Shown: positions 1 to 64,000 of the stretch, piece by piece
Layout of the letters: each line of letters begins with the position of its first letter
Position numbering within the stretch: position 1 is the stretch's first letter
Virus record (IMG/VR): IMGVR_UViG_3300037222_000084
Coordinates: 1-64,000 of that record
Length of the DNA: 64,000 nucleotides
Reading direction: 5' to 3' (one strand)
From: a virus
The notes under the pieces: generated by a model
Databases searched by the model: none
What the model saw: the letters and a program-made list of their open reading frames with translations, nothing else
Told to the model about the DNA's origin: nothing
Translations under genes and position numbers: made by a program

Positions 1-26
1 ACTGTCTCAAAACAAAAGGGGTTCTT

Positions 27-815
27 ATGTATCAAAACAATGCAGCACGGTCTACGTCTTTCCTGCAAAATCAACCGCATGTCTCAAAAAGCGACAAGTT
101 TGTTGCAATTGAACCGGCTCAAATTGAGGCAGTTCTCAATGACCATGGGTTTGACTTGGTTCATCTCAAAACGGGACGCGCTAAGTCCGCCGATAGACAG
201 GACTTTCAGACCACAATTGCACGCTACCGTAGTCGGTCTCAATTTGAGATCAATGGGTCTCATTTTGATCTGATTTTTAAGGTGCCGCATCTTTATGGGA
301 AATTGGTCGGTGTCTTAGGCCTATTCCGTGGCGCATGCGCTAACCAATTGAACGTTGGGAAGCATTTTGAGACGATCAAAGTGGCACACTTAGCCAACCC
401 TGTCTCAGAATTAGACAGTCTCATTCCGATGCTTGTTGCACAGCAAGCGTCTCTAGTTGAGATGGTCAAAATGATGCAGGCCCGCACTGTGTCTCCAATT
501 GAGCTGGCTCAATTTGCGACAGAAGTGGCTCAAATTCGATTGGCTCAAACTGAGAATGTGTGCAAGATTTATGCCGCACCTCTTCTCAAAGTGAGACGCA
601 CTGATGATGCTGCTAGCGACTTATGGACCTGTCTCAATGTGGTACAGGAAAACCTTATTCGTGGTGGAGTAGGATATCAAACTGAGACGTTCGATATCAA
701 TAATATCAGAACGGTACGCAATTGCACCGCTCGGAATGTCTCAGAACAATCCGCTAGGGCAATTGATTTGAATGGCTCAATTTGGGACGCTGCATCCAAA
801 TTGCTAACGGCCTAA
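27..815 (+). CDS. DUF932-like phage/plasmid protein
   Basis: A protein of 262 aa starting with ATG after AGGGG. The N-terminal part (about residues 20-50, 'SDKFVAIEPAQIEAVLNDHG') and the C-terminal stretch with NVVQENLIRGG, RTVRN and DLNGSIWDAA resemble the DUF932 family of phage and plasmid proteins, which usually runs 250-300 aa. The biochemical role of that family is not established. The gene lies inside the dyad-repeat field and contains many copies of the repeat. Assignment is from pattern recall. Confidence 0.6.
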   Translation: MYQNNAARSTSFLQNQPHVSKSDKFVAIEPAQIEAVLNDHGFDLVHLKTGRAKSADRQDFQTTIARYRSRSQFEINGSHFDLIFKVPHLYGKLVGVLGLFRGACANQLNVGKHFETIKVAHLANPVSELDSLIPMLVAQQASLVEMVKMMQARTVSPIELAQFATEVAQIRLAQTENVCKIYAAPLLKVRRTDDAASDLWTCLNVVQENLIRGGVGYQTETFDINNIRTVRNCTARNVSEQSARAIDLNGSIWDAASKLLTA

Positions 816-890
816 TTTGATACAGTTAGGACTGCTCCAATATGGGGCAGTCTTTTAGTGTACCAGAATGAAACAAAGGGGAGTATTAAA

Positions 891-1085
891 ATGGAACAGA
901 AGAAATCCCAATATGGGACGACTCGATTTATGGAATGCGCTCAATATTTAGTTGAATCAGAATGGGACGACTTTAAAAACTACGTATCAGAAGGGAACGA
1001 CCCATTTTGCCACATATATTCGACGGCCTATATTGCATTGCACGGTGAGGGCGATTTTGAGACGCTTTTAGGTACGATGGAATAA
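891..1085 (+). CDS. Hypothetical protein, 64 aa
   Basis: No family recognised. The ATG at 891 was chosen over an upstream in-frame GTG at 858 because GGGGAG lies just before it. The protein is acidic, with a Trp-Asp-Asp patch. It is the first of several genes here whose start sits in the context TAT(C/T)AAAATG followed by a purine run. Confidence 0.6.
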   Translation: MEQKKSQYGTTRFMECAQYLVESEWDDFKNYVSEGNDPFCHIYSTAYIALHGEGDFETLLGTME

Positions 1086-1086
1086 T

Positions 1087-1102
1087 TGGCATAACAATTG
1101 CA
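1087..1102 (+). promoter_or_regulatory. Sigma-54-like promoter
   Basis: The sequence TGGCATAACAATTGCA has GG and GC dinucleotides (1088-1089 and 1100-1101) exactly 10 nt apart, matching the -24/-12 pattern of RpoN promoters. It lies 13 nt upstream of the next start codon, which is close, so the transcript leader would be very short. Confidence 0.45.
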
Positions 1103-1114
1103 AGGGGTATCAAA

Positions 1115-1288
1115 ATGAAACGCGATCTCATGTTGAGACAGATTGATTATTGGCTCATAACAGCGAAATTCTATGTCTCAAAAGGAGACGGTTTCGATCA
1201 CTTAGTGTTTGACGCGCTAAATAGGGCGCAATATATAATGGATCAAATTGAGATGATGGAGTCTCCAAATGAAACAGTTAGCAAATAG
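1115..1288 (+). CDS. Hypothetical protein, 57 aa
   Basis: A short open frame starting with ATG after AAGGGG and ending with TAG at 1286-1288. It begins MKRDLMLRQIDYWL and ends SPNETVSK. It looks helical and amphipathic; no family recognised. A sigma-54-like site lies directly upstream. Confidence 0.55.
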   Translation: MKRDLMLRQIDYWLITAKFYVSKGDGFDHLVFDALNRAQYIMDQIEMMESPNETVSK

Positions 1289-1319
1289 TTCTAGGTGTAC
1301 CAAATTGATATGCTGTCAG

Positions 1320-1530
1320 ATTTGCAGTGCATCGGTCGAGTCAAGTCTTGAACTAACACCGTTAGCGGTTAGTTATGGTCAAGCCTTGACGGTGTTAGGC
1401 TGTCTAGACTGTCTAAGCCTAAGCGTTAGGCATGGGTTAGGCGCGTTAGACATAAGAGCGTTAGTCTTAAATTGAGACGGTTTGCATTATTTTCTTTATT
1501 TTTCAGACTAACGCGGTTAGTCTTAATTAA
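1320..1530. repeat. Intergenic stretch built from few short words
   Basis: This gap is made almost entirely of repeated 5-7 nt words such as GTTAG, CTAAG, CTTGAC, GTCAAG and TTAGGC. It contains several short self-complementary pairs, for example GTCAAGTCTTGAAC and GTCTAGACTGTCTAAG. The same vocabulary recurs in the coding stretch at 3690-3950. I see no convincing gene in it. Confidence 0.55.
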
Positions 1531-1569
1531 GCGGTGCAATTGAGCACCGATAAAACGGGGAGTATCAAA

Positions 1570-2028
1570 ATGGGATATACGCATTATTGGTCGTTCAACG
1601 GCAAACGTGGACAAACGGCTCAAAATGAGAAGAAATATCAGAATGCGCTTAAGCAATGTGTCAAAGTGGTACAGTATTATTCTAAGACGTTTGGTGGTCT
1701 TAGTGGATACACCGCGCACGACGTATCGAAACGATACGGTGGTCTCAATGTGAATGGCTCAGAACGAGTCGGTAGTTGTGAGACGTTTGCATTCCGCGAA
1801 CACATGTCTCAAAATGAGCCGGATGCCTGTAAGACTAATCGGTGTCAATATGATACAGTCGTGACCGCGTGTCTTATCATTATGAAACAGTATCTTGGTG
1901 ACTCATTTCAAGTCGGCTCAGATGGATTCGTTTCAGATTGGGCCGATGGCCTGATTCTTGCAGAAAAAGTAACTCGTCTCAAATTGAGCATACCTGTCTC
2001 AATTGAGACCAAACGTAAGGTGGCTTAA
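1570..2028 (+). CDS. MGYTHYW-type conserved phage protein
   Basis: A 152-aa protein that begins MGYTHYW, an N-terminus shared by a widespread group of uncharacterised phage and bacterial proteins. The ATG at 1570 follows GGGGAG and is preferred to an upstream GTG at 1534. The chain is rich in Tyr, Cys and Gln-Asn pairs, partly because dyad-repeat copies run through the coding sequence (near 1741, 1806, 1977 and 1996). Function unknown. Confidence 0.7.
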   Translation: MGYTHYWSFNGKRGQTAQNEKKYQNALKQCVKVVQYYSKTFGGLSGYTAHDVSKRYGGLNVNGSERVGSCETFAFREHMSQNEPDACKTNRCQYDTVVTACLIIMKQYLGDSFQVGSDGFVSDWADGLILAEKVTRLKLSIPVSIETKRKVA

Positions 2029-2029
2029 T

Positions 2030-2428
2030 ATGGGACGTTCAAAATGGTCCGTGACTCGTTTTGAAACGCATCAAGGTGGGCGCTCATTTGGTCCACGCGG
2101 CAAGTATCGTTTTGAGACAAAATTGATTGCTCGTCTCGTTTATATACTGTGCCAAATTGAGGCACTGTTTACAGGTCACAGACCTTGGCTGTCTTATATT
2201 CCTACGTATTCAATTGATACAGACCTTGGCATTGATTTTGCAGATGCAGGTCAATGGAGATCGTATCATATTGAAACATCGGGTGATTCTTTTAATGAGA
2301 TGGTCGATAATGCGACTGTCTCAGAAATAGACCAAGACGGTGGCACAATTGATGCATATGGGTTAGGCGATGCACCGTCTCAAGTTGAGACAGCGTGTCT
2401 CAAGATGATAATGGATAAGGTGTTCTAA
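2030..2428 (+). CDS. Hypothetical protein, 132 aa
   Basis: It starts 1 nt after the previous stop (TAATATG) with AAGGTGG as ribosome site. It begins MGRSKWSVTRFETHQGG and has an acidic C-terminal half. No family recognised. Dyad-repeat copies are present in the coding sequence, notably at 2383. Confidence 0.6.
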   Translation: MGRSKWSVTRFETHQGGRSFGPRGKYRFETKLIARLVYILCQIEALFTGHRPWLSYIPTYSIDTDLGIDFADAGQWRSYHIETSGDSFNEMVDNATVSEIDQDGGTIDAYGLGDAPSQVETACLKMIMDKVF

Positions 2429-2463
2429 TTTAGAGCGTTTCAAACTTAAACAAAGGGGATTTT

Positions 2464-3135
2464 ATGGACTTACTGACTCAAAATGGGAAAATGAAGAAGT
2501 CGTCTCAAAATGGGATTACCAATGTGAATTGGACGATACCAGCGTTTATGTCTCAAACTGGGATTAAGACGTGTCCCAATGCGGGATTATGCGCGGTGGG
2601 CTGTTATGCGCGTCAAGGCGCGTATATGTTTGGGAATGTCAAGACAGCACACGAGGCTAAACTGGCATTGACTCAAAATGATACATTCGTTGGCATGATG
2701 GTTGCAGACATTGAGCGGTGGCTCAATAAGAGAAACACCAAACGTCTCGTTGTGAGAATCCATGATGCGGGTGATTTTTACTCCATGCAATATTTAGACC
2801 GATGGATTAAAATTATGTCTCACTTTGAGGCAGACAAACGTGTCTCGTTTTATGCCTACACAAAGCAAGTGGAGATGTTTCAAAATGAGAAAGCGCGTTT
2901 GCCTAGCAATTTTCGTGCCATATTCTCGTTTGGTGGCAAACAAGACAAACTGATTCAAATTGATACAGATTTCCATGCGCGTGTATTTGAGACAATGGAT
3001 CAATTAGAGGCAGCAGGGTATCAAAATGGGACAGACGACGATATGGTTGCAGCGTTAGGCGTATCAAATAAGATCGGCCTAATATATCATGGGACTAAGA
3101 ACTATATCAATACGAGATGGGATAAGGTGGCATGA
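2464..3135 (+). CDS. GP88-like conserved phage protein
   Basis: A 223-aa protein with a strong AGGGG site before the ATG. Residues 36-50 carry C37, C43 and C47 in CPNAGLCAVGCYARQG, followed by RIHDAGDFYS, a W-x-x-I helix and FYAYTK. This order (Cys cluster, HD-GDFYS, YTK) is what I recall for the GP88 family of mycobacteriophage and other phage proteins. Metal binding through the cysteines is likely, but the activity is unknown. The next gene overlaps it by 4 nt. Confidence 0.65.
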   Translation: MDLLTQNGKMKKSSQNGITNVNWTIPAFMSQTGIKTCPNAGLCAVGCYARQGAYMFGNVKTAHEAKLALTQNDTFVGMMVADIERWLNKRNTKRLVVRIHDAGDFYSMQYLDRWIKIMSHFEADKRVSFYAYTKQVEMFQNEKARLPSNFRAIFSFGGKQDKLIQIDTDFHARVFETMDQLEAAGYQNGTDDDMVAALGVSNKIGLIYHGTKNYINTRWDKVA

Positions 3136-3557
3136 AAATTGATAAGCGTCTCAATGCGAGACATAGCGTTGGTAACACGCGCTCTAGACAGTCTAAGGGC
3201 TCTAGTGGGTTTACCACGCTATACACGCATTATAGACTTAGGGCTCTAAGGCGCGGCTATAGTTGGGACCTAACGAAGTCTCAATTTAAGACGTTTTGTG
3301 AATTGAATTGTTTTTATTGTGGCATTGAACCTAGACAGATACAGCGCGTTTACAGTAAAGAATGTACCAAAGAGGGACTTTTGAATTCTGCATATGTTTA
3401 CAATGGGTTAGACCGCGTGGATAACTCTAAGGGCTATAGCGTGGATAACTGTAAAACGTGCTGTAAAACGTGCAATAGGGCTAAGGATATAATGAGTTAT
3501 CAAGACTTTAAAGATTGGATAAGTAGAGCGTACAAAAATTTGAGCGTATCAGAATGA
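3132..3557 (+). CDS. HNH endonuclease-like protein
   Basis: A 141-aa protein starting at the ATGA overlap. C60-F-Y-C63-G, then GLDRVDNSKGYSVDN (about 92-106) and C107, C110, C111, C114, give the zinc-stabilised HNH layout common in small phage and homing nucleases. The N-terminus is basic (RHSVGNTRSRQSKGS), which fits DNA binding. Short direct repeats (GCGTGGATAACT twice, GTAAAACGTGC twice) lie in the 3' half. Confidence 0.75.
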   Translation: MKIDKRLNARHSVGNTRSRQSKGSSGFTTLYTHYRLRALRRGYSWDLTKSQFKTFCELNCFYCGIEPRQIQRVYSKECTKEGLLNSAYVYNGLDRVDNSKGYSVDNCKTCCKTCNRAKDIMSYQDFKDWISRAYKNLSVSE

Positions 3558-3561
3558 GACA

Positions 3562-3577
3562 TGGCACATAGTTTGCA
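3562..3577 (+). promoter_or_regulatory. Sigma-54-like promoter, upstream copy
   Basis: TGGCACATAGTTTGCA matches the RpoN consensus TGGCAC-N5-TTGC with GG at 3563-3564 and GC at 3575-3576. The -12 half overlaps a perfect palindrome TTGCATATGCAA at 3573-3584. Confidence 0.5.
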
Positions 3578-3622
3578 TATGCAATCGGTGTGCCAAAATT
3601 GTGGATGTATCGAATTGAAACA

Positions 3623-3640
3623 CTGGCCGTTAGTTTGCAT
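3623..3640 (+). promoter_or_regulatory. Sigma-54-like promoter, downstream copy
   Basis: TGGCCGTTAGTTTGCA repeats the layout of the site 61 nt upstream, again with GG-N10-GC spacing. Its -12 half overlaps the palindrome TTTGCATATTGCAAA (3634-3648). The pair lies in front of the gene at 3676. Confidence 0.4.
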
Positions 3641-3675
3641 ATTGCAAATTGCGTGTCATATCAAAAGGAGACGGT

Positions 3676-3933
3676 ATGGAAAATCTCATATTGAAACAAG
3701 GTGATTTTGTCAAGGTCTTGGCCTTGACTGGAGACCTTAGAACGTTAGGCGTATCAAGCGGCGCGGTGTTAGTGGTCGAGACCTTAGGCCTTGACGGTGC
3801 CTTAGGCGTCAAGACGTGGCGCGGTGCCTTGACGTTAGTCAACGTTGACGGGACCTTGACCGATGCATGCCTTGACGTGGCGCGGTGTCAAGGGCCTAAC
3901 GTGGCGTTAGTCAAGGGGTTAGGCGCGGGTTAG
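3676..3933 (+). CDS. Hypothetical protein encoded by word-repeat DNA
   Basis: 85 aa from ATG 3676 after AAAAGGAGACGGT, which decides the start over an upstream in-frame TTG. The product is rich in Gly, Leu, Val, Thr and Ala. The DNA is built from a few words: CCTTGAC (six times, counting one just past the stop), GGCGCGGTG (three times), and GTTAGGC and CCTTAGGC variants. The frame is open and has a good ribosome site, but the protein may be a by-product of DNA-level constraint. Confidence 0.5.
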   Translation: MENLILKQGDFVKVLALTGDLRTLGVSSGAVLVVETLGLDGALGVKTWRGALTLVNVDGTLTDACLDVARCQGPNVALVKGLGAG

Positions 3934-4274
3934 GCGCGACCTTGACAGGCTAACCCATTGAAACGAGGCGAAAACGTCTCGTTTTGAGACAGTTTTTAGC
4001 GTTTCGAGGGGTGCTTATGGTCGCATGCATTTTTTAGCCGCGCTCAATGGCGGGGCGTTTAGGAAGTTGAGGGACCATGCCAAATTAATTTCTTAATTTG
4101 GATGTGATTATTTTGAGGCGCACCATAATCGCTCAGTGACAATTTATGTCAATGGAGATTCGTGCCAAGTCTAAGGTGTTGATTTTATTGAGGATTTAGG
4201 GCCGTTTCAGATTGAGCTGTATAACTTTTAGATAGCATCTCATAATGAGGTGTTGTACCAATGAGGGATGAGAC
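3934..4274. other. Gap without a gene
   Basis: It begins with further word-repeat DNA, then a terminator-like hairpin at 3976-3997. The rest (about 4000-4270) has no open frame with a ribosome site and no repeat I can name. Confidence 0.5.
3976..3997 (+). terminator. Rho-independent-like terminator
   Basis: GTCTC-GTTTT-GAGAC forms a 5-bp stem followed by AGTTTTT. The stem is itself a copy of the local dyad repeat. A second overlapping hairpin, ACGAG with CTCGT, precedes it. Confidence 0.45.
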
Positions 4275-4520
4275 ATGTCTCAAGACAAATTAGAACTGCC
4301 GTTAGGCGAATTGCTCAAACGTTTGCGCGATGCTGCCGATGTGAGCATTGGTCAAGGATACGTGACACAGCCATTGCTTAATTATATTAATGAGCTACAT
4401 CAACATTCTAGTGTTGGTGGTAAAGACTTAACCCATATAGCGTTTGAGCTACAACGCTTTGGACGCCTCAACTCTGAGGATATTCCCACAGTCCTGCATT
4501 ACCTCCAAAGATTCATCTAA
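4275..4520 (+). CDS. Hypothetical protein, 81 aa
   Basis: It starts MSQDKLELPLGELLKRLRDAA and looks helical. The ribosome site (GAGGGATGAGAC) is only fair. No family recognised. It stands alone between two gene-free stretches, so it may be separately expressed. Confidence 0.5.
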   Translation: MSQDKLELPLGELLKRLRDAADVSIGQGYVTQPLLNYINELHQHSSVGGKDLTHIAFELQRFGRLNSEDIPTVLHYLQRFI

Positions 4521-4587
4521 AGACCTGCTAGGCCCATCCATTGGGCTGTCGCAATACTTCACACACTGTCGCAATACTGTCGCAATT

Positions 4588-4610
4588 GTCCCAATTAATA
4601 CAATTGGGAC
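4588..4610. repeat. Perfect 9-bp inverted repeat
   Basis: GTCCCAATT and AATTGGGAC are separated by AATAC. A second left arm (TGTCCCAATTAATACAA) lies at 4629-4644. There is no T-tract, so an operator is as likely as an RNA hairpin. Confidence 0.6.
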
Positions 4611-4735
4611 ATTCTTTGTCCCAATACTTGTCCCAATTAATACAACCAAACTGTCTACGATCTTGACATTGTATAAAAGTTCGACGGGGTGGGTAAATTA
4701 TTGAAACCAATAGGGGTCTGGGCGAAAATCGTTTT

Positions 4736-4768
4736 TTCTGTACAACTGTTTTACAGAATCGTTTTTTT
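4736..4768 (+). terminator. Rho-independent-like terminator
   Basis: TTCTGTA and TACAGAA pair around a 9-nt loop and are followed by TCGTTTTTTT. Confidence 0.6.
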
Positions 4769-4797
4769 AGATGAGAGTCTTTTCAATAGGTTAGCAT

Positions 4798-4813
4798 TGG
4801 CACACGCACTGCA
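4798..4813 (+). promoter_or_regulatory. Sigma-54-like promoter
   Basis: TGGCACACGCACTGCA has GG at 4799-4800 and GC at 4811-4812, ten nt apart, just past the terminator and about 105 nt before the next gene. It closely resembles the site at 14948. Confidence 0.5.
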
Positions 4814-4918
4814 TTAGTATCAAGTCACTCCTTATGTTTACGGAGTGGTGCAGAGTAGGCGGCTTGCACCATTCCGGTTTTATCTAGGGAGCAACAAACA
4901 AACGGTAGGAGTACCAAA

Positions 4919-5203
4919 ATGGGCGCTGAATTTTGTTCTACAACATTCACAGCAAAGACTTCTAAGCAAGTCAAAGAGAAACACGATGAGCTAGTTGAAC
5001 AGGCTCAATACGATCACGGACACTCTGGCTATTCTGGCTCATTCGCAGAAAGTCCTGGTGTCACCGTGTTACCAGCAGAGTTTGACAGCGTTGAAAATGC
5101 CGAAGAATACATTGACGAGAATGCAAAGAAGTGGGAAAACTCATTGGCTGTGCGTATTAAAGGCACAGATACATGGGTTATCGGTGGAGTGTTTTCGTCT
5201 TAA
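4919..5203 (+). CDS. Conserved-looking phage protein, 94 aa
   Basis: It starts after GGTAGGAGTACCAAA. The central segment YDHGHSGYSGSFAESPGV resembles a motif I have seen in uncharacterised phage proteins. It is the first gene after a terminator, a sigma-54-like site and a structured leader, so it probably opens a transcription unit. Function unknown. Confidence 0.6.
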   Translation: MGAEFCSTTFTAKTSKQVKEKHDELVEQAQYDHGHSGYSGSFAESPGVTVLPAEFDSVENAEEYIDENAKKWENSLAVRIKGTDTWVIGGVFSS

Positions 5204-5230
5204 TAACAAACAAACGATAGGAGTATCGTA

Positions 5231-5482
5231 ATGAAACAGCTAAGCATACAAGACATAGGCTCTATTGAAGTGGTCACTGTTCAATCTAAGGCTATTGAGC
5301 GCATCATGTGGGACCACAGAAAAGGCCAAATGATGATTAAGTTCAAGGATTCGCCAGTTTACGTCTACCCGACTGCTACGCGCTCTTTGTTTAAAGAGTT
5401 TGTGGCGTCTGAGTCTAAAGGGCGGTTTTTCTTAGCGAATATCAAGAAACAGCATGCTCAATTTTTGCGATTGGACAACTAA
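5231..5482 (+). CDS. KTSC domain protein
   Basis: 83 aa. Residues 21-78 follow the KTSC pattern: AIERIMWDHRKGQMMIKF, then VYVYP, LFKEFVASESKGRFF and NIKK. KTSC domains occur alone in phages and next to lysyl-tRNA synthetase domains in bacteria, and their role is uncertain. A TAGGAGTATC site precedes the start. Confidence 0.8.
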   Translation: MKQLSIQDIGSIEVVTVQSKAIERIMWDHRKGQMMIKFKDSPVYVYPTATRSLFKEFVASESKGRFFLANIKKQHAQFLRLDN

Positions 5483-5833
5483 ATGACAATCGCATTCGAT
5501 GTAAAGGGTACGCTCGAAGGCCCTAAGGGTAAGTTTGTATTGGGCTTATTGCTTAAGTTGCAAGAGATGGGCCACGAGTGTGTCGTGTGGTCAGGCTCTT
5601 ACGGTTACGCGGTGGACTGTGTTGCAAAATATGGACTAGAAAACGTGCGTGCAGAATCGAAATCGGACAAGTGGTCTCGTGATGAGGCAAACTTCTACGA
5701 TGTAGCCATAGAGGACGACAGAGGTCAAACGTGGCTCGCTGCTAAGAAAATCGTTTTCGTAGATGAGTTGCCTAATGATCCTGGTGGCGTGAACAGATTG
5801 GCAGACATGATAACCGATGGAGAATTAAAATGA
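5483..5833 (+). CDS. HAD-like protein with altered motif I
   Basis: 116 aa starting directly after the previous stop. The N-terminus IAFDVKGTL matches HAD motif I (DxDGT), but the second Asp is Lys, so the general acid/base is missing. VVWSGS fits motif II and VAIEDDRG fits the acidic motif IV. It is probably a degenerate or non-hydrolytic HAD fold, or an enzyme with changed chemistry. Confidence 0.6.
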   Translation: MTIAFDVKGTLEGPKGKFVLGLLLKLQEMGHECVVWSGSYGYAVDCVAKYGLENVRAESKSDKWSRDEANFYDVAIEDDRGQTWLAAKKIVFVDELPNDPGGVNRLADMITDGELK

Positions 5834-6078
5834 GACGCTTAAATCGTGCTGGTTTCAAAGAGTTACGCGATGAGGCTTATAAGTCTGCTGGTATCGTGGG
5901 CAATGCGGCAGAGCGTTTTCAGACGCCACAGCTAGAGTGCGCCTATTCGTTGATGTGTGAGGGCCTTGACGCAATCGACGACCTAGGCTATAAATTGGGC
6001 TATCTCGACGCTGAGACCAATGAAGAGACGGAGCCCACCGAGGGCATTGACAGCGAAGGACAAGAAACGTTTGAATAG
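5830..6078 (+). CDS. Hypothetical acidic protein, 82 aa
   Basis: ATGA overlap with the previous gene. The N-terminus is basic (MRRLNRAGFKELRDEAYKSAG) and the C-terminal 25 residues are strongly acidic. No family recognised. Confidence 0.6.
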   Translation: MRRLNRAGFKELRDEAYKSAGIVGNAAERFQTPQLECAYSLMCEGLDAIDDLGYKLGYLDAETNEETEPTEGIDSEGQETFE

Positions 6079-6232
6079 AATCATTTTTTTAGTAGTATTT
6101 CTAATGGGTTGTGCCGACAATGAGTTGCGTCAGTTCAACCACGAGGACAAAGAGGACTTAGACTGCTATGCCCATTATGGAGCAGAGCAGGGATACTGTG
6201 ACACGGTTTGGCACAAAGGAGTACCAAAATGA
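6071..6232 (+). CDS. Small lipoprotein
   Basis: Starts at TTG 6071 with GAAGGA about 9 nt upstream. An in-frame ATG at 6020 would bury the signal. The resulting MNRIIFLVVFLMGC is a short lipoprotein signal with Cys at about residue 14, followed by a polar Cys-containing tail of about 39 aa. It is likely anchored in the outer membrane. A spanin or superinfection-exclusion role is possible but not shown. Confidence 0.5.
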   Translation: MNRIIFLVVFLMGCADNELRQFNHEDKEDLDCYAHYGAEQGYCDTVWHKGVPK

Positions 6233-6414
6233 GCTGGCTGTTTTTAGTAAATACTGTTGTTTTTGCTGGGCTATACCTGATTTGGAATAAATCAGATTTG
6301 CTCAACTTCTCTCTAAAGGCTATTATGTTTGGTCTATTGGTTTTGAATGGCATTCAGTGCTACAAAGCATTTGAGGTGGATCGAGTTGAGGCAGCAAAGA
6401 GTGTGCCAAAATGA
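6229..6414 (+). CDS. Small membrane protein
   Basis: 61 aa with two predicted membrane helices (WLFLVNTVVFAGLYLIW and AIMFGLLVLNGI). The start overlaps the preceding lipoprotein stop, and the ribosome site is AAAGGAGTACC. The pairing with a small lipoprotein may be functional. Confidence 0.6.
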   Translation: MSWLFLVNTVVFAGLYLIWNKSDLLNFSLKAIMFGLLVLNGIQCYKAFEVDRVEAAKSVPK

Positions 6415-6926
6415 ATACGAAACGTTTTAATAAAGGCGATTTGATTACACCTCAGAGAGGTAAGGGCGGATTTGGCGAAGTATTCAGGTTTGACTCTTAT
6501 GATTCAACGTCTAGCACAGATGGTTGGGTTATAAATAACAAGGGCGTATGCGTGAAGTGTGATTGTACGGGGATGGACCATTGTGATCCATCTGGACTTG
6601 CGATTGTGAAAACTATTTTTTCAGTTGGAGACACAATAGGTGTAAAGCCTGAATATGATAAGGATGGAAAGCACGTCAATACTCGTGGCATGATTCGTGC
6701 TATTGATGCTACCAAGTATTTCGTCCTGTGGTCTAGCGATCCCAACGGCATTCTGGTTGACTACCAGCACAATGAAGTAGATGTTATGGCTTATCTCATT
6801 CATAAGCAGGATGCACCATCAAGCGGTGGGCCGCATAACTGCGCGGACCACATGGAGTTTTGCCAGGGCTTTAGGTTCGATTATCGTTTCTGTAAAGTGT
6901 GTGGCTCAAAACATAACGCAGCATAG
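6411..6926 (+). CDS. Hypothetical protein with C-terminal CxxC
   Basis: 171 aa starting at ATGA. It has a Cys/His cluster CVKCDCTGMDHC near residues 47-58 and ends FCKVCGSKH, so two small metal sites are plausible. The middle (FSVGDTIGVKPEY) looks like a beta-rich SH3-type segment. No family named. Confidence 0.6.
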   Translation: MNTKRFNKGDLITPQRGKGGFGEVFRFDSYDSTSSTDGWVINNKGVCVKCDCTGMDHCDPSGLAIVKTIFSVGDTIGVKPEYDKDGKHVNTRGMIRAIDATKYFVLWSSDPNGILVDYQHNEVDVMAYLIHKQDAPSSGGPHNCADHMEFCQGFRFDYRFCKVCGSKHNAA

Positions 6927-6934
6927 GAGATGTT

Positions 6935-7207
6935 ATGTCAGACAAAGAACGCAACGTGCGCGATGTGATAAACGATGTGAACAAGATGGCTGCTGCTGGA
7001 GTGCTCATACCACAGTATGAGGTTGAGGCTGATTCGTACATATGTTTCGTTGTGAGAAACCCTAATGGTCGCAGCATGTTGCACGCTGGGCGTATGGGCA
7101 TCTATCCAGAGGAACTGCAAAAATCGTTCCTAGGACTGTTTTTGAACGAACACATGGATAACTATAAGGTAATTGGCATCTATCAAATGTCGGAGTGGGC
7201 CAAATGA
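6935..7207 (+). CDS. Hypothetical protein, 90 aa
   Basis: Follows TAGGAGATGTT. Mixed alpha/beta composition and no family recognised. It overlaps the next gene by 4 nt. Confidence 0.6.
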   Translation: MSDKERNVRDVINDVNKMAAAGVLIPQYEVEADSYICFVVRNPNGRSMLHAGRMGIYPEELQKSFLGLFLNEHMDNYKVIGIYQMSEWAK

Positions 7208-7500
7208 GCAAAATCATTTCAATATTATACGAAGGAGTATTAATACGCATTGATGAGACAAGCACGCGATTTGATTGGCATTGGCCTCACACGCCCATTG
7301 GCATGGTCAAATATACGCCGCGCAAGGGCTCTAAACAGTTCCACTATGTTTATTTTGGACAGCAGGACGAGACAGCGTTAAATCTAGCTAATCGGCACTT
7401 AACCAATGAAATCGCTGAGTTACAGTCCAGAATTGAAGGTCTTAAATTGAGACTTTTTACAAAGGAAAACGTAACAAAACAACACGGTGTTGTAAAATGA
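7204..7500 (+). CDS. Hypothetical protein, 98 aa
   Basis: Starts at the ATGA overlap. The N-terminal half is beta-rich and aromatic (FDWHWPHTP), and the C-terminal third is a likely coiled coil (NRHLTNEIAELQSRIEGLKL). Function unknown. Confidence 0.6.
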   Translation: MSKIISILYEGVLIRIDETSTRFDWHWPHTPIGMVKYTPRKGSKQFHYVYFGQQDETALNLANRHLTNEIAELQSRIEGLKLRLFTKENVTKQHGVVK

Positions 7501-8144
7501 GCAATGTAAATTTGGCAGACATACCATGCGAAGTACCTGACAAATTGACCGATACTAGTACGCTCGGTAGACGTGTCACAGAGATACTAAAGCGTATCAA
7601 TTTTCCCAACAGGGAACGTACCGTTATAGCGTTTGACAGCACAATGTTTGGTCTGCAAATTAGGATGCAACTTGAGGCCACAGACACGCGGACTGGTGGT
7701 CCCATATCGTTACAGCATTCGAGACAGGTCAACTCACAGATGAGCGACCAAGAGTTAGCGCGTCAAATATGCATACTCATGTCTCAAACTGCGATACACG
7801 AGTTTATGGAAAACTTTAGGTTTGACGGCGCTATCATGTTCAATCCACACGACGAAGGGCGCAATGGCATACTTTTTGATGCTGTCGCTAAGGCCGCATC
7901 GTTTCCTGAGCCTAAGGTTGACGATGGTTTTATTAAATTCAATATACCGCTGGCAGATACTTATTCCTATTCGTTTTACCACAGTAACCATAAGAAACCT
8001 AAGCCTTTACCAGACGTTGAGCCCGATCTCAAAACGTTACCACCGCTTGAGAGAGCGCGTGCGTTGAAGGAAAAGAATAAGAAAGTACAAAGCAATTTTG
8101 GTGCCAAAGACTGGCGTGCAAAACTGAGACGAGATGCTGCTTAA
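7497..8144 (+). CDS. Hypothetical protein, 215 aa
   Basis: Starts at the ATGA overlap. The C-terminal 50 residues are basic and charged (ERARALKEKNKKVQ). No domain recognised. It ends the unit before a new sigma-70-like promoter. Confidence 0.6.
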   Translation: MSNVNLADIPCEVPDKLTDTSTLGRRVTEILKRINFPNRERTVIAFDSTMFGLQIRMQLEATDTRTGGPISLQHSRQVNSQMSDQELARQICILMSQTAIHEFMENFRFDGAIMFNPHDEGRNGILFDAVAKAASFPEPKVDDGFIKFNIPLADTYSYSFYHSNHKKPKPLPDVEPDLKTLPPLERARALKEKNKKVQSNFGAKDWRAKLRRDAA

Positions 8145-8152
8145 AATAGTTG

Positions 8153-8180
8153 TTGCAATGCGTTTTGTTAGTGGTAGTAT
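8153..8180 (+). promoter_or_regulatory. Sigma-70-like promoter
   Basis: TTGCAA and TAGTAT are separated by 16 nt, 35 nt before the next start. Confidence 0.45.
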
Positions 8181-8214
8181 TTACATAACGGCCTAAGTGC
8201 CAAGGGAGAATCAG

Positions 8215-8556
8215 ATGGGAAAACGTAAACGTAGAGACTATGAGTGTGGATTTACCGAGACCGTGATTGAGGCACCTAAGTTTGCCAAACTCTTGGCTCT
8301 TAACACGCTGCGATTCACAAACCGCAAAACCCTGACTGGTGAGTTTGTGTGGGGATTCGATGAAGGCTATATCGTGACCACAAACGATCCGTTGACTGGC
8401 AACTATAAACAGCCCGTCAATATGCACCTCCAAATTGGAGTAGCTGGTGACATTGGTGTTGTTGGCACAAAATCATTCCGTGATCGCGTGGCAAAATTTC
8501 TCAAGCGTAATGCGCTGAGCGCAGACTTCGACGGATCGACTCGACGTTACGTTTAA
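8215..8556 (+). CDS. Hypothetical protein, 113 aa
   Basis: The ATG at 8215 follows AGGGAGAATC and is preferred over an in-frame GTG at 8197. The N-terminus is basic (MGKRKRRDYECG). No family recognised. Confidence 0.6.
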   Translation: MGKRKRRDYECGFTETVIEAPKFAKLLALNTLRFTNRKTLTGEFVWGFDEGYIVTTNDPLTGNYKQPVNMHLQIGVAGDIGVVGTKSFRDRVAKFLKRNALSADFDGSTRRYV

Positions 8557-8580
8557 TTAACTCTTAACAAAGGATTTTTT

Positions 8581-8883
8581 ATGACAACGACTCAAAATGC
8601 TCTAGTTGTAAAGCGTTACGCAAACCGCAAACTGTACGATACTGAGAACTCAAAGTATATCACTTTGAAACAGATCGCTGCTGAGATCAAAACGGGACGC
8701 GAAGTGCGAGTGATGGACAATGAATCAAAACAAGACATCACAGCTACCACTCTGTTGCTGGCTCTCGTTGAGACTGAGGATGGTACTACCGAGGCTAGCG
8801 TGCTAGCAGGCATTCTACGCGCTGGAGGTTTAGCTCAATACGTGGCAGGTCTCAAGGCTAACCAACACCAGTTTTTGCCATAG
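8581..8883 (+). CDS. PhaR-like PHB-accumulation regulator domain
   Basis: 100 aa. Residues 10-60 (VKRYANRKLYDTENSKYITL, then EVRVMDNESKQDIT) match the PHB/PHA accumulation regulator N-terminal DNA-binding domain (PHB_acc_N). In bacteria PhaR represses phasin and granule genes and responds to polyhydroxybutyrate. Here the C-terminal PHB-binding part is short or absent, so it may act as a small phage regulator of host storage-polymer genes or of phage genes. The ribosome site is AAAGGA. Confidence 0.85.
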   Translation: MTTTQNALVVKRYANRKLYDTENSKYITLKQIAAEIKTGREVRVMDNESKQDITATTLLLALVETEDGTTEASVLAGILRAGGLAQYVAGLKANQHQFLP

Positions 8884-8891
8884 GAGATGTT

Positions 8892-9191
8892 ATGGTAACT
8901 ATTAATAAAGATATGAACATTGAATTGTCCACTGGCACGACTATTGATGTTGAGGTCGAAGTATTTGGTATCTTCGATTCTCAGTTTGGCGCAGATGCAG
9001 ACGGCAATAGAGGCGAGGGACGTTGGCTTATTGATTCTCACGGCTATTCTGTTAGCGATAACGTTTCGCTGACTGCCGAAGAAGAGGACGAACTAGATGA
9101 AAAGATTGAAGAAATTGTGTATGATGGGCAATGGGACTTCGCCAATGCAGACGACAACATCGTTGACGATGAGGGCGTTGATCTTTACTAG
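8892..9191 (+). CDS. Hypothetical acidic protein, 99 aa
   Basis: TAGGAGATGTT precedes the ATG. The C-terminal half is strongly acidic (EEEDELDEKIEEIV), as in DNA-mimic or calcium-binding proteins, but no motif settles it. Its 3' end overlaps the signal peptide of the next gene. Confidence 0.6.
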   Translation: MVTINKDMNIELSTGTTIDVEVEVFGIFDSQFGADADGNRGEGRWLIDSHGYSVSDNVSLTAEEEDELDEKIEEIVYDGQWDFANADDNIVDDEGVDLY

Positions 9192-9675
9192 CCTGGCATG
9201 CTTATTGCTTGGATGTAATAGAGGGCTGCCGTTGCCTGCACCACAGGTTAGCATTGATCCAGTGCTGCAACCGTATGTTAACGACTTCGTTGCTGACGCT
9301 GCCTCTGTGGGCCGCACGATTGATATTAATAACCTAATCGTGCAGTTTGCGCCAGACTTAGGCAATAGCTCATTGGGCGAGACTGTGGGCGAGTGTAAGA
9401 TACAGTATTACAATGGGAATGTTTACGGCACGCCCACGATACTGATAGACAGGCCTTTCTTTGAAGGCACCGATGCGTGGTCGCGACACACTGTTATGTA
9501 TCACGAAATGGGACACTGTGTCTTATTCCGAGTGCATAGACTTGATTGGATATCGCTCTATGGTCCTGATTTGTTTCAGCATTCTATTGCATCATCTATC
9601 ATGTATCCGTATGTGGTCGCGAGTGCGGACGCTCAGATGTTCTCAAATTATTACGTATCGGAGATGTTCCAATGA
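9169..9675 (+). CDS. Lipoprotein zinc metallopeptidase (metzincin-like)
   Basis: 168 aa from ATG 9169. MRALIFTSLACLLLGC is a lipoprotein signal with Cys16. H112-E-M-G-H116 is a zincin motif, with H123 as the likely third ligand, followed by SIMYPY (143-148) at the place of a metzincin Met-turn. This predicts an outer-membrane-anchored zinc protease. The spacing to the third His is one residue longer than the usual HExxHxxGxxH. It may modify surface proteins or block superinfection. Upstream in-frame ATGs would hide the signal. Confidence 0.75.
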   Translation: MRALIFTSLACLLLGCNRGLPLPAPQVSIDPVLQPYVNDFVADAASVGRTIDINNLIVQFAPDLGNSSLGETVGECKIQYYNGNVYGTPTILIDRPFFEGTDAWSRHTVMYHEMGHCVLFRVHRLDWISLYGPDLFQHSIASSIMYPYVVASADAQMFSNYYVSEMFQ

Positions 9676-9878
9676 AGTCTAAACATGGCATGATGCTTGC
9701 AGCTATCTTTGGCTTATTCGCTGTCGCTAGCGGTCACGTACCTGTCTACCACGAGCCTAAGAAGAAGGCCCAGGACTTCACAGACGAAGAGTTAGAGGCG
9801 GTTAGGTCCTGCGCTACCAAACAGGAGCGCAAAGCAATGGTGAACGAACTACGGCGTAAATACGCTAAGAAGGTCTAA
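9672..9878 (+). CDS. Small secreted or membrane-anchored protein
   Basis: 68 aa, ATGA overlap with the metallopeptidase. The N-terminal hydrophobic helix (MMLAAIFGLFAVASG) is followed by a charged tail. It could be an export partner of the preceding lipoprotein. Function unknown. Confidence 0.6.
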   Translation: MKSKHGMMLAAIFGLFAVASGHVPVYHEPKKKAQDFTDEELEAVRSCATKQERKAMVNELRRKYAKKV

Positions 9879-9879
9879 C

Positions 9880-10353
9880 ATGGTGTATCTATTGTGTTTT
9901 AACTCCAAACTGAAACATGCTAAGCATTATATTGGTTACACTAAAACTCCAGACGGATTAGAGCCACGCATGGAAAAGCACAGAAAAGGCACTGGTTCCA
10001 AGCTGATGGCTGCTGTCGCTAAGGCTGGCATAGATTTTGTTGTCACGCGCATGTGGCCAAATGGAGACCAGACATTTGAACGTATGCTCAAAAACAAGAA
10101 GAATTCCAAATACTTATGTCCGAATTGCACGCCGAATATCAAAGCGGTACAGTACGTATTGCACGATATTGAAACGCTCCCAATTGATGCGTCGAACTCT
10201 TCGACTTTGCCTAATAGTTCGACACTTGTAATCATTGAGGATTCTTACGTAACGTCTAATCCATTGACATATCAGGCCTTCCAAGTCAACCACAGGCCCT
10301 GGCGACAGCGGCACACCGATTGCTATAGTATACCTGCAACAAGGAGTTGTTAG
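9880..10353 (+). CDS. GIY-YIG nuclease-like protein
   Basis: 157 aa. VYLLCF at the N-terminus and HYIGYTK at 26-32 are the two GIY-YIG strands. RMEKHRKGTGSKLM supplies the helix, and E77 in FERMLKNKKN the metal-binding Glu, followed by a CPNC pair. The last 55 residues do not resemble the family and are probably disordered. Small GIY-YIG proteins of this type are common in large phages. Confidence 0.75.
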   Translation: MVYLLCFNSKLKHAKHYIGYTKTPDGLEPRMEKHRKGTGSKLMAAVAKAGIDFVVTRMWPNGDQTFERMLKNKKNSKYLCPNCTPNIKAVQYVLHDIETLPIDASNSSTLPNSSTLVIIEDSYVTSNPLTYQAFQVNHRPWRQRHTDCYSIPATRSC

Positions 10354-12471
10354 ATGAAACTAGCCGCCCACGATAATTCAATGGAGACAAACACAGAGAC
10401 GGTCTCCCAGAACTTTGGAATTGGCAATCTTGCTGTATTGATTGGCCTATTGCGTAAGAATGTGTACCAGCATCGCATTCGTACTCTCGTTCAAGAGTAT
10501 ATGTCAAATGGACGCGATTCTCAACGTGAGGCGAAAACCTCTAAGCGCATGGTCGTGAGTATTCCCAATGAGTTAAGTCCTGTGTTTAAGGTGCGTGACT
10601 TTGGTGTTGGTATCACTCCGCAACGTATGAGCGGCGTATTCCTTCAGTACGGTAACTCAACCAAACGTAAGAGCAACAAAGAAACGGGCGGTTTTGGTAT
10701 CGGTGGTAAATCTGCGTTTGCATACACAGATTCTTTCACTGTTATCTCTATCACTAATGGAGTAAAGCGTACTTATGTCGCACACTTAGGTAGCGCCAAC
10801 GAAGGTAGCATGGATTTGCTGTCTGAAGTTGAGACAACAGAAGAATCTGGTGTTGAAATTCAAGTGGCTATTAAGCCCAATGATTCTCGTGAGTTTCGTC
10901 AGTCTGTATTTCGTGCAATGTATTTCTGGGCAGATACGGAACGCCCAGAGTTACGTGGACTTAGCTCATTGACAGATCAAATCGTCCATAAGCCTGGCCT
11001 TATGATTGGCAAAGAGTTAGAGATCAATGCAAATCCCATTCCAGATTTTATCCAAATGGACTATCACGCAAAATGCCTATTAGTTATTGATGGTATCCCC
11101 TATCCCGTGGGCGAAGATTTGATCGAGAAAATCCCAAATATGGAAAGTCTTTTGGAGCGACTTGTCTCAAAGGCGATCATCCACATTGGCAACGGTGTTA
11201 TCGAAGTCGCTATGTCTCGCGAACAAATTGCTGACAGCCCGTTTACTCTTGAGGCAATGGGCGACTTGGCTAAGACAATGGAGAATAGCCTTAAGTCTCA
11301 CATTACTACGATTTTCAAACAGGCTAAGACCAATGCTGAATGGATTAAGGCATTCAAAGAACTCTCTAAGTTTGCGAATGTTGACGATTATTCTAAGTTT
11401 GGTGACTATTCGATTGAGCGTAACTCAATCCAGTCAACGAAGTTTGCAGACATTGAATGCACACACGTTAGCCTTCGCACCAAGCGACGCGCTAAGAATG
11501 CCTCGCTAGAGCGTGAGACTGGACGTTTCATCACGCTGGATAACGTTGACCACGTATTCGTTTGTGATCTAACTGAGCCAGTAGTGACTCAAAATAAGAG
11601 AATGCGCGAGTACATGGAGCGCACGAATCGCATGTCAATGATGCTCATAAATGCGACAGAGAAGAAAATCGCAGACCCTAAATGGGTACGCCCTGCGCAA
11701 GTATCTGGACAGCCTTTAGTTATGGCTCCCATGATTGTGTCTCTGACATTTAAGGACAGCAAGAAGGTGTTGGCAAAAATCACTGCCGACTTCAACGCTA
11801 AGAACCTGTCTACGCTGCCCTATACGCCCACTGTGCGTATTCCGAAGGCTAAGCGTGATAGGACCAAAGAGATGTTCACGATGCACGAGAGCACTGGTAG
11901 TGGCAAATCACCAAAGACTACCACCATTGAGACTGTGCAAGCTACCTCAGATATGTATTACTACATTCCGTTCAAGCAGTACGACAAATTCGAGAATGAA
12001 CTCAACGACTTGTTCCATTATATGGATAAACAAAAGATTACACTATGCGCTATGACTGAGGATAGTATCAGTATGGTACAGGGTTGCAAACAGTTCAAGT
12101 CGTATACGGAATGGAAAACCAATTTTAAGCCAGATGCTAAAACGCTGGCACGCATGAAGGGCTCTAAGGCAAAGAACTGTAAGCATGTGAATTTGCTCAA
12201 GAGATCGAAAGAAGCTATCAAGGATAAGCATGTGGCACTGATGTTGCAAGAGTACAAGAACAACGTGATTGAGAGCGACATTGTACCAAAAACGATTTTG
12301 GATTGGTGTAAAGACGATCTGGCTCATTTTGTGGCAGAAGATGAGAAGTTGACAAAGCTTCTGAAAGAAGTATATCCTTTAGTTGGCGCATTGGAAAACG
12401 CTTACAACGTTACCACTGAGCATGTGGATGAATTGATTGTGTATATTAACGCTAAAAGCAAAGGGAGATAA
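10354..12471 (+). CDS. rIIA: rIIA-like protein (GHKL ATPase N-terminus)
   Basis: 705 aa. A GHKL ATP-binding fold is clear: N-box QEYMSNGRDSQRE (47-59), G1 RDFGVGIT (81-88) and G2 GGFGIGGKSAF (112-122). Length and the neighbouring rIIB-like gene match T4 rIIA, a membrane-associated protein linked to lysis inhibition and exclusion by lambda Rex. The C-terminal two thirds have no recognised domain. An AAGGAG site precedes the start. Confidence 0.8.
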   Translation: MKLAAHDNSMETNTETVSQNFGIGNLAVLIGLLRKNVYQHRIRTLVQEYMSNGRDSQREAKTSKRMVVSIPNELSPVFKVRDFGVGITPQRMSGVFLQYGNSTKRKSNKETGGFGIGGKSAFAYTDSFTVISITNGVKRTYVAHLGSANEGSMDLLSEVETTEESGVEIQVAIKPNDSREFRQSVFRAMYFWADTERPELRGLSSLTDQIVHKPGLMIGKELEINANPIPDFIQMDYHAKCLLVIDGIPYPVGEDLIEKIPNMESLLERLVSKAIIHIGNGVIEVAMSREQIADSPFTLEAMGDLAKTMENSLKSHITTIFKQAKTNAEWIKAFKELSKFANVDDYSKFGDYSIERNSIQSTKFADIECTHVSLRTKRRAKNASLERETGRFITLDNVDHVFVCDLTEPVVTQNKRMREYMERTNRMSMMLINATEKKIADPKWVRPAQVSGQPLVMAPMIVSLTFKDSKKVLAKITADFNAKNLSTLPYTPTVRIPKAKRDRTKEMFTMHESTGSGKSPKTTTIETVQATSDMYYYIPFKQYDKFENELNDLFHYMDKQKITLCAMTEDSISMVQGCKQFKSYTEWKTNFKPDAKTLARMKGSKAKNCKHVNLLKRSKEAIKDKHVALMLQEYKNNVIESDIVPKTILDWCKDDLAHFVAEDEKLTKLLKEVYPLVGALENAYNVTTEHVDELIVYINAKSKGR

Positions 12472-12473
12472 TT

Positions 12474-13430
12474 ATGATTCCGTTTCTGAAAACCGAAGGT
12501 TCTGTGACGCTGCACTACAATGGCAAAACCGCTACAATCGCTAAGGGGGATGCTCGATTTGATAAAGTCCTGTTAGCGATTCGCGAAAATCGAACTGCCG
12601 ATGTAATCGAGTTGGCAGACAATGATTTGTACTTCACCAAGCAAGGCTTGAAGGTGCAAGACGGAGTGCTGCAACTTGAAGGTGAGGATATGCCTCTCGA
12701 ATTGTCACAGCGTATTCTGGGCTATAAAGAGGAAAACCTGCCCATTACTTCATTGCTGGCATTCTGGGCAAACCTTAAGCAAAATCCTTCGTTTAACTCG
12801 CGTGCTATGCTGTTCAAGTTTCTTGAGAACAAAGGCCACAGTATCACTGAGGATGGTCACTTCTGTGGCTATCGCGGTGTGACCTCAGACCTCAAGGATC
12901 GCCACAGCGGTAAGTTCGACAATAGCCCTGGCTCTGTGTGTCAAGTGCCACGCGAGAGCGTTGACGACAATCCTAACAATACGTGCTCGTATGGTCTGCA
13001 TGTCGGTGGCTACGAGTATGCTAAGGACTTCGGTCGCGGTGGTAAACTCGTATTGGTCAAGGTAAACCCCAAAGACGTGGTGGCAGTACCAAACGACTAT
13101 AACGGTCAAAAGATGCGCGTATGCCGCTTTGAAGTGCTTAAAGAGGCTACTGACATTCTCGACAAGAACGTGGTTGCAGCCGATGGTGGAGACTACGACG
13201 ATGAAGTGGAGTTTGAATTTGCCGACTTCGGATTCGACGATGAAAACATTTGCGAAGGTTGCGAAGAAGACATTGGCGATGAGACAGCGCCTTGCGCAGT
13301 AGCTCCTAAGCCTAAGCACAATTTGCTGAGCCCTAAGCGCAAGAAAAGCACTTATAAGAACAACCATGCAAAACGTGGGCCAGATGGCAAATTCATTCCT
13401 AAGAAGAAGAAAGCACGAAAGGCTAAGTAA
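12474..13430 (+). CDS. rIIB: rIIB-like protein
   Basis: 318 aa, 2 nt after the rIIA-like stop with AAGGGAGA before the ATG. Residues 95-220 carry the pattern I associate with rIIB-type proteins: LENKGHSITEDGHFCGYRGV, a DRHSG..DNSPG stretch, CSYGLHVGGYEYA and VAVPNDY. The C-terminus is acidic and then lysine-rich (KKKKARKAK), with a CEGCEED pair. It is expected to act with the rIIA-like product. Confidence 0.75.
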   Translation: MIPFLKTEGSVTLHYNGKTATIAKGDARFDKVLLAIRENRTADVIELADNDLYFTKQGLKVQDGVLQLEGEDMPLELSQRILGYKEENLPITSLLAFWANLKQNPSFNSRAMLFKFLENKGHSITEDGHFCGYRGVTSDLKDRHSGKFDNSPGSVCQVPRESVDDNPNNTCSYGLHVGGYEYAKDFGRGGKLVLVKVNPKDVVAVPNDYNGQKMRVCRFEVLKEATDILDKNVVAADGGDYDDEVEFEFADFGFDDENICEGCEEDIGDETAPCAVAPKPKHNLLSPKRKKSTYKNNHAKRGPDGKFIPKKKKARKAK

Positions 13431-13684
13431 TGGAAAATCCAAGGCTAAGTAAGATCGTCGTAGATGATGTTATCTACGGCGTAATGTTCTGGGACTTCGG
13501 TAGCTTCATCAGGCTGGATGTGTACCAAAACAATCGTCGTGTTGGAATGCGCAGATTGCCCTTGACGGTGGACCAAGAATATCGGACGATTAGGTACTTG
13601 ATTCGCAGAATGGTAGGTAATTATGGGATTATGGGACGCACTGTTTCCCGTCGTAAAGAACTCAATCACGGAAGTCCCAGCTAA
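13430..13684 (+). CDS. Hypothetical protein, 84 aa
   Basis: Starts at the TAATG overlap with the rIIB-like gene. Basic, beta-rich and of unknown function. Confidence 0.55.
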   Translation: MENPRLSKIVVDDVIYGVMFWDFGSFIRLDVYQNNRRVGMRRLPLTVDQEYRTIRYLIRRMVGNYGIMGRTVSRRKELNHGSPS

Positions 13685-13838
13685 GATAGGCTGGCTAAAC
13701 TGTGAGAAATGTTCTGTCGAAGGGATTGACCTGTATATAGTTGAGCCCTACCATCAGTATTTCTGCACTGAGTGTGCCGAAGGACACATTAGGCGTCAGC
13801 GTTTTGAGGATGAAGAAAAGGATTGGAACTCTAAGTAA
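13623..13838 (+). CDS. Small zinc-ribbon-like protein
   Basis: 71 aa overlapping the previous gene by 62 nt. CEKC and CTEC pairs 21 residues apart form a likely zinc ribbon. The ribosome site is GGTAGGTAATT. Function unknown. Confidence 0.55.
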   Translation: MGLWDALFPVVKNSITEVPAKIGWLNCEKCSVEGIDLYIVEPYHQYFCTECAEGHIRRQRFEDEEKDWNSK

Positions 13839-13895
13839 CCTATGATAAGTTTTACATACACCGTGGGTTTAAGTTACCCACAGAAAGAAGTTTTT

Positions 13896-14585
13896 ATGAA
13901 AATCGTTTTTTTGGTACTGACCATTAGTATGTTGGCGGCGTGTTGCGGTCCCATTGGTGACACTGGCGCGACTGGCGCTAAGGGTGACAAAGGCGATCCT
14001 GGAGCACCTGCGCCTACTCCTACCGTGACCGCTATTCAGCAAATTGTGAATAGTGAGAATGCCTACCGCGAGACACAAGGTCAAGCACCTTTGACCTCAG
14101 GCTTAGCATGCACCGTTCAAGCTATTGCGTCTGGCACCTATTTGTCGAGTAGCAGTCCTGGATATACAGTAGCGCAAGCTATTGTATTGACTGGTACTTC
14201 TTACTCATACTTGCTGTCCACATCAATCAATCAGCCAAACGTAGCGGGTACTGCTGGCAATAGCTTGATTGATCCTGAGATTGCGCCTTTGTTCTTGAAC
14301 AACAACTATCGCATTGTCTGCACAGGACAATTGGCCGTTACTGAGGATGGTTATTACGGATTCTCTACGTCAAGCGACGACGGCTCTCTCGTTTTCGTAG
14401 ACGGCGCATTGGTAGTGGACAATGATGGAGCACATGGTCTACAGACTGTCAGTGGCACCAAACTTCTTCAAGCCGCTGTTACCCACACGTTCCAGCTACA
14501 ATACGCTGAGAGTGCTGGCGGTAACATCGGTATGATCTTGAACATGAATGGTTCTGTATTGCCTGCGGCTAACCTGTACCACTAG
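13896..14585 (+). CDS. Lipoprotein with collagen-like and PA14-like parts
   Basis: 229 aa from ATG 13896 after AGAAAGAAG. The signal MKIVFLVLTISMLAAC places a lipidated Cys at 16. About eight Gly-X-Y triplets follow (GPIGDTGATGAKGDKGDPG). The C-terminal half reads DGYYGFSTSSDDGSLVFVDG, then a NDGAHG turn and FQLQYAESAGG, as in PA14 carbohydrate-binding domains. It is likely displayed on the cell surface. An upstream ATG at 13842 is rejected because it would bury the signal. Confidence 0.7.
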   Translation: MKIVFLVLTISMLAACCGPIGDTGATGAKGDKGDPGAPAPTPTVTAIQQIVNSENAYRETQGQAPLTSGLACTVQAIASGTYLSSSSPGYTVAQAIVLTGTSYSYLLSTSINQPNVAGTAGNSLIDPEIAPLFLNNNYRIVCTGQLAVTEDGYYGFSTSSDDGSLVFVDGALVVDNDGAHGLQTVSGTKLLQAAVTHTFQLQYAESAGGNIGMILNMNGSVLPAANLYH

Positions 14586-14806
14586 TGACCGAGCATCGCT
14601 GTCGGCATTGCTCCGAACTCATTATAGTCAATGAAACTCCTAATCCTGGCGAGGATTGGGAGTGTTTTTTTGAACGCATGGACATTATCGCAGAGGCCAT
14701 AAACGGTGGCCAAATCCTACTCACATTTTGTCGAAAAGAATGCTTGTGGTCATACCGCGTAATGAACCGCACGCACCTACGCTTGGCTGGCATCGTAACC
14801 CGTTAA
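14585..14806 (+). CDS. Small Cys-rich protein
   Basis: 73 aa starting at a GTG that overlaps the previous TAG. CRHC near the N-terminus and FCRKEC later form a probable zinc site. No family named. Confidence 0.5.
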   Translation: MTEHRCRHCSELIIVNETPNPGEDWECFFERMDIIAEAINGGQILLTFCRKECLWSYRVMNRTHLRLAGIVTR

Positions 14807-14985
14807 CGATTTAGACAGCGATCAATAGTTCTACGGCCTACTATAACAGTCCAAAACCACTAAAGAATGCTGATTTGGCCTAGTTTAGTAGTCTAAAAGT
14901 TCAACACTTGTAAAATTTGCCACAGTTGAAATCATTAGGTTTTTGGTTGGCACATGCTCTGCATTACCTATACGCAGGAGGCATC
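14807..14985. other. Intergenic promoter region
   Basis: No gene seen. AT-rich with repeated CTA/TAGT words, ending in a sigma-54-like promoter. Confidence 0.4.
14948..14963 (+). promoter_or_regulatory. Sigma-54-like promoter
   Basis: TGGCACATGCTCTGCA has GG at 14949-14950 and GC at 14961-14962. The predicted start would fall just before the GGAGG of the next gene. It is nearly the same as the site at 4798. Confidence 0.5.
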
Positions 14986-15216
14986 GTGACACGCAAAGAA
15001 GCAAACATCATAATCCTTGCAAAAATTGCAATTTATTGCAATGATAATCCTGACATCAGATTTGGTCAGGCACTGAGGAATCTAGGTGTCATCGTTGATT
15101 TTATGGGCATGGACAAACTAGAAGGCCATGTGCAATGGAGCAACCATTTTAATGAGGAACCAACTTCAATGCTTAAGCGCATGGAAGAAACTGAAAAGAA
15201 AGGGAAGTTAACATAA
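14986..15216 (+). CDS. Hypothetical protein, 76 aa
   Basis: GTG start chosen because CAGGAGG lies 6 nt upstream. PDIRFGQALRNLGV resembles a short motif of many uncharacterised phage proteins. First gene of a probable sigma-54 unit. Confidence 0.6.
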   Translation: MTRKEANIIILAKIAIYCNDNPDIRFGQALRNLGVIVDFMGMDKLEGHVQWSNHFNEEPTSMLKRMEETEKKGKLT

Positions 15217-15599
15217 TGGACAGCACAGTATTGAACAAATTCTTGGAGCAAATGGGCGAGATGCTTAAAGAGGCTAAGGACTTTAGCCTTGAGCAGCTAC
15301 CGATAGTAGCAAAGGAAATACTGCAATACCACTTAGCGGTTGACCTCGGATGGCTAGGATTCGCATTATTGCTAACGCTGGCAAGCTTAGTGGTAATTTT
15401 TTGGTTTACTCGCTTAATAAAAGCTGAAGGCCCAAGAGGTATGGAGAACTATTGGGGTATGTACTTGATACCAGGCCTTATGAATCTGATTTCCTTCATT
15501 ATTTTTGTAAACGAAGGACGAGACGCTTTAATGATCTGGCTGGCACCACGGGTTTATTTGTTGGAATATATTTCACGACTTTTACCACACACTCACTAG
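15216..15599 (+). CDS. Membrane protein, 127 aa
   Basis: TAATG overlap with the previous gene. An N-terminal amphipathic region (about 1-40) is followed by two or three hydrophobic helices (WLGFALLLTLASLVVIFWF and YLIPGLMNLISFIIFV). A holin or exclusion role is possible but not supported by a family match. Confidence 0.6.
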   Translation: MDSTVLNKFLEQMGEMLKEAKDFSLEQLPIVAKEILQYHLAVDLGWLGFALLLTLASLVVIFWFTRLIKAEGPRGMENYWGMYLIPGLMNLISFIIFVNEGRDALMIWLAPRVYLLEYISRLLPHTH

Positions 15600-15607
15600 G
15601 AGGATTT

Positions 15608-15805
15608 ATGGCTATCGACTCACTGATTCAGAAGGGCAAGAAGCTAAACAATCGCAAGAGCGGTGCTGCTGCGGCCAACAAGCTGCGCAAGCGGACAGAG
15701 GCAGAAGTGCGTCAGTCGGAGTACGCACAGTTGCCGTTGGCCCAAAAACTAGCCCAAGCTGGTGCCAAAGAGAAGGCCAAGCTTTTAGCAAAGGCGGCAA
15801 AATGA
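15608..15805 (+). CDS. Small basic protein
   Basis: 65 aa after TAGGAGGATTT, rich in Lys, Ala and Gln, probably helical or disordered. A nucleic-acid-binding role is an inference from charge only. Confidence 0.6.
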   Translation: MAIDSLIQKGKKLNNRKSGAAAANKLRKRTEAEVRQSEYAQLPLAQKLAQAGAKEKAKLLAKAAK

Positions 15806-16074
15806 AAATCTCAGGTAAACGCCCAGTGATGTTCTTTCAAGATGGCTATGGCACCTATGGTGCATCGGGTGGTTGTAGGGTTCGTATCTTCTTTCCAGGT
15901 GGGAAAGCCGAATGGTGCGCCTTGAGAAGCTCCAGCGAGAGGTACGATTTCATTGCAAAACCTTGCTGGCTGAATGGAAAGAGGCCGAAGACAATCAGCC
16001 AATTGATTAAGATGGCTCACGAATACGACAAAAAAGAGGGATTCCCTAAAATGGAATTTTTAGGTGAATTATGA
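15802..16074 (+). CDS. Hypothetical protein, paralogue of next gene
   Basis: 90 aa, ATGA overlap. RVRIFFPGGKAEWC and the late HEYD are shared in layout with the following gene (LRIIHVDGRVEWA, IEYD), so the two look like an old tandem duplication. Function unknown. Confidence 0.6.
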   Translation: MKISGKRPVMFFQDGYGTYGASGGCRVRIFFPGGKAEWCALRSSSERYDFIAKPCWLNGKRPKTISQLIKMAHEYDKKEGFPKMEFLGEL

Positions 16075-16337
16075 AACCCAAGTCGTTCGGTGTGCGTCCT
16101 ATTCTAATGCAGCGTTGGGAAGGTGGCCTACGCATAATCCACGTTGATGGACGAGTTGAATGGGCAAGCAACACGGAATCAACGTTTGAGAATGCCGATG
16201 GATGTACCTCTAGAGGCACGCAGAAATCCGCATATCAGGCCTGCATTGAGTATGATAGGTACTACTCCGGCTTCAGAAAAAAAGATAACGTTAGCTGGCT
16301 TCCAATGAAGCTTGGCGCATTTCTGGGGTATTTATGA
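16071..16337 (+). CDS. Hypothetical protein, paralogue of previous gene
   Basis: 88 aa, ATGA overlap. It shares the beta-hairpin (VDGRVEW) and YD-containing C-terminal layout with its neighbour. Function unknown. Confidence 0.6.
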   Translation: MKPKSFGVRPILMQRWEGGLRIIHVDGRVEWASNTESTFENADGCTSRGTQKSAYQACIEYDRYYSGFRKKDNVSWLPMKLGAFLGYL

Positions 16338-16654
16338 AGAAGTTCGAGGACTTGAACCATTTCCAGAAAGAAGATGCGGTCAAGCAGATAACCCATGGTG
16401 TAATTGGCGATTTGTCTGAAGGCGTTCTTGAAATCGAATTAGTAGATCCAGCTAACCAGAAGGAATTGCTCAGGATTATCAAGATCGCTGTGGATAAGGA
16501 CAGTCCAAGATTTGCGGTGCTATCTCTGCTTAACCATAAGGGTATTCGTGGAGAGATTGAACGATTAGCAACGGTTGCTGCTGGCGAGTCAACCTATACT
16601 GACGATGGATTTCTAATGAAAGGTGGACAAAATGTGGACCCTATTCTCAATTAG
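16334..16654 (+). CDS. Hypothetical protein, 106 aa
   Basis: ATGA overlap. Mostly helical, acidic and of unknown function. Confidence 0.6.
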   Translation: MKKFEDLNHFQKEDAVKQITHGVIGDLSEGVLEIELVDPANQKELLRIIKIAVDKDSPRFAVLSLLNHKGIRGEIERLATVAAGESTYTDDGFLMKGGQNVDPILN

Positions 16655-16841
16655 CCTGAGCAAAATCGGGCCAGAGTTTTCGGTGCGGGGAGTAGTTACT
16701 GGTTTTCAGGACGTAGCGAAGTTTCAAGGCATTATCAATGGCGCTGTATTCTGTGAAGGATTCAGTTACGAGGAAATTCGCCAAAGTATCTTGGATGTTG
16801 TTGAGTTGAATGGACCAAGGGACAAAAGTGGACTTCAATAA
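16632..16841 (+). CDS. Hypothetical protein, 69 aa
   Basis: The ATG at 16632 follows AAGGTGG. It overlaps the previous gene by 23 nt and the next by 32 nt, which is long for this window, so one of the three starts may be off. No family recognised. Confidence 0.45.
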   Translation: MWTLFSISLSKIGPEFSVRGVVTGFQDVAKFQGIINGAVFCEGFSYEEIRQSILDVVELNGPRDKSGLQ

Positions 16842-17052
16842 ATACAGCGGTAGCTCTCATTCAGTTGAGCAGTTCCGCAATGATGCAGAGCAAGAGCTAG
16901 GCACCACAGGCCACGACAAGGCTGATTGGATGTGGGGACTGGCTTGGAAGCATGGACACGAAGGCGGTTTTGAAGAAGTGTTTTCTCAGTTGGTCGATCT
17001 TAAAGCAATGTTGATTGGAGATAAAAATGAATCGGACAGAAGCCTTAATTAA
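16810..17052 (+). CDS. Hypothetical protein, 80 aa
   Basis: Overlaps both neighbours. It has a Trp/His-rich middle (KADWMWGLAWKHGHEGG). The ribosome site is weak. Function unknown. Confidence 0.45.
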   Translation: MDQGTKVDFNKYSGSSHSVEQFRNDAEQELGTTGHDKADWMWGLAWKHGHEGGFEEVFSQLVDLKAMLIGDKNESDRSLN

Positions 17053-17224
17053 AGGACTGCAAATTCTGGCCACATACGACGAGTGTGATGTGCAGGCGGA
17101 CCATGACATTATCTTTGCTGGGCCAGAGAACCACAGAGATGTTGACGATCATGATGCCCACGAATTGGAGCAGCTTGGTTGGTATGTGTTGGCTAGCTAC
17201 CATTGCTGGGCGTTCAACGTATGA
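17027..17224 (+). CDS. Hypothetical protein, 65 aa
   Basis: The ATG at 17027 follows TTGGAGAT. Rich in Asp and His (ENHRDVDDHDAHELEQLGW). Possible metal binding is an inference from composition. Confidence 0.6.
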   Translation: MNRTEALIKGLQILATYDECDVQADHDIIFAGPENHRDVDDHDAHELEQLGWYVLASYHCWAFNV

Positions 17225-17547
17225 GCATCAAGATCGCATTGGACTGCAACATAGGCAAGAAACGTAAGGCAGAGCTAATAGATCTAGGCTACGATGTGGT
17301 GGTTGTCGCCGAAGACGGTGAGGCCGACGTATTGTGGGTTCACAGGGCGTTCTCAGGTGGAGCAAGGTTCGTAGTCAGCAATGACCTTGATGTCCCTAAG
17401 ATATTGGAAAGAGAAGGTTATCCCATGGTGTGGGTTAACTATCCGAACGACAATGCATATTTTAAGGATTGGCTTGTACAATACATAGATCAGATGGTAC
17501 GCTTTAAGTTGAAGATTTTTCAAAAGATTATTGAGGAGTCAAAATGA
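17221..17547 (+). CDS. PIN-like (DUF5615-type) protein
   Basis: 108 aa. The order KIALDCNIGK, LIDLGYDVVVV, ADVLWVHRAF and FVVSNDLDVPKILE resembles the small DUF5615/Mut7-C PIN-like group, in which Asp residues coordinate metal for ribonuclease activity. Candidate acidic residues are D8 and those in SNDLD. No antitoxin-like partner is obvious. The match is moderate. Confidence 0.45.
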   Translation: MSIKIALDCNIGKKRKAELIDLGYDVVVVAEDGEADVLWVHRAFSGGARFVVSNDLDVPKILEREGYPMVWVNYPNDNAYFKDWLVQYIDQMVRFKLKIFQKIIEESK

Positions 17548-17732
17548 GATTCGTCGTACTGGCTATTGTTTGCGTCCTGCTTTACATCTTGCTTTTGGCT
17601 TCGCATGATCCCGTGGACTATCATCAGCCAGAGCCAGGTAAGAATGAGCATAAGTCGGGGAAAATTACGGATATGTCACCAAAAGAAGTTGACAAATTGA
17701 TTAACGAATTTCTAAAACCGGAGGCAAAATGA
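17544..17732 (+). CDS. Small membrane-anchored protein
   Basis: 62 aa. A single N-terminal helix (FVVLAIVCVLLYILLLA) precedes a charged tail of about 40 aa. ATGA overlap. Confidence 0.6.
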   Translation: MRFVVLAIVCVLLYILLLASHDPVDYHQPEPGKNEHKSGKITDMSPKEVDKLINEFLKPEAK

Positions 17733-17986
17733 TTACCGCGAGTGAAGCTAAGAACATCAGAAAAGCTATTGACAAGCCGTATACCGTAAATCAACATTGG
17801 TCATGTTGGGTAGTAGCAAAGATGTGCGGTGGCAAGGTGACACGCGATTACGCTAAATTTTTTGGACAGAGCCACAAGGCTAGATGGGATGGGCTATCTA
17901 GCCGCATTGACCGTTCTACAGAGGAACAAAACATGCAGAGAGAGCTAATGCTTGAACTGTTTGCCCACACAAGAGGCAAGTTATGA
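17729..17986 (+). CDS. Hypothetical protein, 85 aa
   Basis: ATGA overlap, helical, no family recognised. Confidence 0.6.
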   Translation: MITASEAKNIRKAIDKPYTVNQHWSCWVVAKMCGGKVTRDYAKFFGQSHKARWDGLSSRIDRSTEEQNMQRELMLELFAHTRGKL

Positions 17987-18183
17987 GACGCAAAGACGCA
18001 GTTGAATTATTGAGAGTGATTCTCCAGGAATGGGACGGTAGCCTTATTGACACAAGGGCTGCTAGTAAAATTCTGAGCAAGATCCAGAAACAAATTGGTA
18101 TGTTGCCTCCTGATCGCTTGTCGCATTTGCCAGCGCCATGTGAGATAGCCTACGAGTGGGACACTAAAATACGGAGTAAGTAA
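17983..18183 (+). CDS. Hypothetical protein, 66 aa
   Basis: ATGA overlap, helical, no family recognised. Directly upstream of the BCS1-like ATPase. Confidence 0.6.
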   Translation: MRRKDAVELLRVILQEWDGSLIDTRAASKILSKIQKQIGMLPPDRLSHLPAPCEIAYEWDTKIRSK

Positions 18184-19502
18184 TGGTACACGAACTTCTT
18201 GGTACAGCAGAAGGTCTGTGGAAATCCTACGCAGAAATGATGAAAGCTAATCCCGTGGTCGGTGGAGCGATGACGCTCTATGGTATGGGCATTGCTACTT
18301 ATTTCTTCAAAGATATACCCATGAGGGTACTTGGTTACGTTAAAGGCCAGTTCATGGTTGGCGTGCGTATCAACAACAACGATAACCTGTTCAACGCAAT
18401 TACGTATTGGTTAGAGGAACAAGAAAGAGTTTTCCGTTGTAAAAACTTCGCAGCCAAATTGAACTACGGGACCGACAAACACACGGTAGCCATATCCGTG
18501 GGTTATGGAAACCATATCTTTTTCTACAAACGCAGAATCTTTTATTTGAGTCGCATTGAAAAGGATGTGAACAATACAACGGATACTAAAGAATCGCTGT
18601 ACATCACTACGTATGGTTGGTCTCCTGAAAGTATCAGACGTTTCCTTCAAGACGTTATCCCACAACCCGTAGGGGACCAAAACACGCATGTCCACGACTT
18701 CACTAACTATTGGCAGCGCAGCGCAGAGAAGGCCAAGCGCAACCTTAGCTCTGTGGTATTGACTGACTCAAACGAAAAGAAACTGCGAGACCATATCACA
18801 CAATATCTTGGCGATAAGGCGTGGTATCGCCAGCACAAAATCCCGTGGAGAACTGGGATTGCCTTAGAAGGACCTCCTGGTACTGGAAAGACTACGTTGG
18901 CTCTCGCTTTGTGTGGAGAGTTTAACTCACATCTGTTCATAGCCAACTTATCGCTGATGAGCGACGATAAGCTATTAGAGATGTTCAAGCAGTTGCCGCC
19001 GAAGGCCATCATCCTGATCGAGGACATTGACTCGTATTCGGTTGCTACATCGCGTAAACGGAGAATGATTAAAAAGAAGAACAACCAGAAATCCTTAAGC
19101 GGTGCAACGCCTAGTGCTCCAGATTCTGACGATGAACAGCCAGACTCTAAAGACTTCTCGTTTGGTAGTCTGAGTGGTCTACTTAACGCTATTGACGGAA
19201 TTTGCTCTACTGAGGACCGTATCCTAATAGCTACGACCAATCATATCGAAAGGTTAGACCCAGCCCTTATCAGAGAAGGACGGTTCGAGCTTATTCTCAA
19301 AATTGATTATTTGGATGACGAGACTGGCAGAAAGATGTTCGCTAAGTTCTATCCAGACTTCAAGATGCCCAAGGACTTTAAGATGAGGCCAGAGATTAGT
19401 CCAGCGAAGTTCCAGACTATGGCCATGGGCAACAAGAGCGATCCGCAAATGCTATTCGATTTTTGTAATGAATTCAAACGTTTACCAGAGGCAACCAAAT
19501 GA
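18183..19502 (+). CDS. BCS1-like AAA ATPase
   Basis: 439 aa. A likely membrane segment at about residues 27-42 is followed by a BCS1-N-like region, then the AAA module with Walker A GPPGTGKTT (about 230), Walker B IILIEDID (about 277), a lysine/serine-rich insertion, and TTNHIERLDPALIREGR. Mitochondrial BCS1 moves a folded Fe-S protein across a membrane. Bacterial and phage homologues are poorly understood. It overlaps the Thg1-like gene by 4 nt. Confidence 0.88.
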   Translation: MVHELLGTAEGLWKSYAEMMKANPVVGGAMTLYGMGIATYFFKDIPMRVLGYVKGQFMVGVRINNNDNLFNAITYWLEEQERVFRCKNFAAKLNYGTDKHTVAISVGYGNHIFFYKRRIFYLSRIEKDVNNTTDTKESLYITTYGWSPESIRRFLQDVIPQPVGDQNTHVHDFTNYWQRSAEKAKRNLSSVVLTDSNEKKLRDHITQYLGDKAWYRQHKIPWRTGIALEGPPGTGKTTLALALCGEFNSHLFIANLSLMSDDKLLEMFKQLPPKAIILIEDIDSYSVATSRKRRMIKKKNNQKSLSGATPSAPDSDDEQPDSKDFSFGSLSGLLNAIDGICSTEDRILIATTNHIERLDPALIREGRFELILKIDYLDDETGRKMFAKFYPDFKMPKDFKMRPEISPAKFQTMAMGNKSDPQMLFDFCNEFKRLPEATK

Positions 19503-20311
19503 AGAACGACGAATTAGGCTCACGAATGAAAGACAATTATGAGGACCGCACGCGGTTCTCTGTGCCACGACGCACCTATACGGTGATTCGATTGGACGGC
19601 AAATCGTTCCATACCTATACAAAGGGCTTTCAGCGGCCCTATGACCTCGGTCTCATGCGGGTGATGGATAATACTGCTATCGCTCTCTGTGAATCCATAC
19701 CAGGCTGTAAACTGGCCTTCGTGCAATCAGATGAGATTAGCTTAATCATTACCGACTTTGATACTATTCAGACCGATGCGTGGTTTGGCGGTAACATACA
19801 GAAGATGGCCTCTGTATCAGCATCAATAGCTACTGCACACTTCAACAACGGCATGTACCTGGACGAAGAGATCCTAGCCAACATGGATAAGATCGCCTAC
19901 TTCGATAGTAGGGTGTTTACTATTCCTGATCGCATAGAGGTCTGCAATTATCTGATTTGGCGTCAACAAGATACAACGCGCAATAGCATTCAGATGGGCG
20001 CTCAGTCCATGTATAGCCAAAAGCAATTACATGGAAAGAAAACTAATGAGCTACAGGAGATGATGTTCCAGAAAGGCCAGAATTGGGACAAGTACCCAGT
20101 GGGCTTTAAACGTGGCAGAATAATCCTCAAAGAGAAAAGTGAAATTGTAGCTATTCACGGTGCAGGCGGTTCTGGGGGTGATGGACCAAGAACGACGATG
20201 GTTACTCGCACTAGTTGGGGAGTATTCGAGCCTCCTATATTTACACAAGAACAAGAGTATTTGAAGTCACGCATCCCACAGATAGGAGAGACAGATGGCA
20301 CAAAAGTTTAA
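19499..20311 (+). CDS. Thg1-like 3'-5' nucleotidyltransferase
   Basis: 270 aa. RLDGKSFH (31-38) and QSDEIS (76-81) are the signature motifs of tRNA-His guanylyltransferase, a reverse-direction polymerase that adds a nucleotide to RNA 5' ends. The metal-binding Asp residues are present. Phage and bacterial Thg1-like proteins often repair truncated tRNA 5' ends instead of adding G-1. It sits next to a SpoU methyltransferase two genes on, which supports an RNA-processing role. Confidence 0.9.
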   Translation: MKNDELGSRMKDNYEDRTRFSVPRRTYTVIRLDGKSFHTYTKGFQRPYDLGLMRVMDNTAIALCESIPGCKLAFVQSDEISLIITDFDTIQTDAWFGGNIQKMASVSASIATAHFNNGMYLDEEILANMDKIAYFDSRVFTIPDRIEVCNYLIWRQQDTTRNSIQMGAQSMYSQKQLHGKKTNELQEMMFQKGQNWDKYPVGFKRGRIILKEKSEIVAIHGAGGSGGDGPRTTMVTRTSWGVFEPPIFTQEQEYLKSRIPQIGETDGTKV

Positions 20312-20555
20312 GTACACAGTCAGAACCCGTGGTGGAGACCGTACACACGAGAGAGACGTTGTGTGTGAGGAACATCGAATAATTGAAGGTATTGTTTATT
20401 TTTTGAATAAAGGGAATACCTGGCATTATTGCTGTGCATTGTCAAGCCTGATTGACATGGAAAGTACAGGATACGTTGAGCCTGTCAAGGTTGAGAAGCC
20501 TGGGCAAGTGGAACACATAGAAACAGTTTTACCTAAGGAGCACTCAAATGTCTAA
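20295..20555 (+). CDS. Hypothetical protein, tandem paralogue A
   Basis: 86 aa after ATAGGAGAGACAG. FKYTVRTRGG, EGIVYFLNKGNTWHY and LIDME line up with the next gene's YKYHLRFVGG, GMITFLDEDGGWFY and LLDIE. Probably a small beta-barrel fold. Function unknown. Confidence 0.6.
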   Translation: MAQKFKYTVRTRGGDRTHERDVVCEEHRIIEGIVYFLNKGNTWHYCCALSSLIDMESTGYVEPVKVEKPGQVEHIETVLPKEHSNV

Positions 20556-20793
20556 GCAAGAGTATAAGTATCACTTACGTTTCGTTGGCGGCTATGAAAA
20601 AGAAATTATCGCATGTGACGATGAGACCGACAAGGGAATGATTACCTTTCTAGACGAAGACGGCGGTTGGTTCTACAAATGCTCTATTAAGAATCTACTC
20701 GACATAGAGGTGGACGTATACCAAGAGGTTGTCAAAGACCCTGAGCATACCTCAAAACCTATCCAAGGCGTCATGCCAATAGAGCATTTATGA
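20548..20793 (+). CDS. Hypothetical protein, tandem paralogue B
   Basis: 81 aa, overlapping its paralogue by 8 nt with an AAGGAG site. Same beta-rich layout as its neighbour and both end in an acidic tail. Confidence 0.6.
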   Translation: MSKQEYKYHLRFVGGYEKEIIACDDETDKGMITFLDEDGGWFYKCSIKNLLDIEVDVYQEVVKDPEHTSKPIQGVMPIEHL

Positions 20794-21227
20794 AACCACG
20801 AGGATTCTTTGGCCTAGCCATGTTCCAGCCCAAGAATAAGTACAACTGGGGTTCGCTTATGCGTACTGCCAGTCTGCTTGAAGTGGACTTCATAGCCAGC
20901 ATTGGGCGACGGTTCCCACGGCAGACCAGCGACACGCGCAAGAGCTACCTACACTTGCCAGTCTTTGAGTACGAATCATTCCAAGACTTCTATGAGCACA
21001 TGCCCTACGGGTGCCAATTGGTAGGCGTTGAATTGGACGCAAGGGCCAAGGATCTCAAGGACTTCTCTCATCCTCAACGCGCTATCTACATATTGGGCGC
21101 AGAGGATACGGGCCTCTCAAAAGAGGTAATTGACAACTGTCAGCATTTGGTTAAACTTAAAGGTGAGCACTCCATGAATGTGTCATGCGCAGGCTCGATT
21201 GTTCTTTATCACAGGGTAGGCTTGTAA
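20790..21227 (+). CDS. SpoU/TrmH-family RNA methyltransferase
   Basis: 145 aa. NWGSLMRTA (19-27), GAEDTGLS (103-110) and SMNVSCAGSIVLY (128-140) are the three SpoU motifs that form the SAM-binding knot. Small single-domain members such as TrmL methylate 2'-O-ribose in tRNA. The substrate here is not evident. An ATGA overlap couples it to the upstream genes. Confidence 0.85.
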   Translation: MKPRGFFGLAMFQPKNKYNWGSLMRTASLLEVDFIASIGRRFPRQTSDTRKSYLHLPVFEYESFQDFYEHMPYGCQLVGVELDARAKDLKDFSHPQRAIYILGAEDTGLSKEVIDNCQHLVKLKGEHSMNVSCAGSIVLYHRVGL

Positions 21228-21451
21228 TGGCAATTGAAGACGCGCAAGAAGCAAGGAGATTGGTTACTTCCTATAGACAGGAAGGGCTCGATGAGATCCT
21301 AGAGCAAGTTGAACGTGAAGCAGAAAAGGGTGAATGTGAGACTCGCTATTCCGTAGATAATCTCAACAACGTTGAGGCTGTAATGGCGGCTCTATGTGGC
21401 AAGGGATTTAAGGTAAGACGTAACGACGACTATTTAACAATTTACTGGTAA
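21227..21451 (+). CDS. Hypothetical protein, 74 aa
   Basis: The ATG shares its first base with the SpoU stop. Upstream in-frame codons are rejected because they lie inside that gene. An N-terminal helix is followed by a short alpha/beta C-terminus (VMAALCGKGFKVRRND). Function unknown. Confidence 0.55.
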   Translation: MAIEDAQEARRLVTSYRQEGLDEILEQVEREAEKGECETRYSVDNLNNVEAVMAALCGKGFKVRRNDDYLTIYW

Positions 21452-21460
21452 GAGGACACA

Positions 21461-21631
21461 ATGGCAACAGATGCAAAATCACTAGCTCAGACAGACAGAC
21501 TGAATCGTTTAACCGTATACGCCGCTGGACTGAAACAGCGCTTAGCAGGCCCAATGGACCCTGAGAAGAAAAACGTATTACAGATTGATCTTCGTAAGAC
21601 CGAAGCAATGATGGCAAAATTGAAGGGTTAG
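21461..21631 (+). CDS. Hypothetical protein, 56 aa
   Basis: Follows AAGAGGACACA. It begins MATDAKSLAQTDRLNRL and ends AMMAKLKG with TAG at 21629-21631. Helical, no family recognised. Confidence 0.55.
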   Translation: MATDAKSLAQTDRLNRLTVYAAGLKQRLAGPMDPEKKNVLQIDLRKTEAMMAKLKG

Positions 21632-21632
21632 T

Positions 21633-21869
21633 ATGACAGACGGGATTGCCAAATTAGGCGTGGAGCTTGATGCTGCATTGGCTGATAGTAATTGGGAGCT
21701 AGCTCAGGCTACGCTCACCAAGATGTGGTTGGCCAGCCAGATCGAGTTTGCACGACGCATTGAACCTAGCTTGAAAGAACTAACCTATCTCAAGACTCCG
21801 GTAGAGACTGAGGACGGCGAGTATCTACTGTTGTTTATTCACACTAAGGGAAAGAAGATTCAACTATGA
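21633..21869 (+). CDS. Hypothetical protein, 78 aa
   Basis: Starts just after the preceding stop with AAGGG upstream. It ends the long rightward block and overlaps the tail of a leftward gene by 6 nt. Confidence 0.6.
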   Translation: MTDGIAKLGVELDAALADSNWELAQATLTKMWLASQIEFARRIEPSLKELTYLKTPVETEDGEYLLLFIHTKGKKIQL

Positions 21870-22337
21870 CTCTTCGTCTTTGTTGATGTAATCGAAATTG
21901 ACGAACCCTTCCTTGGGTAAGTCTTTTGGTATCTCGGGCACAGGTTCCGTCTTGGGTGCTTTCTTGTAACTGGCTTTCTTCATGTTGATTGGCTTACCAG
22001 CTTTTTGACGCTGGTTCTCTTCTGCTTCAATGTCGCCAATCCAAGACTGTAAATCTTTCTCTTTGTTCGATTCATAGTTAGGATCTTCTGCCATGTAGAT
22101 AGGTTCCATCAACTCTTCAAGGTTCTCATCCACGTTTACATCGCCAAAGCGTTCTTCCATCACATGGCCTATTACGAATTCAGGAGACATTTCAAGTACT
22201 TCGTCTAGTTTAGTGTGAAATTTTTTGGAATACTCACGGCACAGGCTGCGCCACAAACTCGCAGGTGTTGGCTTTAGCTTAAACGCTATCGCCTCTACCC
22301 TAGCTAGCTCAATGATCTCGCCTATGTGGATGTACAT
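21864..22337 (-). CDS. Hypothetical protein, possible tail-assembly factor
   Basis: 157 aa. The N-terminal half is helical with a Trp/Tyr motif (LWRSLCREYSKKFHTKLDEVL), and the C-terminal half is charged and probably disordered. Paired by a TAATG overlap with the gene upstream, a layout like tail assembly chaperone pairs, but this is only an inference. Confidence 0.5.
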   Translation of the reverse strand: MYIHIGEIIELARVEAIAFKLKPTPASLWRSLCREYSKKFHTKLDEVLEMSPEFVIGHVMEERFGDVNVDENLEELMEPIYMAEDPNYESNKEKDLQSWIGDIEAEENQRQKAGKPINMKKASYKKAPKTEPVPEIPKDLPKEGFVNFDYINKDEES

Positions 22338-22816
22338 TAGTCTCGTTCGCCGTTGAGTTCTGCCTCTTCTCGATTGGCAGCTATGATAGCATCATTGGCG
22401 GCTTTTGCACGTTCAATAGCGGCTTCCTTGCGATACTTGATCTCGTTCTTATATTTGACCTCTGCGTCAATAGCAGAGCCAAGGACTAAAGATACGATCT
22501 CTGGATCTGGTAGATCGCCTGACATGTTACCGTTAGGATTTGCCGATGCCCAGAATGGAGGCGATGATACGATGCGATACTTAAGCTGGGTTAAGGCGTA
22601 TGCAAGGAACTTCTCGTGGTCTGGAGCAAATGCAAAATTTTCACCAATGAGAGCGCGTTCCTCTCGACCAGCAGCAATTTGCTGTAATGGAGTTAGGAAA
22701 CAACGGAATACGAAAGTACCAAGGTAAGTACCTTTGATGTTTCCTACGGCTGAGATTTCCCATGTAGCTCTATCACCTTCAATTTTAATATCGTCTCGTT
22801 TGTCAGCTTCGTCCAT
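22337..22816 (-). CDS. Hypothetical protein, possible virion assembly factor
   Basis: 159 aa. A beta-rich N-terminal part (ATWEISAVGNIKGTYLGTFVF) is followed by a long charged C-terminal helix. AGAGGAAA precedes the ATG. It forms a two-gene leftward unit with its neighbour. Function unknown. Confidence 0.5.
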   Translation of the reverse strand: MDEADKRDDIKIEGDRATWEISAVGNIKGTYLGTFVFRCFLTPLQQIAAGREERALIGENFAFAPDHEKFLAYALTQLKYRIVSSPPFWASANPNGNMSGDLPDPEIVSLVLGSAIDAEVKYKNEIKYRKEAAIERAKAANDAIIAANREEAELNGERD

Positions 22817-22874
22817 TTTTCCTCTGAATTTTTTTCAAAATCTTGTAACTAAGTCATTGACTAAATCATCAACT

Positions 22875-22891
22875 CAGCCTAAAGGCTGTTT
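22875..22891 (+). terminator. Short hairpin with T-run
   Basis: CAGCC-TAAA-GGCTG followed by TTT in the divergent gap at 22817-23074. Weak; it could instead be an operator. The rest of the gap is AT-rich without a gene. Confidence 0.3.
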
Positions 22892-23029
22892 CCCCGATAA
22901 GCAAAGCGAAGCAGCACTTCGTGTATATCACATCTCAGTCAGTTTTAAAGCAGCGTTTTAGCAATTATTTTTAAGCTACATTTTTAACTACCCGTAATAT
23001 TTGGCTTAAACTATAAAATATTTATTTTC

Positions 23030-23056
23030 TTGCGTTAGCTTTGGCTTTGGTATAAT
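23030..23056 (+). promoter_or_regulatory. Sigma-70-like promoter
   Basis: A perfect TATAAT at 23051-23056 with TTGCGT 15 nt upstream, 19 nt before the next start codon. Confidence 0.5.
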
Positions 23057-23074
23057 CTACAAACGAGGTGAAAA

Positions 23075-23347
23075 ATGTTCATACCACTAGAAAATCCGAT
23101 TGTATGTGGCTACAAATTATTGGACCTGACCACCCACTACGAACTGCACTGGCGTAAGGGTGTCTTTCGTGGCGATCTCAAAAAGATAACCACCTATGCT
23201 GTCCTTGAACTTGGCTTTGAGACTGATGAGATCGAGCTAGCCGTACTGGAAATGAACAAGCATTTTCACAACGGATCAGAGTTTGGTATGATGCGTCGAT
23301 TCATGTTTACTTTTGAGACCAACGAAACCAATATGAAACTGCACTAG
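23075..23347 (+). CDS. Hypothetical protein, 90 aa
   Basis: Follows GAGGTGAAAA. Mixed alpha/beta, no family recognised. First gene of a rightward unit driven by a TATAAT promoter. Confidence 0.6.
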   Translation: MFIPLENPIVCGYKLLDLTTHYELHWRKGVFRGDLKKITTYAVLELGFETDEIELAVLEMNKHFHNGSEFGMMRRFMFTFETNETNMKLH

Positions 23348-23355
23348 GAGATATC

Positions 23356-23676
23356 GTGGAAGATTTTGACAAGGCTAGATGCATATTCTTAACGTTAATG
23401 GCGACCTTCATCGTCGCCATGCTTGTCTACTGCTTTTATCCGTTCAAGCCAGACTATATGGTTGGAGAATGTGGAGCTTTAAGACCACGAAGCGAGCCTT
23501 GGGAAACACGAGACCTGTACGTAGACAAGATTCTGGAAGTTGGCAATAAGCATTACCGGCTAGCTGCTTTGAATCATACTAACCTACAAGCTTATCCAGA
23601 AGTAGAAGAGATTAGGCTTTTCGATAGGATTTATAAGAAAGTTGAATGTCCACCCGAACTAAAGGAAGTAAAATGA
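23356..23676 (+). CDS. Membrane-anchored protein, 106 aa
   Basis: GTG start after AGGAGATATC. One helix (CIFLTLMATFIVAMLVYCF) is followed by an about 80-aa soluble part. Function unknown. Confidence 0.6.
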   Translation: MEDFDKARCIFLTLMATFIVAMLVYCFYPFKPDYMVGECGALRPRSEPWETRDLYVDKILEVGNKHYRLAALNHTNLQAYPEVEEIRLFDRIYKKVECPPELKEVK

Positions 23677-24068
23677 AAAAGAAAGCATTAAAGAAACTAT
23701 CCCAAGCGTTACGATCTGGTCAATTTCAACAGTATCGCGGATCATGCTACAACACTAAGACTGGAGAATATTGCGTACTTGGTGTGGCCAACAGCGTATT
23801 CGGCGGATTGACTGGTAAAGAACAGTCGGAGCTATATAGCCTTAGCGAATATACGGTTAAGGCTGTTGGGTTCTCAGATGAAATGCCATATTTCTTGGGA
23901 GTTGCCTTGCATATCCTTAATGATGGCGACTACAACGGGAAAGACTGGCTGAATACCTCCGATAAAGAAATTGGAGCTTTGACTTTCGACGAATTGGCTG
24001 ATCTGATTGACATTGCTTTGTTAGATGGTCCTAAAAAGTATTTCCACAAAAAAGGTGCAACTCTATGA
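23673..24068 (+). CDS. Conserved-looking phage protein (DUF6197-like)
   Basis: 131 aa. The order LSQALRSGQFQQYRGSCYN, EYCVLGVAN, LNDGDYNGKDW and FDELADLID resembles a widespread uncharacterised phage group I recall as DUF6197-like. The family name is uncertain. ATGA overlap with the previous gene. Confidence 0.5.
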   Translation: MKKKALKKLSQALRSGQFQQYRGSCYNTKTGEYCVLGVANSVFGGLTGKEQSELYSLSEYTVKAVGFSDEMPYFLGVALHILNDGDYNGKDWLNTSDKEIGALTFDELADLIDIALLDGPKKYFHKKGATL

Positions 24069-24358
24069 AATTCTTAATCATTACCCTTTTATTCTTGGCT
24101 GGCTGTGCTAAGTCCAACCCTACGACTACTTGCAGCATGAACTATAGCTGCTACAGCAGCAACATCGGTGGGTTCAATCTACTTTGCGTTGCGCAGTACG
24201 GCACGGGAACACGCTCTGGATCATTCACGGACCAAGACTCTGGCACTGCCGGTAACGAATGTGAAGCATGGGAGTTTGCGTTCATCAACTCATACGGATC
24301 TACTAGCTACCCATACGCGCATCCATCTGTAACTCAGTGTACTTGTTCTAGCAATTAG
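24065..24358 (+). CDS. Small Cys-rich lipoprotein
   Basis: 97 aa. MKFLIITLLFLAGC is a lipoprotein signal with Cys14. The mature part has six more Cys residues and many Ser/Gly/Tyr, suggesting a disulfide-stabilised extracytoplasmic domain. Function unknown. Confidence 0.65.
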   Translation: MKFLIITLLFLAGCAKSNPTTTCSMNYSCYSSNIGGFNLLCVAQYGTGTRSGSFTDQDSGTAGNECEAWEFAFINSYGSTSYPYAHPSVTQCTCSSN

Positions 24359-24361
24359 ATT

Positions 24362-24437
24362 ATGCTGGCGTCCAGGTCGATGGTAGACTGCGTAGAGTAC
24401 CTACAGGGGCACCTTAGCTACGCCACCAGGCCAGCAT
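24362..24437. other. Branched hairpin between convergent genes
   Basis: ATGCTGG (24362-24368) pairs with CCAGCAT (24431-24437). It encloses CCA/TGG and GCGTAG/CTACGC arms (24390-24395 with 24418-24423). The 76-nt fold has no T-loop, so it is not a tRNA. It could be a bidirectional terminator or a small RNA. Confidence 0.35.
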
Positions 24438-24791
24438 TTAAGTTTTTGGATCTTGATAGTAGATTGGCAATTCGGGTAGCGGCACAGACTGACCACTCAT
24501 TGAATGGGTACAGTCTCCGCAGAAGTTCAATATGCCATTTGTTAAGATGTAATGACAAACGAAAGGTAGTGCCTTTCCGTTAGCGTCTAGTTTCCATTCC
24601 CCAGTCCACTGACCATTCTCATCGGTTATGGTTTGAACGCCTGAATGTTTGAAGCTTGGAGTGAATGTTGGCTTATTGAGGTCGCCGTTGAATGCCCATG
24701 TGTCTGGTAGAGAATGCGTCTCTTTACAGGCTGGACACCAATGCATGTAACCGTCTGTCTTCCTACGAAGGTAGGGACTGACTTGGCCCAT
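24438..24791 (-). CDS. DUF6527-like zinc-binding protein
   Basis: 117 aa. HWCPACKETHSL (about 17-28), WAFNGDLNKPTFTPSF, CHYILTNG, then FCGDCTHSMSGQSVPLP follow the pattern of a common phage family often labelled DUF6527. Cys and His residues probably bind zinc. Function unknown. It forms a leftward unit with two membrane proteins. Confidence 0.65.
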   Translation of the reverse strand: MGQVSPYLRRKTDGYMHWCPACKETHSLPDTWAFNGDLNKPTFTPSFKHSGVQTITDENGQWTGEWKLDANGKALPFVCHYILTNGILNFCGDCTHSMSGQSVPLPELPIYYQDPKT

Positions 24792-25114
24792 TAGGATTTC
24801 TTTTTATACCAATCATCAGCGACTGGCTTTTCTTGACTTGGCAAGTCATTCGACTGTTTTACTAAAGCGTCTGCTTGAGCATTGTCAGCGTTTTCCTGGG
24901 CTTGCAGGATGTTGCTAGCTGCGGTAGCCGCAGTGACTTCAGCCTTAGACTTAGCTGCCAACAGGCTAATCATTAAGCTAGAACCTTTAGCGATCAAAAC
25001 CAAAACACCAAAGATAAACAGGAAGATACGGTCGTTAGCCCACATGAATTTTAGGTCGGCCTGTAGACGAGCCCAGAACAGCGACAGTGCAGATTTTACA
25101 TCTTGTGCGTTCAT
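24791..25114 (-). CDS. Membrane protein with helical tail
   Basis: 107 aa. One or two membrane helices (IFLFIFGVLVLIAKGSSLMISLLAA) are followed by an Ala/Gln-rich helix. Together with the next gene and later small membrane proteins it could belong to a lysis cassette, but no holin family is recognised. Confidence 0.55.
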   Translation of the reverse strand: MNAQDVKSALSLFWARLQADLKFMWANDRIFLFIFGVLVLIAKGSSLMISLLAAKSKAEVTAATAASNILQAQENADNAQADALVKQSNDLPSQEKPVADDWYKKKS

Positions 25115-25488
25115 TACTTCTTACCTACCATTTTGGTCAAAAGATCAATCAATCCAGAGTGTTGCTGTCTCAACTCATCGCGCAGGTTCTCGATTTTATC
25201 GCCTAAGTTCTTGATTTCACTAGTATAAGTAGCTTTTAAATGATCCATGTCTTTATTCACTGAGACTTCTAAGCTATTGATTTTAACAGACAAAGCTTCG
25301 ATTTTAGCTTCTAGCTTGGCTTTGATGACCGCATCGTCTTCCTTAGCTGCCTGAATGACTTTGGCGGCATATTCATCACGTTCCTTCCTAAAGTTCTTAA
25401 AAACCTTTTGAAGCGTAACTACAAGCGTGGCTATGCCAATCGCTAATCCAAGGGCACCATAATACTGAGCTTCGCCAAATTCCATCAT
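25114..25488 (-). CDS. Membrane-anchored coiled-coil protein
   Basis: 124 aa. An N-terminal helix (YYGALGLAIGIATLVVTL) is followed by about 90 residues of heptad-like coiled coil (IKAKLEAKIEALSVKINSLE). This topology fits an inner-membrane spanin or a phage membrane scaffold. There is no clear ribosome site. A late-promoter-like motif ends 4 nt before the first ATG, so the message may be nearly leaderless or start at the second Met. Confidence 0.55.
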   Translation of the reverse strand: MMEFGEAQYYGALGLAIGIATLVVTLQKVFKNFRKERDEYAAKVIQAAKEDDAVIKAKLEAKIEALSVKINSLEVSVNKDMDHLKATYTSEIKNLGDKIENLRDELRQQHSGLIDLLTKMVGKK

Positions 25489-25492
25489 AGTT

Positions 25493-25501
25493 TAAAGATT
25501 G
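25493..25501 (-). promoter_or_regulatory. Late-motif site (CAATCTTTA)
   Basis: CAATCTTTA on the minus strand directly before the gene ending at 25114. Same motif as upstream of several virion genes. Confidence 0.4.
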
Positions 25502-25502
25502 T

Positions 25503-25530
25503 TTGACTTCGTGGAAACATGTGCTATAGT
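25503..25530 (+). promoter_or_regulatory. Sigma-70-like promoter
   Basis: TTGACT and TATAGT with a 16-nt spacer, 9 nt before the tRNA-like sequence. Confidence 0.55.
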
Positions 25531-25539
25531 CACTGGTAT

Positions 25540-25621
25540 GGCCCCTGTAGCTCAGTTGGTAAGAGCGAACCCCATAGTGGGTGGTAAGAAGTGCGTGGGT
25601 TCAAATCCCATCAGAAGGCCA
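25540..25621 (+). tRNA. Degenerate tRNA-like sequence
   Basis: It has a D-arm (GCTCAGTTGGTAAGAGC) and a T-arm with the canonical loop TTCAAAT (stem GTGGG/CCCAT). Acceptor ends GGCC/GGCC pair, but an internal mismatch follows. The anticodon arm ACCC/GGGT leaves a 6-nt loop CATAGT instead of 7, so no anticodon can be assigned with confidence (CAT or ATA). No CCA is encoded. It is either decaying or needs repair or editing. Confidence 0.5.
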
Positions 25622-25634
25622 TTTAAGGAGACGT

Positions 25635-25928
25635 ATGCGTCAAAAACTTGCTGATTTCTTCAATGCTTTCTTGGACTTACAGAAAGCCCTCATCATGTTG
25701 CTTCTAATAATCATTGGGGTGACTTTCAGGGTGCTTAATCTGATCTCCGGTAGCGACATGGTTGACCTGCTTAAGAACACCGTGATAGCCTTCTTTGCGG
25801 TCCATGCTACGCAGCATATCGTGTCCACAGTCAACTCCTATTACAACAATAAGAATGCGCCAGACGACCCGCCAGACGATCCTAGTGACCCATCTACGCC
25901 TCCGCCGCCACCTGGAGTTAAGCTGTGA
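25635..25928 (+). CDS. Membrane protein with Pro-rich tail
   Basis: 97 aa from ATG 25635 after AAGGAGACGT. The longer frame from 25581 would be read through the tRNA-like element. Two hydrophobic helices (ALIMLLLIIIGVTF and LLKNTVIAFFAVHATQHI) precede a tail rich in Asp and Pro. A holin-like role is possible. Confidence 0.6.
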   Translation: MRQKLADFFNAFLDLQKALIMLLLIIIGVTFRVLNLISGSDMVDLLKNTVIAFFAVHATQHIVSTVNSYYNNKNAPDDPPDDPSDPSTPPPPPGVKL

Positions 25929-26101
25929 GCTGGAAGAAGCCTAAATGGGAAAAACCTAGAGTATTTGTGAATAGAAAAACAGGTGAGCTTATCGTAGCCC
26001 GTTACATGGTGTCAGTAGGTTGGTGGGGAGAAGTCTTGGGAAAAATTGAAATCTATTCAGGAATAGATGAAACGCAACACGTAGATTGTGGTGAATTATG
26101 A
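25925..26101 (+). CDS. Hypothetical protein, 58 aa
   Basis: GTG start at the GTGA overlap with the previous stop; TGA at 26099-26101. It begins MSWKKPKWEKPRVFVNRKTG and is beta-rich. Function unknown. Confidence 0.55.
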   Translation: MSWKKPKWEKPRVFVNRKTGELIVARYMVSVGWWGEVLGKIEIYSGIDETQHVDCGEL

Positions 26102-26391
26102 GCCCAAACAAAGGCCTACTCAAATTTGCGATTGCGCTATGTCTCATCTTTGCACTCAGCAGGTTGGTTGAATTCATATACATTCATATCCCACCGCACA
26201 AGGTAGGAGAGTGTTTCGTAATACCTGGCGTTACCGGATTGACAGCCAAGATAATCCATAACTTTCCGATAGATGGATTCTCCGACGTAGAAATGACCTT
26301 CACATACAGACAATCCACGATAACCGATACTGCATTGGCCACGTTTACAGAACAGCGCCAAGACTTTGGAGAGAAAACCACATGTCTATAG
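26098..26391 (+). CDS. Membrane-anchored protein, 97 aa
   Basis: ATGA overlap. One helix (FAIALCLIFALSRLVEFIYI) and a soluble part with two Cys. Function unknown. Confidence 0.6.
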   Translation: MSPNKGLLKFAIALCLIFALSRLVEFIYIHIPPHKVGECFVIPGVTGLTAKIIHNFPIDGFSDVEMTFTYRQSTITDTALATFTEQRQDFGEKTTCL

Positions 26392-26783
26392 CCAAAATCG
26401 TTTCTTTAGTTGCCGCGTTAGCCATGTTCTCGAATACTGCATTTGCTGGCTGTGATTGGTCTACGATTGTAGCCAATTCAGATGGTACATATACCTATTC
26501 AAAGACCTTGAATTTATGTGTGGGAAATTTAGTGCAAGACAACGCTACCAAGGCTCAGCAGGTTAGCGATCTGAATAAGGCGATCACTTTGAAGGACGCT
26601 GCTATTACCAAGTCGGACGCCAGGGCTCAACTTTGGCAGGACACTAGCTTAAAGTTAGAATCTAATATTCAGTCGATTGATTCTTATAAGAGCACAAGCA
26701 ATTGGGCATACTTTGCCCTTGGTGCATTGACGATCATTGGTGCAGGCGTAGCCGCAGCGCAAGTACACAGCTTAGGACGCTAG
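26382..26783 (+). CDS. Exported protein with C-terminal membrane helix
   Basis: 133 aa. A signal peptide ends at FSNTAFA-GC, a helical middle (residues 55-100) follows, and a C-terminal helix (YFALGALTIIGAGVAAAQV) may anchor it. This periplasm-spanning topology fits a spanin-like or envelope protein, but no family is recognised. It overlaps the previous gene by 10 nt. Confidence 0.6.
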   Translation: MSIAKIVSLVAALAMFSNTAFAGCDWSTIVANSDGTYTYSKTLNLCVGNLVQDNATKAQQVSDLNKAITLKDAAITKSDARAQLWQDTSLKLESNIQSIDSYKSTSNWAYFALGALTIIGAGVAAAQVHSLGR

Positions 26784-27052
26784 TCCTTTATCCAATTCCA
26801 AAGTTCATAGTCCGTTACGTCTATACCGTTAAGAATAGACGAAACACAATGGTTGGTCTGTTTGGCTAGAATCCAAGCAGCAGTATCAACGAATTTTTTT
26901 GCCGGATATACAAACCATTTAGCTTTTCCAGAAAAGAAAGCCCTTCCTAGTCTTGAGCTTATAGTTTCTTCTGGAGAACCCAAAAGTAAAATATTTGCAA
27001 ATTCGTCTATCCCTAGAAGGATGTTGAAATAATAGCGAGAAACCCTGTTCAT
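26780..27052 (-). CDS. Conserved-looking phage protein near fibre
   Basis: 90 aa after AAGGAC. RYYFNILLGIDEFANILLLGSPEETISSRLGR resembles small proteins found beside tail-fibre or lysis genes in several phages. Role unknown. Confidence 0.55.
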   Translation of the reverse strand: MNRVSRYYFNILLGIDEFANILLLGSPEETISSRLGRAFFSGKAKWFVYPAKKFVDTAAWILAKQTNHCVSSILNGIDVTDYELWNWIKD

Positions 27053-27077
27053 ATTGGTTATTGTCCTTGTTATCGTA

Positions 27078-30000
27078 TTACTGAGTTTCTATAACGTGAT
27101 AATTCCACTGAAGAACATCTGTGGCGACTCCAGCAGATGCAAAGTTTATAGAAAATCCTGCTGTAGTTGATGTCACATACACTCCAAATATCACGACGTT
27201 TTGTGCAGTCGTCGCATTGGTAGGCGTAATGACCACAATTGGAGCAACTCCGTATGCCGCATTGAAATTGACCGTAGTCTGCACTCCAGACGACAGTGTG
27301 CCAATTGAACCCAAAGTAAGATTAACAACCCCTGCCGTATCCGTAGCATTGGCGACAGTACTTGTAGCTCCTGTACCAGCGTTGGCATTTACCGAAGCTG
27401 TGGGAGCGGTAGTTTGCGTTGACTTTATGTGACCGTTGTTTACGATCAAAACAGCGTCTGTAGACGCTACTGCTCCATTTAGTAAGCCAGCATTGAGGTT
27501 GCTGTATACGAAGCTCCAATTGGCAGCCGTTGTTGGCGTTGCCACCAGTGCCGTAGCTACTAACTCTGTTTCAGATGCCATTGCTTGAATGACGCTAGCG
27601 TTGGAAGACTGGACCGTAACAACACCCGTACTACTGTTAACAATCGTAAAGGTATCACCAGCAACTATACTTGTGGTTGGCAATTTTACGATTTGAGTTG
27701 TAACACCAGTGAAATACTGTTGAGCCTTAGAGCCCACCACCAAAGTGGTTGTTCCAGCAGCGGTCGCAGTAGTCGCAAAGCCTGATATAAAGCGATTCGC
27801 CGACATGTTTAGGTTGGCATCCCAACCAGCCCAAGAAGAAGCTGTTGCGGCAATAGTCACTGCGGTTTTCGCAGTTCCACCATTTGCAATGGGTAAGGCA
27901 GTGCCAGATAAAGTTACCGCCAACGTGCCAGATGTTGTGATGGGAGAACCAGCAATAGATAAAAATGCTGGAACGGACATCGCTACAGATGTAACTGTTC
28001 CAGAGCCGCCTACGGTAGTCCAAGTAGGAGCGGCGGTTCCGCCACCAGATGTTAAAATCTGTCCCACGGTTCCGTTGGCCAAAAGCGCTGTTGTATTTAC
28101 CGCCGTTTGATACGGTATAGAACCACCAAGTCCACCAGCAATATTCGTGGCGGTAGTTGCAGTCGTTGCACTTGTAGCGGTTGCGGCATTGCCGGTTGTA
28201 CTTTGGTTAAGCGTAGGAATATCCGCAGCAACGATTAATCGAGCAGTTGGAGCGCCCGCCGAACCGTTAGGTGCGGCCAAGAAAGTGTTAGCAGCTTGAG
28301 ACTGGAAGGTTAAAGTTCGAGTAGCTAGAGTGTAAGTGAACGGATTTGCCGTAACAACTGCTGCCGCCCAGTTCAAACCATCTGCGGCTGCCGAGTTAGC
28401 AACCAAGACGTTTCCATTGGCACCTACAGCAAGAACTGAGTCTCCTCCTACATTATTGGTGAGTAAACCACCTTTGACGCCAACGGCATCTACGTGTTTG
28501 TAGAAATCAATATTCAATTCAGTTGAACTGATAGATTTACCGACGCCTACATACGTATCGTTGAATGGAGACGGTAGTGGAGAGATTTTTCCAGCAGTAT
28601 TATCTATGTACTGTTCATAGCCAACAAATGGGCCGAAGCTGAATCCATTCATGTAGCCGCTTATGTAAATGTCTGCGACTGAACCAACAATATTTGTGGC
28701 AAATCCCAGCATAACGCCAGGATCGCCAGAAATTGAGCCAGCCGCACCAGTAATAGTGGCTGGAACCCATTGCTGAGCGCCATCGGTCCACATAACAACC
28801 ATATGGTCTGTTACTGCACCGCTGATAGGGTTAGCCAAAAGGACGAGCGATGGAACTTGCGTAGCCGCCACAGCGTTAAGAACTCTATTGAGAAGAAAAT
28901 TGTCTAATTGTAGATCCCACGCTGTAGCACTTGTGGTAGCGATGTGGAGAATGAGTCGATAATTTACGCTGTTCGCAGATGCTTTAAATTGACCCACGAA
29001 AGTTTTAATGGTGCTTACGGGACCCTTTAAGGTTCTTAGCGGAACTACTGGGATTAAAACTGCGTTGGTAATATCGTAGACAAACACTTGTACGTCAGAA
29101 CTTGCGCCAAGAACCATTCCAGAAGAACCGTCATAGGCAAATGAAACTTGAAGTGTTTGGCCCTTATCTAGACTATTGATTATAAAATCTGTGCTTACGC
29201 CTTCGCCTTCGCGATTAGCTGCGTCCTTGCCGAGATCAAAACTAGCAGTTCCTATAATAGGATTGACCAAAGTTCTAGTGAATGTAACGCCCGTTACAAC
29301 TCCGCCAGTTCCATCTACAGGCGCAACGTCTCCGCCATTAGCGGTGATATTGGCACCAGTTTCGTATTGCAAATTACCGGCTACCCCAGTAATAGCAGCT
29401 GTGGCTAAAGCTACTGCTCCAGGAACGGCATCCCATGCAGCCTTAAGCTGTGTTGCTGTGGGGTTATTCGCTACAGTAGGTCCGTTATACCAAGCAACGG
29501 TGACGTGGGTAGACGACACAACCGTAACCAAAGGAGTAAGATAACTCTGTGTAGCATGAAATATGTAGTCGATGTCGATGCCATTACCAGCCGACCCAGA
29601 TGCAACTGCCGTAAACGTAATATCTTGTGCCACAACGAAGGCGGAAGCTGGATTACCCTGATCGTTATATAGATTCCATCCGGTCGTATTGACTTCGGCA
29701 TCTGGATTGGTTATATAATTGCCACGAGAAGCGTCAAGCTTATTGTTGAACGTGCTCCAATCTGCGGCTAACAAATATCCGTTGTGAGTCGCATCTGCTA
29801 CGTGCTGAGCAATAGAAGTGCCACTGCCGATGACAGCGCCTGTTCCGCCCGTAATAGTGATTCCATCAGTGCCTGCATCGGTGAGATTACCAAATGTCAA
29901 AGCTGCTTGCTTATTGTTAAAAGTTGACCAGTCTGTTCCAGAAAGGGCACCTGTTACTCCAGCAGAAGCAATTCCTAGGCTTAATATTTGACCAGAAAGT

Positions 30001-31973
30001 CCTAATCCGCTTGGAGTACCTAGGGTTATGTCGCCAGTGTTGGTGCCCAAAAGAGCAGATACTGGGGATGGTATTCCGGTTATGCCACTCCAAGGTACAG
30101 AAGTCGCCGTGCCAGCCGTGTATACTGAGTATCCAGACGAATTGTTGAGATTGGTGTCGTCAATGACGAAATACATCAAGCCAGTGTCTGTCTGACTAAC
30201 AGTATCGCCGTTTTGAACTGTCGCCGTCGTTAAGGCAAATCTGGCTGTTTGATTCGCAACAATCACTAAGCGCTCTAAAGCAGCAGGAGGAATTTGCGTA
30301 ATAGGAACTAATCCAGAAGCATCTAAGCTAGCATAGCCATTAGCTACGCCCTTGTTGGCAATATTTTCTGGGGTAAATCCCAATGCTGCTTGCTTAGAAT
30401 TAAATGTGGTCCAGTCAGCGCTACTCAATAGTCCAGGCTGTGAACTTGAGGCTGTTTGTATATCAACCGTAACATTGGGACCAACTGTCGAGTTAGCACC
30501 AGATCCGACGCTTACGCCTGTAGTCGAAGTAGATATTGACCCAAATGTCAAAGCTGCTTGCTTATTGTTAAAAGTTGACCAGTCGGTCTGGGATAAAAAC
30601 CCGTTCGTAGAACCATCGGCCTGCGGAATAGATATGTTTGGATTAGCACCGCCAGAACTAGCCAACGGAGCACTCGCAGTTACAGACGCAACTCCTCCGC
30701 CACCGCCAGCGTCAACCTGAGCTTGTATTTTTTGAAAGGCTTGAAGGATCGTATCTGTTGCCAAAATCGCGCTATTGGGTCCAGAAGCAAATCCAGTAAG
30801 AAATTTACCGATAATCGCCGAATTGGATAGCGTAACTACGGTTGAACCAGGGCCAACTCCAGTGGCTTCACCTGTCAGCTGGGTGATAGCAGCAGGAGCA
30901 CCCGAGATTTGCGAATAAGGCAGTGACAAGCTTGACAGTGTAGTCAGGGTAGAGTTGCTAAGTGCTGTAATATTTGCAGCGATACCAGTGGTATCCTGAT
31001 TGAGCGTAGGAAAATTTGATGCAATAGCAGCAGCAATGCTAGTTCCATTGCCGTATAGGATACCCGTGACAGTAGTGCTAATCGTGATTGCAGGAGTAGT
31101 TGTAGCTGTAGCTACAGTTCCAGCGAATCCATTTGCACTAGCAACGGAAACGGATGACACCGATCCGCTTCCAGCGACTGCCCATACGCCATCGGCACGC
31201 AGGAAATTGGTAGTTCCACCGCCAGAGGCAGGGACTGAACCATTAAGTAAATTTGTAAATACTGGTAAAATTGCATTGACTTGAGCAACGCTCAAAGCAA
31301 TAGGAGTTGCCGTGCTGCCAGTATTGTTTCCAAGAATAGTATTTGAGGCAATACTTGGAAGCTGTGCAAGCGATGCTTGGCCAGTCAGCTGTGAAAACGG
31401 CAATGCCAAGGATACTAGTGTCGTAAGAGTAGAATTGGTAGACGCAGTGATATTAGCAGCTAGTCCAGTCGTGTCTTGGTTCCAAGTAGGGACAGTGCCT
31501 GTCAGACCGCTGTACGGAACGCTAGCGGCGCTTCCAGCAGTGGTTGCGTGAGTGGCTGTCGCTGCGTTTCCAGTAGTGTTCTGATTCCACGTAGGAACAG
31601 CACCAGTCAGACCGCTGTATGGCACACTAGCGGCACTACCGGCAGAAGTCGCACTTGTAGCAGTCGCTGCGTTGCCGGTTGTACTTTGGTTCCAGGTTGG
31701 AACTGTTCCAGTCAATTGAGAATAAGGAAGTGCCAACGCAGACAGTGTAACCAAGGTAGCGTTTGATGTAGCTACTAAAGAGGCAACCTGAGATCCTCCG
31801 CCAGGACCGGCAACAACGTCTCCAGTCAGTTGGTTTAAGCCACCAGCGCCCAATGCAGCAGCTAGGACAGAAAACGTAACGCTCTTGTTGACTCCACCTT
31901 GAACTAGAGTGTACAGGTCTGGACCACTGGTCGCGAAAGCTACTGGTAATTGTGAAATCTTAGTGTTTGCCAT
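27078..31973 (-). CDS. Giant repetitive tail fibre protein
   Basis: 1631 aa, Thr/Ala/Ser/Gly-rich. The N-terminal half has repeats around TGNAATAT, YSGLTG and VPTWNQ(N/S)TTGNAA. The middle has four copies of DW(S/T)TFN(N/S)K, as in many fibre-like proteins. About residues 820-1010 form a non-repetitive beta-rich domain, and the C-terminus ends in a compact domain after IVNNGHIKS. The trimeric fibre role is inferred from repeats, size and position in the tail operon; receptor unknown. AGAAGGATG precedes the start. Confidence 0.8.
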   Translation of the reverse strand: MANTKISQLPVAFATSGPDLYTLVQGGVNKSVTFSVLAAALGAGGLNQLTGDVVAGPGGGSQVASLVATSNATLVTLSALALPYSQLTGTVPTWNQSTTGNAATATSATSAGSAASVPYSGLTGAVPTWNQNTTGNAATATHATTAGSAASVPYSGLTGTVPTWNQDTTGLAANITASTNSTLTTLVSLALPFSQLTGQASLAQLPSIASNTILGNNTGSTATPIALSVAQVNAILPVFTNLLNGSVPASGGGTTNFLRADGVWAVAGSGSVSSVSVASANGFAGTVATATTTPAITISTTVTGILYGNGTSIAAAIASNFPTLNQDTTGIAANITALSNSTLTTLSSLSLPYSQISGAPAAITQLTGEATGVGPGSTVVTLSNSAIIGKFLTGFASGPNSAILATDTILQAFQKIQAQVDAGGGGGVASVTASAPLASSGGANPNISIPQADGSTNGFLSQTDWSTFNNKQAALTFGSISTSTTGVSVGSGANSTVGPNVTVDIQTASSSQPGLLSSADWTTFNSKQAALGFTPENIANKGVANGYASLDASGLVPITQIPPAALERLVIVANQTARFALTTATVQNGDTVSQTDTGLMYFVIDDTNLNNSSGYSVYTAGTATSVPWSGITGIPSPVSALLGTNTGDITLGTPSGLGLSGQILSLGIASAGVTGALSGTDWSTFNNKQAALTFGNLTDAGTDGITITGGTGAVIGSGTSIAQHVADATHNGYLLAADWSTFNNKLDASRGNYITNPDAEVNTTGWNLYNDQGNPASAFVVAQDITFTAVASGSAGNGIDIDYIFHATQSYLTPLVTVVSSTHVTVAWYNGPTVANNPTATQLKAAWDAVPGAVALATAAITGVAGNLQYETGANITANGGDVAPVDGTGGVVTGVTFTRTLVNPIIGTASFDLGKDAANREGEGVSTDFIINSLDKGQTLQVSFAYDGSSGMVLGASSDVQVFVYDITNAVLIPVVPLRTLKGPVSTIKTFVGQFKASANSVNYRLILHIATTSATAWDLQLDNFLLNRVLNAVAATQVPSLVLLANPISGAVTDHMVVMWTDGAQQWVPATITGAAGSISGDPGVMLGFATNIVGSVADIYISGYMNGFSFGPFVGYEQYIDNTAGKISPLPSPFNDTYVGVGKSISSTELNIDFYKHVDAVGVKGGLLTNNVGGDSVLAVGANGNVLVANSAAADGLNWAAAVVTANPFTYTLATRTLTFQSQAANTFLAAPNGSAGAPTARLIVAADIPTLNQSTTGNAATATSATTATTATNIAGGLGGSIPYQTAVNTTALLANGTVGQILTSGGGTAAPTWTTVGGSGTVTSVAMSVPAFLSIAGSPITTSGTLAVTLSGTALPIANGGTAKTAVTIAATASSWAGWDANLNMSANRFISGFATTATAAGTTTLVVGSKAQQYFTGVTTQIVKLPTTSIVAGDTFTIVNSSTGVVTVQSSNASVIQAMASETELVATALVATPTTAANWSFVYSNLNAGLLNGAVASTDAVLIVNNGHIKSTQTTAPTASVNANAGTGATSTVANATDTAGVVNLTLGSIGTLSSGVQTTVNFNAAYGVAPIVVITPTNATTAQNVVIFGVYVTSTTAGFSINFASAGVATDVLQWNYHVIETQ

Positions 31974-31984
31974 AAATCATCCTT

Positions 31985-32437
31985 CTACTGAAGTAGAATT
32001 GTTCCAGAGCTATCTTCTAGCTCGAAAAAGTCGCCGTTTTCAAGCAATAGAAAGCTATCTTCAGGAGGAACGGGAAACTGACCGCTTTTGCTACGTTTTA
32101 TTACGATTCTGATTGGCCCTTTAGGAAAATTAGGCAGAAGGGTATGGTTCCAATACTCAAGCCAGAATTCCCCAAACAAATCAGCAGGTTGAAACCTTTG
32201 ACCCTGAATTAAATCAGGGAAATCCACATCATAGCCCAAGTTCGTATAGTACTTGTATATATCGTGTGGATTTACGTCACCAAACGTGGTAGCGCTGACG
32301 AAAGACACGTCAAGAGCTATGGCTGCTCGTATCTGCTTATCGGCGTCAGCTATAAACAATGCGTTATCAGCTGCTGTTAAAGCGGCTTTCTGTGCTTTTT
32401 GGGCCGCTAAAGCTGCGGAAGCTGGTATAGATGACAT
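31985..32437 (-). CDS. Virion-operon protein, 150 aa
   Basis: Ala-rich N-terminus, then an alpha/beta part (DIYKYYTNLGYDVDFPDLIQ) and an acidic C-terminus. Lies between fibre and tail tube, so a tail or fibre-attachment role is likely. A late-motif site lies 4 nt before the ATG. Confidence 0.55.
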   Translation of the reverse strand: MSSIPASAALAAQKAQKAALTAADNALFIADADKQIRAAIALDVSFVSATTFGDVNPHDIYKYYTNLGYDVDFPDLIQGQRFQPADLFGEFWLEYWNHTLLPNFPKGPIRIVIKRSKSGQFPVPPEDSFLLLENGDFFELEDSSGTILLQ

Positions 32438-32441
32438 GCTA

Positions 32442-32450
32442 TTAAGATTG
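32442..32450 (-). promoter_or_regulatory. Late-motif site (CAATCTTAA)
   Basis: GACAATCTTAA on the minus strand immediately before the gene ending at 31985; one base differs from CAATCTTTA. Confidence 0.35.
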
Positions 32451-32465
32451 TCATTAATCGCTAAA

Positions 32466-32493
32466 ATGAAAAAGGCCCGACGAAGCGAGCCTT
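32466..32493 (-). terminator. Rho-independent terminator
   Basis: On the minus strand AAGGCTCG-CTTCGT-CGGGCCTT is followed by TTTC, an 8-bp stem closing the tube/sheath unit. Confidence 0.65.
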
Positions 32494-32521
32494 AGACTTA
32501 ATTTGAATGTAAAAATTATAA

Positions 32522-33022
32522 CTACGGCAGGCTGTTGCCTGGATCGCTGTCGTTGTTGTCTTCGTTGTAAGCAATCGTACCAATGTACGTGATGTTCACT
32601 TTGGAAGTAGCTTTAGCGTTGTAGTTCGTGTTATTCGAGGTTGGAACACAACCCAAAATAGTCTCTAAAATTTCGCCAGTCTGACGGTCCACGACGGTGA
32701 TCGTGAAAGGGTCAAAGAGCAAAAGATCGCTGACTAATGGGAAGGCAGGCAAGGTGTGAACACCAGAGCCTACGACTCGAAAACCGGAACAGGTCACGTT
32801 GACAGCTTCACTCGAAGTTACTGCGATCTCGTCTGGGCTATAACGACCCAAGAGGAAGATGGGCTCAGTTCCTAAAGAACTAGCTACAGTACAGCTTTCG
32901 AAAATGCCGACTAGATGATTGTTCACGTATACTTTGGCCCGTGCTCCAGTTACGACTTTACCGCCTTTTGTAGCGGTATAGCCTTTCTGAAGTGGATTCG
33001 GGCTAGATGGATTTCCTGGCAT
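32522..33022 (-). CDS. Tail tube protein
   Basis: 166 aa after AAGGAGATATT. ARAKVYVNNHLVGIFESCTV, a VNVTCSGFRV strand and GEILETILGCVP are typical of myovirus tube proteins. It lies directly downstream of the sheath gene, as usual. Predicted to form the inner tube of the contractile tail. Confidence 0.7.
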   Translation of the reverse strand: MPGNPSSPNPLQKGYTATKGGKVVTGARAKVYVNNHLVGIFESCTVASSLGTEPIFLLGRYSPDEIAVTSSEAVNVTCSGFRVVGSGVHTLPAFPLVSDLLLFDPFTITVVDRQTGEILETILGCVPTSNNTNYNAKATSKVNITYIGTIAYNEDNNDSDPGNSLP

Positions 33023-33047
33023 AATATCTCCTTAATTACCTAAAAGA

Positions 33048-35207
33048 TTAGCTTGCTGCCGATTGTTGAACTTGCGAGATGTTAATGCTGATCGGGATGA
33101 AGTAGATCGCAGTTGCAAGTTTGATTTCGACACTAACATCCATTTCTGGTGCCAGAATGGTGATTTTACCGTTCTTCCAGCCAAGTGGAGCGTCATCGCT
33201 AGCTGCGATAAGCTTCAGTTTCTTGTAACCTTCCATCTTTTGAGCCAAGTAGCTCAAACCAGTCGCAGCGTCTACATCAGCCAAAGACTGACCGACGAAA
33301 GCGGCTTGGAAGCTTGCAGCAAGGTCAAGAGCCAGAATGTCCGAGCAGTAAACCGCTTGGATGCTGTTGTACACGAAATTGGTGTCAAAACCGTAAGTAG
33401 TTTGATCGCTAACCCACAGACTTCCTGCGGTCGAAGCGGTCAAGATCAACATACCAGAAGACAGCGCGTCTTCAACGTCACCAGGACTTCCCGAATCAAA
33501 TCCGGTAGGATCTGTGTAGGAAATAATGTTAGCCAACTTGTTACAGATAGACTTATAGAATCCACCGGCTTGCATACCAGCTGCGATTGTAGCCGTATAC
33601 CAGGGTTGGAACTTAGTGATAACACCAACCGAGTTGACTTCTGTCGATCCTTGGAAAGCCAAGGAACAACGATAGCTGGCGAGACCCAGAGCCGCAGCTT
33701 TGCAATTCGCATACGTGTCTTGCATAGACAATACGCAGATGCGGTTGCGTTTGAGCTTAACAGTGCTGTACGCGATGCAATGGTTCTTGACCAATGCGTT
33801 GGTAGCTGCGATAGTGTAGGTAGAGCCAGGATCGGTCAAACCAGCAGTAATGTCCTTCGATGCATCTTGCGAGAACAAAGGAACGATGATGTTTACTTGA
33901 ACACCTGCAACTTGTTGCAGAGCATTCACGATGTCGATGGCCAGAGTTGGTCCTCTTGCTCCGCCAGACAGGAATGCCTGACCAGCCATAGGAAGTGGCA
34001 GACCTGCTGCGACAGCAGCGTTGAAAGCTAATGCAGACGAAGTGCCCAAAACTGATTGAAAAGTGTTAGCAGCATCTTTGATGCGTCCAGGCATTGCGCT
34101 TGCAGCAGTAGAAGCGATACCTACAGCGGTAACGGCATCCAGTGCAGCGGTAGACTGTTGTTGAGCAGAAGGCGCTGCCTGAGCAGTGTAGCCTGGCTGA
34201 GCATTCAGATAAGCGGCCAAAATACCGATGGTAGCATAGTGAGTAAGATCTACACTCAACGCTGCACCGATTCCACCAGCGACAGTTGTCGTCAGCATAC
34301 CAGTAGTCTGGTTGATTGTAATAGTTGCAGTCGTACCCTGATACCCAATATTGAGAGCGATATCTGGAACAACGTTAAGAGTCTCGTTTACGCCAGCAGA
34401 AGGATTGTTGATCTGGACTTCAACCTGTGCTTCATCAGAAGAAGCAGTCAGAGCAGCAACCAAACCAAGAGCGGCCAAGTCACCAGGAGTAGAGTCGATC
34501 AATTCTAATGCTTGTCCGTAACCATTGGCAAATGGAGTAGCGTCAACCACAGTCAACTGAATGCTAGTCGTTGGAGCAGCTGGATTAGCAGATGCTACGA
34601 TAGTTGCCGGTAACAGGCCGTTAAGCTCAGCTACAAGGTGAGGAACAGTGTCGTGCTGTGTAGGAGTCGCGCTAAGAGTGATAACCGTAGCAGCACCGCC
34701 GTTTAAGCGGAAGCTGAAAGACTGACCATTGAGCGGAGCGCCGAATGCAGGAATTGGAGAACCAAGAACGTTGGGAGCAACTTCTGCTTGAAGAGTGCTG
34801 ATTTGATAAGAATAACCGTTTCCAGCAACTCCAGAATTCTGGAATACCAAACTACCGTATCCACCAGCGATAGCAGCAGATGCCTGAGCGCTCGTGTTAG
34901 TTTTAACGATATAGATAAGATTTGCAGATCCTTTGATGTTTGTATCGTTAGAAGGAGCGGTCAGCGCGTCGAAAGCATCTACGATTGGTCCACTCGTATA
35001 GATGTTTTGAACCTTGGCCAGTTGATCTGGAGTAAAAGTGTTGTTTTTCAACGCGACTTGCTGATAGCTAGGACCGCCATCGGCTTCACCCATGATTACG
35101 ATAATGCCGGATTGACCTAAACCTACGGGTTGCGATTGCACCGTGATGTTAGGATATGCTCCAGGAATATTTGTATTTAATAAACTTGTAACTACTCGTA
35201 GAGACAT
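33048..35207 (-). CDS. Tail sheath protein
   Basis: 719 aa after AAGGAGAGC. The N-terminus PGAYPNITVQSQPVGLG, the repeated beta-rich inserted domains in the middle and the C-terminal half with Rossmann-like strands (VQVNIIVPLFS, ALSSGMLILT, VSVEIKLATAIYFIPISI) match contractile tail sheath proteins. Length is near that of T4 gp18 (about 660). This marks the phage as a myovirus. Confidence 0.85.
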   Translation of the reverse strand: MSLRVVTSLLNTNIPGAYPNITVQSQPVGLGQSGIIVIMGEADGGPSYQQVALKNNTFTPDQLAKVQNIYTSGPIVDAFDALTAPSNDTNIKGSANLIYIVKTNTSAQASAAIAGGYGSLVFQNSGVAGNGYSYQISTLQAEVAPNVLGSPIPAFGAPLNGQSFSFRLNGGAATVITLSATPTQHDTVPHLVAELNGLLPATIVASANPAAPTTSIQLTVVDATPFANGYGQALELIDSTPGDLAALGLVAALTASSDEAQVEVQINNPSAGVNETLNVVPDIALNIGYQGTTATITINQTTGMLTTTVAGGIGAALSVDLTHYATIGILAAYLNAQPGYTAQAAPSAQQQSTAALDAVTAVGIASTAASAMPGRIKDAANTFQSVLGTSSALAFNAAVAAGLPLPMAGQAFLSGGARGPTLAIDIVNALQQVAGVQVNIIVPLFSQDASKDITAGLTDPGSTYTIAATNALVKNHCIAYSTVKLKRNRICVLSMQDTYANCKAAALGLASYRCSLAFQGSTEVNSVGVITKFQPWYTATIAAGMQAGGFYKSICNKLANIISYTDPTGFDSGSPGDVEDALSSGMLILTASTAGSLWVSDQTTYGFDTNFVYNSIQAVYCSDILALDLAASFQAAFVGQSLADVDAATGLSYLAQKMEGYKKLKLIAASDDAPLGWKNGKITILAPEMDVSVEIKLATAIYFIPISINISQVQQSAAS

Positions 35208-35219
35208 TTTTTGCTCTCC

Positions 35220-35507
35220 TTAATTCTTAATTTTTTTCAGTCCGAAGTGAGCAACCCCAGCTTCGAATTTTGAGGGTTCGTCCATTTTTGAAGATTTCAG
35301 GTGTAACCACACGATTTCCTCTAATTCTTTGGTCTTGCCATATTTACGCTTAGCCTGTGTCCAGAAAATCCTGAACTGCTCACGTTTTTGTTGTTCTGTC
35401 AACACGGCTTCCTGTGGAACATATAAAGATGCACGCCAAGCCTTTGCTTCTTCTAGCGTCATTTCCTGTTTATTTTCCATAGGTTGTACCTTCTTCTCTT
35501 TCGCCAT
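35220..35507 (-). CDS. Virion-operon protein, 95 aa
   Basis: Start taken at ATG 35507, 1 nt after the preceding stop. The frame could extend five codons upstream. Helical and charged; FRIFWTQAKRKYGKTKELE suggests a small helical bundle. Role unknown. Confidence 0.6.
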   Translation of the reverse strand: MAKEKKVQPMENKQEMTLEEAKAWRASLYVPQEAVLTEQQKREQFRIFWTQAKRKYGKTKELEEIVWLHLKSSKMDEPSKFEAGVAHFGLKKIKN

Positions 35508-35508
35508 A

Positions 35509-36300
35509 TTAGCTAAGTGCAATGCCCTTTTTTACAGGAGCAACAGCGGGTGCAGGTGCAGCTACTGTTTTTGGTTGACCCATAGCCGTTCCAATGTTGG
35601 AGTTTGGCTGTTTCAGTTTCTTTTTAGCGCTCGTGTGGCCAATAAAATGAGCCAATTTAATGTGGCCCTTTACTTGCGGACTGGTTCCCCAATCTGCGTT
35701 GTTACCTTCAGCTTGCTCATGAGGGTTGTTCTCGGGAGCAGGAGTAGCATTAGCGGCTTCAGGATGTGTACTAGCCGGTTTCATTGCAGATTCCTCTTTA
35801 GGAGGGTTCGAATGATCTGGCTTTCCTACTGGCGGAGCATTCTTTGTCAAATCTGCTTCGGCAATAGCTTTAAACAATTCTTCAGTTTTTTCAAGTTTGA
35901 AATACTGAACATTGTGCATACCAGAGGCGAATTCGCCAGTTTTTCGTAACAATTGATATCCAAATTCTTCTTCAGACTTATCCATTTTTTGGCTTTTCCC
36001 AGCAACTTTTTGTTTAGCGTCTTTACCGGATGTACTAAAATTATCTGGTTCATCTGGTGCTGCGCCACCGCCGCCACCGCCTGAACCTTCACCGCTTCCG
36101 CCTTCGCCTTCTGCTCCATCTGCTCCTGGGGTTGCTTCTGCTTCAGGATCTACTTCCGCATCTTCAGGTTTAGCTTTGGCCTTTAAAGATGGAATAACAG
36201 CGGCCTTTGCCAAGCTATGCGCCTTAAGCAATTCTTCAGTCTTGGCTAAAACTGCCAAAGCTGCTTCTTTTGCGCTGTAAAATTTCTTGCTTTCGGCCAT
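35509..36300 (-). CDS. Disordered virion-operon protein, 263 aa
   Basis: The N-terminal 40 residues are helical (KEAALAVLAKTEELLKAHS). A long Glu/Gly/Ala/Pro low-complexity stretch with Gly runs follows, then KSEEEFGYQLLRKTGEF and a Lys-rich C-terminus. It carries the KSE short motif seen in other virion proteins. AGAGGGAAACC precedes the start, yet the frame stays open and protein-like 30 codons upstream. Confidence 0.55.
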   Translation of the reverse strand: MAESKKFYSAKEAALAVLAKTEELLKAHSLAKAAVIPSLKAKAKPEDAEVDPEAEATPGADGAEGEGGSGEGSGGGGGGAAPDEPDNFSTSGKDAKQKVAGKSQKMDKSEEEFGYQLLRKTGEFASGMHNVQYFKLEKTEELFKAIAEADLTKNAPPVGKPDHSNPPKEESAMKPASTHPEAANATPAPENNPHEQAEGNNADWGTSPQVKGHIKLAHFIGHTSAKKKLKQPNSNIGTAMGQPKTVAAPAPAVAPVKKGIALS

Positions 36301-36320
36301 GGTTTCCCTCTTGTACCTAT

Positions 36321-36329
36321 CTAAGATTG
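36321..36329 (-). promoter_or_regulatory. Late-motif site (CAATCTTAG)
   Basis: ACAATCTTAG on the minus strand 21 nt before the ATG of the gene ending at 35509. A similar copy lies at 36418-36426 just past the next gene's stop. Confidence 0.3.
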
Positions 36330-36428
36330 TCTGGCTATCATACTCATCAGATAAGTAGTTGATTTCATTGAGTTTATTTTTTAAAGCCTGCTAAAGTATT
36401 GATTTCCATGTCTTATAATAAGATTGTC

Positions 36429-37433
36429 TTAGTCTTCACTGTTCTCGTCTATGGTGGTCCAGGTCTCTTCTGTGGCGTCTATAATAGGCGGCGTGTCAAG
36501 ATTGCTTAAGATCTTGATTCCACTAGTGATTTCGCAACAATCGACACCCTTGATTATGGACGATTCGATGAATCTGCGTGGTAGCTTGATCCAGCTATTT
36601 TCTACTTGACCTGACAAAACGATCATTCTAAGATATGACAGTTCGCCACCGTCCCCACCTATATAATTGGGGTCCATCAGGATCTCGCCGCTACTGATAG
36701 AGCTTTGGGCAAATCCGTTACCCTCAAGGAGACTTTCGCGGTATCTGAGGATTGCATACATTACAATGGAGTGCAGCCAAATCAAAGTCTGTACGTCACC
36801 ATGGGTTTGGCAGGTTATCGTGTATGAGTCCTGAAAGAAAGCATGCTCAACTCTAGCCTCGTAGAAAGGAAACTGAGGTATTACGGCAAGTTCGGTCGCA
36901 TCGACGCCCAATCCTGGCTCGATAAAAAACATACCAGCAGATACGGCCAAAATAGGGTATCCATTGCCGTTTGCAGGATTTACAAGTACCATTCCAGGAG
37001 TAACCACTTCAAAACCAGCAGTGTTAGGGTCTATGCCGATTTCACCGGACGCTTGATCGTAGCTAGTAGGAACGAAAGGTTTTACTACGAAAGCAATCGG
37101 TTTGCCAATTTCCAAAGGCAAGAGCATTTTCTTGACCGTAGATAGGTCGGCCATGTGCTTCATCTCTGGTATCTCTGGGGTAGGCCCAGGAGTAATAGTT
37201 ACACAAGGCAACTCATCTTTGTCGTTGCGAGGACGCATGTAGACGTTGATGTTGTTGTTCATGAACCATTCTTTAGCAGCATCTATTTGTTTTTGGCCGT
37301 ACTTGTCGGAAATGTAAGGAATGGCCTTGAGGCTATCAAAGACGTGATCTAACAACCATGCGTTTTTGCGCATCTCATCCAGGCCTAGATCGACCATAGT
37401 TTTTATAATTACGTCACCTTGAAAGATGCCCAT
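36429..37433 (-). CDS. Virion structural protein, 334 aa
   Basis: Order in the operon (after a gp10-like gene, before the sheath) suggests a neck or head-tail connector. The N-terminus is helical, and the rest beta-rich with CCEITSGIKIL near the end. No named family. TAATG-type overlap with the upstream gene. Confidence 0.55.
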   Translation of the reverse strand: MGIFQGDVIIKTMVDLGLDEMRKNAWLLDHVFDSLKAIPYISDKYGQKQIDAAKEWFMNNNINVYMRPRNDKDELPCVTITPGPTPEIPEMKHMADLSTVKKMLLPLEIGKPIAFVVKPFVPTSYDQASGEIGIDPNTAGFEVVTPGMVLVNPANGNGYPILAVSAGMFFIEPGLGVDATELAVIPQFPFYEARVEHAFFQDSYTITCQTHGDVQTLIWLHSIVMYAILRYRESLLEGNGFAQSSISSGEILMDPNYIGGDGGELSYLRMIVLSGQVENSWIKLPRRFIESSIIKGVDCCEITSGIKILSNLDTPPIIDATEETWTTIDENSED

Positions 37434-38230
37434 TATTTACCGTTCCATTTGTCTACGATGCCAGGGAGGATTTTCTCTTCCCATTGGCGTATCGCTTCTT
37501 CCATGGCTTTATCCATGTATTTTTTAGCTTTCAGGCCAGGGTGTAGCCATTTGCCATCACTTGCAGGACCAGCAGAAACTGTGCGAAACGTAAGAATGTC
37601 TCTTCGAACGTTTCCAGTATTCTTGTCGATCTGCTGATAAATAGACAGCCCTTGTAGCCGTGGCGTGTTACCTTTGCCAGGTATTTTCATGCCAATGTTG
37701 CCACCCATAGTTCCGTCTTTTCTTTGATCTCTGAGGTTAACTCCCCATTTTAGATCGTGCAGTTTGCCAAGCTTAGGACTACCATCTTGATTATATTCAA
37801 TATTCTTATATGGAATTTTTTCACTTTTCAGTTTTCTTTTAATAGCATCAACCAAAAGCATCGTAGACGGTTGCGTTTGGGTTGGTTTTGTATCATACTT
37901 GAAAGGTATAACCCTGTGGGTTTTGCCTTGCAGTAAATCTGGCTTCATATCGTGGGCAGTGAGTCCTTCTTCTATCCACATAGCTTTCTCATCAAGGGTA
38001 ATTACGTACAGGCCTGGAGCAGAATCGTCTACGTCAGACAATGCTTCCATGTAGATATGCTGAGTCGAATTAAGTTTGTCGTCTCCACGCTGAGCTTCCA
38101 TGGCAATCTGAGCACGAGTCAAAGTAGCAAGCTCGCGCATGGCACTATTTATGTCTGCCTCTACTTCTTTGGCAAACTCTTGAAATTGCGCTGCTATAGC
38201 ATCAGCGTTTGCGCTAAGCTTTAGGCTCAC
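37433..38230 (-). CDS. HK97 gp10-like neck protein
   Basis: 265 aa with a GTG start. The N-terminal helices (FAKEVEADINSAMRELATLTRAQ) and the C-terminal GKWLHPGLKAKKYMDKAMEEAI match the pattern of gp10-type head-tail joining proteins, which often end with W-x-HPG-x-x-A. About twice the usual length, with a basic insertion in between. Confidence 0.55.
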   Translation of the reverse strand: MSLKLSANADAIAAQFQEFAKEVEADINSAMRELATLTRAQIAMEAQRGDDKLNSTQHIYMEALSDVDDSAPGLYVITLDEKAMWIEEGLTAHDMKPDLLQGKTHRVIPFKYDTKPTQTQPSTMLLVDAIKRKLKSEKIPYKNIEYNQDGSPKLGKLHDLKWGVNLRDQRKDGTMGGNIGMKIPGKGNTPRLQGLSIYQQIDKNTGNVRRDILTFRTVSAGPASDGKWLHPGLKAKKYMDKAMEEAIRQWEEKILPGIVDKWNGK

Positions 38231-38390
38231 GAGGCACCTTCTGAGGGTTTTCTTCTTTAATTGGCAATGGCTTCACTGGTACTCCAGTAGGACTTTGCAC
38301 CTTGCCGTCGCGCATAGTGATCCACCGAGTTTTCTTAGTAATCGGATCAATCACTTTCTTTTGACCTTTTTCATTAACAGCACCTTCCAT
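38214..38390 (-). CDS. Small ORF or frameshift extension, 58 aa
   Basis: From ATG 38390 to TAG at 38214-38216. It begins MEGAVNEKGQKKVIDP and ends NPQKVPREPKA. No ribosome site precedes the ATG. The same frame stays open and protein-like back through 38391-38455 (GKLPTSQTTQHVARTPYM), so it may be the C-terminal extension of the upstream protein, reached by a -1 shift at GGGG (38459-38462). Confidence 0.45.
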   Translation of the reverse strand: MEGAVNEKGQKKVIDPITKKTRWITMRDGKVQSPTGVPVKPLPIKEENPQKVPREPKA

Positions 38391-38452
38391 GTACGGCGTT
38401 CGCGCTACGTGTTGTGTTGTTTGAGAGGTCGGCAGTTTTCCAATGGGTTGCC

Positions 38453-40450
38453 CTATCGCCCCTGAAGCTTTGGGTCGGCACCACTATCTGGATGGGCAGG
38501 ATACAAATTGTTGTAGTCTGGATTTCCTCCAGCTGCTTCAGTCTGAGCTTGCGGATCGTTGGTTTGATCTTCTGGCATTCCACCAGCAGGTTGTCCTTCT
38601 AGGACGCCTTCTTCAGGAGATAAAATGTTTGGAGATTCTTCTACTACGCCAGACGGCTGAGCAGCTTGGTCTTGGTCTAACCCAAGAAGCTTGGCCATTT
38701 CTATCATCGCTTTAAGCATAGCGATAGAAGACGCGTATAATTGAGGTGCTTCTAATTTAGCACGCTCAAGTATCATCTTACAGCCTTTGAATCCTTCCAA
38801 AGCTTCGCCAACCATAGCAACAACTTTTTCTCGTTTGATGCTGTCGGCATGACTGTCCAACCCTTGTTGCAGCACAGACGTAACATCTGGAGCACCATCT
38901 GGTTGTTCGCCAAGTCCCATATCAGTGGGAGTATTCTGGCTATAGCTTTCTGGACGGCTAACGTTGCCTTCCATGTTAGTACCGCCAGGCAGGTCTGCGT
39001 CGTCAGCTTGACCTTCAGCGCGTAATGGAACTTGGTCAGCTCCAAGTGCGTCGATTTCATTTGTAATGCTTTCTATAGAATCGCTATTTTCTGGAGTACT
39101 GGTAGTTCCAACAGGAGGAGCAAACGGTTCTTGATATTCTTGAGCAGCAGGCCCGCCTTGTGAGTTTTCAAGAATGATGTTCTGATTGGATTTTGAATCA
39201 GTAGGTGCGGCCAATTTCGAGGGTTGCGAAGAAATAGCGGCAGGCTTGTCCATTCCTGGACGAGCAAGATCCTGACCGGCATAGTTCTGGCTATCTTGAG
39301 TGGTAGGCAGTAATTCAGTAGAGGGATCGTTTGGACTTATGTTTTGATCGTCTCCGCCCATAGACTGAGCAGCTACTTGACAATAAGGACAATCCTGTTC
39401 GTGACCTTCAGCATTAGGATCATGCGAGCCCATTTCCTGGCAATAAGGACAATCGTCAGTGTGACCTTCAGCATTAGGATCGTGATTCATTACTGCGCAA
39501 TAAGGACAATCATCGGCATGTCCTTCGGCATTAGGATCGTGCATTTGTACACAATAAGGACAGCTTTCGTCTTGAATGCCCTGAGCACTCAATTCTTGAC
39601 AATAAGGACAGTCGTGCTGTTCAGGAGCGGGCGCGGCCTCAACGGTAACATCTTCGTCTTTAGTTAGATTCGGTTTTTGTTGTTTCAGAGCGTGCATGGT
39701 ATCATGATGGCGAGACATAGCCGTAGCTTTGTCACCAGCACGGGCATTTAGCCCAGCAGATGAAGCGCCAAGCAATTTTTTACTATGAGTAGATTGATCT
39801 TTGTGATGATCGCTAGTAAAACCGGATAAACTGTCGTGCGTGCCCTTAGCTCTTGTTCCTGGAACCTTTTCGCCAGGTTTATCCATGTGCTGCGGCATCT
39901 TATGTTGATCTGGTCTAGGAGATGCCTTAGCCAGTTCGTCTTTAGTGATTGATTTGTCTTTGCCGTCCATAACCGTATCCTGTCCTTCAGGCCGCAAATA
40001 AGCGTCACCCTGTTTCTTTTCTTGTTCAGAAGCTGTCCCGTCTTCTAGTTTCAATTGAACTTGCTGAATTTCCTGTTCAATCCTGGGATCGTAGATGACT
40101 ACTTGGTTCTTACCTCTGAATTTTGCCACTATTAGAGACTTGCCTGCCTCAGATAAAGTTTTACCTATACCTACAGACATAGTAAGCCTAGTAGCAAAAT
40201 GATAATCCGTTCTCAACTGTTCAATATGATCTAGCGCTTCATGAGGTAAATGGAAGGTCCCTTCGTCACCGCCGCCAGATATAATTCCGCCGTTGTGCTC
40301 CTGAGCCCATTTTTTGACTATCTCGTGGCCAAGATTTATTCTTTCAGAGACTTCGCTCAGGGCAGCTGGATCATTGGACAATATAGCACGACCAACAAGC
40401 CTTCCAGCATTGTCACCGTCGTATGCTAATATCCACTGAAAATTATCCAC
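38453..40450 (-). CDS. GGDEF/mCpol-like palm protein with CPYC repeats
   Basis: 665 aa with a GTG start after AGAGGGAAGC. Residues 5-122 form a palm-like nucleotidyl cyclase/polymerase fold: YDGDNAGR (10-17), SGGGDEG (58-64), TMSVGIG (90-96) and AKFRGKNQVVIYDP (109-122). Both metal-ligand motifs are intact. The spacing resembles the minimal CRISPR polymerase/GGDEF superfamily. Residues about 277-360 carry five CPYC knuckles, three preceded by HDPNAEGH. The rest is disordered, Gln/Asp/Pro-rich, with a late helix (about 540-590). It sits between neck and capsid-side genes, so the product is probably in the virion or its assembly. Activity is inferred. Confidence 0.7.
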   Translation of the reverse strand: MDNFQWILAYDGDNAGRLVGRAILSNDPAALSEVSERINLGHEIVKKWAQEHNGGIISGGGDEGTFHLPHEALDHIEQLRTDYHFATRLTMSVGIGKTLSEAGKSLIVAKFRGKNQVVIYDPRIEQEIQQVQLKLEDGTASEQEKKQGDAYLRPEGQDTVMDGKDKSITKDELAKASPRPDQHKMPQHMDKPGEKVPGTRAKGTHDSLSGFTSDHHKDQSTHSKKLLGASSAGLNARAGDKATAMSRHHDTMHALKQQKPNLTKDEDVTVEAAPAPEQHDCPYCQELSAQGIQDESCPYCVQMHDPNAEGHADDCPYCAVMNHDPNAEGHTDDCPYCQEMGSHDPNAEGHEQDCPYCQVAAQSMGGDDQNISPNDPSTELLPTTQDSQNYAGQDLARPGMDKPAAISSQPSKLAAPTDSKSNQNIILENSQGGPAAQEYQEPFAPPVGTTSTPENSDSIESITNEIDALGADQVPLRAEGQADDADLPGGTNMEGNVSRPESYSQNTPTDMGLGEQPDGAPDVTSVLQQGLDSHADSIKREKVVAMVGEALEGFKGCKMILERAKLEAPQLYASSIAMLKAMIEMAKLLGLDQDQAAQPSGVVEESPNILSPEEGVLEGQPAGGMPEDQTNDPQAQTEAAGGNPDYNNLYPAHPDSGADPKLQGR

Positions 40451-40763
40451 GCTTCCCTCTGAGTACTTCTAACAACATCTCAATATTTTCTGGGTCCCAG
40501 CCTTTACCGAATCGAACCTTCACGCCATCTTCTGATTTTGTAAGGTATACTTTACTATTCATATCGCTGCCCATACAAACACAACCAGAGTATGCTTCAT
40601 TTTTGAAGATACTTTGACCACAGTCTGGACACGACACTTGGTCGTTCTTAGAAAGAGATACCTGATACTCTTTCTTATGTAACTTATGCTTTCTACCTTC
40701 CAAAAATTCATTAAGAGGTGAACTCTTTTTGGATTTATCTGGACGGTCTAATGCAGACGACAT
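40443..40763 (-). CDS. Zinc-ribbon protein, 106 aa
   Basis: Basic N-terminus, then CPDCGQSIF with CVCMG about 18 residues later as a zinc ribbon, and YLTKSEDGVKV. Its stop overlaps the GTG start of the palm-domain gene, so the two are translationally coupled and may work together. Confidence 0.65.
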   Translation of the reverse strand: MSSALDRPDKSKKSSPLNEFLEGRKHKLHKKEYQVSLSKNDQVSCPDCGQSIFKNEAYSGCVCMGSDMNSKVYLTKSEDGVKVRFGKGWDPENIEMLLEVLRGKRG

Positions 40764-40776
40764 CTGAACGCTCCGA

Positions 40777-41283
40777 TTAAGTATTAGGCTCGTTTACAGG
40801 AGCGCCCCAAGGAGCGGTTGTTTGCTGCGGATTTTGCGAGTTGTTATGCGGTTGAGCTTGAATGAATGTGGGATCGTCAATGATAAACACAAGCAAGGTA
40901 GCAGCAGTCGATGCAACCCAGTTCCATTGAGCAGCAGCAAGATATGTCCAAGCATTTGGCTGACATGGAACGCCAACGAAAACGTTGGTTCCAGAAACCT
41001 GCACAGCACCAGGAGCTTGAGGCGTCATAGTGTTATCTCCAACAGTCACAGCGCCAACGGCACCGGCATTGTTGTAAATAGCAAGGTTGAGGCCTGCACT
41101 TGGCAATATACGAGGAGTCGAAGCGTCGGTTGTAAAACCAGCAGCACCGTTTCCGAGCGGAATCAACGCACGTCCTACTTCTGAGGATTTTCGTGATCCA
41201 GCCTTTTCACTCCAGCTTAGAAGCTCAATAGCCGAAGGATCGCGGGATTGGTCGCCTGGTATTTGTCTGTTCTTAATTTGCAT
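40777..41283 (-). CDS. Virion structural protein, 168 aa
   Basis: Beta-rich and Ala/Gly/Thr/Pro-rich (NLAIYNNAGAVGAVTVGDN), with an N/Q/P-rich C-terminus. Probably a decoration or head-surface protein, inferred from composition and position. A late-motif site lies 24 nt upstream of the ATG. Confidence 0.5.
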   Translation of the reverse strand: MQIKNRQIPGDQSRDPSAIELLSWSEKAGSRKSSEVGRALIPLGNGAAGFTTDASTPRILPSAGLNLAIYNNAGAVGAVTVGDNTMTPQAPGAVQVSGTNVFVGVPCQPNAWTYLAAAQWNWVASTAATLLVFIIDDPTFIQAQPHNNSQNPQQTTAPWGAPVNEPNT

Positions 41284-41307
41284 AACTACTCCGTTTCATT
41301 GTATTTC

Positions 41308-41317
41308 TTAAAGATTG
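41308..41317 (-). promoter_or_regulatory. Late-motif site (CAATCTTTAA)
   Basis: AACAATCTTTAAG on the minus strand upstream of the gene ending at 40777. Confidence 0.45.
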
Positions 41318-41329
41318 TTTTGGTGTTGA

Positions 41330-42295
41330 TTATTCGTCATCTTTGCCATATCCGTCGCCATATGCGTCCATTTCGACCTTGACCCCGTATTTATTGGGAT
41401 TTTGGGCTTCAATGGGAGCTGCATCTTTGCGTTTAGGATCTACTGGCCTGTTTTGATTCAATGCGTCACCACGGTTTTGGTTGTGATACATGTACTCGCG
41501 CTGGGCTATAGCGTGGTAGGGCATACGTTGAGGGGTTCGCCCATTACCATCGGTGACGTTTGTAACCCGTACTTCTTTCAATAAAATTGTGATGTACCAA
41601 TAAGCATTATAGAGGTATCTTACTGAATATACTCGACCTTTTCCAGTATCTGGATCAATACCAGGATTTCTACCACCGTCTACCCAACGAATATTGCCGT
41701 CTTTTGTTATGCTATAGTCTACGCCTTGCATGTATTCGAAGCCACGGCTGTCGATCAGCGGTACTTCCATTTCTTCAATTTTGAACATGGGGACATTGTC
41801 TTGTCCAGCGATGTAGTTCATTTTCTGAGGATTTGACACTTTCACGTCAACGGTTGGGTCTGAAACGTAAATTCTATCGCCAGGTGACAGGTAAATGCGC
41901 TTGCCGTCAGCGAGGCCTAAGTTATTGTAAAAACGAGGCATTACGAGCTTGCTCTCAGACGGATCTAAGATGCTACCACTAGCCCTATTTCTAGTTCGTG
42001 TGTTGTCAGTCATGGTAGCCGTAAAGCGACCAGCCAAAGTGTAAATATTGCCGTTTGACGTAATCGTGTCTACACCGTCACTTCTGCGGTAGTCACCACG
42101 GTCCTTTTGGCCAATAGGACTAGGCATGCCCTTATAGTGAAAGAATTCGACGCCCAAACCGACCACAAAGTCTTCCAATCTATCAAGGTCGAAAGACTCT
42201 TGAATATAGGGAGCAAAGGCTGGAATGGTATCCACCTGTATGTCGCCACTAGGGTCTAGTGGTTTATTTGGACTGTCAGATCCGCTATCGGACAT
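41330..42295 (-). CDS. Virion structural protein, 321 aa
   Basis: Mixed beta protein with Tyr- and Asp-rich C-terminus (YMYHNQNRGD). Its middle contains GKRIYLSPGDRIYVSDPTVD. A head-tail connection role is likely from context; no family recognised. It overlaps the next upstream gene at TAATG. Confidence 0.55.
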   Translation of the reverse strand: MSDSGSDSPNKPLDPSGDIQVDTIPAFAPYIQESFDLDRLEDFVVGLGVEFFHYKGMPSPIGQKDRGDYRRSDGVDTITSNGNIYTLAGRFTATMTDNTRTRNRASGSILDPSESKLVMPRFYNNLGLADGKRIYLSPGDRIYVSDPTVDVKVSNPQKMNYIAGQDNVPMFKIEEMEVPLIDSRGFEYMQGVDYSITKDGNIRWVDGGRNPGIDPDTGKGRVYSVRYLYNAYWYITILLKEVRVTNVTDGNGRTPQRMPYHAIAQREYMYHNQNRGDALNQNRPVDPKRKDAAPIEAQNPNKYGVKVEMDAYGDGYGKDDE

Positions 42296-42465
42296 TATTT
42301 ACACTCTCTGTTTAAGCAAAGGTCTGCTACTTCTTTCAGTTTCTTGTCTGATTCATCGCAAACTTCTTTTACGGTTTCCATGAACCTATCCCAGTCTATA
42401 TCACTCATTCCCTTTTCAGGCTGTTGAGTGGATTTTTTACAAGGTTTAAGTTTCTTTTCGCCCAT
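42295..42465 (-). CDS. Small helical protein, 56 aa
   Basis: Start set at ATG 42465 because AAGGAAGGTAAC lies before it; the frame could extend five codons. MGEKKLKPCKKSTQQPEKG leads into an acidic helix ending LCLNRECK. Function unknown. Confidence 0.55.
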   Translation of the reverse strand: MGEKKLKPCKKSTQQPEKGMSDIDWDRFMETVKEVCDESDKKLKEVADLCLNRECK

Positions 42466-42466
42466 G

Positions 42467-42976
42467 TTACCTTCCTTCAATCCTGATCTTGTGTGCTCCG
42501 CACGAAAGAACTTTCTCTGAGGTAGCTCCAGCTAAGGCTCTACTGAATTTTTTATCGAGGTCCATATCACCAAACACCAACGTGCTCTTGTCTAAATAGG
42601 CGTTAACCGAATACACTTTGTTGTTTGCCTGGGTAACTTGGAATTCTATTTCATTGCCAATTTGCACTGAATACAGGTCGTGTCCAGATTTGCGCAATGA
42701 GTCAGACAGAAAATGCGAGTGACTCTCTACCGTTGGCTCGTATCCCGTCAATTCGCTTTTTTGCATGGAAGGTTGAAATTCTGGATGTTGACGCTCTAGG
42801 TTGAATTTCACAATAGCAGGGTGACTGCCAGCCGCTAGTGCCTCTTCTTGAAGTTTACCTCTTGGACGACCAACGGCTATGTGGAATCCACCGCGAGTTT
42901 TGATCATTTTTACGGGTGCTCCGTTTAGGACACCAACGTCGTCTACTGATTCAATTTCATTAGGTGTGAGTTGCAT
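42467..42976 (-). CDS. Virion-operon protein, 169 aa
   Basis: Alpha/beta protein with a central QKSELTG motif and HSHF cluster. No family recognised. It starts right after the stop of the 2H/transglycosylase gene. Confidence 0.55.
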   Translation of the reverse strand: MQLTPNEIESVDDVGVLNGAPVKMIKTRGGFHIAVGRPRGKLQEEALAAGSHPAIVKFNLERQHPEFQPSMQKSELTGYEPTVESHSHFLSDSLRKSGHDLYSVQIGNEIEFQVTQANNKVYSVNAYLDKSTLVFGDMDLDKKFSRALAGATSEKVLSCGAHKIRIEGR

Positions 42977-44041
42977 TTATTTTTCCTTGTCATAGGCATC
43001 TTTGATTTTTTTAACATGCCAATGTTCGTCTATGTTCTTTTTTTCTTTCTGAGCACGGTATGTACCCTTTACACCTTCAAGCCATGCGTACCCGATTTTG
43101 TTTGGATTTTGGCCAAAATGGTGTTCTAATCGAGCCAAGTGTTTCTGCGCTACAGTGTCTTCTAATCCAGGGTTGTCGTGCATGTACCTACGCATATCGT
43201 CACCGCGAAGCGCCATGCCCTTAGCATATTTGGCTTTTAGGTCCGTGTTCATGTGGATAGTATCGCGTATAGTGGAAGGCATTAGGGCGTACTTTCCATA
43301 TGCGCTCTCGCCTGTGTGCATTCCACCAGCTGGCTTATGGTTGGTCATCTTGCCGTTTTGACTTTCTACGGTTGCGATAGTATTGAGCATGCGCTGACTG
43401 CTATACGAAGGCTGATGCTGTTGAATACTGGCCGGTTCTCTAGGAGGCGAAGCATCTTTGATTGTAGGGCTAGACTGCATAGCGCCCATTACGCCAATTG
43501 CTGCGGCAACGTGTTTGATGCCTTTGTCTAATTTTTCAGATTTTTCAAACGTGTGAACAGGGTTATTTGCGCCGTGTTCAAGAGTCAGAGGACCAAACTC
43601 GATATCGTCGGCGGTTACGCCGTTTTCTTTAAGGTCATCGTAGAGCACCTTGTCGATGGTTACATGGGTCATGAAATTTTTGTAAACATTACCTACGTGT
43701 CCGTAGTGATCGTAAAGAGCCTTGTATTTTGGAGGCAAACCTTCTATCTTGAGCATGTAGTAGTCTAGCTTAGACACTTCCGCCGTAAAGATGATTGGTT
43801 TGAACGTCAAATCCTTAGGATCTGGAGAGCAAATATCATGCTCCTTGACGTACTCTTTCATTTCATCTAAATCAAATTCTTTGGGATTACCAAATATTTT
43901 GAGAGACATGTGCAGAGGAATATCGTCAACAAGGGTAGCGCGACCTTTGATTTTTACGCAGAACAGTACGTCACAGCCTTTTTTGGCTTGTTCCTTATAA
44001 CTGCTGTGTACTCCGACGCCACGCTTCTCTGCCGCGCCCAT
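42977..44041 (-). CDS. 2H phosphoesterase-lytic transglycosylase fusion
   Basis: 354 aa. Residues 25-165 resemble the 2H phosphoesterase fold, with H44-M-S46 in IPLHMSLKIF and H126-V-T128 in FMTHVTID as the paired HxS/T motifs. A linker with FEKSEKLDKG follows. Residues 215-350 look like a lytic transglycosylase/lysozyme domain, with E226 in ATVESQNG as the probable catalytic acid and ESAYGKYALMPSTI after it. The lysozyme part should open peptidoglycan at entry. The 2H part could cleave 2',3'-cyclic or 2'-5' linked nucleotides. Both assignments are by motif. Confidence 0.65.
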   Translation of the reverse strand: MGAAEKRGVGVHSSYKEQAKKGCDVLFCVKIKGRATLVDDIPLHMSLKIFGNPKEFDLDEMKEYVKEHDICSPDPKDLTFKPIIFTAEVSKLDYYMLKIEGLPPKYKALYDHYGHVGNVYKNFMTHVTIDKVLYDDLKENGVTADDIEFGPLTLEHGANNPVHTFEKSEKLDKGIKHVAAAIGVMGAMQSSPTIKDASPPREPASIQQHQPSYSSQRMLNTIATVESQNGKMTNHKPAGGMHTGESAYGKYALMPSTIRDTIHMNTDLKAKYAKGMALRGDDMRRYMHDNPGLEDTVAQKHLARLEHHFGQNPNKIGYAWLEGVKGTYRAQKEKKNIDEHWHVKKIKDAYDKEK

Positions 44042-44874
44042 TAGAAACTCCCGACTAGATACCTATTAGAGAAAACGCTTCTTAGCTGTTTTTTCAAGGT
44101 TTCTCGTTTTTTCTCAAGATCCTCAATGCGTCTAACATATACGTTAGGACCAGGACCACTTGACGATTGAGAGATACCATCTTGACTTTGCGACTGTGAG
44201 TTAAAAATGAATGTAGCTGCGATCATGCTTAAGACAGATATTGCTGCAATTGTACCGATAAGTTCGTTAACCGCTACTGGCACTTGACCTTCTGTATTGG
44301 ATAAACCAGCGGTGTAGTTGATCTGCCAATATGCTGGAACCCAATTGAGTCCATCCATAACGGTCAAAAATGCAATACCCGCATTTCCAACTGATCCGCC
44401 AACTTGATTGACGCCGTATGCTGCCAAAAGAGGAATAACGTTGATTAAGCGTTTTGAGAAATTTGTACATTCTACCCAGGTAGGAGGAATACTGAAAATG
44501 TTGTTGTTGTCCGCGCTGACAATTGCCAGCGACTCCAAACTTATGATTGGGCCTTTCTCGGCCATGATATGAATATACGACTTGTATAAAGCATAGTCAA
44601 ATGGAACTTTGTGCTGAAAGGCTTCACGCAGGATAGTAGATCCTATCATAAGCTCCGCTTCATTCATTGCCCAGTTTAACTGTTCTGTAATTTCTATATC
44701 TGTGATGACATCGCCGTTTCTGAATCTCAACGGAATACCTTTGAGAAACAAACGCTTGAACTTATCAGCGGCAAGCAAAGGCTCGCATCTAGTCAAAAGA
44801 CCAGACGTTTGCTGAGCGTGAACCGGATAAACGGCTGTACCTGAGGTTTTTACCCCTGTTTCTCTAAAATCCAT
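44041..44874 (-). CDS. Virion structural protein, 277 aa
   Basis: Start at ATG 44874 overlapping the preceding stop. Alpha/beta N-terminus, a hydrophobic segment (IGTIAAISVLSMIAATFIF), a Ser/Gln linker and a C-terminal coiled coil (RRIEDLEKKRETLKKQLR). Connector or membrane-contacting role possible. Confidence 0.55.
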   Translation of the reverse strand: MDFRETGVKTSGTAVYPVHAQQTSGLLTRCEPLLAADKFKRLFLKGIPLRFRNGDVITDIEITEQLNWAMNEAELMIGSTILREAFQHKVPFDYALYKSYIHIMAEKGPIISLESLAIVSADNNNIFSIPPTWVECTNFSKRLINVIPLLAAYGVNQVGGSVGNAGIAFLTVMDGLNWVPAYWQINYTAGLSNTEGQVPVAVNELIGTIAAISVLSMIAATFIFNSQSQSQDGISQSSSGPGPNVYVRRIEDLEKKRETLKKQLRSVFSNRYLVGSF

Positions 44875-45323
44875 TAGCAAGACCCACAAGTCGAGACAAG
44901 CTCGACAGCCATAGCATTCATGAGCACGAACTTTCTAGTTACACTGCCTTCTTTCAGGGTGAAAAATAGGTTTCCGCTATTGACAGCCTGGGTGCCAGAG
45001 AGAGATACTGCCCATATAGAACTGTCACAATCGTCTGGTTGAAATGCCTGCACTACGAGTTGTTTACTGTCGTCGATTGAGCAAAATGTTACTTGCGCAG
45101 AAGCTGGACTGTTCACGCCACAACCGGCCATGTAGCGAAGGCTGGACGTTGGACCATTGGAGTTTTGTCCGTTAGATCCGTTCATATTGTTGATATTTTG
45201 GTCTAAGTCAACGAACTGGAAATACAGGGTATTTGGATCTCCCAGACGGGTTTTCCATTGCAAGGCGTAACCAAACTGGTTGACATTTGCATAATTTACA
45301 ATCAAGTTTGCGGATAATCTCAT
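44874..45323 (-). CDS. Virion-operon protein, 149 aa
   Basis: Beta-rich, Asn-rich and with five Cys including a terminal STCGSC. CGGAGCC precedes the ATG and a late-motif site lies 33 nt further up. First gene of a leftward virion unit. Confidence 0.55.
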   Translation of the reverse strand: MRLSANLIVNYANVNQFGYALQWKTRLGDPNTLYFQFVDLDQNINNMNGSNGQNSNGPTSSLRYMAGCGVNSPASAQVTFCSIDDSKQLVVQAFQPDDCDSSIWAVSLSGTQAVNSGNLFFTLKEGSVTRKFVLMNAMAVELVSTCGSC

Positions 45324-45356
45324 TGTTTTGGGCTCCGATCTATGGTATATTCTTAC

Positions 45357-45365
45357 TAAAGATTG
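45357..45365 (-). promoter_or_regulatory. Late-motif site (CAATCTTTA)
   Basis: GCAATCTTTAGTAAGAATAT on the minus strand, 33 nt before the ATG at 45323. The spacing leaves room for a TATACC box before the start. Confidence 0.5.
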
Positions 45366-45369
45366 CCAG

Positions 45370-45390
45370 GATCGGCCAAAAGATCGGCCA
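45370..45390. repeat. Direct repeat GATCGGCCA
   Basis: Two copies, 12 nt apart, between divergent genes. Possible operator. Confidence 0.4.
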
Positions 45391-45427
45391 ATAAACTGCT
45401 AAACTAGTGTAATCACAAGGATTAAAC

Positions 45428-45838
45428 ATGTCGGAAGATAAGAAAGCCCCCGTTTTAGGCACTAACCCAAAAGACCTACTTGGGATCAAGAAAGTCCAGT
45501 TAAATCTGGTGCCTGCCTCAAGCATCATATACCAGGCATTGGCGATGGAAGACGGAGCTAAAAAGTATGGCCCTTACAATTGGCGAGAAAACAAAGTAAT
45601 TGCGAGCATTTACGTCGCAGCTGCTATGCGTCACCTGATGCAGTGGTACGATGAAGGCGAAGAGTTGGCAGAAGACAGCAAGAAGCCACACTTAGCTCAC
45701 GCCTTGGCCTGTATAGGCATCATAGTGGACGCCCTGGAGACTGGCAACCTATCTGACGACCGCCCTGTGCCTGGCTCAGCGTCTAAATTGATCGCTAAGT
45801 GGGAACAAATAAAAAAGGCCCAGTTACCCAAGCCTTAG
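45428..45838 (+). CDS. dATP/dGTP diphosphohydrolase-like (DUF5664)
   Basis: 136 aa after CAAGGATTAAAC. TNPKDLLGIKKVQLNLVP, a GAKKYGPYNWRENK segment, AAAMRHLMQWYDEGEE and HLAHALACIGIIVDA follow the DUF5664 (dATP/dGTP pyrophosphohydrolase N-terminal) pattern of all-alpha NTP diphosphohydrolases. It probably adjusts dNTP pools. It reads rightward inside the leftward virion block. Confidence 0.8.
   Translation: MSEDKKAPVLGTNPKDLLGIKKVQLNLVPASSIIYQALAMEDGAKKYGPYNWRENKVIASIYVAAAMRHLMQWYDEGEELAEDSKKPHLAHALACIGIIVDALETGNLSDDRPVPGSASKLIAKWEQIKKAQLPKP
45811..45836 (-). terminator. Rho-independent terminator
   Basis: On the minus strand AAGGC, a 12-nt loop region and GCCTT are followed by TTTTATT. It lies in the 3' end of the rightward diphosphohydrolase gene and would stop leftward transcripts from the ice-binding-like gene. 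Confidence 0.55.
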
Positions 45839-45898
45839 TTGATCATTCTTTACAGATCGGCTAGGCCTATCGTCCCTAGCGCCCGTTAAATTTTCTAA

Positions 45899-47782
45899 TT
45901 AGCTAGTAATTACGTCGTCATCCAGCGTAACTGCGGTCTGGGCGTATAATGCGCCATGGACAGTTGCAGTTGTTTGAACTGCAATGTTCGTTTGGCCCAA
46001 GATGACGCCTTCGAAAACTGAGCTAACTCCAAGAGTTACAGCGCCACTCACTTGCCAGAAGATGTTCTGTGGCAGCAATCCGCCAGCCAAAGTTATGTGT
46101 ACAGAAGTGCTAAGGCCTAAAGTGCCAGCTACCTGCATGATATACACGTCGCTTGGTCCACCGTTAAGGGTGAGCGCGGTTGGGATAGTAACACCAGTAG
46201 TCCATTTGTACAGACCAGGGGTAAGCGACAATCCGCCAAGGTTTCCGCCACCAAGATTTGTGTGGTCAGGGCTAGTACGTCCAGCCGCATCAGTATACGC
46301 TGCTTGCATATCGCTAACAGCCGTAGTCAGATTGGATGGAGTAGGTGCCGTGTAATCTGCTGCGAAGATATGGCCAGTAACGTTTGGAGCAGTAGAGAAT
46401 GTTCCGCTACCATCCATAGTTAAAGTAAATCCGGTGATCGCTGTTGCAGCGATTGGGCTGACTGCCATTTGGCCAGTGATTGCTGAACCAGAGGTATCGC
46501 TGATACCAGACTCAGACAAGATTCTGTAGTTTCCAGCGGTAGCCAGATTTACAGCGGCGGGACTGTTGCCAATGACATAAGCTGCGCTTGCGATTGCAGA
46601 ATTTGTGTCACCAGCGTGGACTGCCAATGCTTTGAGAGTTTCGCTAGAAGCTACAGACACAGGGCCTGAGTACAGAGTGCTTCCAGTGGTAGGAGTCGAA
46701 CCGTCAGTAGTGTAGTAAATGGTCGATCCAGCTGTAACCGTAGAAATCGTAACCGATTGTATTCCAAGATATGATCCAGCGACTGGCGACATTGTTGGAG
46801 TTGCAACCGTAATTCCACCAGAAATAACATATGCAACGCTAGAAACGTTCGAGTTCAAGAAACCAGATGCAACCGAGATAGCTTTAACGGTTTCGCTAGA
46901 GCTTACGGAAATTGGTCCCGTATATAGGGTGCTTGCCGTGGTAGGAGTCGATCCATTAGTAGTGTAATAAATAGCGGCACCTACGGTAAGCGAAGAAAGG
47001 CTAACCGTTTGTGAGCTAGAATAAGTTCCAGCTGGAACTGAAGCGGCTGGAGCAGCTGCTTGATTAAGTACTGCGGTAGCTACAGTCGTAACGACTGCGC
47101 CTAACACGGTAGCTGTTAAACCAACAGTATCAGCTGCAATAGCGGCTTGCGTATCAGCAGCGATAGTCGCAGCAGAGTCGCCTGAATTAATAGTGACTTC
47201 GACGCTTACTTGGCCAGGTAGAGTGGGATCTGTGTTTGATCCACCAGTAACATTGTACCAAACTACGTAAGTGTTTGCGTTACCAGCATTGTAAAGAAGA
47301 AAAGATGCGCCAGGACCAGTTGAAGGAAAAAGGCTACCGGCAGGCAAAGTAGACTGTACTTGTTGCCATCCGGTGTTTCCATACGTAGAAACATTCAGAG
47401 AAAAACCAGCAGGCATAGACTGATTCTTTGGCTTGTTAGTGAGTTTGATAGGATTCGGAACAAAAGGAATAAGGTTTCCGATATTACGAGCAGCAAGAGC
47501 GGAAATTCCACCTGCTACGTTGGCTATGAATTCAGCCGCTAAAAGAGCGTTGGAAAAACCGTCTACCATTACTCTAATATCGTGTACGGAAAGGGCTTGT
47601 GTTCCAAGCATAGCTGCCTGGATGTTATCTGCAACTTTTTCATCGCCCATAGCAATGACCAATCGTTTCATGGTATAATGCGACAGTATGGAGCCATTAA
47701 CGACGGCAAGGGCCAATTCGTTGCCAGCGATCTTACTAGTCAGCATGTCTACGAGATCGGCGGTTGTCTTTGTGGTTAGCAT
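45899..47782 (-). CDS. Virion protein with ice-binding-like domain
   Basis: 627 aa after AAAGGAG. Residues 1-110 are a helical anchor-like region. Two chitobiase/beta-hexosaminidase C-terminal-type repeats follow (about 246-320 and 330-405), each with IYYTT(N/D)GSTPTT and TLY(T/S)GP. From about 411 to the end runs a DUF3494 (ice-binding protein-like) beta-helix: NLATAGNYRILSESGIS, MAVSPIAATAITGF, the ADYTAPTPSNLTTAVSDMQ segment, NLGGLSLTPGLYKW and NIFWQVSGAVTLG. Probably an exposed virion protein; ice or polysaccharide binding is inferred. Confidence 0.8.
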   Translation of the reverse strand: MLTTKTTADLVDMLTSKIAGNELALAVVNGSILSHYTMKRLVIAMGDEKVADNIQAAMLGTQALSVHDIRVMVDGFSNALLAAEFIANVAGGISALAARNIGNLIPFVPNPIKLTNKPKNQSMPAGFSLNVSTYGNTGWQQVQSTLPAGSLFPSTGPGASFLLYNAGNANTYVVWYNVTGGSNTDPTLPGQVSVEVTINSGDSAATIAADTQAAIAADTVGLTATVLGAVVTTVATAVLNQAAAPAASVPAGTYSSSQTVSLSSLTVGAAIYYTTNGSTPTTASTLYTGPISVSSSETVKAISVASGFLNSNVSSVAYVISGGITVATPTMSPVAGSYLGIQSVTISTVTAGSTIYYTTDGSTPTTGSTLYSGPVSVASSETLKALAVHAGDTNSAIASAAYVIGNSPAAVNLATAGNYRILSESGISDTSGSAITGQMAVSPIAATAITGFTLTMDGSGTFSTAPNVTGHIFAADYTAPTPSNLTTAVSDMQAAYTDAAGRTSPDHTNLGGGNLGGLSLTPGLYKWTTGVTIPTALTLNGGPSDVYIMQVAGTLGLSTSVHITLAGGLLPQNIFWQVSGAVTLGVSSVFEGVILGQTNIAVQTTATVHGALYAQTAVTLDDDVITS

Positions 47783-47819
47783 TTAAAACTCCTTTAAAAG
47801 AACGTCTATCATTCAACGG

Positions 47820-47828
47820 TAAAGATTA
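47820..47828 (-). promoter_or_regulatory. Late-motif site (TAATCTTTA)
   Basis: TTAATCTTTACCG on the minus strand 37 nt before the ATG at 47782. Confidence 0.4.
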
Positions 47829-47839
47829 ATACGGGTCAT

Positions 47840-48535
47840 TTACTCTTCTGCTAAATAGCAGATGCTGCCATCTTGCACCACTTCTCTGGTAGCTCGAATA
47901 GGACGCTTGCTGGCTGGGTAATACATTCGATCTAAGCACGAAGCGTTAACAAAAGTGGTAGGACCAACGTATTCGATCCCACGGGCTTCGTGAATATGAC
48001 CAAAAACATGTAATTTCACCTGTGTTTTCAATATCTTATCCATCAAATCTTGGCAACCAGCACGCTCTTTTGGAGTACCGTCAACATAGGAAACAACGTC
48101 TAAGAATCCAGCTGGAGGACCATGCGTAATGAGCAATTCGGTATCATCTGGAATCATGTCCCAGTGACGTTTAATATCGGGTCCACGATCACGGTTAAAG
48201 GCCCAGCTATGAAACCAAGGTTGGACTGGCGAGCCCCAAATCTTGACGCCTTCTAGGTCTACCCCAGAATCGTTCAAAAGAATAATGTTGCGATCTTGGC
48301 ATGCTTCAGCGAGCAACGCAGGAGTGCGCTCAAAACCCCAATCGTGGTTTCCAGGGACTAGTATGGTATAGTCATAGTCCTGTTTTGCATACCAGTCTAA
48401 AAATGTAAGAATTTCAACTTCACTACCACGAAGACTGACATCTCCAGAGTGAATCAAAATATTGCCACCGTCACACTTGAATCTTTCGTGCTGATTATGA
48501 GTATCTGATAGTAGATCTATGATTAATTTTTCCAT
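47840..48535 (-). CDS. Calcineurin-like metallophosphoesterase
   Basis: 231 aa. All dinuclear metal motifs are visible: LLSDTHNQH (D10, H12), HSGDVS, VPGNHDW, LLITHGPP and HVFGHIHEARG. The length and the GSPVQPW insertion resemble the MPPED-like phosphodiesterase group. Substrate unknown; possibly a nucleotide or nucleic acid. Located between the capsid gene and the ice-binding-like gene. Confidence 0.9.
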   Translation of the reverse strand: MEKLIIDLLSDTHNQHERFKCDGGNILIHSGDVSLRGSEVEILTFLDWYAKQDYDYTILVPGNHDWGFERTPALLAEACQDRNIILLNDSGVDLEGVKIWGSPVQPWFHSWAFNRDRGPDIKRHWDMIPDDTELLITHGPPAGFLDVVSYVDGTPKERAGCQDLMDKILKTQVKLHVFGHIHEARGIEYVGPTTFVNASCLDRMYYPASKRPIRATREVVQDGSICYLAEE

Positions 48536-48559
48536 ACCCTGTTATATCACTAAAACGAA

Positions 48560-48590
48560 AAAACCCGCTAAGAAAACCTAGCGGGTTAGA
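48560..48590 (-). terminator. Rho-independent terminator
   Basis: ACCCGCTA and TAGCGGGT pair around 8 nt. On the minus strand a T-run follows (GGGTTTTTTCG), downstream of the capsid gene. Confidence 0.75.
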
Positions 48591-48615
48591 AATTTTACAA
48601 TTTAGAAACTAAGGA

Positions 48616-50016
48616 TTATCCGCCGCCAGGAATCAATTGGCCAGTGATGTTCTCAAGCAACACGTTTTTGCGTGGCTGATACATTGCCAAAGACAAGAAG
48701 CGGAAGTGAGCTTCGGGCAAGCTCAGGTCGTTTACTGCAAGTTTCAGCTTGCTGTAAGGAGCCAATTGAGCGAATCCCATGGTGTTAGCTTGCACCAAGA
48801 AACCAGTGATCGAACCAGGCTGACGATTGCCCAAGTCTGTGAAGACAGGGTTTCCGTTGTTCTGTGCGATACGACCGATAAACTTTGCAGAAGCAGCTGA
48901 ACCATTAGCAGCTGAACGATACACGTTGTAGTACTGAGCATTAGCAGCAGCAGTGATAGTCACTGTCAACTTGTCACCAGCAGCAGCAGCAACACCAGCA
49001 GAAGCGGCAGATGGGAAGCTTTCGCCGCGCATCGAAACCGACGTTACGTAGTATTGATACGTACCAGCAGCTAACAACGAACCAGCAGCACCGGCATCAG
49101 CAACAGCCGGAGCAGCGGGAGCGGCTGGCGAACCAGTCCGTGCGCGTGCAGGGCGTGTTTTGCCAGACAAGAAGCGCGAAGCCTCAAGGCTAACAATTGC
49201 AGACGAGGTCCACTGAGTGCGCAAATGAGCACCAGTAGCTTCTTGAGCCGAACCTGCTAACATAATGCGCTCTTTTGCGTGCGCGATTTTGTTATAAGCC
49301 GACAAGCTGATAGGATCTAAGATCAAACGATCAGCAGCGCCCATGTTCATTGCAGAACGAACAGAGCTATCTTCGATAATACTTTGGGTAAGAGTTCCAC
49401 CGACTGAAAGAACTACAGTTTGGTCTGAGCCAAATTCTGCGAACATCAAGTCCTGTGTGTTGGACTGAGCGTCCGACTGACGAACTTGTTGGTCAACACC
49501 AATCATGTTCGGAACTTTTGCTACGGCGAGAGGATTGCCGTCAAAAACGCCTACGTTAGAGAAATCTGACTGTCCACGGAACGAGTCAAACTCAATGTCA
49601 CCGGCCAATTTCATGGCAGCGTCAGCAGCAGCGCGATCTTCAGCTTTTACACCGTCGAATGCACCGATCATGTTGGACGCGACAGTCACCCGACGAGTCG
49701 TGCTGTAGTATGCCATGGGCACAACTGCACGAACGTAGTTAGACGTGTCTTCTTCACCCACGCCACCTTCGAATTGGGCGGACCCACCGAAAATACCGTA
49801 GTCAAGTTGACGGTTGAATTGATGCAATTGGCTCTTAACATCTTTCGATGGGAGCATTTTTTGCAATTTGATATGGGAATCGTCGAATGTGACGTTCTGC
49901 ATCACGGGCGACATATCCTCGATCATTAAAGCTGCGCCCTGAACTAAGCGATCTGGAGATGCGAGGTACGAACCTGCTTCCAAAGCTTTCATAAGGGACT
50001 GAAGTTGTTCAATCAT
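48616..50016 (-). CDS. Major capsid protein
   Basis: 466 aa after AAAGGAGAAC. The N-terminal region (KALEAGSYLASPDRLVQGAA, then MIEDMSPVMQNVTFDDSHI) and the helix/strand pattern with RLILDPISLSAYNK and PYSKLKLAVNDLSLPEAHFRF fit HK97-fold capsid proteins of large myoviruses. Residues about 290-400 form an inserted Ig/FnIII-like beta domain (GTYQYYVTSVSMRGESFPS, YYNVYRSA). Position next to the scaffold-like and protease-like genes supports the call. Confidence 0.75.
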   Translation of the reverse strand: MIEQLQSLMKALEAGSYLASPDRLVQGAALMIEDMSPVMQNVTFDDSHIKLQKMLPSKDVKSQLHQFNRQLDYGIFGGSAQFEGGVGEEDTSNYVRAVVPMAYYSTTRRVTVASNMIGAFDGVKAEDRAAADAAMKLAGDIEFDSFRGQSDFSNVGVFDGNPLAVAKVPNMIGVDQQVRQSDAQSNTQDLMFAEFGSDQTVVLSVGGTLTQSIIEDSSVRSAMNMGAADRLILDPISLSAYNKIAHAKERIMLAGSAQEATGAHLRTQWTSSAIVSLEASRFLSGKTRPARARTGSPAAPAAPAVADAGAAGSLLAAGTYQYYVTSVSMRGESFPSAASAGVAAAAGDKLTVTITAAANAQYYNVYRSAANGSAASAKFIGRIAQNNGNPVFTDLGNRQPGSITGFLVQANTMGFAQLAPYSKLKLAVNDLSLPEAHFRFLSLAMYQPRKNVLLENITGQLIPGGG

Positions 50017-50039
50017 TTTGTTCTCCTTTAAACCGCTGC

Positions 50040-51209
50040 TTAGTTCTTAAACAGGTGGCTAATTGTGTTAAAATTCGATCCACCAAGATAGAAAGAGTTG
50101 ATTGCATCTCTGTCCGACTTGGTTAATTTTGAGTAATCTTGCTTCTTCAAAAGTTCAGTAACTTCTGATTTTGAAAGCTCTTTTGATCCTGTGATGTCTT
50201 CACCCTTGGTGATAGTTCCCAGTTCGGTAATGGCTTTACCTTGTGGCACAGTGACTTTGCTAACCAATTTGGCTAGAACTTCAGTTGCCTTGTCGAAACT
50301 TTTCTTGAGTTCCGCGCTAGATGCCTTTTCAGCTTCCAACTCAGATTTCAATAATTCGACTTCTACGTTTCCTTCAGACTTGTGCATTTGAACTGCCTTA
50401 GATGCATCACTAGCAGGTGATTTTGCGCCAGGAATTTTTCCAGGAGCAGCAGCATCTTGTTTGCCACCATTGCGTCTATCGAACTCAGATTTGTTAATCT
50501 TCGCACCGTTAGCAGCACTTGCAGCAGATTTAGCACCCAACGCATTGTGCGGAGGAGCACCTTTAATTCCACCGTTTTTCTTATCGGGGAACATGTTATC
50601 GCCTTTATCTGTAGGCTTAGAATTGATAACGGGATTCTCTTCGCTAAGTTCGCTATGGCCAGGCTTTTCAGACTTGCCCATTTTTTCTGACATTCCCATT
50701 TTCATAGGAGCAGCAGCAGCTTCGGGAGCAGCTTCAGGAGCGGCTTCCATTCCAGGAGCAGCAGGTGCTTGCGCACTCATTGCATCTAGGGCTTGGCGAA
50801 CACAATCGTGGTGAGCCATTAACTCTTCACGCGACATGGAGGCATACATTTGACACATATGAGCCATATCTTCTTCATCATAAGCTCCACCCATGGGTGC
50901 AGCAGCGCCAGGAGCAGCAGGTGCAGCTTCTTGGCCTTCTTCAGGTGCAGCTTCGCCTTCAGCAGGAAAAGCGCCTTCTTCAGGAGCGGCTTCTTCTTCA
51001 GCAGGTGCAGCTTCGCCTTCAGCAGGAGCGGCTTCTTTCGGAGCAGCTTCTTTCTTCTCAGGCGGCTTAGATTCTTTCTTCTCTTTTGGAGGAGCAGACT
51101 CTTCAGCCTTAGCGAGGGAATGTAATTCCTCCGCTTTATTCAAATGGACAGTAAATTCTTTCTCTACTGTCTCAATGAGCTTGGCAAGCTCGATTTCAGT
51201 GTAAGACAT
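50040..51209 (-). CDS. Scaffold/core-like low-complexity protein
   Basis: 389 aa after AGGAGGACAAC. Residues 1-35 are helical. Residues 36-110 are Ala/Glu/Pro low complexity with GEAAPAEE-type repeats. The middle has many KSE/SE motifs, and 275-320 is a likely coiled coil (VELLKSELEAEKASSAELKK). Directly upstream of the capsid gene, as scaffolds are. Function inferred from context and composition. Confidence 0.6.
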   Translation of the reverse strand: MSYTEIELAKLIETVEKEFTVHLNKAEELHSLAKAEESAPPKEKKESKPPEKKEAAPKEAAPAEGEAAPAEEEAAPEEGAFPAEGEAAPEEGQEAAPAAPGAAAPMGGAYDEEDMAHMCQMYASMSREELMAHHDCVRQALDAMSAQAPAAPGMEAAPEAAPEAAAAPMKMGMSEKMGKSEKPGHSELSEENPVINSKPTDKGDNMFPDKKNGGIKGAPPHNALGAKSAASAANGAKINKSEFDRRNGGKQDAAAPGKIPGAKSPASDASKAVQMHKSEGNVEVELLKSELEAEKASSAELKKSFDKATEVLAKLVSKVTVPQGKAITELGTITKGEDITGSKELSKSEVTELLKKQDYSKLTKSDRDAINSFYLGGSNFNTISHLFKN

Positions 51210-51235
51210 GTTGTCCTCCTAAGTTGCCTGTTTAA

Positions 51236-51712
51236 TTAGACGGACTTAGTTGGCCAATAAAGAGGTTGAATATCAACAACAGGTGCAGCAGCATTCAGAG
51301 CAGCAGCAGTTGCAGCAGTTCCGTTTGCGATTTCTTTCAATTGGAATTCACAGCCACAAGTTTGTGCTTCAAATTGGATTTGAGCCAAGTCTGCGCGAGC
51401 AGGAAAGGGGCCTGGAACCAATGACAGTTCATAACCGAGTTGCAGCAAATGTGGAGCATATGCGAAAGTTTGGTTGCCGAAAATGTCTTTCGAAACCATG
51501 TCAACGTTCGAGATTTCAATAACAACTACTGGTTGACCAGCAGCGACGTTGGTGCCGTGCGAAATGGTCAGAACCGGCCACGATGCGCCATTAGCGTCTA
51601 CGTAAAAAGACTCAGTAACCGTGTTAAGGCCAGCTGCGTTAGCGTTCAAGCGAACGTTCAAGCGGTCAGCGAGATCTCGGATAAGTGCCAGGGCTTTTGC
51701 GTTTGAATACAT
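51236..51712 (-). CDS. Virion-operon protein, 158 aa
   Basis: After AAAGGAGAATCCC. A beta-rich protein with CGCEF and an Ala-rich C-terminus. Position beside scaffold and capsid genes suggests a head protein, perhaps a decoration or minor capsid component. Confidence 0.55.
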   Translation of the reverse strand: MYSNAKALALIRDLADRLNVRLNANAAGLNTVTESFYVDANGASWPVLTISHGTNVAAGQPVVVIEISNVDMVSKDIFGNQTFAYAPHLLQLGYELSLVPGPFPARADLAQIQFEAQTCGCEFQLKEIANGTAATAAALNAAAPVVDIQPLYWPTKSV

Positions 51713-51781
51713 TTGGGATTCTCCTTTGTTTTTACGTAGAAAGTGCCGTTCATTAAGGACCGGCTAAGTGTTCGTAACTTC

Positions 51782-51790
51782 TAAAAGATT
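51782..51790 (-). promoter_or_regulatory. Late-motif-like site (AATCTTTTA)
   Basis: AAAATCTTTTAG on the minus strand, 69 nt before the ATG at 51712; one extra T relative to the other copies. Confidence 0.3.
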
Positions 51791-51800
51791 TTCACTCCCG

Positions 51801-51826
51801 AAAAAAGTGCCTTATTTCAGGTACTT
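51801..51826 (-). terminator. Hairpin with T-run on minus strand
   Basis: AGTGCCT and AGGTACT pair (one G-T) around TATTTC; on the minus strand it ends in a T-run. In the divergent gap it could insulate the head operon. Confidence 0.4.
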
Positions 51827-51880
51827 AGAGGGTAAAAGCTGCCAAAACCGGATTTTGACCTACCTTTTTTACACATAAGA

Positions 51881-51889
51881 CAATCTTTA
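51881..51889 (+). promoter_or_regulatory. Late-motif site (CAATCTTTA)
   Basis: GACAATCTTTAGTGATATAC on the plus strand 25 nt before the TTG start of the protease-scaffold gene. It shows that the motif follows gene direction and not genome position. Confidence 0.5.
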
Positions 51890-51914
51890 GTGATATACGC
51901 TATATGGAGTTAAA

Positions 51915-53900
51915 TTGGGCACATATGTAGATGGAATAGGCGCAAGCCAAAATATAGACAGTAGCGGCGAGATCGTTGACATCTCAGGATTGGACATTTC
52001 CAGCCTAGAAGTCGATGGTTCATTGAACTGGGAACACAAAAAAGACCTGCCAGATCAACTAGTTGGCAAGATTCTCAAGGCCAAAAAGATCTTCTCTGAT
52101 AAAGACTGTGAAGACGACCGACAGAAATATTTCTGGGAAAAGTGCAAAGTTCCGTATCTATATGTATTAGGCGAACTGTTCGACGATTACACCGATTCTG
52201 CCCGCACCGTTGCTGGTTTGTTTCGATATGACCTAGACCATCGTGGCAAAAACGCTAAGGATGTCGTGGGTTTCTCTGTCGAAGGTGCCACTATACACAA
52301 AAACGGCAATACCATCACTCGCTCCATAGCACGCAAAATTACCTGTACGTCGCTACCCTGCAATAAACAGGCTGTGGCTGAAATGGTCCCTAAAGAGGGT
52401 AAAAAGCCAAAAGACAACTTGAGTAATATTTTCAAAACTGAGAGCTACGTCGAAATCGAGGTAGTGAACCTTCCTAAGCAGCCAAATCTGTGGGAAATGT
52501 TAAAAACTGAGTCTTTGATGAAAAGGGCAAAAGCCATGTTCGCCAAACCAGTCAAGAAAGACGAAGCTGCCCTGACTTCTGGTGCCGGAACTTCCATGGC
52601 ATTAGGCGGCGGCGCTCCATCGTCTCCATCGCTGTCGTGTTCAGAACCAGATATGGCTAAGGCTTTGAAGGTAGCAAGTCCACTTGGCACGCATTTAGGG
52701 AATACTACTAGCGGTAAACCAGTACACAGCCACGCGCAAGTTGGTCAAACGGGTTTTTCAGCAGAAGAACATGGCGAAGCCGCACAACTTCATCAAAAGG
52801 CTGGTGCCGCAAGCCCATCAATGTTTCAGCATCACAAAGGCAAAGCTGATCTACACAACTCTGCCGCCGTTAGAATGAAAGACGTTGCTATTAAGAGACA
52901 GGCAGCTGCTAAGAAAAATACTATGGTTGCTGGACCTAGTGGCGGCGCTCCAAATAAATTGTTCAATCCGAGAACCAGTGGTACTATAAATTATAAGAAA
53001 TCGGAAACGTTGCAACCTGGCGAAAAAGGCAATAGCGTAACGGCTAACCAAAAACAGGAACGTGATCGTAGGGCTCAAGAGGCATATCCTAATAGCAGTA
53101 AGCGTAATTTTGACAAACACGTAGTCAACCATAGCGAGTCGAATCCTTCAAACCAAAAACGTGCGAGCATTCCAAATCAGCAAACTGCTCCTTCTGCTAA
53201 AGAAGCCGGTGGACCAAGCAATAACATGCTGCACAACAATATTTTGGCACCAAAACGCACTATGCATAAAGCCGCAGGCGGTGCTGGCGGCGGACTTGGT
53301 GGTGGCGGTATTTCTGCTGGAGTATCTAGCATGACTACTGTTCAAGCTCCAACGGTTCCTAATCCTAAGCCAAAGACCGTTATGCCAGTTGGTAAAATCA
53401 CGAAAGCACTCGAAGCCGGTTCTAGTCTGACTTCGCCTGCTAATCTATCAGGAGGCGCTGCTTTGGGTAAAGAAAGTCTTGAAAAGTGTAACTGTAATAT
53501 GGCTAAATGCGCTTCTTGTGGTCCAAAATTGGCCAAGGGCGGACAGTTCTCTGGTAACGTTCCCAAAGATGCTAAGATTAAAGATTTGCAGCATAAAATT
53601 GATAGTGGCACGTATAAGCCTGACGCTAAAAAGATAGGCGAGAGCATGTTGAATCATCCTAGCAAACCCCTAAAAGGCACTAAGGTGCAAAAGTCTGAAA
53701 TGCTGCAACGCGCAGAGTCAGAATATGCTTCATGGGAAAAACGTGAAGAATTTGAAAGTTTTATGAAGTCTCGTATGCCGCATATGACCAAGGGCGAAAT
53801 CGTCGCATTTGGCCAGGCTATGATTTTGAACAAATCGTTTAAGATGGAAAAGTCCTTGAATGGTCTTCTTGGCCTGTTGAAAGAAGAACCTAAAAAATAA
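51915..53900 (+). CDS. Prohead protease-scaffold fusion
   Basis: 661 aa with a TTG start after GGAG. Residues 1-160 look like a capsid maturation protease: IDSSGEIVDISGLDI, NWEHK (H41), GKILKAKKIF, YLYVLGELFDD, GFSVEG (S121) and KITCTSLPCNKQAV. About 500 residues of disordered, Lys/Ser/Gly/Ala-rich chain follow, with KSE motifs and a CNCNMAKCASC cluster. Near residue 497 the segment KALEAGSSLTSP nearly repeats the capsid protein N-terminus. Protease assignment is by motif order. Confidence 0.6.
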   Translation: MGTYVDGIGASQNIDSSGEIVDISGLDISSLEVDGSLNWEHKKDLPDQLVGKILKAKKIFSDKDCEDDRQKYFWEKCKVPYLYVLGELFDDYTDSARTVAGLFRYDLDHRGKNAKDVVGFSVEGATIHKNGNTITRSIARKITCTSLPCNKQAVAEMVPKEGKKPKDNLSNIFKTESYVEIEVVNLPKQPNLWEMLKTESLMKRAKAMFAKPVKKDEAALTSGAGTSMALGGGAPSSPSLSCSEPDMAKALKVASPLGTHLGNTTSGKPVHSHAQVGQTGFSAEEHGEAAQLHQKAGAASPSMFQHHKGKADLHNSAAVRMKDVAIKRQAAAKKNTMVAGPSGGAPNKLFNPRTSGTINYKKSETLQPGEKGNSVTANQKQERDRRAQEAYPNSSKRNFDKHVVNHSESNPSNQKRASIPNQQTAPSAKEAGGPSNNMLHNNILAPKRTMHKAAGGAGGGLGGGGISAGVSSMTTVQAPTVPNPKPKTVMPVGKITKALEAGSSLTSPANLSGGAALGKESLEKCNCNMAKCASCGPKLAKGGQFSGNVPKDAKIKDLQHKIDSGTYKPDAKKIGESMLNHPSKPLKGTKVQKSEMLQRAESEYASWEKREEFESFMKSRMPHMTKGEIVAFGQAMILNKSFKMEKSLNGLLGLLKEEPKK

Positions 53901-53908
53901 GTGTTGCT

Positions 53909-53938
53909 AAAAGCCAATTGTATGTTATATTGGCTTTA
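53909..53938. terminator. Perfect 9-bp hairpin after protease gene
   Basis: AAAGCCAAT and ATTGGCTTT pair around a 10-nt loop directly after the stop. The flanking T-run is short on both strands. Confidence 0.5.
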
Positions 53939-54026
53939 GTGCAGTTTAACCTCTGTACTCTGGGATGACTCGTAGGTGAGTGGAAGACCAGTAAATCGAG
54001 AGTAATAACTTGCACTCAGAGGACAC

Positions 54027-54605
54027 ATGGACTTAAATCTCCGCAAAGCACGCAAACTTGAAGCAAAAATCTTAGCATATGCCAATGCTATGTCCCTTTC
54101 ATCTGCCGTAAAAGTACGCATCATGGCAAGTGAATCAGAACGCTCAGACGCACTTTCTGCCGGTCGCTCAAAATTCCTATCCGACGTTTCCACCCAAAAA
54201 TCCCTTATTTTAGCCCGTTTCAATATTCGCCAAGCTATCTCTGACGCTAACCAAGCTGTAGGGATCAATGCTTTAATCAATAAGCGCGAAGGCATTCAAG
54301 CACTCCTAGAAAAGTCAACTGGTACGGTTGACGCATTGGACTATAAAGAGGCCACAGATTTAGCCGATGCCAAGAAACGCTCTCTTGAAAACGGCGACTC
54401 CAGCCGTGCATACGGCGAGACTTCGGTCACTTTTAGTCTACCAGTCGCACTCGTCCACGACGTAGCTGGTTTCAAAGCACACGAATTGGCTTTAAAACGA
54501 CAGCTTGAAGAAACAGAAGACGAATTGTCACAAAAGAACCTGGGAGCGAAAGTTACGCTTCCTGCTGATACCGTTAAATTGCTCCAGTCCGTTGGATTGC
54601 TGTAG
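54027..54605 (+). CDS. Coiled-coil phage protein, 192 aa
   Basis: After CAGAGGACAC. Mostly helical (LRKARKLEAKILAYANAM and ALKRQLEETEDELSQK) with a short beta part (ETSVTFSLPVALVHD). No family recognised. Gaps on both sides (126 and 224 nt) suggest its own promoter and terminator. Confidence 0.6.
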   Translation: MDLNLRKARKLEAKILAYANAMSLSSAVKVRIMASESERSDALSAGRSKFLSDVSTQKSLILARFNIRQAISDANQAVGINALINKREGIQALLEKSTGTVDALDYKEATDLADAKKRSLENGDSSRAYGETSVTFSLPVALVHDVAGFKAHELALKRQLEETEDELSQKNLGAKVTLPADTVKLLQSVGLL

Positions 54606-54829
54606 TAGCGATCCTGTCATAGTGCTGGAGCTAGTGAAGTGAAAGGGCATTACTACATGGCTGACTCAACCACCCAGTAGAGTCAAACCTGTTTTGTCAT
54701 TCTCCCGATATAGCGCCTGCCAAGGTGCATTGTTACATTATCGGTATTGTAGAGGATTTATACAGGGCGTTATTTGGGGATTGATTTTTATACATTGTTC
54801 GCCCAATCCTTCACTTTTTTGGATATAAA
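54606..54829. other. Gap without a gene, 224 nt
   Basis: One small hairpin (GACTC/GAGTC, 54663-54684). No tRNA cloverleaf and no credible frame seen. Confidence 0.4.
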
Positions 54830-55372
54830 ATGAAACTGATTCCTTTTAGAACAAACAATTACACGTCGGATACCCACTTCGCAGTAGACGATGACGACTT
54901 TGACTTGGTTTCAAAATCCCAATGGCGCTGCAAGTGTAATACTGGCTCGAACCATGTCACTCCGCAATACCACGTATCCAGAAAAGCTACGGCTGAAGAA
55001 AAGAAAAACGGAGCGCCAACAGAAATATCTTTGCATCGTTTTGTGATGGGCGTAGGATTAAAATATGCCAAAAAAGATGAAGAGGTTGACCACATCAACA
55101 GAAACCAGTTCGACAATACAAAGGCAAATCTCAGAATCTGTACCAGGCATACGAATCAAAGGAATAAAGGCAATAATTCTAGAGTGGGATTTGGCCTGTG
55201 GGGAGCTACTTTCAATAAAGCTCTGAAAAGAGATAAAAAATGGCAAGCTAATTTCCACATAAAAGGGAAAACCTATATGGTAGGGTATTTTGCCACAGAA
55301 AAAGAAGCCCATGAACGTGCCGCTACGCGTTATGAAGAAATTACAGGAAACAAGCCTCGAATAACTTTGTAG
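54830..55372 (+). CDS. HNH homing endonuclease with AP2 domain
   Basis: 180 aa. The HNH core is EISLHRFVMG, VDHINRNQFDNTKANLRICT and HTNQRNKG. Residues about 115-170 form an AP2-type DNA-binding domain (GLWGATFNKALKRDKKWQA, GKTYMVGYFATEKEAHE). This is a standard mobile phage endonuclease, probably a recent free-standing insertion between unrelated genes. Confidence 0.88.
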   Translation: MKLIPFRTNNYTSDTHFAVDDDDFDLVSKSQWRCKCNTGSNHVTPQYHVSRKATAEEKKNGAPTEISLHRFVMGVGLKYAKKDEEVDHINRNQFDNTKANLRICTRHTNQRNKGNNSRVGFGLWGATFNKALKRDKKWQANFHIKGKTYMVGYFATEKEAHERAATRYEEITGNKPRITL

Positions 55373-55401
55373 TTGACAAAATTTTTTAAGAGTAGTAACC
55401 T
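55373..55401 (+). promoter_or_regulatory. Sigma-70-like promoter for NAD genes
   Basis: TTGACA with a 17-nt spacer to TAACCT. A CCTGC/GCAGG hairpin (55418-55439) lies in the leader before the PRPP-synthetase-like gene. Confidence 0.4.
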
Positions 55402-55479
55402 TTAGTAGGTAAGAACTCCTGCCGATATGATAGCGCAGGAAAACATTCAAATGGCATAGGATATTTGCCAGGAGATACA

Positions 55480-56271
55480 ATGATCTATTTAAACGGTAAT
55501 CCCGTTAATACCACTCTCTTCCCTGACAACACCAGTCAAGTATGGAAGATACCCACCCTCGAAATTCCAGACACCAATTGGGTCCACGTAAAATGGGACT
55601 TTTCGCATGAAGGCGAGTTTATCCAATTGGCCCAGCTTAAACAATTGCTCGATAAACGCGGTTTTCGTGCCGCATTGCGTCTTAGCTACCTGCCCTATGG
55701 CCGTCAAGACAAAGAAGTTTCAAACGACGCCACTTTCGCGCTTCGCACTTTCAACAAATACATAGACTTTATGGATTGGGACGAAATCATCGTAATGGAC
55801 CCGCATAGCTCCGTAATCATGGACTATGTTCGTAATGTTCGGGCCGTATATCCTATCCAAGAACTCGAAAAGACACTAGCGCATACGGTTTCTACTTTGG
55901 TCTGCTATCCCGACAAAGGCGCACTCGAAAAGTACACTAAAGTGTATCGCAGCATCGTTGAAGACGAATTCATCTATGGTGAAAAGGTCCGCGATCAATC
56001 TACTGGAAATATTACAAGTTATCAATTAATCGGCAACCCCAAAGGCCACAGTGTCCTCATTGTTGATGACATTTGCGACGGCGGTGCCACATTCAAGCTT
56101 CTTGCCAAAGACCTATTGGCAGCAGGAGCTACGGAGGTAAATCTTTTTGTAACCCATGGAATTTTCTCACGAGGTCTGAGAACGCTCCAAGAATCAGGAA
56201 TTAAACGCATATTTACTCAAGATGGCGAAGCTAGTACCCATCAAGATCAAATCACTTATAGGAGATTATAA
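55480..56271 (+). CDS. PRPP synthetase-like (Prs or Adps)
   Basis: 263 aa from ATG 55480 after CCAGGAGATAC. YLPYGRQDKEV (about 69-79), MDPHS and the PRPP-binding loop VLIVDDICDGGATF (about 192-205) identify the ribose-phosphate pyrophosphokinase family. It is some 50 aa shorter than host Prs. Partnered with the NAMPT-like gene, it would supply PRPP for nicotinamide salvage. In the described NARP1 phage pathway the homologue instead pyrophosphorylates ADP-ribose. Sequence alone does not tell which. Confidence 0.88.
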   Translation: MIYLNGNPVNTTLFPDNTSQVWKIPTLEIPDTNWVHVKWDFSHEGEFIQLAQLKQLLDKRGFRAALRLSYLPYGRQDKEVSNDATFALRTFNKYIDFMDWDEIIVMDPHSSVIMDYVRNVRAVYPIQELEKTLAHTVSTLVCYPDKGALEKYTKVYRSIVEDEFIYGEKVRDQSTGNITSYQLIGNPKGHSVLIVDDICDGGATFKLLAKDLLAAGATEVNLFVTHGIFSRGLRTLQESGIKRIFTQDGEASTHQDQITYRRL

Positions 56272-56272
56272 C

Positions 56273-57763
56273 GTGAAAAATTTAATGAAAAGCCTACCGA
56301 CTACAGTCCTCTGCGATTTCTATAAAATTGCACACCGTGCAATGTACCCAACTGGAACAGAAGTGGTTTATTCCACCTGGACACCGCGAGCCAGTCGCAT
56401 GAAAGGCATAGATCAAGTTGTTGCCTTCGGCATGCAAGCCTTCATCAAGACCTACTTGATTGATTTCTTTGACACAAACTTCTTTGGTCGAGAAAAGTCC
56501 GTTGTAGTCGCTGAATACAAACGATTGATTTCAGCCACTCTTGGAGACCCCAATCCAGAGACCAAACACATCGAAGACCTTCACGATCTTGGCTTTTTGC
56601 CACTTTCAGTTAAAGCTCTCCCAGAAGGAACTCTTGTTCCGCTGCGCGTACCGATGATGACCCTCCAAAACACAGACAAACGGTTTTTCTGGTTAACAAA
56701 CTTCGTAGAATCTTTGGCTTCTTGCGAGTTGTGGCAACCCACTACCAGCGCGACTATTGCGCGTGAGTACCGCAAGATCATGGACAAAGCAGCAATGGAG
56801 ACGGTTGGCGACACTGGATTCGTAATGTTCCAAGGTCACGATTTCTCTATGCGCGGCATGTCTTCTCTGCAATCCGCAGTTTCTTCTGGCATGGGCCACC
56901 TGCTGTCATTCGTTGGCACAGACACTATTCCAGCAATTGTTGGAGCAGAAGTGCTCTACGGCGCAGATGTGACGAAGGAACTCGTTGGAACATCCATTCC
57001 AGCCACAGAACACTCAATCCAATGCACTTACGGCGATGACCTGAAATACTTGGAGCGCATGCTCTCAGTGGTTCACCCAAATGGCTTCGTTTCCATCGTT
57101 TCTGATGGTTATGACTTTTGGGAAGTTATTCGCAGCGTGCTCCCTGCTCTCAAATCCAAAATCATGGCTCGTAGCGGTGGACCCGTTGGAGACCGTGTGG
57201 TTATTCGCCCTGACTCTGGCGACCCTGTGCTGATAGTTTGCGGCGATCCAGATGCAACTCCTGGAAGCCTTGAGTATAAAGGCGCTGTAGAGGCTCTATG
57301 GGACATTTTCGGCGGGACCGAATCCTCTAAAGGATACAAAGTCCTCGATTCCCACATTGGCCTGATCTATGGTGACGCTATTACTCTCCGTCGTTGTGAA
57401 GAAATTTCCGAACGGCTGAAAGCCAAAGGTTTCGCCTCGATCAACTGCGTGTACGGCATTGGTAGCTACACCTATCAGTACAACACCCGTGACACCTTCG
57501 GATTTGCTCTTAAGAGCACATTAGCCGTGATAAACGGCGATGAAAAGCAGATTTTCAAAGATCCGAAAACTGATAATGGCATCAAGAAGTCACAGAAAGG
57601 CCGTGTGGTCGTTCTTAAGGATGGCAATTCACTCAAGTTCGTCGATGGCCTTGGACTCAACGATGTCGTAGAAGGCGACCTGTTGACAGAAGTGTTCCGC
57701 GACGGTAAACTGTTGGTGGATCAAAAATTCTCCGAAATCAGAGCACGGCTCGCAGGACAGTAA
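56273..57763 (+). CDS. nadV: Nicotinamide phosphoribosyltransferase-like (NadV or Namat)
   Basis: 496 aa with a GTG start after TAGGAG; a downstream ATG at 56285 is an alternative. CDFYKIAHRAMYP at the N-terminus, FQGHDFSMRGMSS, GTSIPATEHS, RPDSGDPV (about 311) and YGIGSYTYQ are NAMPT signatures, and the length fits. It converts nicotinamide plus PRPP to NMN, or in NARP1 joins nicotinamide to ADP-ribose pyrophosphate to give NAD+. It starts 1 nt after the Prs-like stop. Confidence 0.93.
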   Translation: MKNLMKSLPTTVLCDFYKIAHRAMYPTGTEVVYSTWTPRASRMKGIDQVVAFGMQAFIKTYLIDFFDTNFFGREKSVVVAEYKRLISATLGDPNPETKHIEDLHDLGFLPLSVKALPEGTLVPLRVPMMTLQNTDKRFFWLTNFVESLASCELWQPTTSATIAREYRKIMDKAAMETVGDTGFVMFQGHDFSMRGMSSLQSAVSSGMGHLLSFVGTDTIPAIVGAEVLYGADVTKELVGTSIPATEHSIQCTYGDDLKYLERMLSVVHPNGFVSIVSDGYDFWEVIRSVLPALKSKIMARSGGPVGDRVVIRPDSGDPVLIVCGDPDATPGSLEYKGAVEALWDIFGGTESSKGYKVLDSHIGLIYGDAITLRRCEEISERLKAKGFASINCVYGIGSYTYQYNTRDTFGFALKSTLAVINGDEKQIFKDPKTDNGIKKSQKGRVVVLKDGNSLKFVDGLGLNDVVEGDLLTEVFRDGKLLVDQKFSEIRARLAGQ

Positions 57764-58251
57764 TGAAAACCGATCAATTCGCATTTTTCTATGGAGGAGC
57801 CTTAAGTCAATGGGCTCCTTCCCCATTCACTCTGGACGAAGTGGAGTATTCTACTGCTGAACAGTATATGATGGCTATGAAGGCTGATTATTTTAATGAT
57901 CAAGATACCAAAGCCAAAATAATGGCCACTGATAGTCCTTCTGAGCAGAAGTCACTAGGCAGGATGGTTAAGAATTTCAATGCAGAAGCTTGGAATGCTG
58001 TTTCTAGGGGATTCGTGTACAAGGCGAACATTGCCAAATTCACTCAAAACGACTGGTGTATGAAGGAACTGGAACGAACCGGAGACCTAGAAATCGTTGA
58101 GGCTAGTCCGTATGACCGAATCTGGGGCATTGGCCTTGGAACTAGCGACAAACGAGCACTTGACAAGACCCAGTGGCTTGGTACAAACTGGTTAGGTGAG
58201 ACTTTGATGAAAGTACGGAAGGACCTACGTGAGCAAAACAGTCGAGTGTGA
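57763..58251 (+). CDS. NADAR (YbiA-like) family protein
   Basis: 162 aa, TAATG overlap with the NAMPT-like gene. FAFFYGGALSQWAPSPFTL, EYSTAEQYMMAMKADYF, KFTQN and PYDRIWGIGLG are the order and motifs of the YbiA/NADAR fold. Members remove N-glycosidic groups from riboflavin intermediates, and several reverse ADP-ribosylation of guanine in DNA. Its place among NAD/ADP-ribose genes favours the ADP-ribose role. Confidence 0.88.
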   Translation: MKTDQFAFFYGGALSQWAPSPFTLDEVEYSTAEQYMMAMKADYFNDQDTKAKIMATDSPSEQKSLGRMVKNFNAEAWNAVSRGFVYKANIAKFTQNDWCMKELERTGDLEIVEASPYDRIWGIGLGTSDKRALDKTQWLGTNWLGETLMKVRKDLREQNSRV

Positions 58252-58423
58252 TTGTATGATGTGCCAAAAACCACTAGAAAACTACGATCCACAGATGTGC
58301 TGTGGCGGGTTCGATTGCGGGTGTATGGGCCTTCCTACTAACCCTCCTATTTGTTCTGAAGAATGCTGGGATGCGCTTATTAAAAGGAATAGTGATGGGC
58401 AAAGTAACGACAATAAAGGGTAA
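58229..58423 (+). CDS. Small Cys-rich protein
   Basis: 64 aa with a GTG start inside the NADAR 3' end. It has ten Cys residues, including CDCMMC and CCGGFDCGC, so one or two zinc sites are likely. It overlaps both neighbours and belongs to the NAD/ADP-ribose operon by position. Confidence 0.5.
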   Translation: MSKTVECDCMMCQKPLENYDPQMCCGGFDCGCMGLPTNPPICSEECWDALIKRNSDGQSNDNKG

Positions 58424-58838
58424 TCTCTTTGATGCTCCAGAAGGCTCCATAATCATTCATGCGTGCAATACTAAGGGCGTATGGGGATCTGGCATAGCCA
58501 GGGAGTTCGCCAAACGGTTCCCTAAGGCCCGTGACATTTACGCTCAAACTTGTCAAGAACAAGGACCGTCTCTTATTGGGAAATGTCTTCTAATTCCAGC
58601 TGGGAGCCACGTTATTGGCTGCTTATTCACTTCAAAAAACTATGGACAATTCGTAGATTCTCCTGCTAAGATATTAACAGCAACCAGATTGGCCATTGCT
58701 CATTTGATTCTTCAAAATGAGAGCAAGTTGCCCATGCATATGTGCAAGATAAATGCTGGATTGTTCAACGTTCCTTGGCCTAAAACCAAGGCAATATTGA
58801 AAGACGCCGATGTTGAATTTGTAGTTTACGATTTTTAG
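58395..58838 (+). CDS. Macro domain protein
   Basis: 147 aa. ATG 58395 is chosen with AAAAGGA upstream; the frame extends back to 58302 only through the previous gene. GKVTTIKGNLFDAPEG and HACNTKGVWGSGIA (22-35) form the ADP-ribose pocket, and INAGLFNVPW the second loop. Closest in style to the Poa1/ALC1-like macro group that hydrolyses ADP-ribose 1''-phosphate or removes ADP-ribose from proteins or DNA. Confidence 0.88.
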   Translation: MGKVTTIKGNLFDAPEGSIIIHACNTKGVWGSGIAREFAKRFPKARDIYAQTCQEQGPSLIGKCLLIPAGSHVIGCLFTSKNYGQFVDSPAKILTATRLAIAHLILQNESKLPMHMCKINAGLFNVPWPKTKAILKDADVEFVVYDF

Positions 58839-58855
58839 GTCCGTGTGTAGATATA

Positions 58856-58950
58856 GAAGGGGATACCCTTCGTGCGGTGCGACCCCGCAAGCGGCCAGGT
58901 GCATGTTGCTTAATCGACGTTTCGAATCCGTTATGCCTGGGAAGCCTTTT
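58856..58950 (+). other. Structured leader region
   Basis: GC-rich stretch in the 124-nt gap with a perfect hairpin GAAGGG-GATA-CCCTTC (58856-58871) and CCGC-AA-GCGG nearby, then a TTTCGAAT element. Composition differs from flanking DNA. No complete tRNA fold fits. It may be a regulatory leader of the next gene. Confidence 0.35.
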
Positions 58951-58962
58951 GAAAGGACTGTT

Positions 58963-59544
58963 ATGTTTAAGCAAAGCGTTGTCTGGAACAAAGTTACTGA
59001 AGTGCTTCCTGAAGCAGGGAGAGAATACCTAGTTTGGACTGGCCGTGGAATGCTAGTCTCGGACGCCGATTTTTACGATGAAGAGTATTTGTCAAATATT
59101 CCCGCCTCAATGATTGAGGACTACAAAAAATCCGTAGGGTATTTCCAGGAATTTGGCCATAAATATTATTTTGACGATGAAAAAGTTCACTGGTCAGAGC
59201 TTCCACTTGCTCCAGGTGAGGAAAATCCTTCACAGCCAGATCCTATGGACGGAATGGTTTCTAGGGACGCGTATCTCACAAAAGACGGCACAATCATTGG
59301 TATTCATGCGATAGGGTATCCAGAACCATACGAATGGACAGAAGTTGCTCTAGACGGCACAGAAACCCAAAAGACCTCCGATTTCATGCAAATGGAAATT
59401 TGGGGAAACGAATACGACGAAAATCATCAGATGCTTGGCCGTGGATCTTTCAGAGTTTTCGATCAATTTGAGAGTGAAGTGAAAAATTGGGAAGCAGACG
59501 GTTGGGTGCGCCGTGAAGGACCCAAAAAGAAAGAAGTCACATGA
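58963..59544 (+). CDS. DUF551-like phage protein
   Basis: 193 aa from ATG 58963 after GAAAGGAC. W-N-K-V-x-x-V-L-P-E and REYLVWTGRG, with a later VHWSELP, resemble the DUF551 pattern (W..V...LP...VLVW ... HW..LP). The C-terminal half is acidic and unassigned. The upstream in-frame GTG at 58843 is rejected because it runs through the structured leader. Confidence 0.5.
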   Translation: MFKQSVVWNKVTEVLPEAGREYLVWTGRGMLVSDADFYDEEYLSNIPASMIEDYKKSVGYFQEFGHKYYFDDEKVHWSELPLAPGEENPSQPDPMDGMVSRDAYLTKDGTIIGIHAIGYPEPYEWTEVALDGTETQKTSDFMQMEIWGNEYDENHQMLGRGSFRVFDQFESEVKNWEADGWVRREGPKKKEVT

Positions 59545-59780
59545 AATACTTACTTTTATTGCTTATTTCGACTAATTGCTGGGCCTCTGAGTACAAATTC
59601 ACCTACAACATGAAGGACGGTCGCCAACTCAAGGTCAAACAAGAAGGGCCTACTCGTTGGAAGGCCCTAGAAGATGCTGGAGTTTTTTGTGGAAAATTCT
59701 TTGGTATTGGATCTAAGGATATGTCAGAGCAAGAGATAGACGAAATCGTCATATCGTGTGCTAATCCAGAGTTTAACTAA
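59541..59780 (+). CDS. Small exported protein, 79 aa
   Basis: ATGA overlap. The signal peptide MKYLLLLLISTNCWA is cleaved probably before SEY. The mature part has two Cys that may pair. Periplasmic; function unknown. Convergent with the next gene. Confidence 0.6.
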   Translation: MKYLLLLLISTNCWASEYKFTYNMKDGRQLKVKQEGPTRWKALEDAGVFCGKFFGIGSKDMSEQEIDEIVISCANPEFN

Positions 59781-60285
59781 CGGTCAACTCGAATTCGTCG
59801 ATGCCGTCTAGCGAGGTCATCCACTTTGCGAACGTGGCTTTGCTATTGGTAATCATTTCGATGTTACCGCTCATCACGTCAGCTTCTCCCATGAGCACAC
59901 AGCCTTCTGAGTCTTTATTGTAGTTGCCCCAGTGAAATAGCAAATCGGTATGTCCAGCAATGCCAGTGATTTCGAACGTGATGAAGTCTTCAGTCATGTT
60001 GTGCAAACGGTGAGGACCACGAACACACTTCCATACGCCATTGGTGATCTTAGGCGCATTTCCATAGGAATGCTCCAGAGTATGAGCCACTATGTTACCT
60101 TTGCTGTCACTTAGCTCACTAAAAACGCCGTCTACACGAAACTGTTTTCGCGTCAACTTGAAGGAGACCTTTTCTGGTTTAATTTGTGGGATTGCAGGTG
60201 CTTCAATAGCCTTAGGAGCCTGCTGCTTAATCAACGCGATCAACTGCGGTAAATACTGTTTTAAAAGCTCAAATATAGCGCCCAT
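59773..60285 (-). CDS. DUF5675-like protein, possible peptidase
   Basis: 170 aa from ATG 60285 after AGAGGAAAC; the frame could extend nine codons. An N-terminal helix (MGAIFELLKQYLPQLIALI) precedes a domain with HTLEHSYGN, ITNGVWKCVRG, LLFHWGNYNKDSEGCVLMGE and a final KWM. The HxGN...GC layout recalls L,D-transpeptidase/DUF5675 proteins, which phages may use in lysis. A late-motif site lies upstream. Confidence 0.6.
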   Translation of the reverse strand: MGAIFELLKQYLPQLIALIKQQAPKAIEAPAIPQIKPEKVSFKLTRKQFRVDGVFSELSDSKGNIVAHTLEHSYGNAPKITNGVWKCVRGPHRLHNMTEDFITFEITGIAGHTDLLFHWGNYNKDSEGCVLMGEADVMSGNIEMITNSKATFAKWMTSLDGIDEFELTVS

Positions 60286-60321
60286 GTTTCCTCTTGTCTT
60301 CTTATGAGACATCTGTTACAT

Positions 60322-60330
60322 TAAAGATTA
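60322..60330 (-). promoter_or_regulatory. Late-motif site (TAATCTTTA)
   Basis: GTAATCTTTAATGTAAC on the minus strand 36 nt before the ATG at 60285. Confidence 0.45.
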
Positions 60331-60342
60331 CCTGGAGGCCGT

Positions 60343-61155
60343 ATGAAAGTAGCTATTTGCAATTTACAATCTGCTGATTTCGAAGAAACACTGTTAAAAT
60401 CACTAGTTAACACTGGTTTTGCGGTATTGACGCATCATGGCATTGATTTTCAGCTTATAAAGGATTCACAGACAGAGTGGCGTAAATTTTTCAAACGCGA
60501 GAAGCTATACAAGAACCTTTTCATTAACGGCAACGACTCCAACATGGGCTATAAGGGCATGGGCTCAGAAAAAGCTGTTGGAGCTAAAGCAGCCGACTTG
60601 AAAGAATTCTTCCACTACAAAATTGGCGAAGAAATCCCTGAAAATGCTCAAGGCCCCACAGAAAAACTCTTTGTTCAACTCGAAGGCCTGGGAATGCAAA
60701 TCCTTGAAGTGTTGGATAAAACCAACGGCACTACCTATCGAAACGACTGCTTTGGTAGCTCTAAAACCCTGTTCCGAGCGTTGTACTATCCTGCAATTGA
60801 TTTTGAAACCGCAGACGGCGCTGTACGTGCTGCTGCCCACGAAGACATTAACCACATTACCATGCTAGTCGCCGCAAGTGCTCCTGGACTTGAGGTTCAA
60901 GACAATTACGGCAAATGGCATGCAGTGCCACACGAAGACAATTCGGTCGTAGTCAATATTGGCGATATGTTGAAATTAGCCAGTAATGGACTGTATAAAT
61001 CTACAACCCATCGCGTAACTGGTGGCGATTCTAAGTCTGACCGCATCAGTATGCCGCTTTTTATTCACCCGCACAGCTTCGTCCGTTTGGCTCAAGGGAT
61101 CACCGCTGGACAATTTTTAACCGACCGCTTGAATACTATTTACGGCAAAAAATGA
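60343..61155 (+). CDS. 2OG-Fe(II) oxygenase (IPNS-like)
   Basis: 270 aa after CCTGGAGGCCGT. The iron ligands are H166, D168 (AHEDINHIT) and H223 (STTHRV), with R234-x-S236 binding 2-oxoglutarate. TGFAVLTHHGI at the N-terminus and DMLKLASNG match the isopenicillin N synthase-like group. The substrate is unknown: candidates are an amino acid, a small metabolite or a modified nucleotide. Followed by a transporter-like gene with a 4-nt overlap. Confidence 0.9.
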   Translation: MKVAICNLQSADFEETLLKSLVNTGFAVLTHHGIDFQLIKDSQTEWRKFFKREKLYKNLFINGNDSNMGYKGMGSEKAVGAKAADLKEFFHYKIGEEIPENAQGPTEKLFVQLEGLGMQILEVLDKTNGTTYRNDCFGSSKTLFRALYYPAIDFETADGAVRAAAHEDINHITMLVAASAPGLEVQDNYGKWHAVPHEDNSVVVNIGDMLKLASNGLYKSTTHRVTGGDSKSDRISMPLFIHPHSFVRLAQGITAGQFLTDRLNTIYGKK

Positions 61156-61415
61156 TAAATACGCTTATAGGCCTGGCAGCAGGCACGCTTTTGGCTGGCT
61201 GTGGCATCCCACAGGCGATAAAAGTAGTTAAAGACGGACACGCACGAGGCATAGCCCTCAACATGATGCTAATGCTCATCTCAGGTCTGTTTTTGATGGG
61301 TCTGTATATTTACTTGCAGCACGGATTCGACATTTTGATACATGGAGAGTACGCCATTAGCGTGGCAGTATGGGGAATCTCCCTTTTTTACTACTTTTTC
61401 CCAAGGAAAACGTGA
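61152..61415 (+). CDS. SemiSWEET-like PQ-loop transporter
   Basis: 87 aa, three membrane helices. CGIPQAIKVVKDGHARGIAL carries the PQ motif at the first helix end and the conserved loop, as in bacterial SemiSWEET sugar transporters of about 85-95 aa that work as dimers. A cargo cannot be named. Coupled to the 2OG oxygenase by ATGA. Confidence 0.75.
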   Translation: MINTLIGLAAGTLLAGCGIPQAIKVVKDGHARGIALNMMLMLISGLFLMGLYIYLQHGFDILIHGEYAISVAVWGISLFYYFFPRKT

Positions 61416-61747
61416 AGTTATCACTAATTTTAGGCGACAAACAGCACACTGTGACTTGGGACAAAGATCTTAGCGATTTCCCCAATGTGGTCACGTATGA
61501 CGGCAAGTACTGGGAATGGGTTTGTTGGGACGATGATCCAAATGGCCTGGTTGATAAGGTATTGACGTTTGGTATTACTAGAGAATCAGCCCTGCCTGTG
61601 AACATGTTTGGAGTGCTGTTCCCAGTTCCCAATTTAACCTATATGTTTCAACTTGATACGGCCACTGGACCATGTGAGTGCGGTGCAAAATTTACTTCCT
61701 TTCCAGATCAACATATGATATTATGTCCTAAATGGAGTAAAACATGA
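61412..61747 (+). CDS. Hypothetical protein, 111 aa
   Basis: GTG start (GTGA overlap) after CAAGGAAAAC. Beta-rich, with C-E-C and a final C-P-K forming a possible zinc site near the C-terminus. Function unknown. Confidence 0.55.
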   Translation: MKLSLILGDKQHTVTWDKDLSDFPNVVTYDGKYWEWVCWDDDPNGLVDKVLTFGITRESALPVNMFGVLFPVPNLTYMFQLDTATGPCECGAKFTSFPDQHMILCPKWSKT

Positions 61748-62892
61748 AACTACCTATTCTGTACAAGAAGACTTCCACGGGCGCAATTCAGTCGTGGAGA
61801 ACTTTTGTGATCGACCAACGTGGCTCTGCCACAGCCGCTGTTATCGTCACGGATTTTGGACAAGTGGAAGGCAAGATTCAAACCACCCAAGATTTGATCC
61901 AAGAAGGCAAGAACATTGGTAAAAAGAACGAAACTACTCCTCGCCAACAGGCAGAGTTAGAGGCTAAAGCTAGCTGGGAAAAGAAGAAGAAAAGCGGATA
62001 CGTCGAATCTATTGGCGATGCCATGGATAACAAGACCGACGACCTTATCGAAGGTGGCGTTCTGCCCATGTTGGCCAAAAAGTTCTCAGAGCAAGCCAAT
62101 AAGATCAAATATCCCTGTTTTACTCAGCCAAAACTAGACGGCATTCGCTGTGTTGCCATCGTCAAAGACGGTGCCTGTACCCTTTGGTCTCGTACCCGCA
62201 AACAGATAAAATCCTGCCCACACATCGTTCAAGAGCTAGAAGCAGCATTCGAGACTAGAGATATTATCCTAGATGGTGAGCTTTATAACCACGATTTTAA
62301 GTCAAATTTCGAGCACATCGTACATTTGGTTCGCCAAGACAAAACCCCAGACCCACAGCATACTGACGTGCAATACCATGTTTACGACGTGATTGAGGAT
62401 AAGCTATGCGGTCCCACTTTCGCTGATCGCACTGAAAACCTCGATATTATATTTGCTGCCTACGAGTTTTATAGCATCAAGCAAGTTGATACGGAAGAAG
62501 TCGAATCTGAAGATCAAGTAATGGAGTTTTTTGAGAAATTTCGTGCAATGGGCTATGAAGGCTCCATGCTTCGTAATTACGACTCAAAATACGTCAATAA
62601 ACGCTCTAATGATCTTCAAAAAGTCAAAGAATTCGATGATGGTGAATTCAAGGTCACTGGTATCAAAGAGGGCCGTGGTAAATTGGCCGGTCACGCCATT
62701 TTCATTTGCGTTGACAACAAAGGCGACGAATTTGAGGCTAAACTCAAAGGCGACACGTCCAGACTTAAAGAGTATTTTGACGACCATTCCCTGTGGAAGG
62801 GCAAACAGTTAACCGTACAATATCAAGGGCTTACTGGTAAAAATAAAGTTCCACGTTTCCCTGTTGGCGTGGCGATTAGAGACTATGAATGA
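61744..62892 (+). CDS. ATP-dependent DNA ligase with WGR-like N-terminus
   Basis: 382 aa. Residues 1-90 resemble a WGR domain (LYKKTSTGAIQSWRTF). The nucleotidyltransferase motif I is K130-L-D-G-I-R, followed by LDGELYNHD (motif III), EGSMLRNYDSKY (motif IV) and an OB-fold with LTVQYQGLT. Seals nicks in phage DNA replication or repair. Domain make-up matches ligases of some large myoviruses. Confidence 0.9.
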   Translation: MKLPILYKKTSTGAIQSWRTFVIDQRGSATAAVIVTDFGQVEGKIQTTQDLIQEGKNIGKKNETTPRQQAELEAKASWEKKKKSGYVESIGDAMDNKTDDLIEGGVLPMLAKKFSEQANKIKYPCFTQPKLDGIRCVAIVKDGACTLWSRTRKQIKSCPHIVQELEAAFETRDIILDGELYNHDFKSNFEHIVHLVRQDKTPDPQHTDVQYHVYDVIEDKLCGPTFADRTENLDIIFAAYEFYSIKQVDTEEVESEDQVMEFFEKFRAMGYEGSMLRNYDSKYVNKRSNDLQKVKEFDDGEFKVTGIKEGRGKLAGHAIFICVDNKGDEFEAKLKGDTSRLKEYFDDHSLWKGKQLTVQYQGLTGKNKVPRFPVGVAIRDYE

Positions 62893-63122
62893 TCTCCCCA
62901 GAGCACATGAAGGAAATCAAGGAAAACTGCTACCACTGGTCCAATAACTGTGGCGGCTGTGAGACTTGTGACAGAGAGTTCCGCAATCCACCTCTTTACG
63001 ACCATCAGGAAACGCTATGTCTGATTTCCATGATCGAGGATAGGGATAAGAAGATCAAGGACTTAGAAGATACGATAAAATGCTTGAATCTGGCCACTGG
63101 AAATGGTATTCTCAAAGCTTAA
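62889..63122 (+). CDS. Small Cys-rich coiled-coil protein
   Basis: 77 aa, ATGA overlap. CGGCETCDREF forms a probable zinc knuckle, followed by a helix (MIEDRDKKIKDLEDTI). Function unknown. Confidence 0.6.
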   Translation: MISPEHMKEIKENCYHWSNNCGGCETCDREFRNPPLYDHQETLCLISMIEDRDKKIKDLEDTIKCLNLATGNGILKA

Positions 63123-63139
63123 CACTATAGGAAGGTCAA

Positions 63140-63547
63140 ATGATGAAGTTTTTACATTTTCAGATGCCTAGGGACAAAAAGGCTTCTGCTCGTTTACAAA
63201 AACACTACCAGAGCAGAACAGTGGCCGTCGAAGCAGCAGCGCCAGACGTAGTTCGCGCTCTAGCCGCAGACTTTGTCTTGACGCATCCTACTGAACAGTT
63301 CTTAATGCACGTATTGCGAGTTGGAGTCACATTTTTACACCCAAGTGACAATTACTTCAAACAGGTGGGACGCGACACTGCATCCAAAAAGATGGAAGAT
63401 ATTCCGCTTAAAGTTGTTGGAGTACAAATTACGCCTACACACATATTCGTAAAACTCCAAAGATTCAAAGGCATGGACCTTAATTTACGCTTAAATAAGG
63501 CTACTAATTTTTCAACCGTTACAGGAAGAGTTTCAGACGAGGAATAA
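63140..63547 (+). CDS. Hypothetical protein, 135 aa
   Basis: After AGGAAGGTCAA; either of two adjacent ATGs may start. A basic N-terminus and an alpha/beta middle (FLMHVLRVGVTFLHPSDNYF). No family recognised. Directly before the RNA ligase. Confidence 0.6.
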   Translation: MMKFLHFQMPRDKKASARLQKHYQSRTVAVEAAAPDVVRALAADFVLTHPTEQFLMHVLRVGVTFLHPSDNYFKQVGRDTASKKMEDIPLKVVGVQITPTHIFVKLQRFKGMDLNLRLNKATNFSTVTGRVSDEE

Positions 63548-64000
63548 ATGGACCCCAAATTTGAGTCATTCCCAGATATCAAGAAGCTTGGCACTGCCGT
63601 ACTTTTCATTACTCAGAAGATCCATGGCGCTAACGCGCAAGTCTTCATCTTTCAACAAGAAGATGGCACTCTAGGCTTGGCCTGCGGTTCTCGTTCACAA
63701 TGGGTATCGCCTGGCAAGGACAATTTTGGATTCGCCCAGATGGTCTACGCCAACAAACAAGAGTTCATTGACAAACTTGGTCCTGGCCGTCACTATGGAG
63801 AATGGGCTGGTTCTGGTATCAATTCTGGCGAGGGACTTAAAAACAAGACCTTCGTTCTGTTTGACCACTGGAAATATCCTCCTGAGCGCCCTCTACCTCC
63901 AAATACAGTAGTCGTCCCAGTCCTTTACTCTGGTCCATTCGATATGTCCAAAGTTCAAGAATGCATGGATGACCTCAAAGCCAATGGCTCTAAGCTGGTT
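63548..64000 (+). CDS. RNA ligase (partial, cut by window end)
   Basis: 151 codons visible. ITQKIHGANAQVFI holds the adenylation Lys (K24 in KIHG). GSRSQWVSPGKDNFGF, then HYGEWAGSGINSG and LFDHW follow the order of Rnl2-type/phage RNA ligases. It probably repairs tRNA or other RNA breaks made by host anticodon nucleases. The C-terminus lies outside the window. Starts 3 nt after the previous stop. Confidence 0.85.
   Translation, partial: MDPKFESFPDIKKLGTAVLFITQKIHGANAQVFIFQQEDGTLGLACGSRSQWVSPGKDNFGFAQMVYANKQEFIDKLGPGRHYGEWAGSGINSGEGLKNKTFVLFDHWKYPPERPLPPNTVVVPVLYSGPFDMSKVQECMDDLKANGSKLV

Follow-up and report, generated by a model that had tools for sequence, protein, structure and literature searches.

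The window analysed here is the first 64,000 nucleotides of an 86.9-kb virus contig (IMG/VR record IMGVR_UViG_3300037222_000084) and carries, on its minus strand, a 665-residue open reading frame that runs from a GTG start overlapping the 3' part of the gene before it (40450) down to 38453 (Table 1). The first-pass annotation had recognised in this interval the motifs of a nucleotide-cyclase-like palm, an observation that holds with one correction, namely that the gene lies on the minus strand, the plus strand across 38453–40450 being interrupted by stop codons throughout. The four motifs, YDGDNAGR (residues 10–17), SGGGDEG (58–64), TMSVGIG (90–96) and AKFRGKN (109–115), occur in the order originally described. 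Placement of the gene in a virion operon was likewise borne out, as PHROG matches identified a major head protein, a head maturation protease, a tail sheath and a virion structural protein around it; a tail-fibre-like protein is also encoded nearby. The zinc-ribbon gene immediately upstream lacks approximately 200 N-terminal residues found in relatives.

Table 1 Features of the mCpol locus and its surroundings, in window coordinates
Feature	Position	Strand	Details
mCpol protein	38453..40450	-	665 aa; palm, disordered linker, CPYC array, disordered linker, conserved helical domain, tail
mCpol palm domain (aa 8-120)	40091..40429	-	PF18182 E 2.1e-15; AF2 pLDDT 94.6; Foldseek OptS TM 0.82/0.88
First metal motif YDGDN (D11, D13)	40409..40423	-	D11 aligned with OptS D6 (PMC12657218)
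Second metal motif GGGDE (D62)	40262..40276	-	D62 aligned with OptS D57 (PMC12657218)
Five CPYC motifs, putative zinc knuckles	39380..39610	-	Some with CxxC..H..H spacing; variable in family
Conserved helical domain (aa 511-592)	38675..38920	-	Kept in 53/53 relatives, palm-less ones included
58-aa ORF	38214..38390	-	Matches the C-terminal tail of the mCpol protein of several relatives (KGQKKVIDPxTGKxRWI...SPTGVPVK)
Downstream virion-operon gene	37433..38230	-	Weak HK97-gp10-like
Tail sheath	33048..35207	-	phrog_279 E 1.1e-22
Upstream zinc-ribbon gene, short form	40443..40763	-	Overlaps mCpol start; ~310-330 aa in relatives
2H phosphoesterase fused to transglycosylase-like domain	42977..44041	-	Upstream in mCpol operon
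SLT/lysozyme-like domain	42989..43405	-	Pfam SLT in 10/20 family members, best E 2.4e-6
2H phosphodiesterase domain	43544..44026	-	Two catalytic His (HMSL, HVTI) invariant in 25 relatives
Major head protein	48616..50016	-	phrog_752 E 9.6e-46

The only cultured relative found was Myxococcus phage Mx1, which shares the neighbouring genes and their order, and searches of plasmids and cultured phages added nothing further. Relatives in IMG/VR reach 150–177 kb, and one lies inside a bog Deltaproteobacteria MAG, a weak hint that this is the host group. No Rfam family matched between 36 and 46 kb of the window.

Several other features of the window and its relatives were recorded. The tripeptide KSE occurs 12 times in the virion-operon proteins between 27078 and 54700, against 2.5 expected, and once in all other ORFs; in most relatives its count lies above all shuffles, and it may be a protease or targeting motif. 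As a packaging tag of the mCpol protein it was discarded, since the operon is enriched in KSE but the mCpol proteins are not. Small homing-endonuclease-like ORFs lie between virion-operon genes at several loci (for example, L001:644-1162 and L007:10638-11201), one of them directly before the mCpol gene in L001. A calcineurin-like metallophosphoesterase gene adjoins the major head protein (47840–48535, minus strand), apparently in several relatives too, and could encode a second phosphodiesterase of the operon. On the plus strand, a Thg1-like tRNA-His guanylyltransferase (19499–20311), another palm-fold enzyme, is encoded beside a BCS1-like AAA ATPase, and consecutive genes at 55465–58838 encode PRPP-synthetase-like, nicotinamide phosphoribosyltransferase (NAMPT), NADAR and macro-domain proteins. 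We take this last row to resemble the NAD+-rebuilding type of counter-defence (NARP1), and with such NAD-repair-type genes the phage is probably rich in counter-defence.

Fold and active site of the palm

The N-terminal region of the protein matched the Pfam mCpol family (PF18182) far beyond chance, with an E-value of 9.2e-13 and a score of 49 bits over profile positions 2–114 of 114, the cut-off being 26.4. The NCBIfam mCpol model scored 39.5 bits, slightly below its cut-off of 40, the second palm of Cas10 reached E 2.5e-5, under its own cut-off, and a PHROG search with the mCpol protein returned no match. When the protein was compared with the PDB using phmmer, the only solid matches were depositions of the Panoptes synthase OptS (9nwn/9mnr; E 3e-8 and 7e-8). 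The AlphaFold2 model of the palm, built from seven phage sequences, had a pLDDT of 94.6, and Foldseek placed six OptS chains at the top of its ranking (TM approximately 0.82 by query and 0.88 by target), followed by GGDEF domains, GTP cyclohydrolase III and Cas10. In BFVD, one viral protein, itself uncharacterised, showed comparable fold similarity. The predicted fold is therefore an OptS-like palm, a point on which the first-pass annotation had made its proposal depend, and both its description as an mCpol/GGDEF-like palm with intact metal motifs and the suggested kinship with bacterial defence cyclases stand, Panoptes OptS being nearest by sequence as well as by fold.

Four residues have been studied experimentally in KpOptS, the metal-site residues D6 and D57 and the base-contacting residues S30 and N34 (PMC12657218). 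In the phmmer alignment these correspond to D11, D62, S35 and N39 of the window protein, so that all four are conserved. In a set of 36 palms (median pairwise identity 40%), the most conserved columns include D13, D62, K110, K114 and S35. N39, the counterpart of the OptS residue involved in base choice, is not constant among relatives.

Conservation, decay and loss of the palm

Loci were fetched from the tail sheath (80) and from a neighbouring gene (66), and removal of near-duplicates left 53 relatives, each encoding the helical domain at the syntenic position. In this large family of myophages the gene keeps its place by synteny, and it was present as a single copy in 15 records, the largest included, 14 of which matched mCpol, the exception being a palm-deleted record. 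A palm was found in 50 of the 53 relatives and retained all three metal-site aspartates in 38. DxD was combined with GGD[EQ] in 33 of the 50 palms (a few with a GD[EQ] variant) and with [GA]SD in five, while D11 was replaced by asparagine in 10. Two palms were degenerate, that of Mx1 lacking D11 and D62 and that of L160 lacking D11 and D13. The D11N palms together with these two suggest that several lineages may live without catalysis.

In three closely related loci (L187, the same record as L036; L190; and L195, the same record as L024) the palm is cleanly absent, and the genes begin directly at the linker with the remaining protein retained. The core role of the protein thus does not depend on the palm module, a behaviour more in keeping with an enzyme than with a structural part. 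Nonsynonymous divergence (dN) was lower in the palm than in the remaining sequence in 13 of the 14 pairs for which it was computed, D11N lineages included. The exceptional pair, L157/L163, has palms that are 43% identical and sheaths that are 83–84% identical, suggesting exchange or fast change; more broadly, the palm of L157 is 40–43% identical to those of L163, L165 and L156, with sheaths at 76–84%, and palms may have been exchanged between phages. Its deletion and decay in some relatives thus mark the palm as dispensable and probably enzymatic, a module carried by a virion-operon protein that is itself conserved.

The same relatives bear on the five CPYC zinc knuckles to which the palm had been reported to be fused. 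These motifs are present in the window protein (residues 281, 297, 315, 334 and 354; array 281–357), but they are not a constant partner of the palm, as CxxC motifs number from zero to six among the 53 relatives and approximately half have none. Because of this variation the motifs are not essential to the design, and a zinc-knuckle array as a necessary part of the mechanism was ruled out.

A 2H phosphodiesterase in the same operon

Upstream in the operon lies a gene whose product joins a 2H domain to an SLT-like domain. Two HxS/T motifs on a modelled 2H fold (AF2 pLDDT 92.5) place it in the 2H phosphoesterase superfamily, and 25 relatives with 22–84% identity to the window domain keep both H-x-S/T histidines. 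The best Foldseek match was a poxviral 2',3'-cGAMP phosphodiesterase (E 8e-4, with a moderate TM of 0.47), followed by a viral 2'-5'-oligoadenylate phosphodiesterase, LigT, AKAP18 and the FBB1 Acb1, while its sequence profile found archaeal LigT-like proteins (E 0.004). The partner had no match above any family cut-off, and membership of Acb1 was rejected, since Pfam Acb1 matched weakly in three of the 25 relatives (best E 0.006) and the window domain was without a match. Fusion to an SLT-like domain suggests, by analogy with internal virion lysozymes, a role at entry. In Mx1, the operon slot of the 2H gene holds instead a 1479-residue protein with GNAT, ART-PolyVal and NUDIX domains.

A canonical palm was encoded in the same operon in all 25 relatives with the 2H gene. 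The slot was covered in 40 loci placed on the family tree, 24 with 2H and 16 without (L200, with 2H and a canonical palm, was off the tree); the canonical palm was present in 24/24 of the former and absent in 15/16 of the latter (Fisher p 4e-10, counted by tips). When only D11, D13 and D62 were considered, 5/16 loci without 2H had an intact site (p 2e-6). The tree, however, offers approximately three independent contrasts, of which two were concordant, none opposed and one neutral (sign test p 0.5), and an old split together with one palm-deletion lineage, itself lacking 2H, lies behind the pattern, which we regard as suggestive. No 2H domain occurs anywhere in a 170.6-kb record of the palm-deletion lineage. 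The perfect link seen in the first 23 records was weakened by the tree and by a wider sample that brought in L173, a clear exception with a canonical palm and no 2H, and a 'GSD' clade that has the metal residues and no 2H. In L156, L157, L163 and L165 the 2H slot has either undergone rearrangement or falls outside the fragment.

Relation to described systems

The palm shares domain family, fold and a single palm of approximately 120 residues with Panoptes OptS (PDB 9mnr, 9pd0, 9nwn; PMC12657218, PMC12657230). OptS, however, belongs to a two-gene bacterial defence operon, whereas the phage gene lies in a virion operon, its palm is fused to a long disordered and helical protein, and it has the classic GGDE motif that OptS lacks. 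A search of 15 phage records for OptE/Cap15 (PF18153) gave no match, with the control also silent, and the neighbours of mCpol are virion genes. Cas10 palms and GGDEF diguanylate cyclases have the palm fold and a GGDE-type second motif in common with the phage palm, but their fold and sequence scores are weaker than those of OptS, and no CRISPR parts or GGDEF-type regulatory domain were recognised in the phage case. Similarly, Acb1 and viral 2H phosphodiesterases (PF23474; PDB 7t27, 9ciw, 4ye2) share two HxS/T motifs and a 2H-like fold with the partner, which differs in being fused to an SLT-like domain and encoded in a virion operon.

The view of the first-pass annotation that no system of this form has been described is nearly right. 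Descriptions of mCpol in the literature consulted are solely bacterial and archaeal, and no phage mCpol was found there, but polyvalent phage proteins, encoded in virion operons, predicted to be injected and to interfere with nucleotide signalling, were proposed in 2017 with GGDEF and 2H domains among those noted (Iyer, Burroughs and Aravind, PMC5512222). The Mx1 protein in the 2H slot matches this type. The mCpol protein has the virion-gene location and one recognised enzymatic domain, where polyvalent proteins have several; in addition, the cyclase here is mCpol rather than GGDEF, it and the 2H enzyme are encoded by two different genes of the operon, and mCpol is near-core in a whole phage family, with lineages in which the palm has decayed or been lost. 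Both the mCpol family and the broader notion that signalling enzymes are injected were already known or predicted, and what is new is a near-core virion-operon mCpol with a 2H partner.

Possible roles of the mCpol protein

Our leading interpretation, to which we attach about even confidence, is an active cyclic-dinucleotide synthase on a virion-operon protein, probably virion-associated, that acts on host nucleotide signalling together with the 2H enzyme. The conserved catalytic set argues that palm activity is enzymatic in most lineages, and the likeness to OptS predicts a cyclic dinucleotide made from ATP, with or without GTP. Since the 2H superfamily cuts 2'-5' and cyclic-nucleotide bonds, manipulation of nucleotide signals would be the most economical joint role. 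The catalysis, product, packaging and target that we infer would be as follows. The helical and C-terminal part, with the disordered arms, would provide the constant virion-operon function, to which the palm would add an N-terminal cyclase activity. The window palm is most likely catalytically competent; two palms would pair, their D11/D13/D62 metal site would hold two NTPs (probably ATP), and the product would be a Panoptes-type cyclic dinucleotide with a 2'-5' linkage. The protein is probably made late, into or onto the particle, and during infection signal nucleotides would be both supplied and, by the 2H phosphodiesterase, removed, thereby blunting cyclic-nucleotide immunity. One observation against counter-defence is that nearly every family member has the palm, whereas typical counter-defence genes are patchy, as NAMPT is with its presence in 8/15 records.

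That near-universal, single-copy and syntenic occurrence would suit a core function better than an arms-race accessory, and the product of an active cyclase could instead serve the phage itself, as a timing or assembly cue or as the ligand of a phage protein. We consider this unlikely, as three relatives manage without a palm and no Cap15-type receptor matched in the 15 phage records, in a search that had no positive control. Equally unlikely, in our judgement, is a structural or NTP-sensing relic, in which an old cyclase fold persists as a component of the virion or neck whose catalysis is secondary or has been lost. The position among head–tail genes, the degenerate sites of Mx1 and L160 and the D11N palms, some still evolving under constraint, are consistent with such a part, but the residues for catalysis and phosphate binding occupy some of the most conserved columns, and the palm can be deleted while the remaining protein is kept.

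A more specific form of immune interference would be counter-counter-defence, in which the 2H enzyme destroys CBASS-type signals and the phage mCpol keeps Panoptes-like guards quiet. Under this scheme, loss of CBASS signals to the 2H enzyme would trip the guards, the mCpol protein would supply their inhibitory dinucleotide (2',3'-c-di-AMP or a relative) so that the death effector stays silent, and phages that had lost 2H would no longer need the cyclase and would lose or inactivate it. Its appeal is that Panoptes is tripped by Acb-type enzymes (PMC12657230). The scheme is nonetheless improbable, since the palm is near-core and Panoptes rare, and among 58 genomes in the phylum of the relative-bearing MAG mCpol was found solely in that MAG, where both matches look phage-borne; for that group of hosts, these genomes do not favour an anti-Panoptes role. 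A different nucleotidyl enzyme, modifying RNA ends or nucleotides and working with 2H in RNA repair, is very improbable. RNA-end phosphodiesterases do belong to the 2H superfamily (PMC5512222), GTP cyclohydrolase III is also palm-fold and the window encodes a Thg1-like palm enzyme at another locus, but the closest match of the protein in both sequence and fold is OptS, which is dedicated to cyclic-dinucleotide synthesis. The 2H gene, the lineage with a cleanly deleted palm and the palms that have degenerated, all of which had escaped the first-pass annotation, bear most directly on function.

Enzymes of the mCpol family are known as rare bacterial immune synthases. If a whole phage lineage keeps such an enzyme, active site included, among the genes that build its particle, then phages would not only degrade or sponge immune-type second messengers but also produce them. 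With its natural palm variants (canonical, D11N, dead and palm-deleted) and the 2H partner, the family already contains the comparisons that make the idea directly testable. Should the predicted activity prove true, these viruses would tamper with the alarm chemistry of their hosts from within their own particle-building programme.

Follow-up and report, generated by a model that had tools for sequence, protein, structure and literature searches.

A predicted 2H phosphoesterase–lytic transglycosylase fusion and a linked mCpol palm protein in the virion block of an uncultured phage group

Acb1-type phage 2H enzymes cut the cyclic oligonucleotides of CBASS immunity. Panoptes, reported in 2025, is sprung by the same enzymes that phages use for removing immune nucleotides: cells die when 2'3'-c-di-AMP is lost, and this mCpol product is destroyed by T4 Acb1 (PMC12657230), while deletion of acb1 from T4 was without effect on OptSE defence (PMC12657218). 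In OptS, the D57A substitution abolishes synthesis and S30 is the base-selecting residue (PMC12657230). Iyer et al. 2017 (PMC5512222) described 2H domains in virion-packaged phage polyvalent proteins, predicted to degrade immune nucleotides, and noted lysozyme and GGDEF cyclase domains in the same protein class.

The locus described here lies in a stretch of 64,000 nucleotides (the window) from an IMG/VR virus record of 86.9 kb. The initial annotation had placed at 42977-44041 a 2H phosphoesterase joined to a cell-wall-opening domain, with a palm protein about 2.5 kb away, so that one virion block would hold both a predicted maker and a predicted breaker of unusual nucleotides. The genes concerned are as follows.

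42977..44041, minus strand: 2H phosphoesterase–lytic transglycosylase fusion gene (P0001), 354 aa, from open reading frame and translation
38453..40450, minus strand: mCpol-tail virion-block protein (P0002), 665 aa, GTG start, syntenic in relatives with the tail always kept
48616..50016, minus strand: major head protein (phrog_752, E 1e-45; 52% identical to the major capsid protein of Mx1)
33048..35207, minus strand: tail sheath (phrog_279, E 1e-22)
51915..53900, plus strand: head maturation protease (phrog_1028, E 2e-6), candidate processor of KSE sites

The P0001 reading frame occupies exactly 42977-44041 including the stop codon, with an ATG start. Together with P0002 it is placed, by sequence matches of the neighbouring genes, within a virion block that contains the predicted head maturation protease, major head protein and tail sheath, and the gene order of this block is conserved across the phage group, whose genomes are about 150-177 kb. 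Myxococcus phage Mx1 is the only cultured cousin that we found. The gap between the two genes is 2.5 kb, as annotated, and the gene context, with an mCpol of intact catalytic residues, agrees with the proposed coexistence of a predicted maker and a predicted breaker.

Searched alone, P0001 matched no Pfam model, found no relative by tblastn in a set of 50,697 phage records, and gave only noise in a single-sequence phmmer search of the PDB; PHROGs returned a weak virion structural match, confined to the C-terminus. Its relatives were collected from viral contigs (L numbers below) in three scans. Some of them (L011:3580-5184, L015:5490-6965) carry an extra N-terminal domain of about 150-190 aa (GPHF[LI]FSAENP...) without a Pfam match, and in the closest relative (L002:1057-1677) a GIY-YIG-like, homing endonuclease-type ORF is inserted directly after the fusion gene. 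The AlphaFold2 model of the whole protein has a mean pLDDT of 87.8; residues 10-167 and 212-352 are both mostly above 90, and the linker is below 50. Together with structure comparison, this model bears out both halves of the annotated fusion, which is encoded on the minus strand. Its parts are listed below.

43541..44014, minus strand: 2H phosphoesterase domain, residues 10-167 (AlphaFold2 model, VIA-align, Foldseek, profile)
43910..43912, minus strand: predicted catalytic His44 of the first HxS motif (HMS, 44-46), invariant in 36/36
43664..43666, minus strand: predicted catalytic His126 of the second HxT motif (HVT, 126-128), invariant in 36/36
43535..43543, minus strand: KSE (167-169) at the exit of the 2H domain, where [KA]SE density points to a candidate cleavage site of the head protease
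43418..43537, minus strand: predicted disordered linker, residues 169-208 (pLDDT <50 over 169-198 and 204-208)
42986..43408, minus strand: SLT-type lytic transglycosylase domain, residues 212-352, with candidate catalytic Glu226 (VIA-align; PF01464 in relatives)

His44 and His126 are the only invariant histidines across 36 different 2H-domain sequences, which share 21-95% identity with P0001. The 2H domain modelled alone reaches a pLDDT of 90.4 and a pTM of 0.85. In VIA-align, ranks 1-44 are all 2H enzymes (Z 4.1-8.8) and non-2H rows do not exceed 4.0. In Foldseek, the penguinpox cGAMP PDE and the rotavirus VP3 PDE stand at the top with probability 1.00, followed by LigT, Acb1, the BCSR5 phage PDE, AKAP18 and Usb1. 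On the strength of the predicted structure, the N-terminal fold is certainly 2H, and the invariance of the histidines together with the fold rules out a chance occurrence of the HMS and HVT motifs, which the initial annotation had read correctly.

The same rankings single out no one 2H subfamily. The VIA-align Z scores are 8.8 for VP3, 8.7 for CPDase, 8.5 for YjcG, 8.3 for LigT, 8.1 for PH0099, 7.1 for the pox PDE and 6.6 for Acb1. The profile of the 2H domain finds PH0099, an archaeal 2H protein resembling 2'-5' RNA ligases, at E 0.0055 in an alignment that takes in both HxT motifs, and hhalign of the 2H family against eight Acb1 sequences gives a probability of 79 with only the second motif aligned. 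The modelled domain is thus assigned to no subfamily and is not especially Acb1-like. In the comparison with Acb1, LigT and CPDase that the initial annotation had called for, the 2H relationship stands, and likeness to Acb1 in particular is not specifically supported: by hhalign, Foldseek or VIA-align, Acb1 belongs to a large set of 2H relatives of which others are closer. Membership in the Acb1 family is doubtful: the 50,697 phage records gave no sequence match, for a second subfamily as well, and the family-to-family hhalign was only moderate.

The 2H domain could be a LigT/ThpR-like enzyme of RNA-end processing. Where host defence nucleases have cut tRNAs, it would resolve the resulting 2',3'-cyclic phosphate ends and work together with the phage RNA ligase. 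In VIA-align, LigT, YjcG and the 2'-5' ligase-like proteins of archaea score among the highest (Z 8.1-8.5), level with VP3 and CPDase, and PH0099 is the best sequence profile match. The RNA ligase PF09414 occurs in 10/16 records, including the window's own at 63605-64051, and PF09511 in 5/16; L013 and L099 are without both the 2H domain and these ligases. However, the 2H gene lies in the virion block and not beside the ligase, KptA was found in 0/16 records, the near-complete 2H carriers L039 and L092 are without either ligase family, and the Mx1 annotation lists an RNA ligase although this phage has no 2H domain. Moreover, Iyer et al. 2017 (PMC5512222) never observed the packaged phage 2H type together with RNA ligases. 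We regard RNA-end processing as somewhat unlikely.

At 55480-58838 on the plus strand, ribose-phosphate pyrophosphokinase-like, NAMPT (PF04095), NADAR (PF08719) and Macro genes stand in a row, and this cluster looks like one for NAD+ reconstitution or ADP-ribose counter-defence. A CPDase-like enzyme hydrolysing ADP-ribose 1'',2''-cyclic phosphate, or another NAD-derived cyclic phosphate, as part of NAD counter-defence would be in keeping with these genes (among them the PRPP synthetase-like one) and with the CPDase score. The NAD genes are nevertheless outside the virion block, and KptA, the maker of Appr>p, is absent from the 16 records, so that we consider this activity highly improbable.

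The C-terminal domain aligns with Slt Cj0843 at a VIA-align Z of 12.1, and PF01464 matches 9/33 relatives (best E 9e-6). Glu226 lies within ESQNGK, consistent with an SLT fold with the catalytic Glu motif; the cell-wall-opening partner proposed for the 2H domain is therefore well founded. It is lost or truncated in 13/33 2H carriers, with 8 changes on the tree. The association of 2H with mCpol is thus more stable than that of 2H with the domain fused to it. The retention pattern also bears on whether the 2H domain could have only a structural or binding function within a virion lytic protein and catalyse nothing in the cell. Such a role would suit its virion-block location and its fusion to a lytic transglycosylase, but both catalytic histidines are invariant in 36 divergent sequences while the transglycosylase is so often lost or truncated, and we judge it very unlikely.

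The palm protein P0002 contains the following elements.

40091..40429, minus strand: mCpol palm domain, residues 8-120 (PF18182, E 9.2e-13; also found by DNA search)
40412..40420, minus strand: mCpol DxD (Asp11, Asp13), invariant columns D10 and D12 of palm alignment A5
40265..40273, minus strand: mCpol GGD (Gly60-Gly61-Asp62), Asp62 aligning with OptS Asp57
38456..39640, minus strand: CPYC repeats and conserved C-terminal tail, kept in the palm-less phages L009, L013 and L017

P0002 scores 49 bits against PF18182, for which the curated cut-off is 26.4, and a profile built from 46 phage palms hits 9nwn and 9mnr, structures of Panoptes OptS/mCpol, with E 1.6e-19. The invariant palm columns in alignment A5 include D11, D13, S35, G61 and D62 (P0002 numbering), of which D62 corresponds to OptS D57 and S35 to the base-selecting S30. 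On these alignments the palm is a true mCpol domain with its predicted catalytic residues kept. By analogy with OptS, its product would be 2'3'-c-di-AMP. A palm-only scan found nothing outside the phage group of P0002.

The position occupied by P0001 holds other proteins in 2H-less relatives. In Mx1 it is taken by a 1479-aa protein, WNM70333.1 (L043:2400-6839), with GNAT, ART-PolyVal and NUDIX domains and a lytic transglycosylase profile match, and other relatives carry GNAT–lytic transglycosylase proteins (L084, L086) or other cargo. Since the slot holds other host-acting cargo where 2H is absent, it looks like a cargo or effector slot, and P0001 itself, a virion-block gene with effector domains, fits the polyvalent type.

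Several other genes of such blocks were observed. Mx1, whose mCpol homologue has a degenerate palm with the catalytic residues lost, encodes an intact GGDEF 'nucleotide cyclase' between its prohead protease and major capsid genes (17173-17904; L121:674-1405). Here a block of this kind holds another cyclase, independent of mCpol, in one case only: GGDEF was found in 1/20 records searched, Mx1 alone, which rules it out as the usual alternative maker. Within the window's own block, the minus strand encodes an ice-binding-like domain (PF11999, E 6e-66) with chitobiase-C and Fn3-associated repeats at 45899-47782, possibly a particle decoration protein, and at 47840-48535 a calcineurin-like phosphoesterase that matches the PADLOC candidate PDC-S10 (E 1e-76).

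The linker of P0001 offers a clue to processing. Across 37 relatives, [KA]SE occurs 28 times in 1755 aa of post-2H linkers and 3 times in 5512 aa of 2H domains, and the density of KSE/ASE over the 48 residues that follow the 2H domain is about 30 times that within the domain. Most relatives have KSE or ASE after the 2H domain, as expected for a head-protease site, and 12/13 KSE motifs of the window fall inside the virion block, five of those in the putative scaffold. From this density and the encoded head protease, we infer that the linker is probably cut at KSE during head maturation. The N-terminus of the major head protein (KALEAGSYLASPDRLVQGAAL, 48616-50016, minus strand) is similar to an internal segment of the head maturation protease (KALEAGSSLTSPANLSGGAAL, 51915-53900, plus strand), possibly a shared processing or targeting signal.

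To describe how the two enzymes are distributed, we used 46 distinct contigs in which both slots were readable. Both 2H and mCpol are present in 32 of them, 2H without mCpol in 1, mCpol without 2H in 8, and neither in 5, two of which (Mx1 and L099) retain a degenerate palm without catalytic residues. The two genes thus do co-occur in relatives. Whole-record searches found no 2H in L013, L099 or Mx1 and no mCpol in L013 or L090. Seven of the eight mCpol-only records are fragments, and hence the 2H gene could lie elsewhere in those genomes. The association has an uncorrected Fisher p of 0.005; on the tree, there are no more than 3 and 4 changes of label, and the independent pairs, with 1-2 contrasts agreeing and 0 opposed, are not significant. 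With so few changes and contrasts, the association is suggestive, not established. The initial idea that the genes are conserved together therefore holds in part: the linkage is tight in one clade (mCpol in 32/33 2H carriers, and one clade, L009/L013/L017, without both), and it is weakened by the few independent contrasts, L090 and the eight mCpol-only contigs. An obligate pair is ruled out, as L090/L091 have an intact 2H domain without mCpol and eight contigs show the reverse.

The same counts apply to a matched pair, in which the linked mCpol would make a timed signal of the phage and the 2H enzyme would specifically erase it. The high joint occurrence, the clade that lacks both (with mCpol absent genome-wide in L013) and the destruction of 2'3'-c-di-AMP by Acb1, itself a 2H enzyme (PMC12657230), are in its favor. 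Against these stand the non-significant tree-corrected contrasts and the contigs with one gene only, and we find a matched pair quite unlikely.

Our leading interpretation, held tentatively and at somewhat less than even confidence, is that the product of P0001 is a polyvalent-effector type of protein, made late, carried as cargo in the virion and acting early to degrade nucleotide immune signals, and that the linked mCpol is a second, separate cargo. The SLT domain would help to open peptidoglycan at entry. The head maturation protease would probably cut at KSE (167-169), freeing the N-terminal 2H enzyme, which may enter with the DNA and hydrolyse (cyclic) oligonucleotide immune signals before they act, like Acb1 but pre-loaded. 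The separately encoded mCpol protein would be a Cas10-lineage cyclase making a cyclic dinucleotide (2'3'-c-di-AMP in studied relatives), whose product might plausibly hold back Panoptes-type guards as other signals are being removed by the 2H enzyme. Packaging, processing, delivery, the substrates and the reason for a maker and a breaker travelling together are all conjectural parts of this proposal, and its enzymatic side is burdened by a 2H domain no closer to Acb1 or cGAMP PDEs (Z 6.6 and 7.1) than to LigT, CPDase and YjcG (8.3-8.7).

Since Panoptes is sprung by nucleotide loss, a phage that strips signals would gain by supplying a decoy. In a stricter version, the particle would deliver a two-enzyme kit with the DNA, the 2H enzyme stripping CBASS-type signals and the mCpol supplying a decoy so that Panoptes-type guards stay silent, an anti-anti-anti-defence that we consider unlikely in this full form. 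The presence of a Panoptes-lineage cyclase beside a predicted nucleotide-cutting 2H enzyme in a virion block makes phage escape from Panoptes directly testable, and the large family, with dozens of genomes, is available for biochemistry. If our leading interpretation is true, immune-nucleotide enzymes would act from the particle and not after expression, and the particles of uncultured bacterial viruses may carry tools against bacterial immunity.

In comparison with known systems, P0001 shares with Acb1 (T4 gp57B, FBB1 Acb1) the 2H fold and an HxT/HxT-type tetrad, with the hhalign probability given above. However, the VIA-align Z is only 6.5-6.6, the phage records gave no sequence match, and the Acb1 base-stacking residues are not recognisable by sequence in the P0001 domain; Acb1 is also a small stand-alone protein encoded beside the tail fibre chaperone gene, unlike the fusion described here. 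The poxvirus cGAMP PDE and the rotavirus VP3 2'-5' PDE are the best Foldseek matches, and VP3 the best by VIA-align, but these are proteins of animal viruses with 11-20% identity to the P0001 2H domain. The transglycosylase domain has the fold of Slt Cj0843 and Slt70 (Z up to 12.1) and the ES..G motif; unlike them, it is a small C-terminal domain, often truncated in relatives and without a Pfam match of its own.

The phage palm has the same mCpol domain, DxD, and D57 and S30 equivalents (D62, S35) as OptS/mCpol of Panoptes (PMC12657218, PMC12657230), but it reads GGD[EQ] where OptS has AADG and continues into CPYC repeats and a virion-block tail. Panoptes mCpol adjoins a 2TM-beta effector, whereas none was noticed beside the phage mCpol among neighbours that were read and partly scanned, without a dedicated model. 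The papers that we searched contain no mention of a virion-block mCpol, though this does not prove that there is none. With the polyvalent proteins of Iyer et al. 2017 (PMC5512222), P0001 has in common a phage 2H domain in a multidomain virion-block protein; such domains are described there with MuF or portal domains, and the text consulted makes no mention of an SLT fusion, a KSE linker or an mCpol linked to them. The packaged phage 2H enzyme itself was thus predicted in 2017, and what appears to be new is its fusion to an SLT domain through a KSE linker and its genetic linkage to an active-looking mCpol in a large uncultured family.

Follow-up and report, generated by a model that had tools for sequence, protein, structure and literature searches.

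Gene content of the locus

The window, by which we mean the whole 64,000-nucleotide stretch of viral DNA that was analyzed, carries five tightly packed genes at 55480-58838 on the plus strand, in the order Adps, Namat, NADAR, a 64-aa Cys-rich gene and macro (Table 1). An earlier note had read this interval as Prs-like, NAMPT-like, NADAR, Cys-rich and macro genes in that order, and all five were found where it had placed them. Its description of the genes as all overlapping held for three of the junctions, with overlaps of 1 nt between Namat and NADAR (TAATG), 23 nt between NADAR and the Cys-rich gene, and 29 nt between the Cys-rich gene and macro. Adps and Namat are instead 1 nt apart, given that Namat, which has its own RBS-like site, most likely starts at the GTG following the second AGGAGA rather than at an upstream ATG (56222). 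The packing of the five genes implies a single transcription unit; a scan of the sequence for promoters and terminators returned about as many matches as in shuffled sequence.

Table 1. Predicted genes and sequence features of the five-gene locus.
Feature	Position	Strand	Basis
AGGAGA, RBS-like, of Adps	55470..55475	+	sequence, 4 nt before ATG 55480
Adps (ADP-ribose pyrophosphate synthetase), 263 aa, Prs-like family	55480..56271	+	PHROG 619 E=7e-62
Adps phosphate-binding loop VDDICDGGATF (Prs: VDDMIDTGGTL)	56062..56094	+	alignment
AGGAGA, RBS-like, of Namat, within Adps 3' end	56260..56265	+	sequence
Namat (nicotinamide ADP-ribose transferase), 496 aa from GTG 56273	56273..57763	+	Pfam/NCBIfam/PDB matches, clamp motif
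Namat selectivity-clamp helix motif GSYTYQYNTRD	57461..57493	+	exact fit to GSX-phi-X-phi-X-phi-TRD (PMC12774641)
NADAR-domain protein, 162 aa	57763..58251	+	Pfam NADAR 2e-49
NADAR catalytic pair E33, K40	57859-57861, 57880-57882	+	alignment vs residues in PMC11543638
Small Cys-rich protein, 64 aa	58229..58423	+	PHROG 19268 1e-13
Poa1p-like macro-domain protein, ATG 58395	58395..58838	+	Pfam Macro 2e-11, AlphaFold2, Poa1p match
Macro H23; F matching Poa1p F152	58458-58460; 58764-58766	+	residue numbering from GTG 58392

The Adps/Namat pair

In phmmer comparisons the Adps protein scored 95 and 83 bits against the validated Adps of P. foliorum and SPbetaL1, respectively, versus 36 bits against E. 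coli Prs. The phylogeny gave the same picture, as the protein fell on a branch (97/92) with these two validated enzymes and E. coli Prs lay outside. The NAMPT-like protein matched the Pfam NAPRTase family (8e-42), had 9w5w/9w5x as its best PDB matches (658 bits) and was 60% identical to SPbetaL1 Namat. Importantly, the clamp that gives Namat its selectivity for ADPR-PP has been defined as a sequence motif (PMC12774641), which is present here in exact form, whereas the NAMPT-type GG..LLQ..RD is absent. The earlier proposal that the Prs and NAMPT homologues represent NARP1 is thus supported by residue-level and phylogenetic tests, beyond resemblance. The NARP1 systems of SPbetaL1, Bas63 and Paenibacillus foliorum share with the window both enzymes, their order and the clamp motif. 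As described, however, NARP1 consists of two genes, whereas the window adds three in a packed unit, two of them from ADP-ribose hydrolase families.

The NADAR, Cys-rich and macro genes

The glutamate and lysine of the NADAR catalytic pair were invariant across 16 aligned sequences and are kept in the window protein; the sequence alignment gave no firm position for the third catalytic residue, which lies in the last strand. NADARs reverse guanine ADP-ribosylation (PMC11543638, PMC11125620), and the window protein shares its fold and E/K pair with the antitoxins of DarT1-NADAR systems and with the T4-type phage NADAR (gp30.3); unlike these, it has no DarT beside it but a NARP1 partner. That NADAR can lie close to viral NAD+ salvage genes was pointed out in 2022 for NadM/NadV in phages (PMC9503650), although salvage in that case is PRPP-dependent and NARP1 is ADPR-dependent.

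The AlphaFold2 model of the macro protein (pLDDT 96) was closest to yeast Poa1p, with a Z score of 24.9, a deviation of 1.2-1.4 A over 146 residues and 38% identity. TARG1 and DarG came next in the structural ranking, the families after Poa1p scoring Z about 20, and other macro classes ranked lower but are still candidates. When aligned to the sites mutated in Poa1p, the window protein kept His23, Asn26 and Phe152, while Ser30 was replaced by Val; it also differs from Poa1p in lying in a viral operon. We conclude that the protein is Poa1p-like in fold and may act as an ADP-ribose-1''-phosphate phosphatase. A role as a DarG-like antitoxin mimic was not supported. Against the curated DarG profile the protein reached 34.9 bits (cut-off 250), with no match over the cut-off, and NARP1 macros as a group do not conserve the catalytic lysine of DarG (for the window macro, the local alignment around Lys80 is uncertain by one position). 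The suggestion in the earlier note that the two hydrolases erase DarT marks therefore fits the NADAR, with its E/K pair, but not the Poa1p-like macro.

The 64-aa Cys-rich protein probably binds zinc. A tblastn search of phages returned no match to it, and the other NARP1 loci lack a homologue; we therefore treat its gene as a lineage-specific passenger, for which the interpretation developed below does not account.

Recurrence of ADP-ribose hydrolase genes in NARP1 loci

We compared the window with about 180 other loci; the counts given here refer to 130 non-redundant phage Namat loci, 49 bacterial NARP1 loci and 67 NAMPT-type loci. Namat-type genes had Adps at a distance of up to 2 kb in 122/130 loci, but NAMPT-type genes had it nearby in only 2/67. 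After Adps and Namat, macro was the most frequent gene in phage NARP1 loci, and it came out top as the third gene in unsupervised clustering. In 21/130 loci a macro gene was no further than 2 kb from Namat, and macro density fell 13-fold, from 0.68 per 10 kb at a distance of 0-1 kb from Namat to 0.052 at 4-8 kb (p=8e-8). Gene order varied. In one locus (L083) the macro gene overlaps Adps and Namat by 4 nt each, and the cultured phages Pontus, which infects Vibrio, and F88 have the order Adps-macro-Namat. On the tree, at least 5 label changes were forced for the 'between' position of macro and 4 for the 'downstream' position, indicating that macro joined phage NARP1 loci by several independent recruitments. 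NADAR, adjacent in 4/130 phage loci, was rarer than macro but recurrent. Both genes vary in presence even among close relatives. Near canonical NAMPT genes, macro was found within 2 kb in 4/67 and NADAR within 1 kb in 7/67, and the difference between macro near Namat and macro near NAMPT reached only p=0.044.

Among the bacterial NARP1 loci, NADAR was located within 3 kb in 6/49, and macro genes were also collected. Other partners were NrtR (25/49), ARH (8/49) and KptA (6/49), the last occurring with a phosphoesterase, as in NrtR-Adps-NADAR-KptA-MPE-Namat (L353). With the models built here, no KptA, ARH, NrtR, NDT-like or HAD partner was found in the 86.9-kb fragment of this phage.

A possible ADP-ribose recycling station

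With a probability of slightly more than one half (about 0.56), we interpret the locus as a NARP1 operon to which enzymes that release ADP-ribose have been added, that is, an ADP-ribose recycling station. Host defences (TIR, SIR2 or SEFIR NADases) or ADP-ribosyltransferases would use up NAD+ and leave nicotinamide and ADP-ribose, either free or conjugated. NADAR would cut ADP-ribose from guanine bases of nucleic acids or from related N-glycosides, and the macro protein would free it from 1''-modified small molecules such as ADP-ribose-1''-phosphate and O-acyl- or other 1''-linked ADP-ribose signals. Adps would then pyrophosphorylate the freed ADP-ribose, and Namat would join the product to nicotinamide, restoring NAD+. 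The basis for this interpretation is gene family, order, packing, the clamp motif, catalytic residues, the Poa1p fold and recurrence; from these we infer the substrates of NADAR and macro, the direction of flow and the anti-defence effect. The earlier note had seen in the cluster one combined counter-defence module that both refills NAD+ and removes ADP-ribose marks. The combination is supported by the recurrence of macro and NADAR in NARP1 loci, but a separate mark-erasing role is less economical than one in which both hydrolases would supply ADP-ribose, the substrate of Adps. The replacement of Poa1p Ser30 by Val, the lack of KptA in the 86.9 kb and the 109/130 phage loci with no nearby macro are points against the recycling interpretation. 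So are the modest difference in macro between Namat and NAMPT loci and the presence of macro and NADAR beside canonical NAMPT genes, which do not use free ADP-ribose directly, so that the two hydrolases may be tied to conflict over NAD+ more generally.

Several elements of this concept have already been published, namely NARP1 itself, the coupling of RyDEP to NARP1 and, for one Pseudomonas phage, the same proposal for macro. In mycobacteriophage DyoEdafos, the ADP-ribose releaser RyDEP is encoded inside the NARP1 operon and was shown to feed NAD+ synthesis (PMC13232231). By analogy, this precedent of an ADPR-releasing enzyme supplying Adps counts in favour of recycling, although RyDEP is a RyR-domain cADPR glycosidase, whereas the window has the unrelated NADAR and macro folds in that putative role. 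For Pseudomonas phage Adele, the accessible text of PMC12846349 describes NARP1 with a downstream macro (PaAdele_020) with Poa1p-like residues and proposes the same ADP-ribose release for NARP1; in that text the proposal is speculation on a single phage, and NADAR is not mentioned. The Ser30 position is Thr in PaAdele_020 and Val in the window macro, and INxGLF, a motif of the window macro, is absent from its counterpart in the related Pakpunavirus Kat.

Alternatively, the genes could be clustered as early anti-defence genes without metabolic coupling, with NARP1 acting against NADases, NADAR against guanine ADP-ribosylating toxins (DarT1), and macro destroying an ADP-ribose-based immune signal. 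The reversal of guanine ADP-ribosylation by NADARs, the variable presence of both hydrolase genes and their occurrence next to NAMPT-type salvage genes are all consistent with this. However, the macro enrichment is sharply local, including an insertion that overlaps both Adps and Namat, which exceeds the expectation for a loose defence island, and one phage NADAR, although active as a hydrolase, failed to protect E. coli against DarT1 (PMC11125620). We consider this explanation rather unlikely. More improbable still is a clean-up of RNA repair, where tRNA repair by a KptA-type 2'-phosphotransferase would yield ADP-ribose 1''-2'' cyclic phosphate, a phosphodiesterase would open it, macro would remove the 1''-phosphate and NARP1 would recycle the ADP-ribose. 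It would agree with the activity of Poa1p, an ADP-ribose-1''-phosphate phosphatase, with the bacterial KptA-phosphoesterase loci and with phage locus L165 (Adps-Namat-KptA); yet KptA was nearby in only 1/130 phage NARP1 loci and was not found in the 86.9-kb fragment of this phage, and according to PMC12846349 no substrates of Poa1p had been found in bacteria.

The NCBIfam names of the window genes (ribose-phosphate diphosphokinase, nicotinate phosphoribosyltransferase and ribofla_fusion) would point to PRPP-dependent nicotinamide salvage with NMN formation and to NADAR as a riboflavin-pathway N-glycosidase, and Namat does keep some PRPP activity (PMC12774641). Ordinary PRPP salvage was rejected on the clamp motif and the Adps phylogeny; moreover, no NMN adenylyltransferase was seen among the neighbour genes read at this locus, in contrast to 50/67 NAMPT loci. 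We regard this reading as very improbable.

Genes for NADAR and macro proteins are common in phages, and their recurrent siting in NARP1 operons points to a testable role, namely the release of ADP-ribose from a conjugate and its conversion to NAD+. Our data suggest that the combination of ADP-ribose releasers with NARP1 arose repeatedly, and such operons may therefore turn many kinds of ADP-ribose debris into NAD+. A broader view, which we put forward tentatively and at somewhat less than even odds, places NARP1 at the centre of a general pathway for ADP-ribose salvage in phages and bacteria. It would repeatedly recruit interchangeable releasers (macro, NADAR, ARH, NDT-like, RyDEP) and producers (KptA), in bacteria under the control of NrtR-type regulators, and NAD+ spent on defence signals, ADP-ribosylation or RNA repair would be recovered whatever the conjugate. 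If true, phages regain NAD+ from a variety of immune products or toxic marks, and for bacterial NARP1, the role of which has been described as open (PMC12774641), the recycling of ADP-ribose left by RNA repair and ADP-ribosylation becomes a plausible physiological role.

Gene content and packing of the operon

An earlier note had placed five genes at 55480-58838, and Pfam, PHROGs and NCBIfam found them there, on the (+) strand. The first product is phosphoribosyl-pyrophosphate-synthetase-like (Adps), the second is of the NAMPT/NAPRTase family (Namat), the third has a NADAR domain and the fifth a macro domain, while the fourth, a Cys-rich protein of 64 amino acids, matches a PHROG of unknown function. 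The description of these genes as all overlapping holds for NADAR, the Cys-rich gene and macro, each of which overlaps the preceding gene, but probably not for Adps and Namat. The long overlap obtained from the first ATG of Namat is unnecessary, the GTG with its AGGAGA being the likelier start. The spacings and overlaps at the junctions therefore define one packed unit.

The source record is an IMG/VR virus fragment of 86,893 bases from an incomplete phage genome, and the closest relative of its terminase is that of Myxococcus phage Mx1 (31% identity). An HNH-type homing endonuclease is encoded directly 5' of the operon and is a possible agent of its spread. On the 3' side lies a gene for a 2OG-Fe(II) oxygenase, which about 8 related phage loci likewise have 3' of Namat. 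An ATP-dependent DNA ligase is also encoded on this side; about 20 of 130 viral loci have a related ligase gene close to NARP1.

Features of the operon, its surroundings and comparison loci (L numbers: collected phage or bacterial loci)
Feature	Sequence	Position	Strand	Remarks
Adps	window	likely start ATG 55480	+	AGGAGA before start
Namat	window	likely start GTG 56273	+	AGGAGA before start; 1 nt beyond Adps stop
NADAR	window	likely start ATG 57763	+	1-nt overlap with Namat stop
Cys-rich gene	window	likely start GTG 58229	+	23-nt overlap with NADAR
Macro	window	likely start ATG 58395	+	29-nt overlap with Cys-rich gene
HNH-type homing endonuclease	window	54830-55372
2OG-Fe(II) oxygenase	window	60343-61155
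ATP-dependent DNA ligase	window	61744-62892
NDT-like gene (PF15891)	L001	9950-10423
NDT-like gene (PF15891)	L005	7343-7810
NDT-like gene (PF15891)	L219	7072-7539
GroEL-like chaperonin	L024	10546-12318 (genome 74546-76318)	minus	phage-encoded
NrtR-type regulator	L372	2457-3149		bacterial locus
HAD-like protein (PHROG 1238)	L168	7565-7993		about 16 further examples besides these three
HAD-like protein (PHROG 1238)	L372	4066-4461
HAD-like protein (PHROG 1238)	L346	6461-6862

The first two genes belong to NARP1

By motif, relatedness and neighbourhood, the Adps/Namat pair belongs to NARP1, an already known pathway from ADP-ribose to NAD+; enzymatic activity is predicted. The selectivity-clamp helix GSX-phi-X-phi-X-phi-TRD is the published discriminator between Namat, which uses ADPR-PP, and NAMPT, which uses PRPP (PMC12774641). 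At this position the window Namat reads GSYTYQYNTRD, whereas NAMPT-type phage enzymes read GG.LLQ..RD. Its top-scoring relative in the PDB was 9w5w (658 bits), and it shares 60% identity with SPbetaL1 Namat. The window Adps scored 95 and 83 bits against the biochemically validated Adps of P. foliorum and SPbetaL1, compared with 36 bits for E. coli Prs. It joined the validated enzymes on a branch (support 97/92) that left E. coli Prs outside. In addition, Adps was encoded within 2 kb in 122 of 130 non-redundant Namat-type viral loci but in 2 of 67 NAMPT-type loci, 50 of which carried a NadM-like adenylyltransferase instead.

Macro genes recur beside NARP1 in phages

Since loci were gathered with Adps and Namat queries alone (and de-duplicated at 85% Namat identity), there was no selection for macro or NADAR. 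In 21 of the 130 viral loci, a macro gene lay no farther than 2 kb from Namat. The collected loci resemble the window query and were also the pool on which our macro profile was trained. At up to 1 kb from Namat, macro density was 0.68 per 10 kb, versus 0.052 at 4-8 kb (binomial p=8e-8, taking de-duplicated loci as independent). When all neighbours on the same strand were clustered without supervision, macro ranked first in frequency after Namat and Adps. Eight of ten divergent macros tested matched Pfam at, above or close to the curated cut-off; the two missed were detected by PHROG 335 or our own profile. One phage locus also encodes a GroEL-like chaperonin.

The macro gene lies between Adps and Namat or just 3' of Namat, frequently with 4-nt overlaps. 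Among cultured phages, the order is Adps-macro-Namat in Vibrio phages Pontus and F88 and Adps-x-Namat-x-macro in Pakpunavirus Kat; each of the three has a Namat-type clamp. On the well-supported branches of a tree of 55 macros, the "between" label changed at least five times and the "downstream" label at least four; the arrangement thus probably had more than one origin.

A December 2025 paper (PMC12846349) speculated that a macro gene near NARP1 in Pseudomonas phage Adele has the role proposed below for the window macro, and a 2022 paper (PMC9503650) had recorded NADAR close to NadM/NadV. In the mostly open-access literature searched, we found no paper that describes macro genes as systematic NARP1 neighbours, a NARP1 locus with NADAR as well as macro, or KptA, ARH or NrtR genes in bacterial NARP1 loci.

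Likely chemistry of the NADAR and macro proteins

The window NADAR retains E33 and K40, invariant across 16 aligned NADARs; they correspond to the glutamate and lysine named as catalytic in PMC11543638, two of three catalytic residues. NADAR adjoins NARP1 in 4 of 130 phage loci, the window not counted; in one of these (L001) the order is Adps-Namat-NADAR-NDT-like-macro. Where nucleoside 2-deoxyribosyltransferase-like (NDT-like) genes occur within NARP1 operons, they are flanked either by NADAR and macro or by Adps and Namat.

The AlphaFold2 model of the macro protein was confident (pLDDT 96), and its closest solved structures were all yeast Poa1p (Z 23.7-24.9, 1.2-1.4 A, 38% identity), an ADP-ribose-1''-phosphate phosphatase. 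The positions mutated in the Poa1p structures (H23A, S30A, F152A) are His, Val and Phe in the window macro. The earlier note held that NADAR and macro enzymes can erase ADP-ribosylation such as that of DarT. For the window macro protein, DarG-like removal of thymidine-ADP-ribose is unlikely, because TARG1 and DarG rank behind Poa1p (Z about 18-20), the protein scores far under the DarG cut-off, and NARP1-linked macros as a group do not conserve the lysine that DarG uses. Our best guess for its activity is hydrolysis of a small ADP-ribose derivative at position 1''.

Partner genes in bacterial NARP1 loci

One scan of GTDB genomes gave 80 Namat loci, 49 of them non-redundant. Besides Adps, 25 of the 49 had an NrtR-type NUDIX regulator within 3 kb, which suggests control by a metabolite of NAD+ or ADP-ribose. 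Over the same distance we found calcineurin-like phosphoesterases in 9, ARH-type ADP-ribosylglycohydrolases in 8 (L315, L317, L343, L346, L358, L376 and two more), KptA/Tpt1 RNA 2'-phosphotransferase in 6 (L353, L347, L337, L345, L376, L342), NADAR in 6 and macro in 4. Bacterial gene orders include NrtR-Adps-NADAR-KptA-phosphoesterase-Namat (L353) and NrtR-Namat-NADAR-ARH-phosphoesterase-Adps (L358); a phage locus (L165) reads Adps-Namat-KptA. The KptA-bearing bacterial loci also carry a calcineurin-like phosphoesterase. Beside NARP1, KptA and the phosphoesterase may offer a path by which RNA repair feeds the recycling of NAD+. In 9 phage loci and 10 bacterial ones, a HAD-like protein with DxDxT and DDR motifs was encoded no more than 3 kb from Namat.

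Proposed role of the operon

NADases and ADP-ribosyltransferases yield nicotinamide together with ADP-ribose or ADP-ribose conjugates. Free ADP-ribose is the NARP1 substrate (PMC12774641). For RyDEP, a product of a mycobacteriophage NARP1 operon, cleavage of cADPR signals and supply of Adps/Namat have been demonstrated (PMC13232231). By analogy, NADAR and the Poa1p-like macro would supply ADP-ribose from other conjugates, which Adps and Namat would then convert into NAD+. Identities, packing, residues, fold and recurrence of the genes are shown by the analysis; their substrates, the flow between them and an anti-defence benefit are what we infer.

Alternatively, NADAR, macro and NARP1 may be independent anti-defence tools kept together. 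In its favour, NADAR and macro accompany PRPP-type salvage too. NADAR adjoins NAMPT-type genes in 7 of 67 loci, which ties it to NAD+ salvage generally and not to NARP1 alone, and the contrast in macro between Namat-type and NAMPT-type loci was weak (p=0.044). In two NAMPT-type loci (L273 and L248), macro and NADAR genes lie immediately 5' of the NAMPT gene, which is PRPP-type; NARP1 is thus not the only setting of these ADP-ribose hydrolases. The theme that the NARP1 partners share is that enzymes releasing or producing ADP-ribose derivatives adjoin a pathway from ADP-ribose to NAD+.
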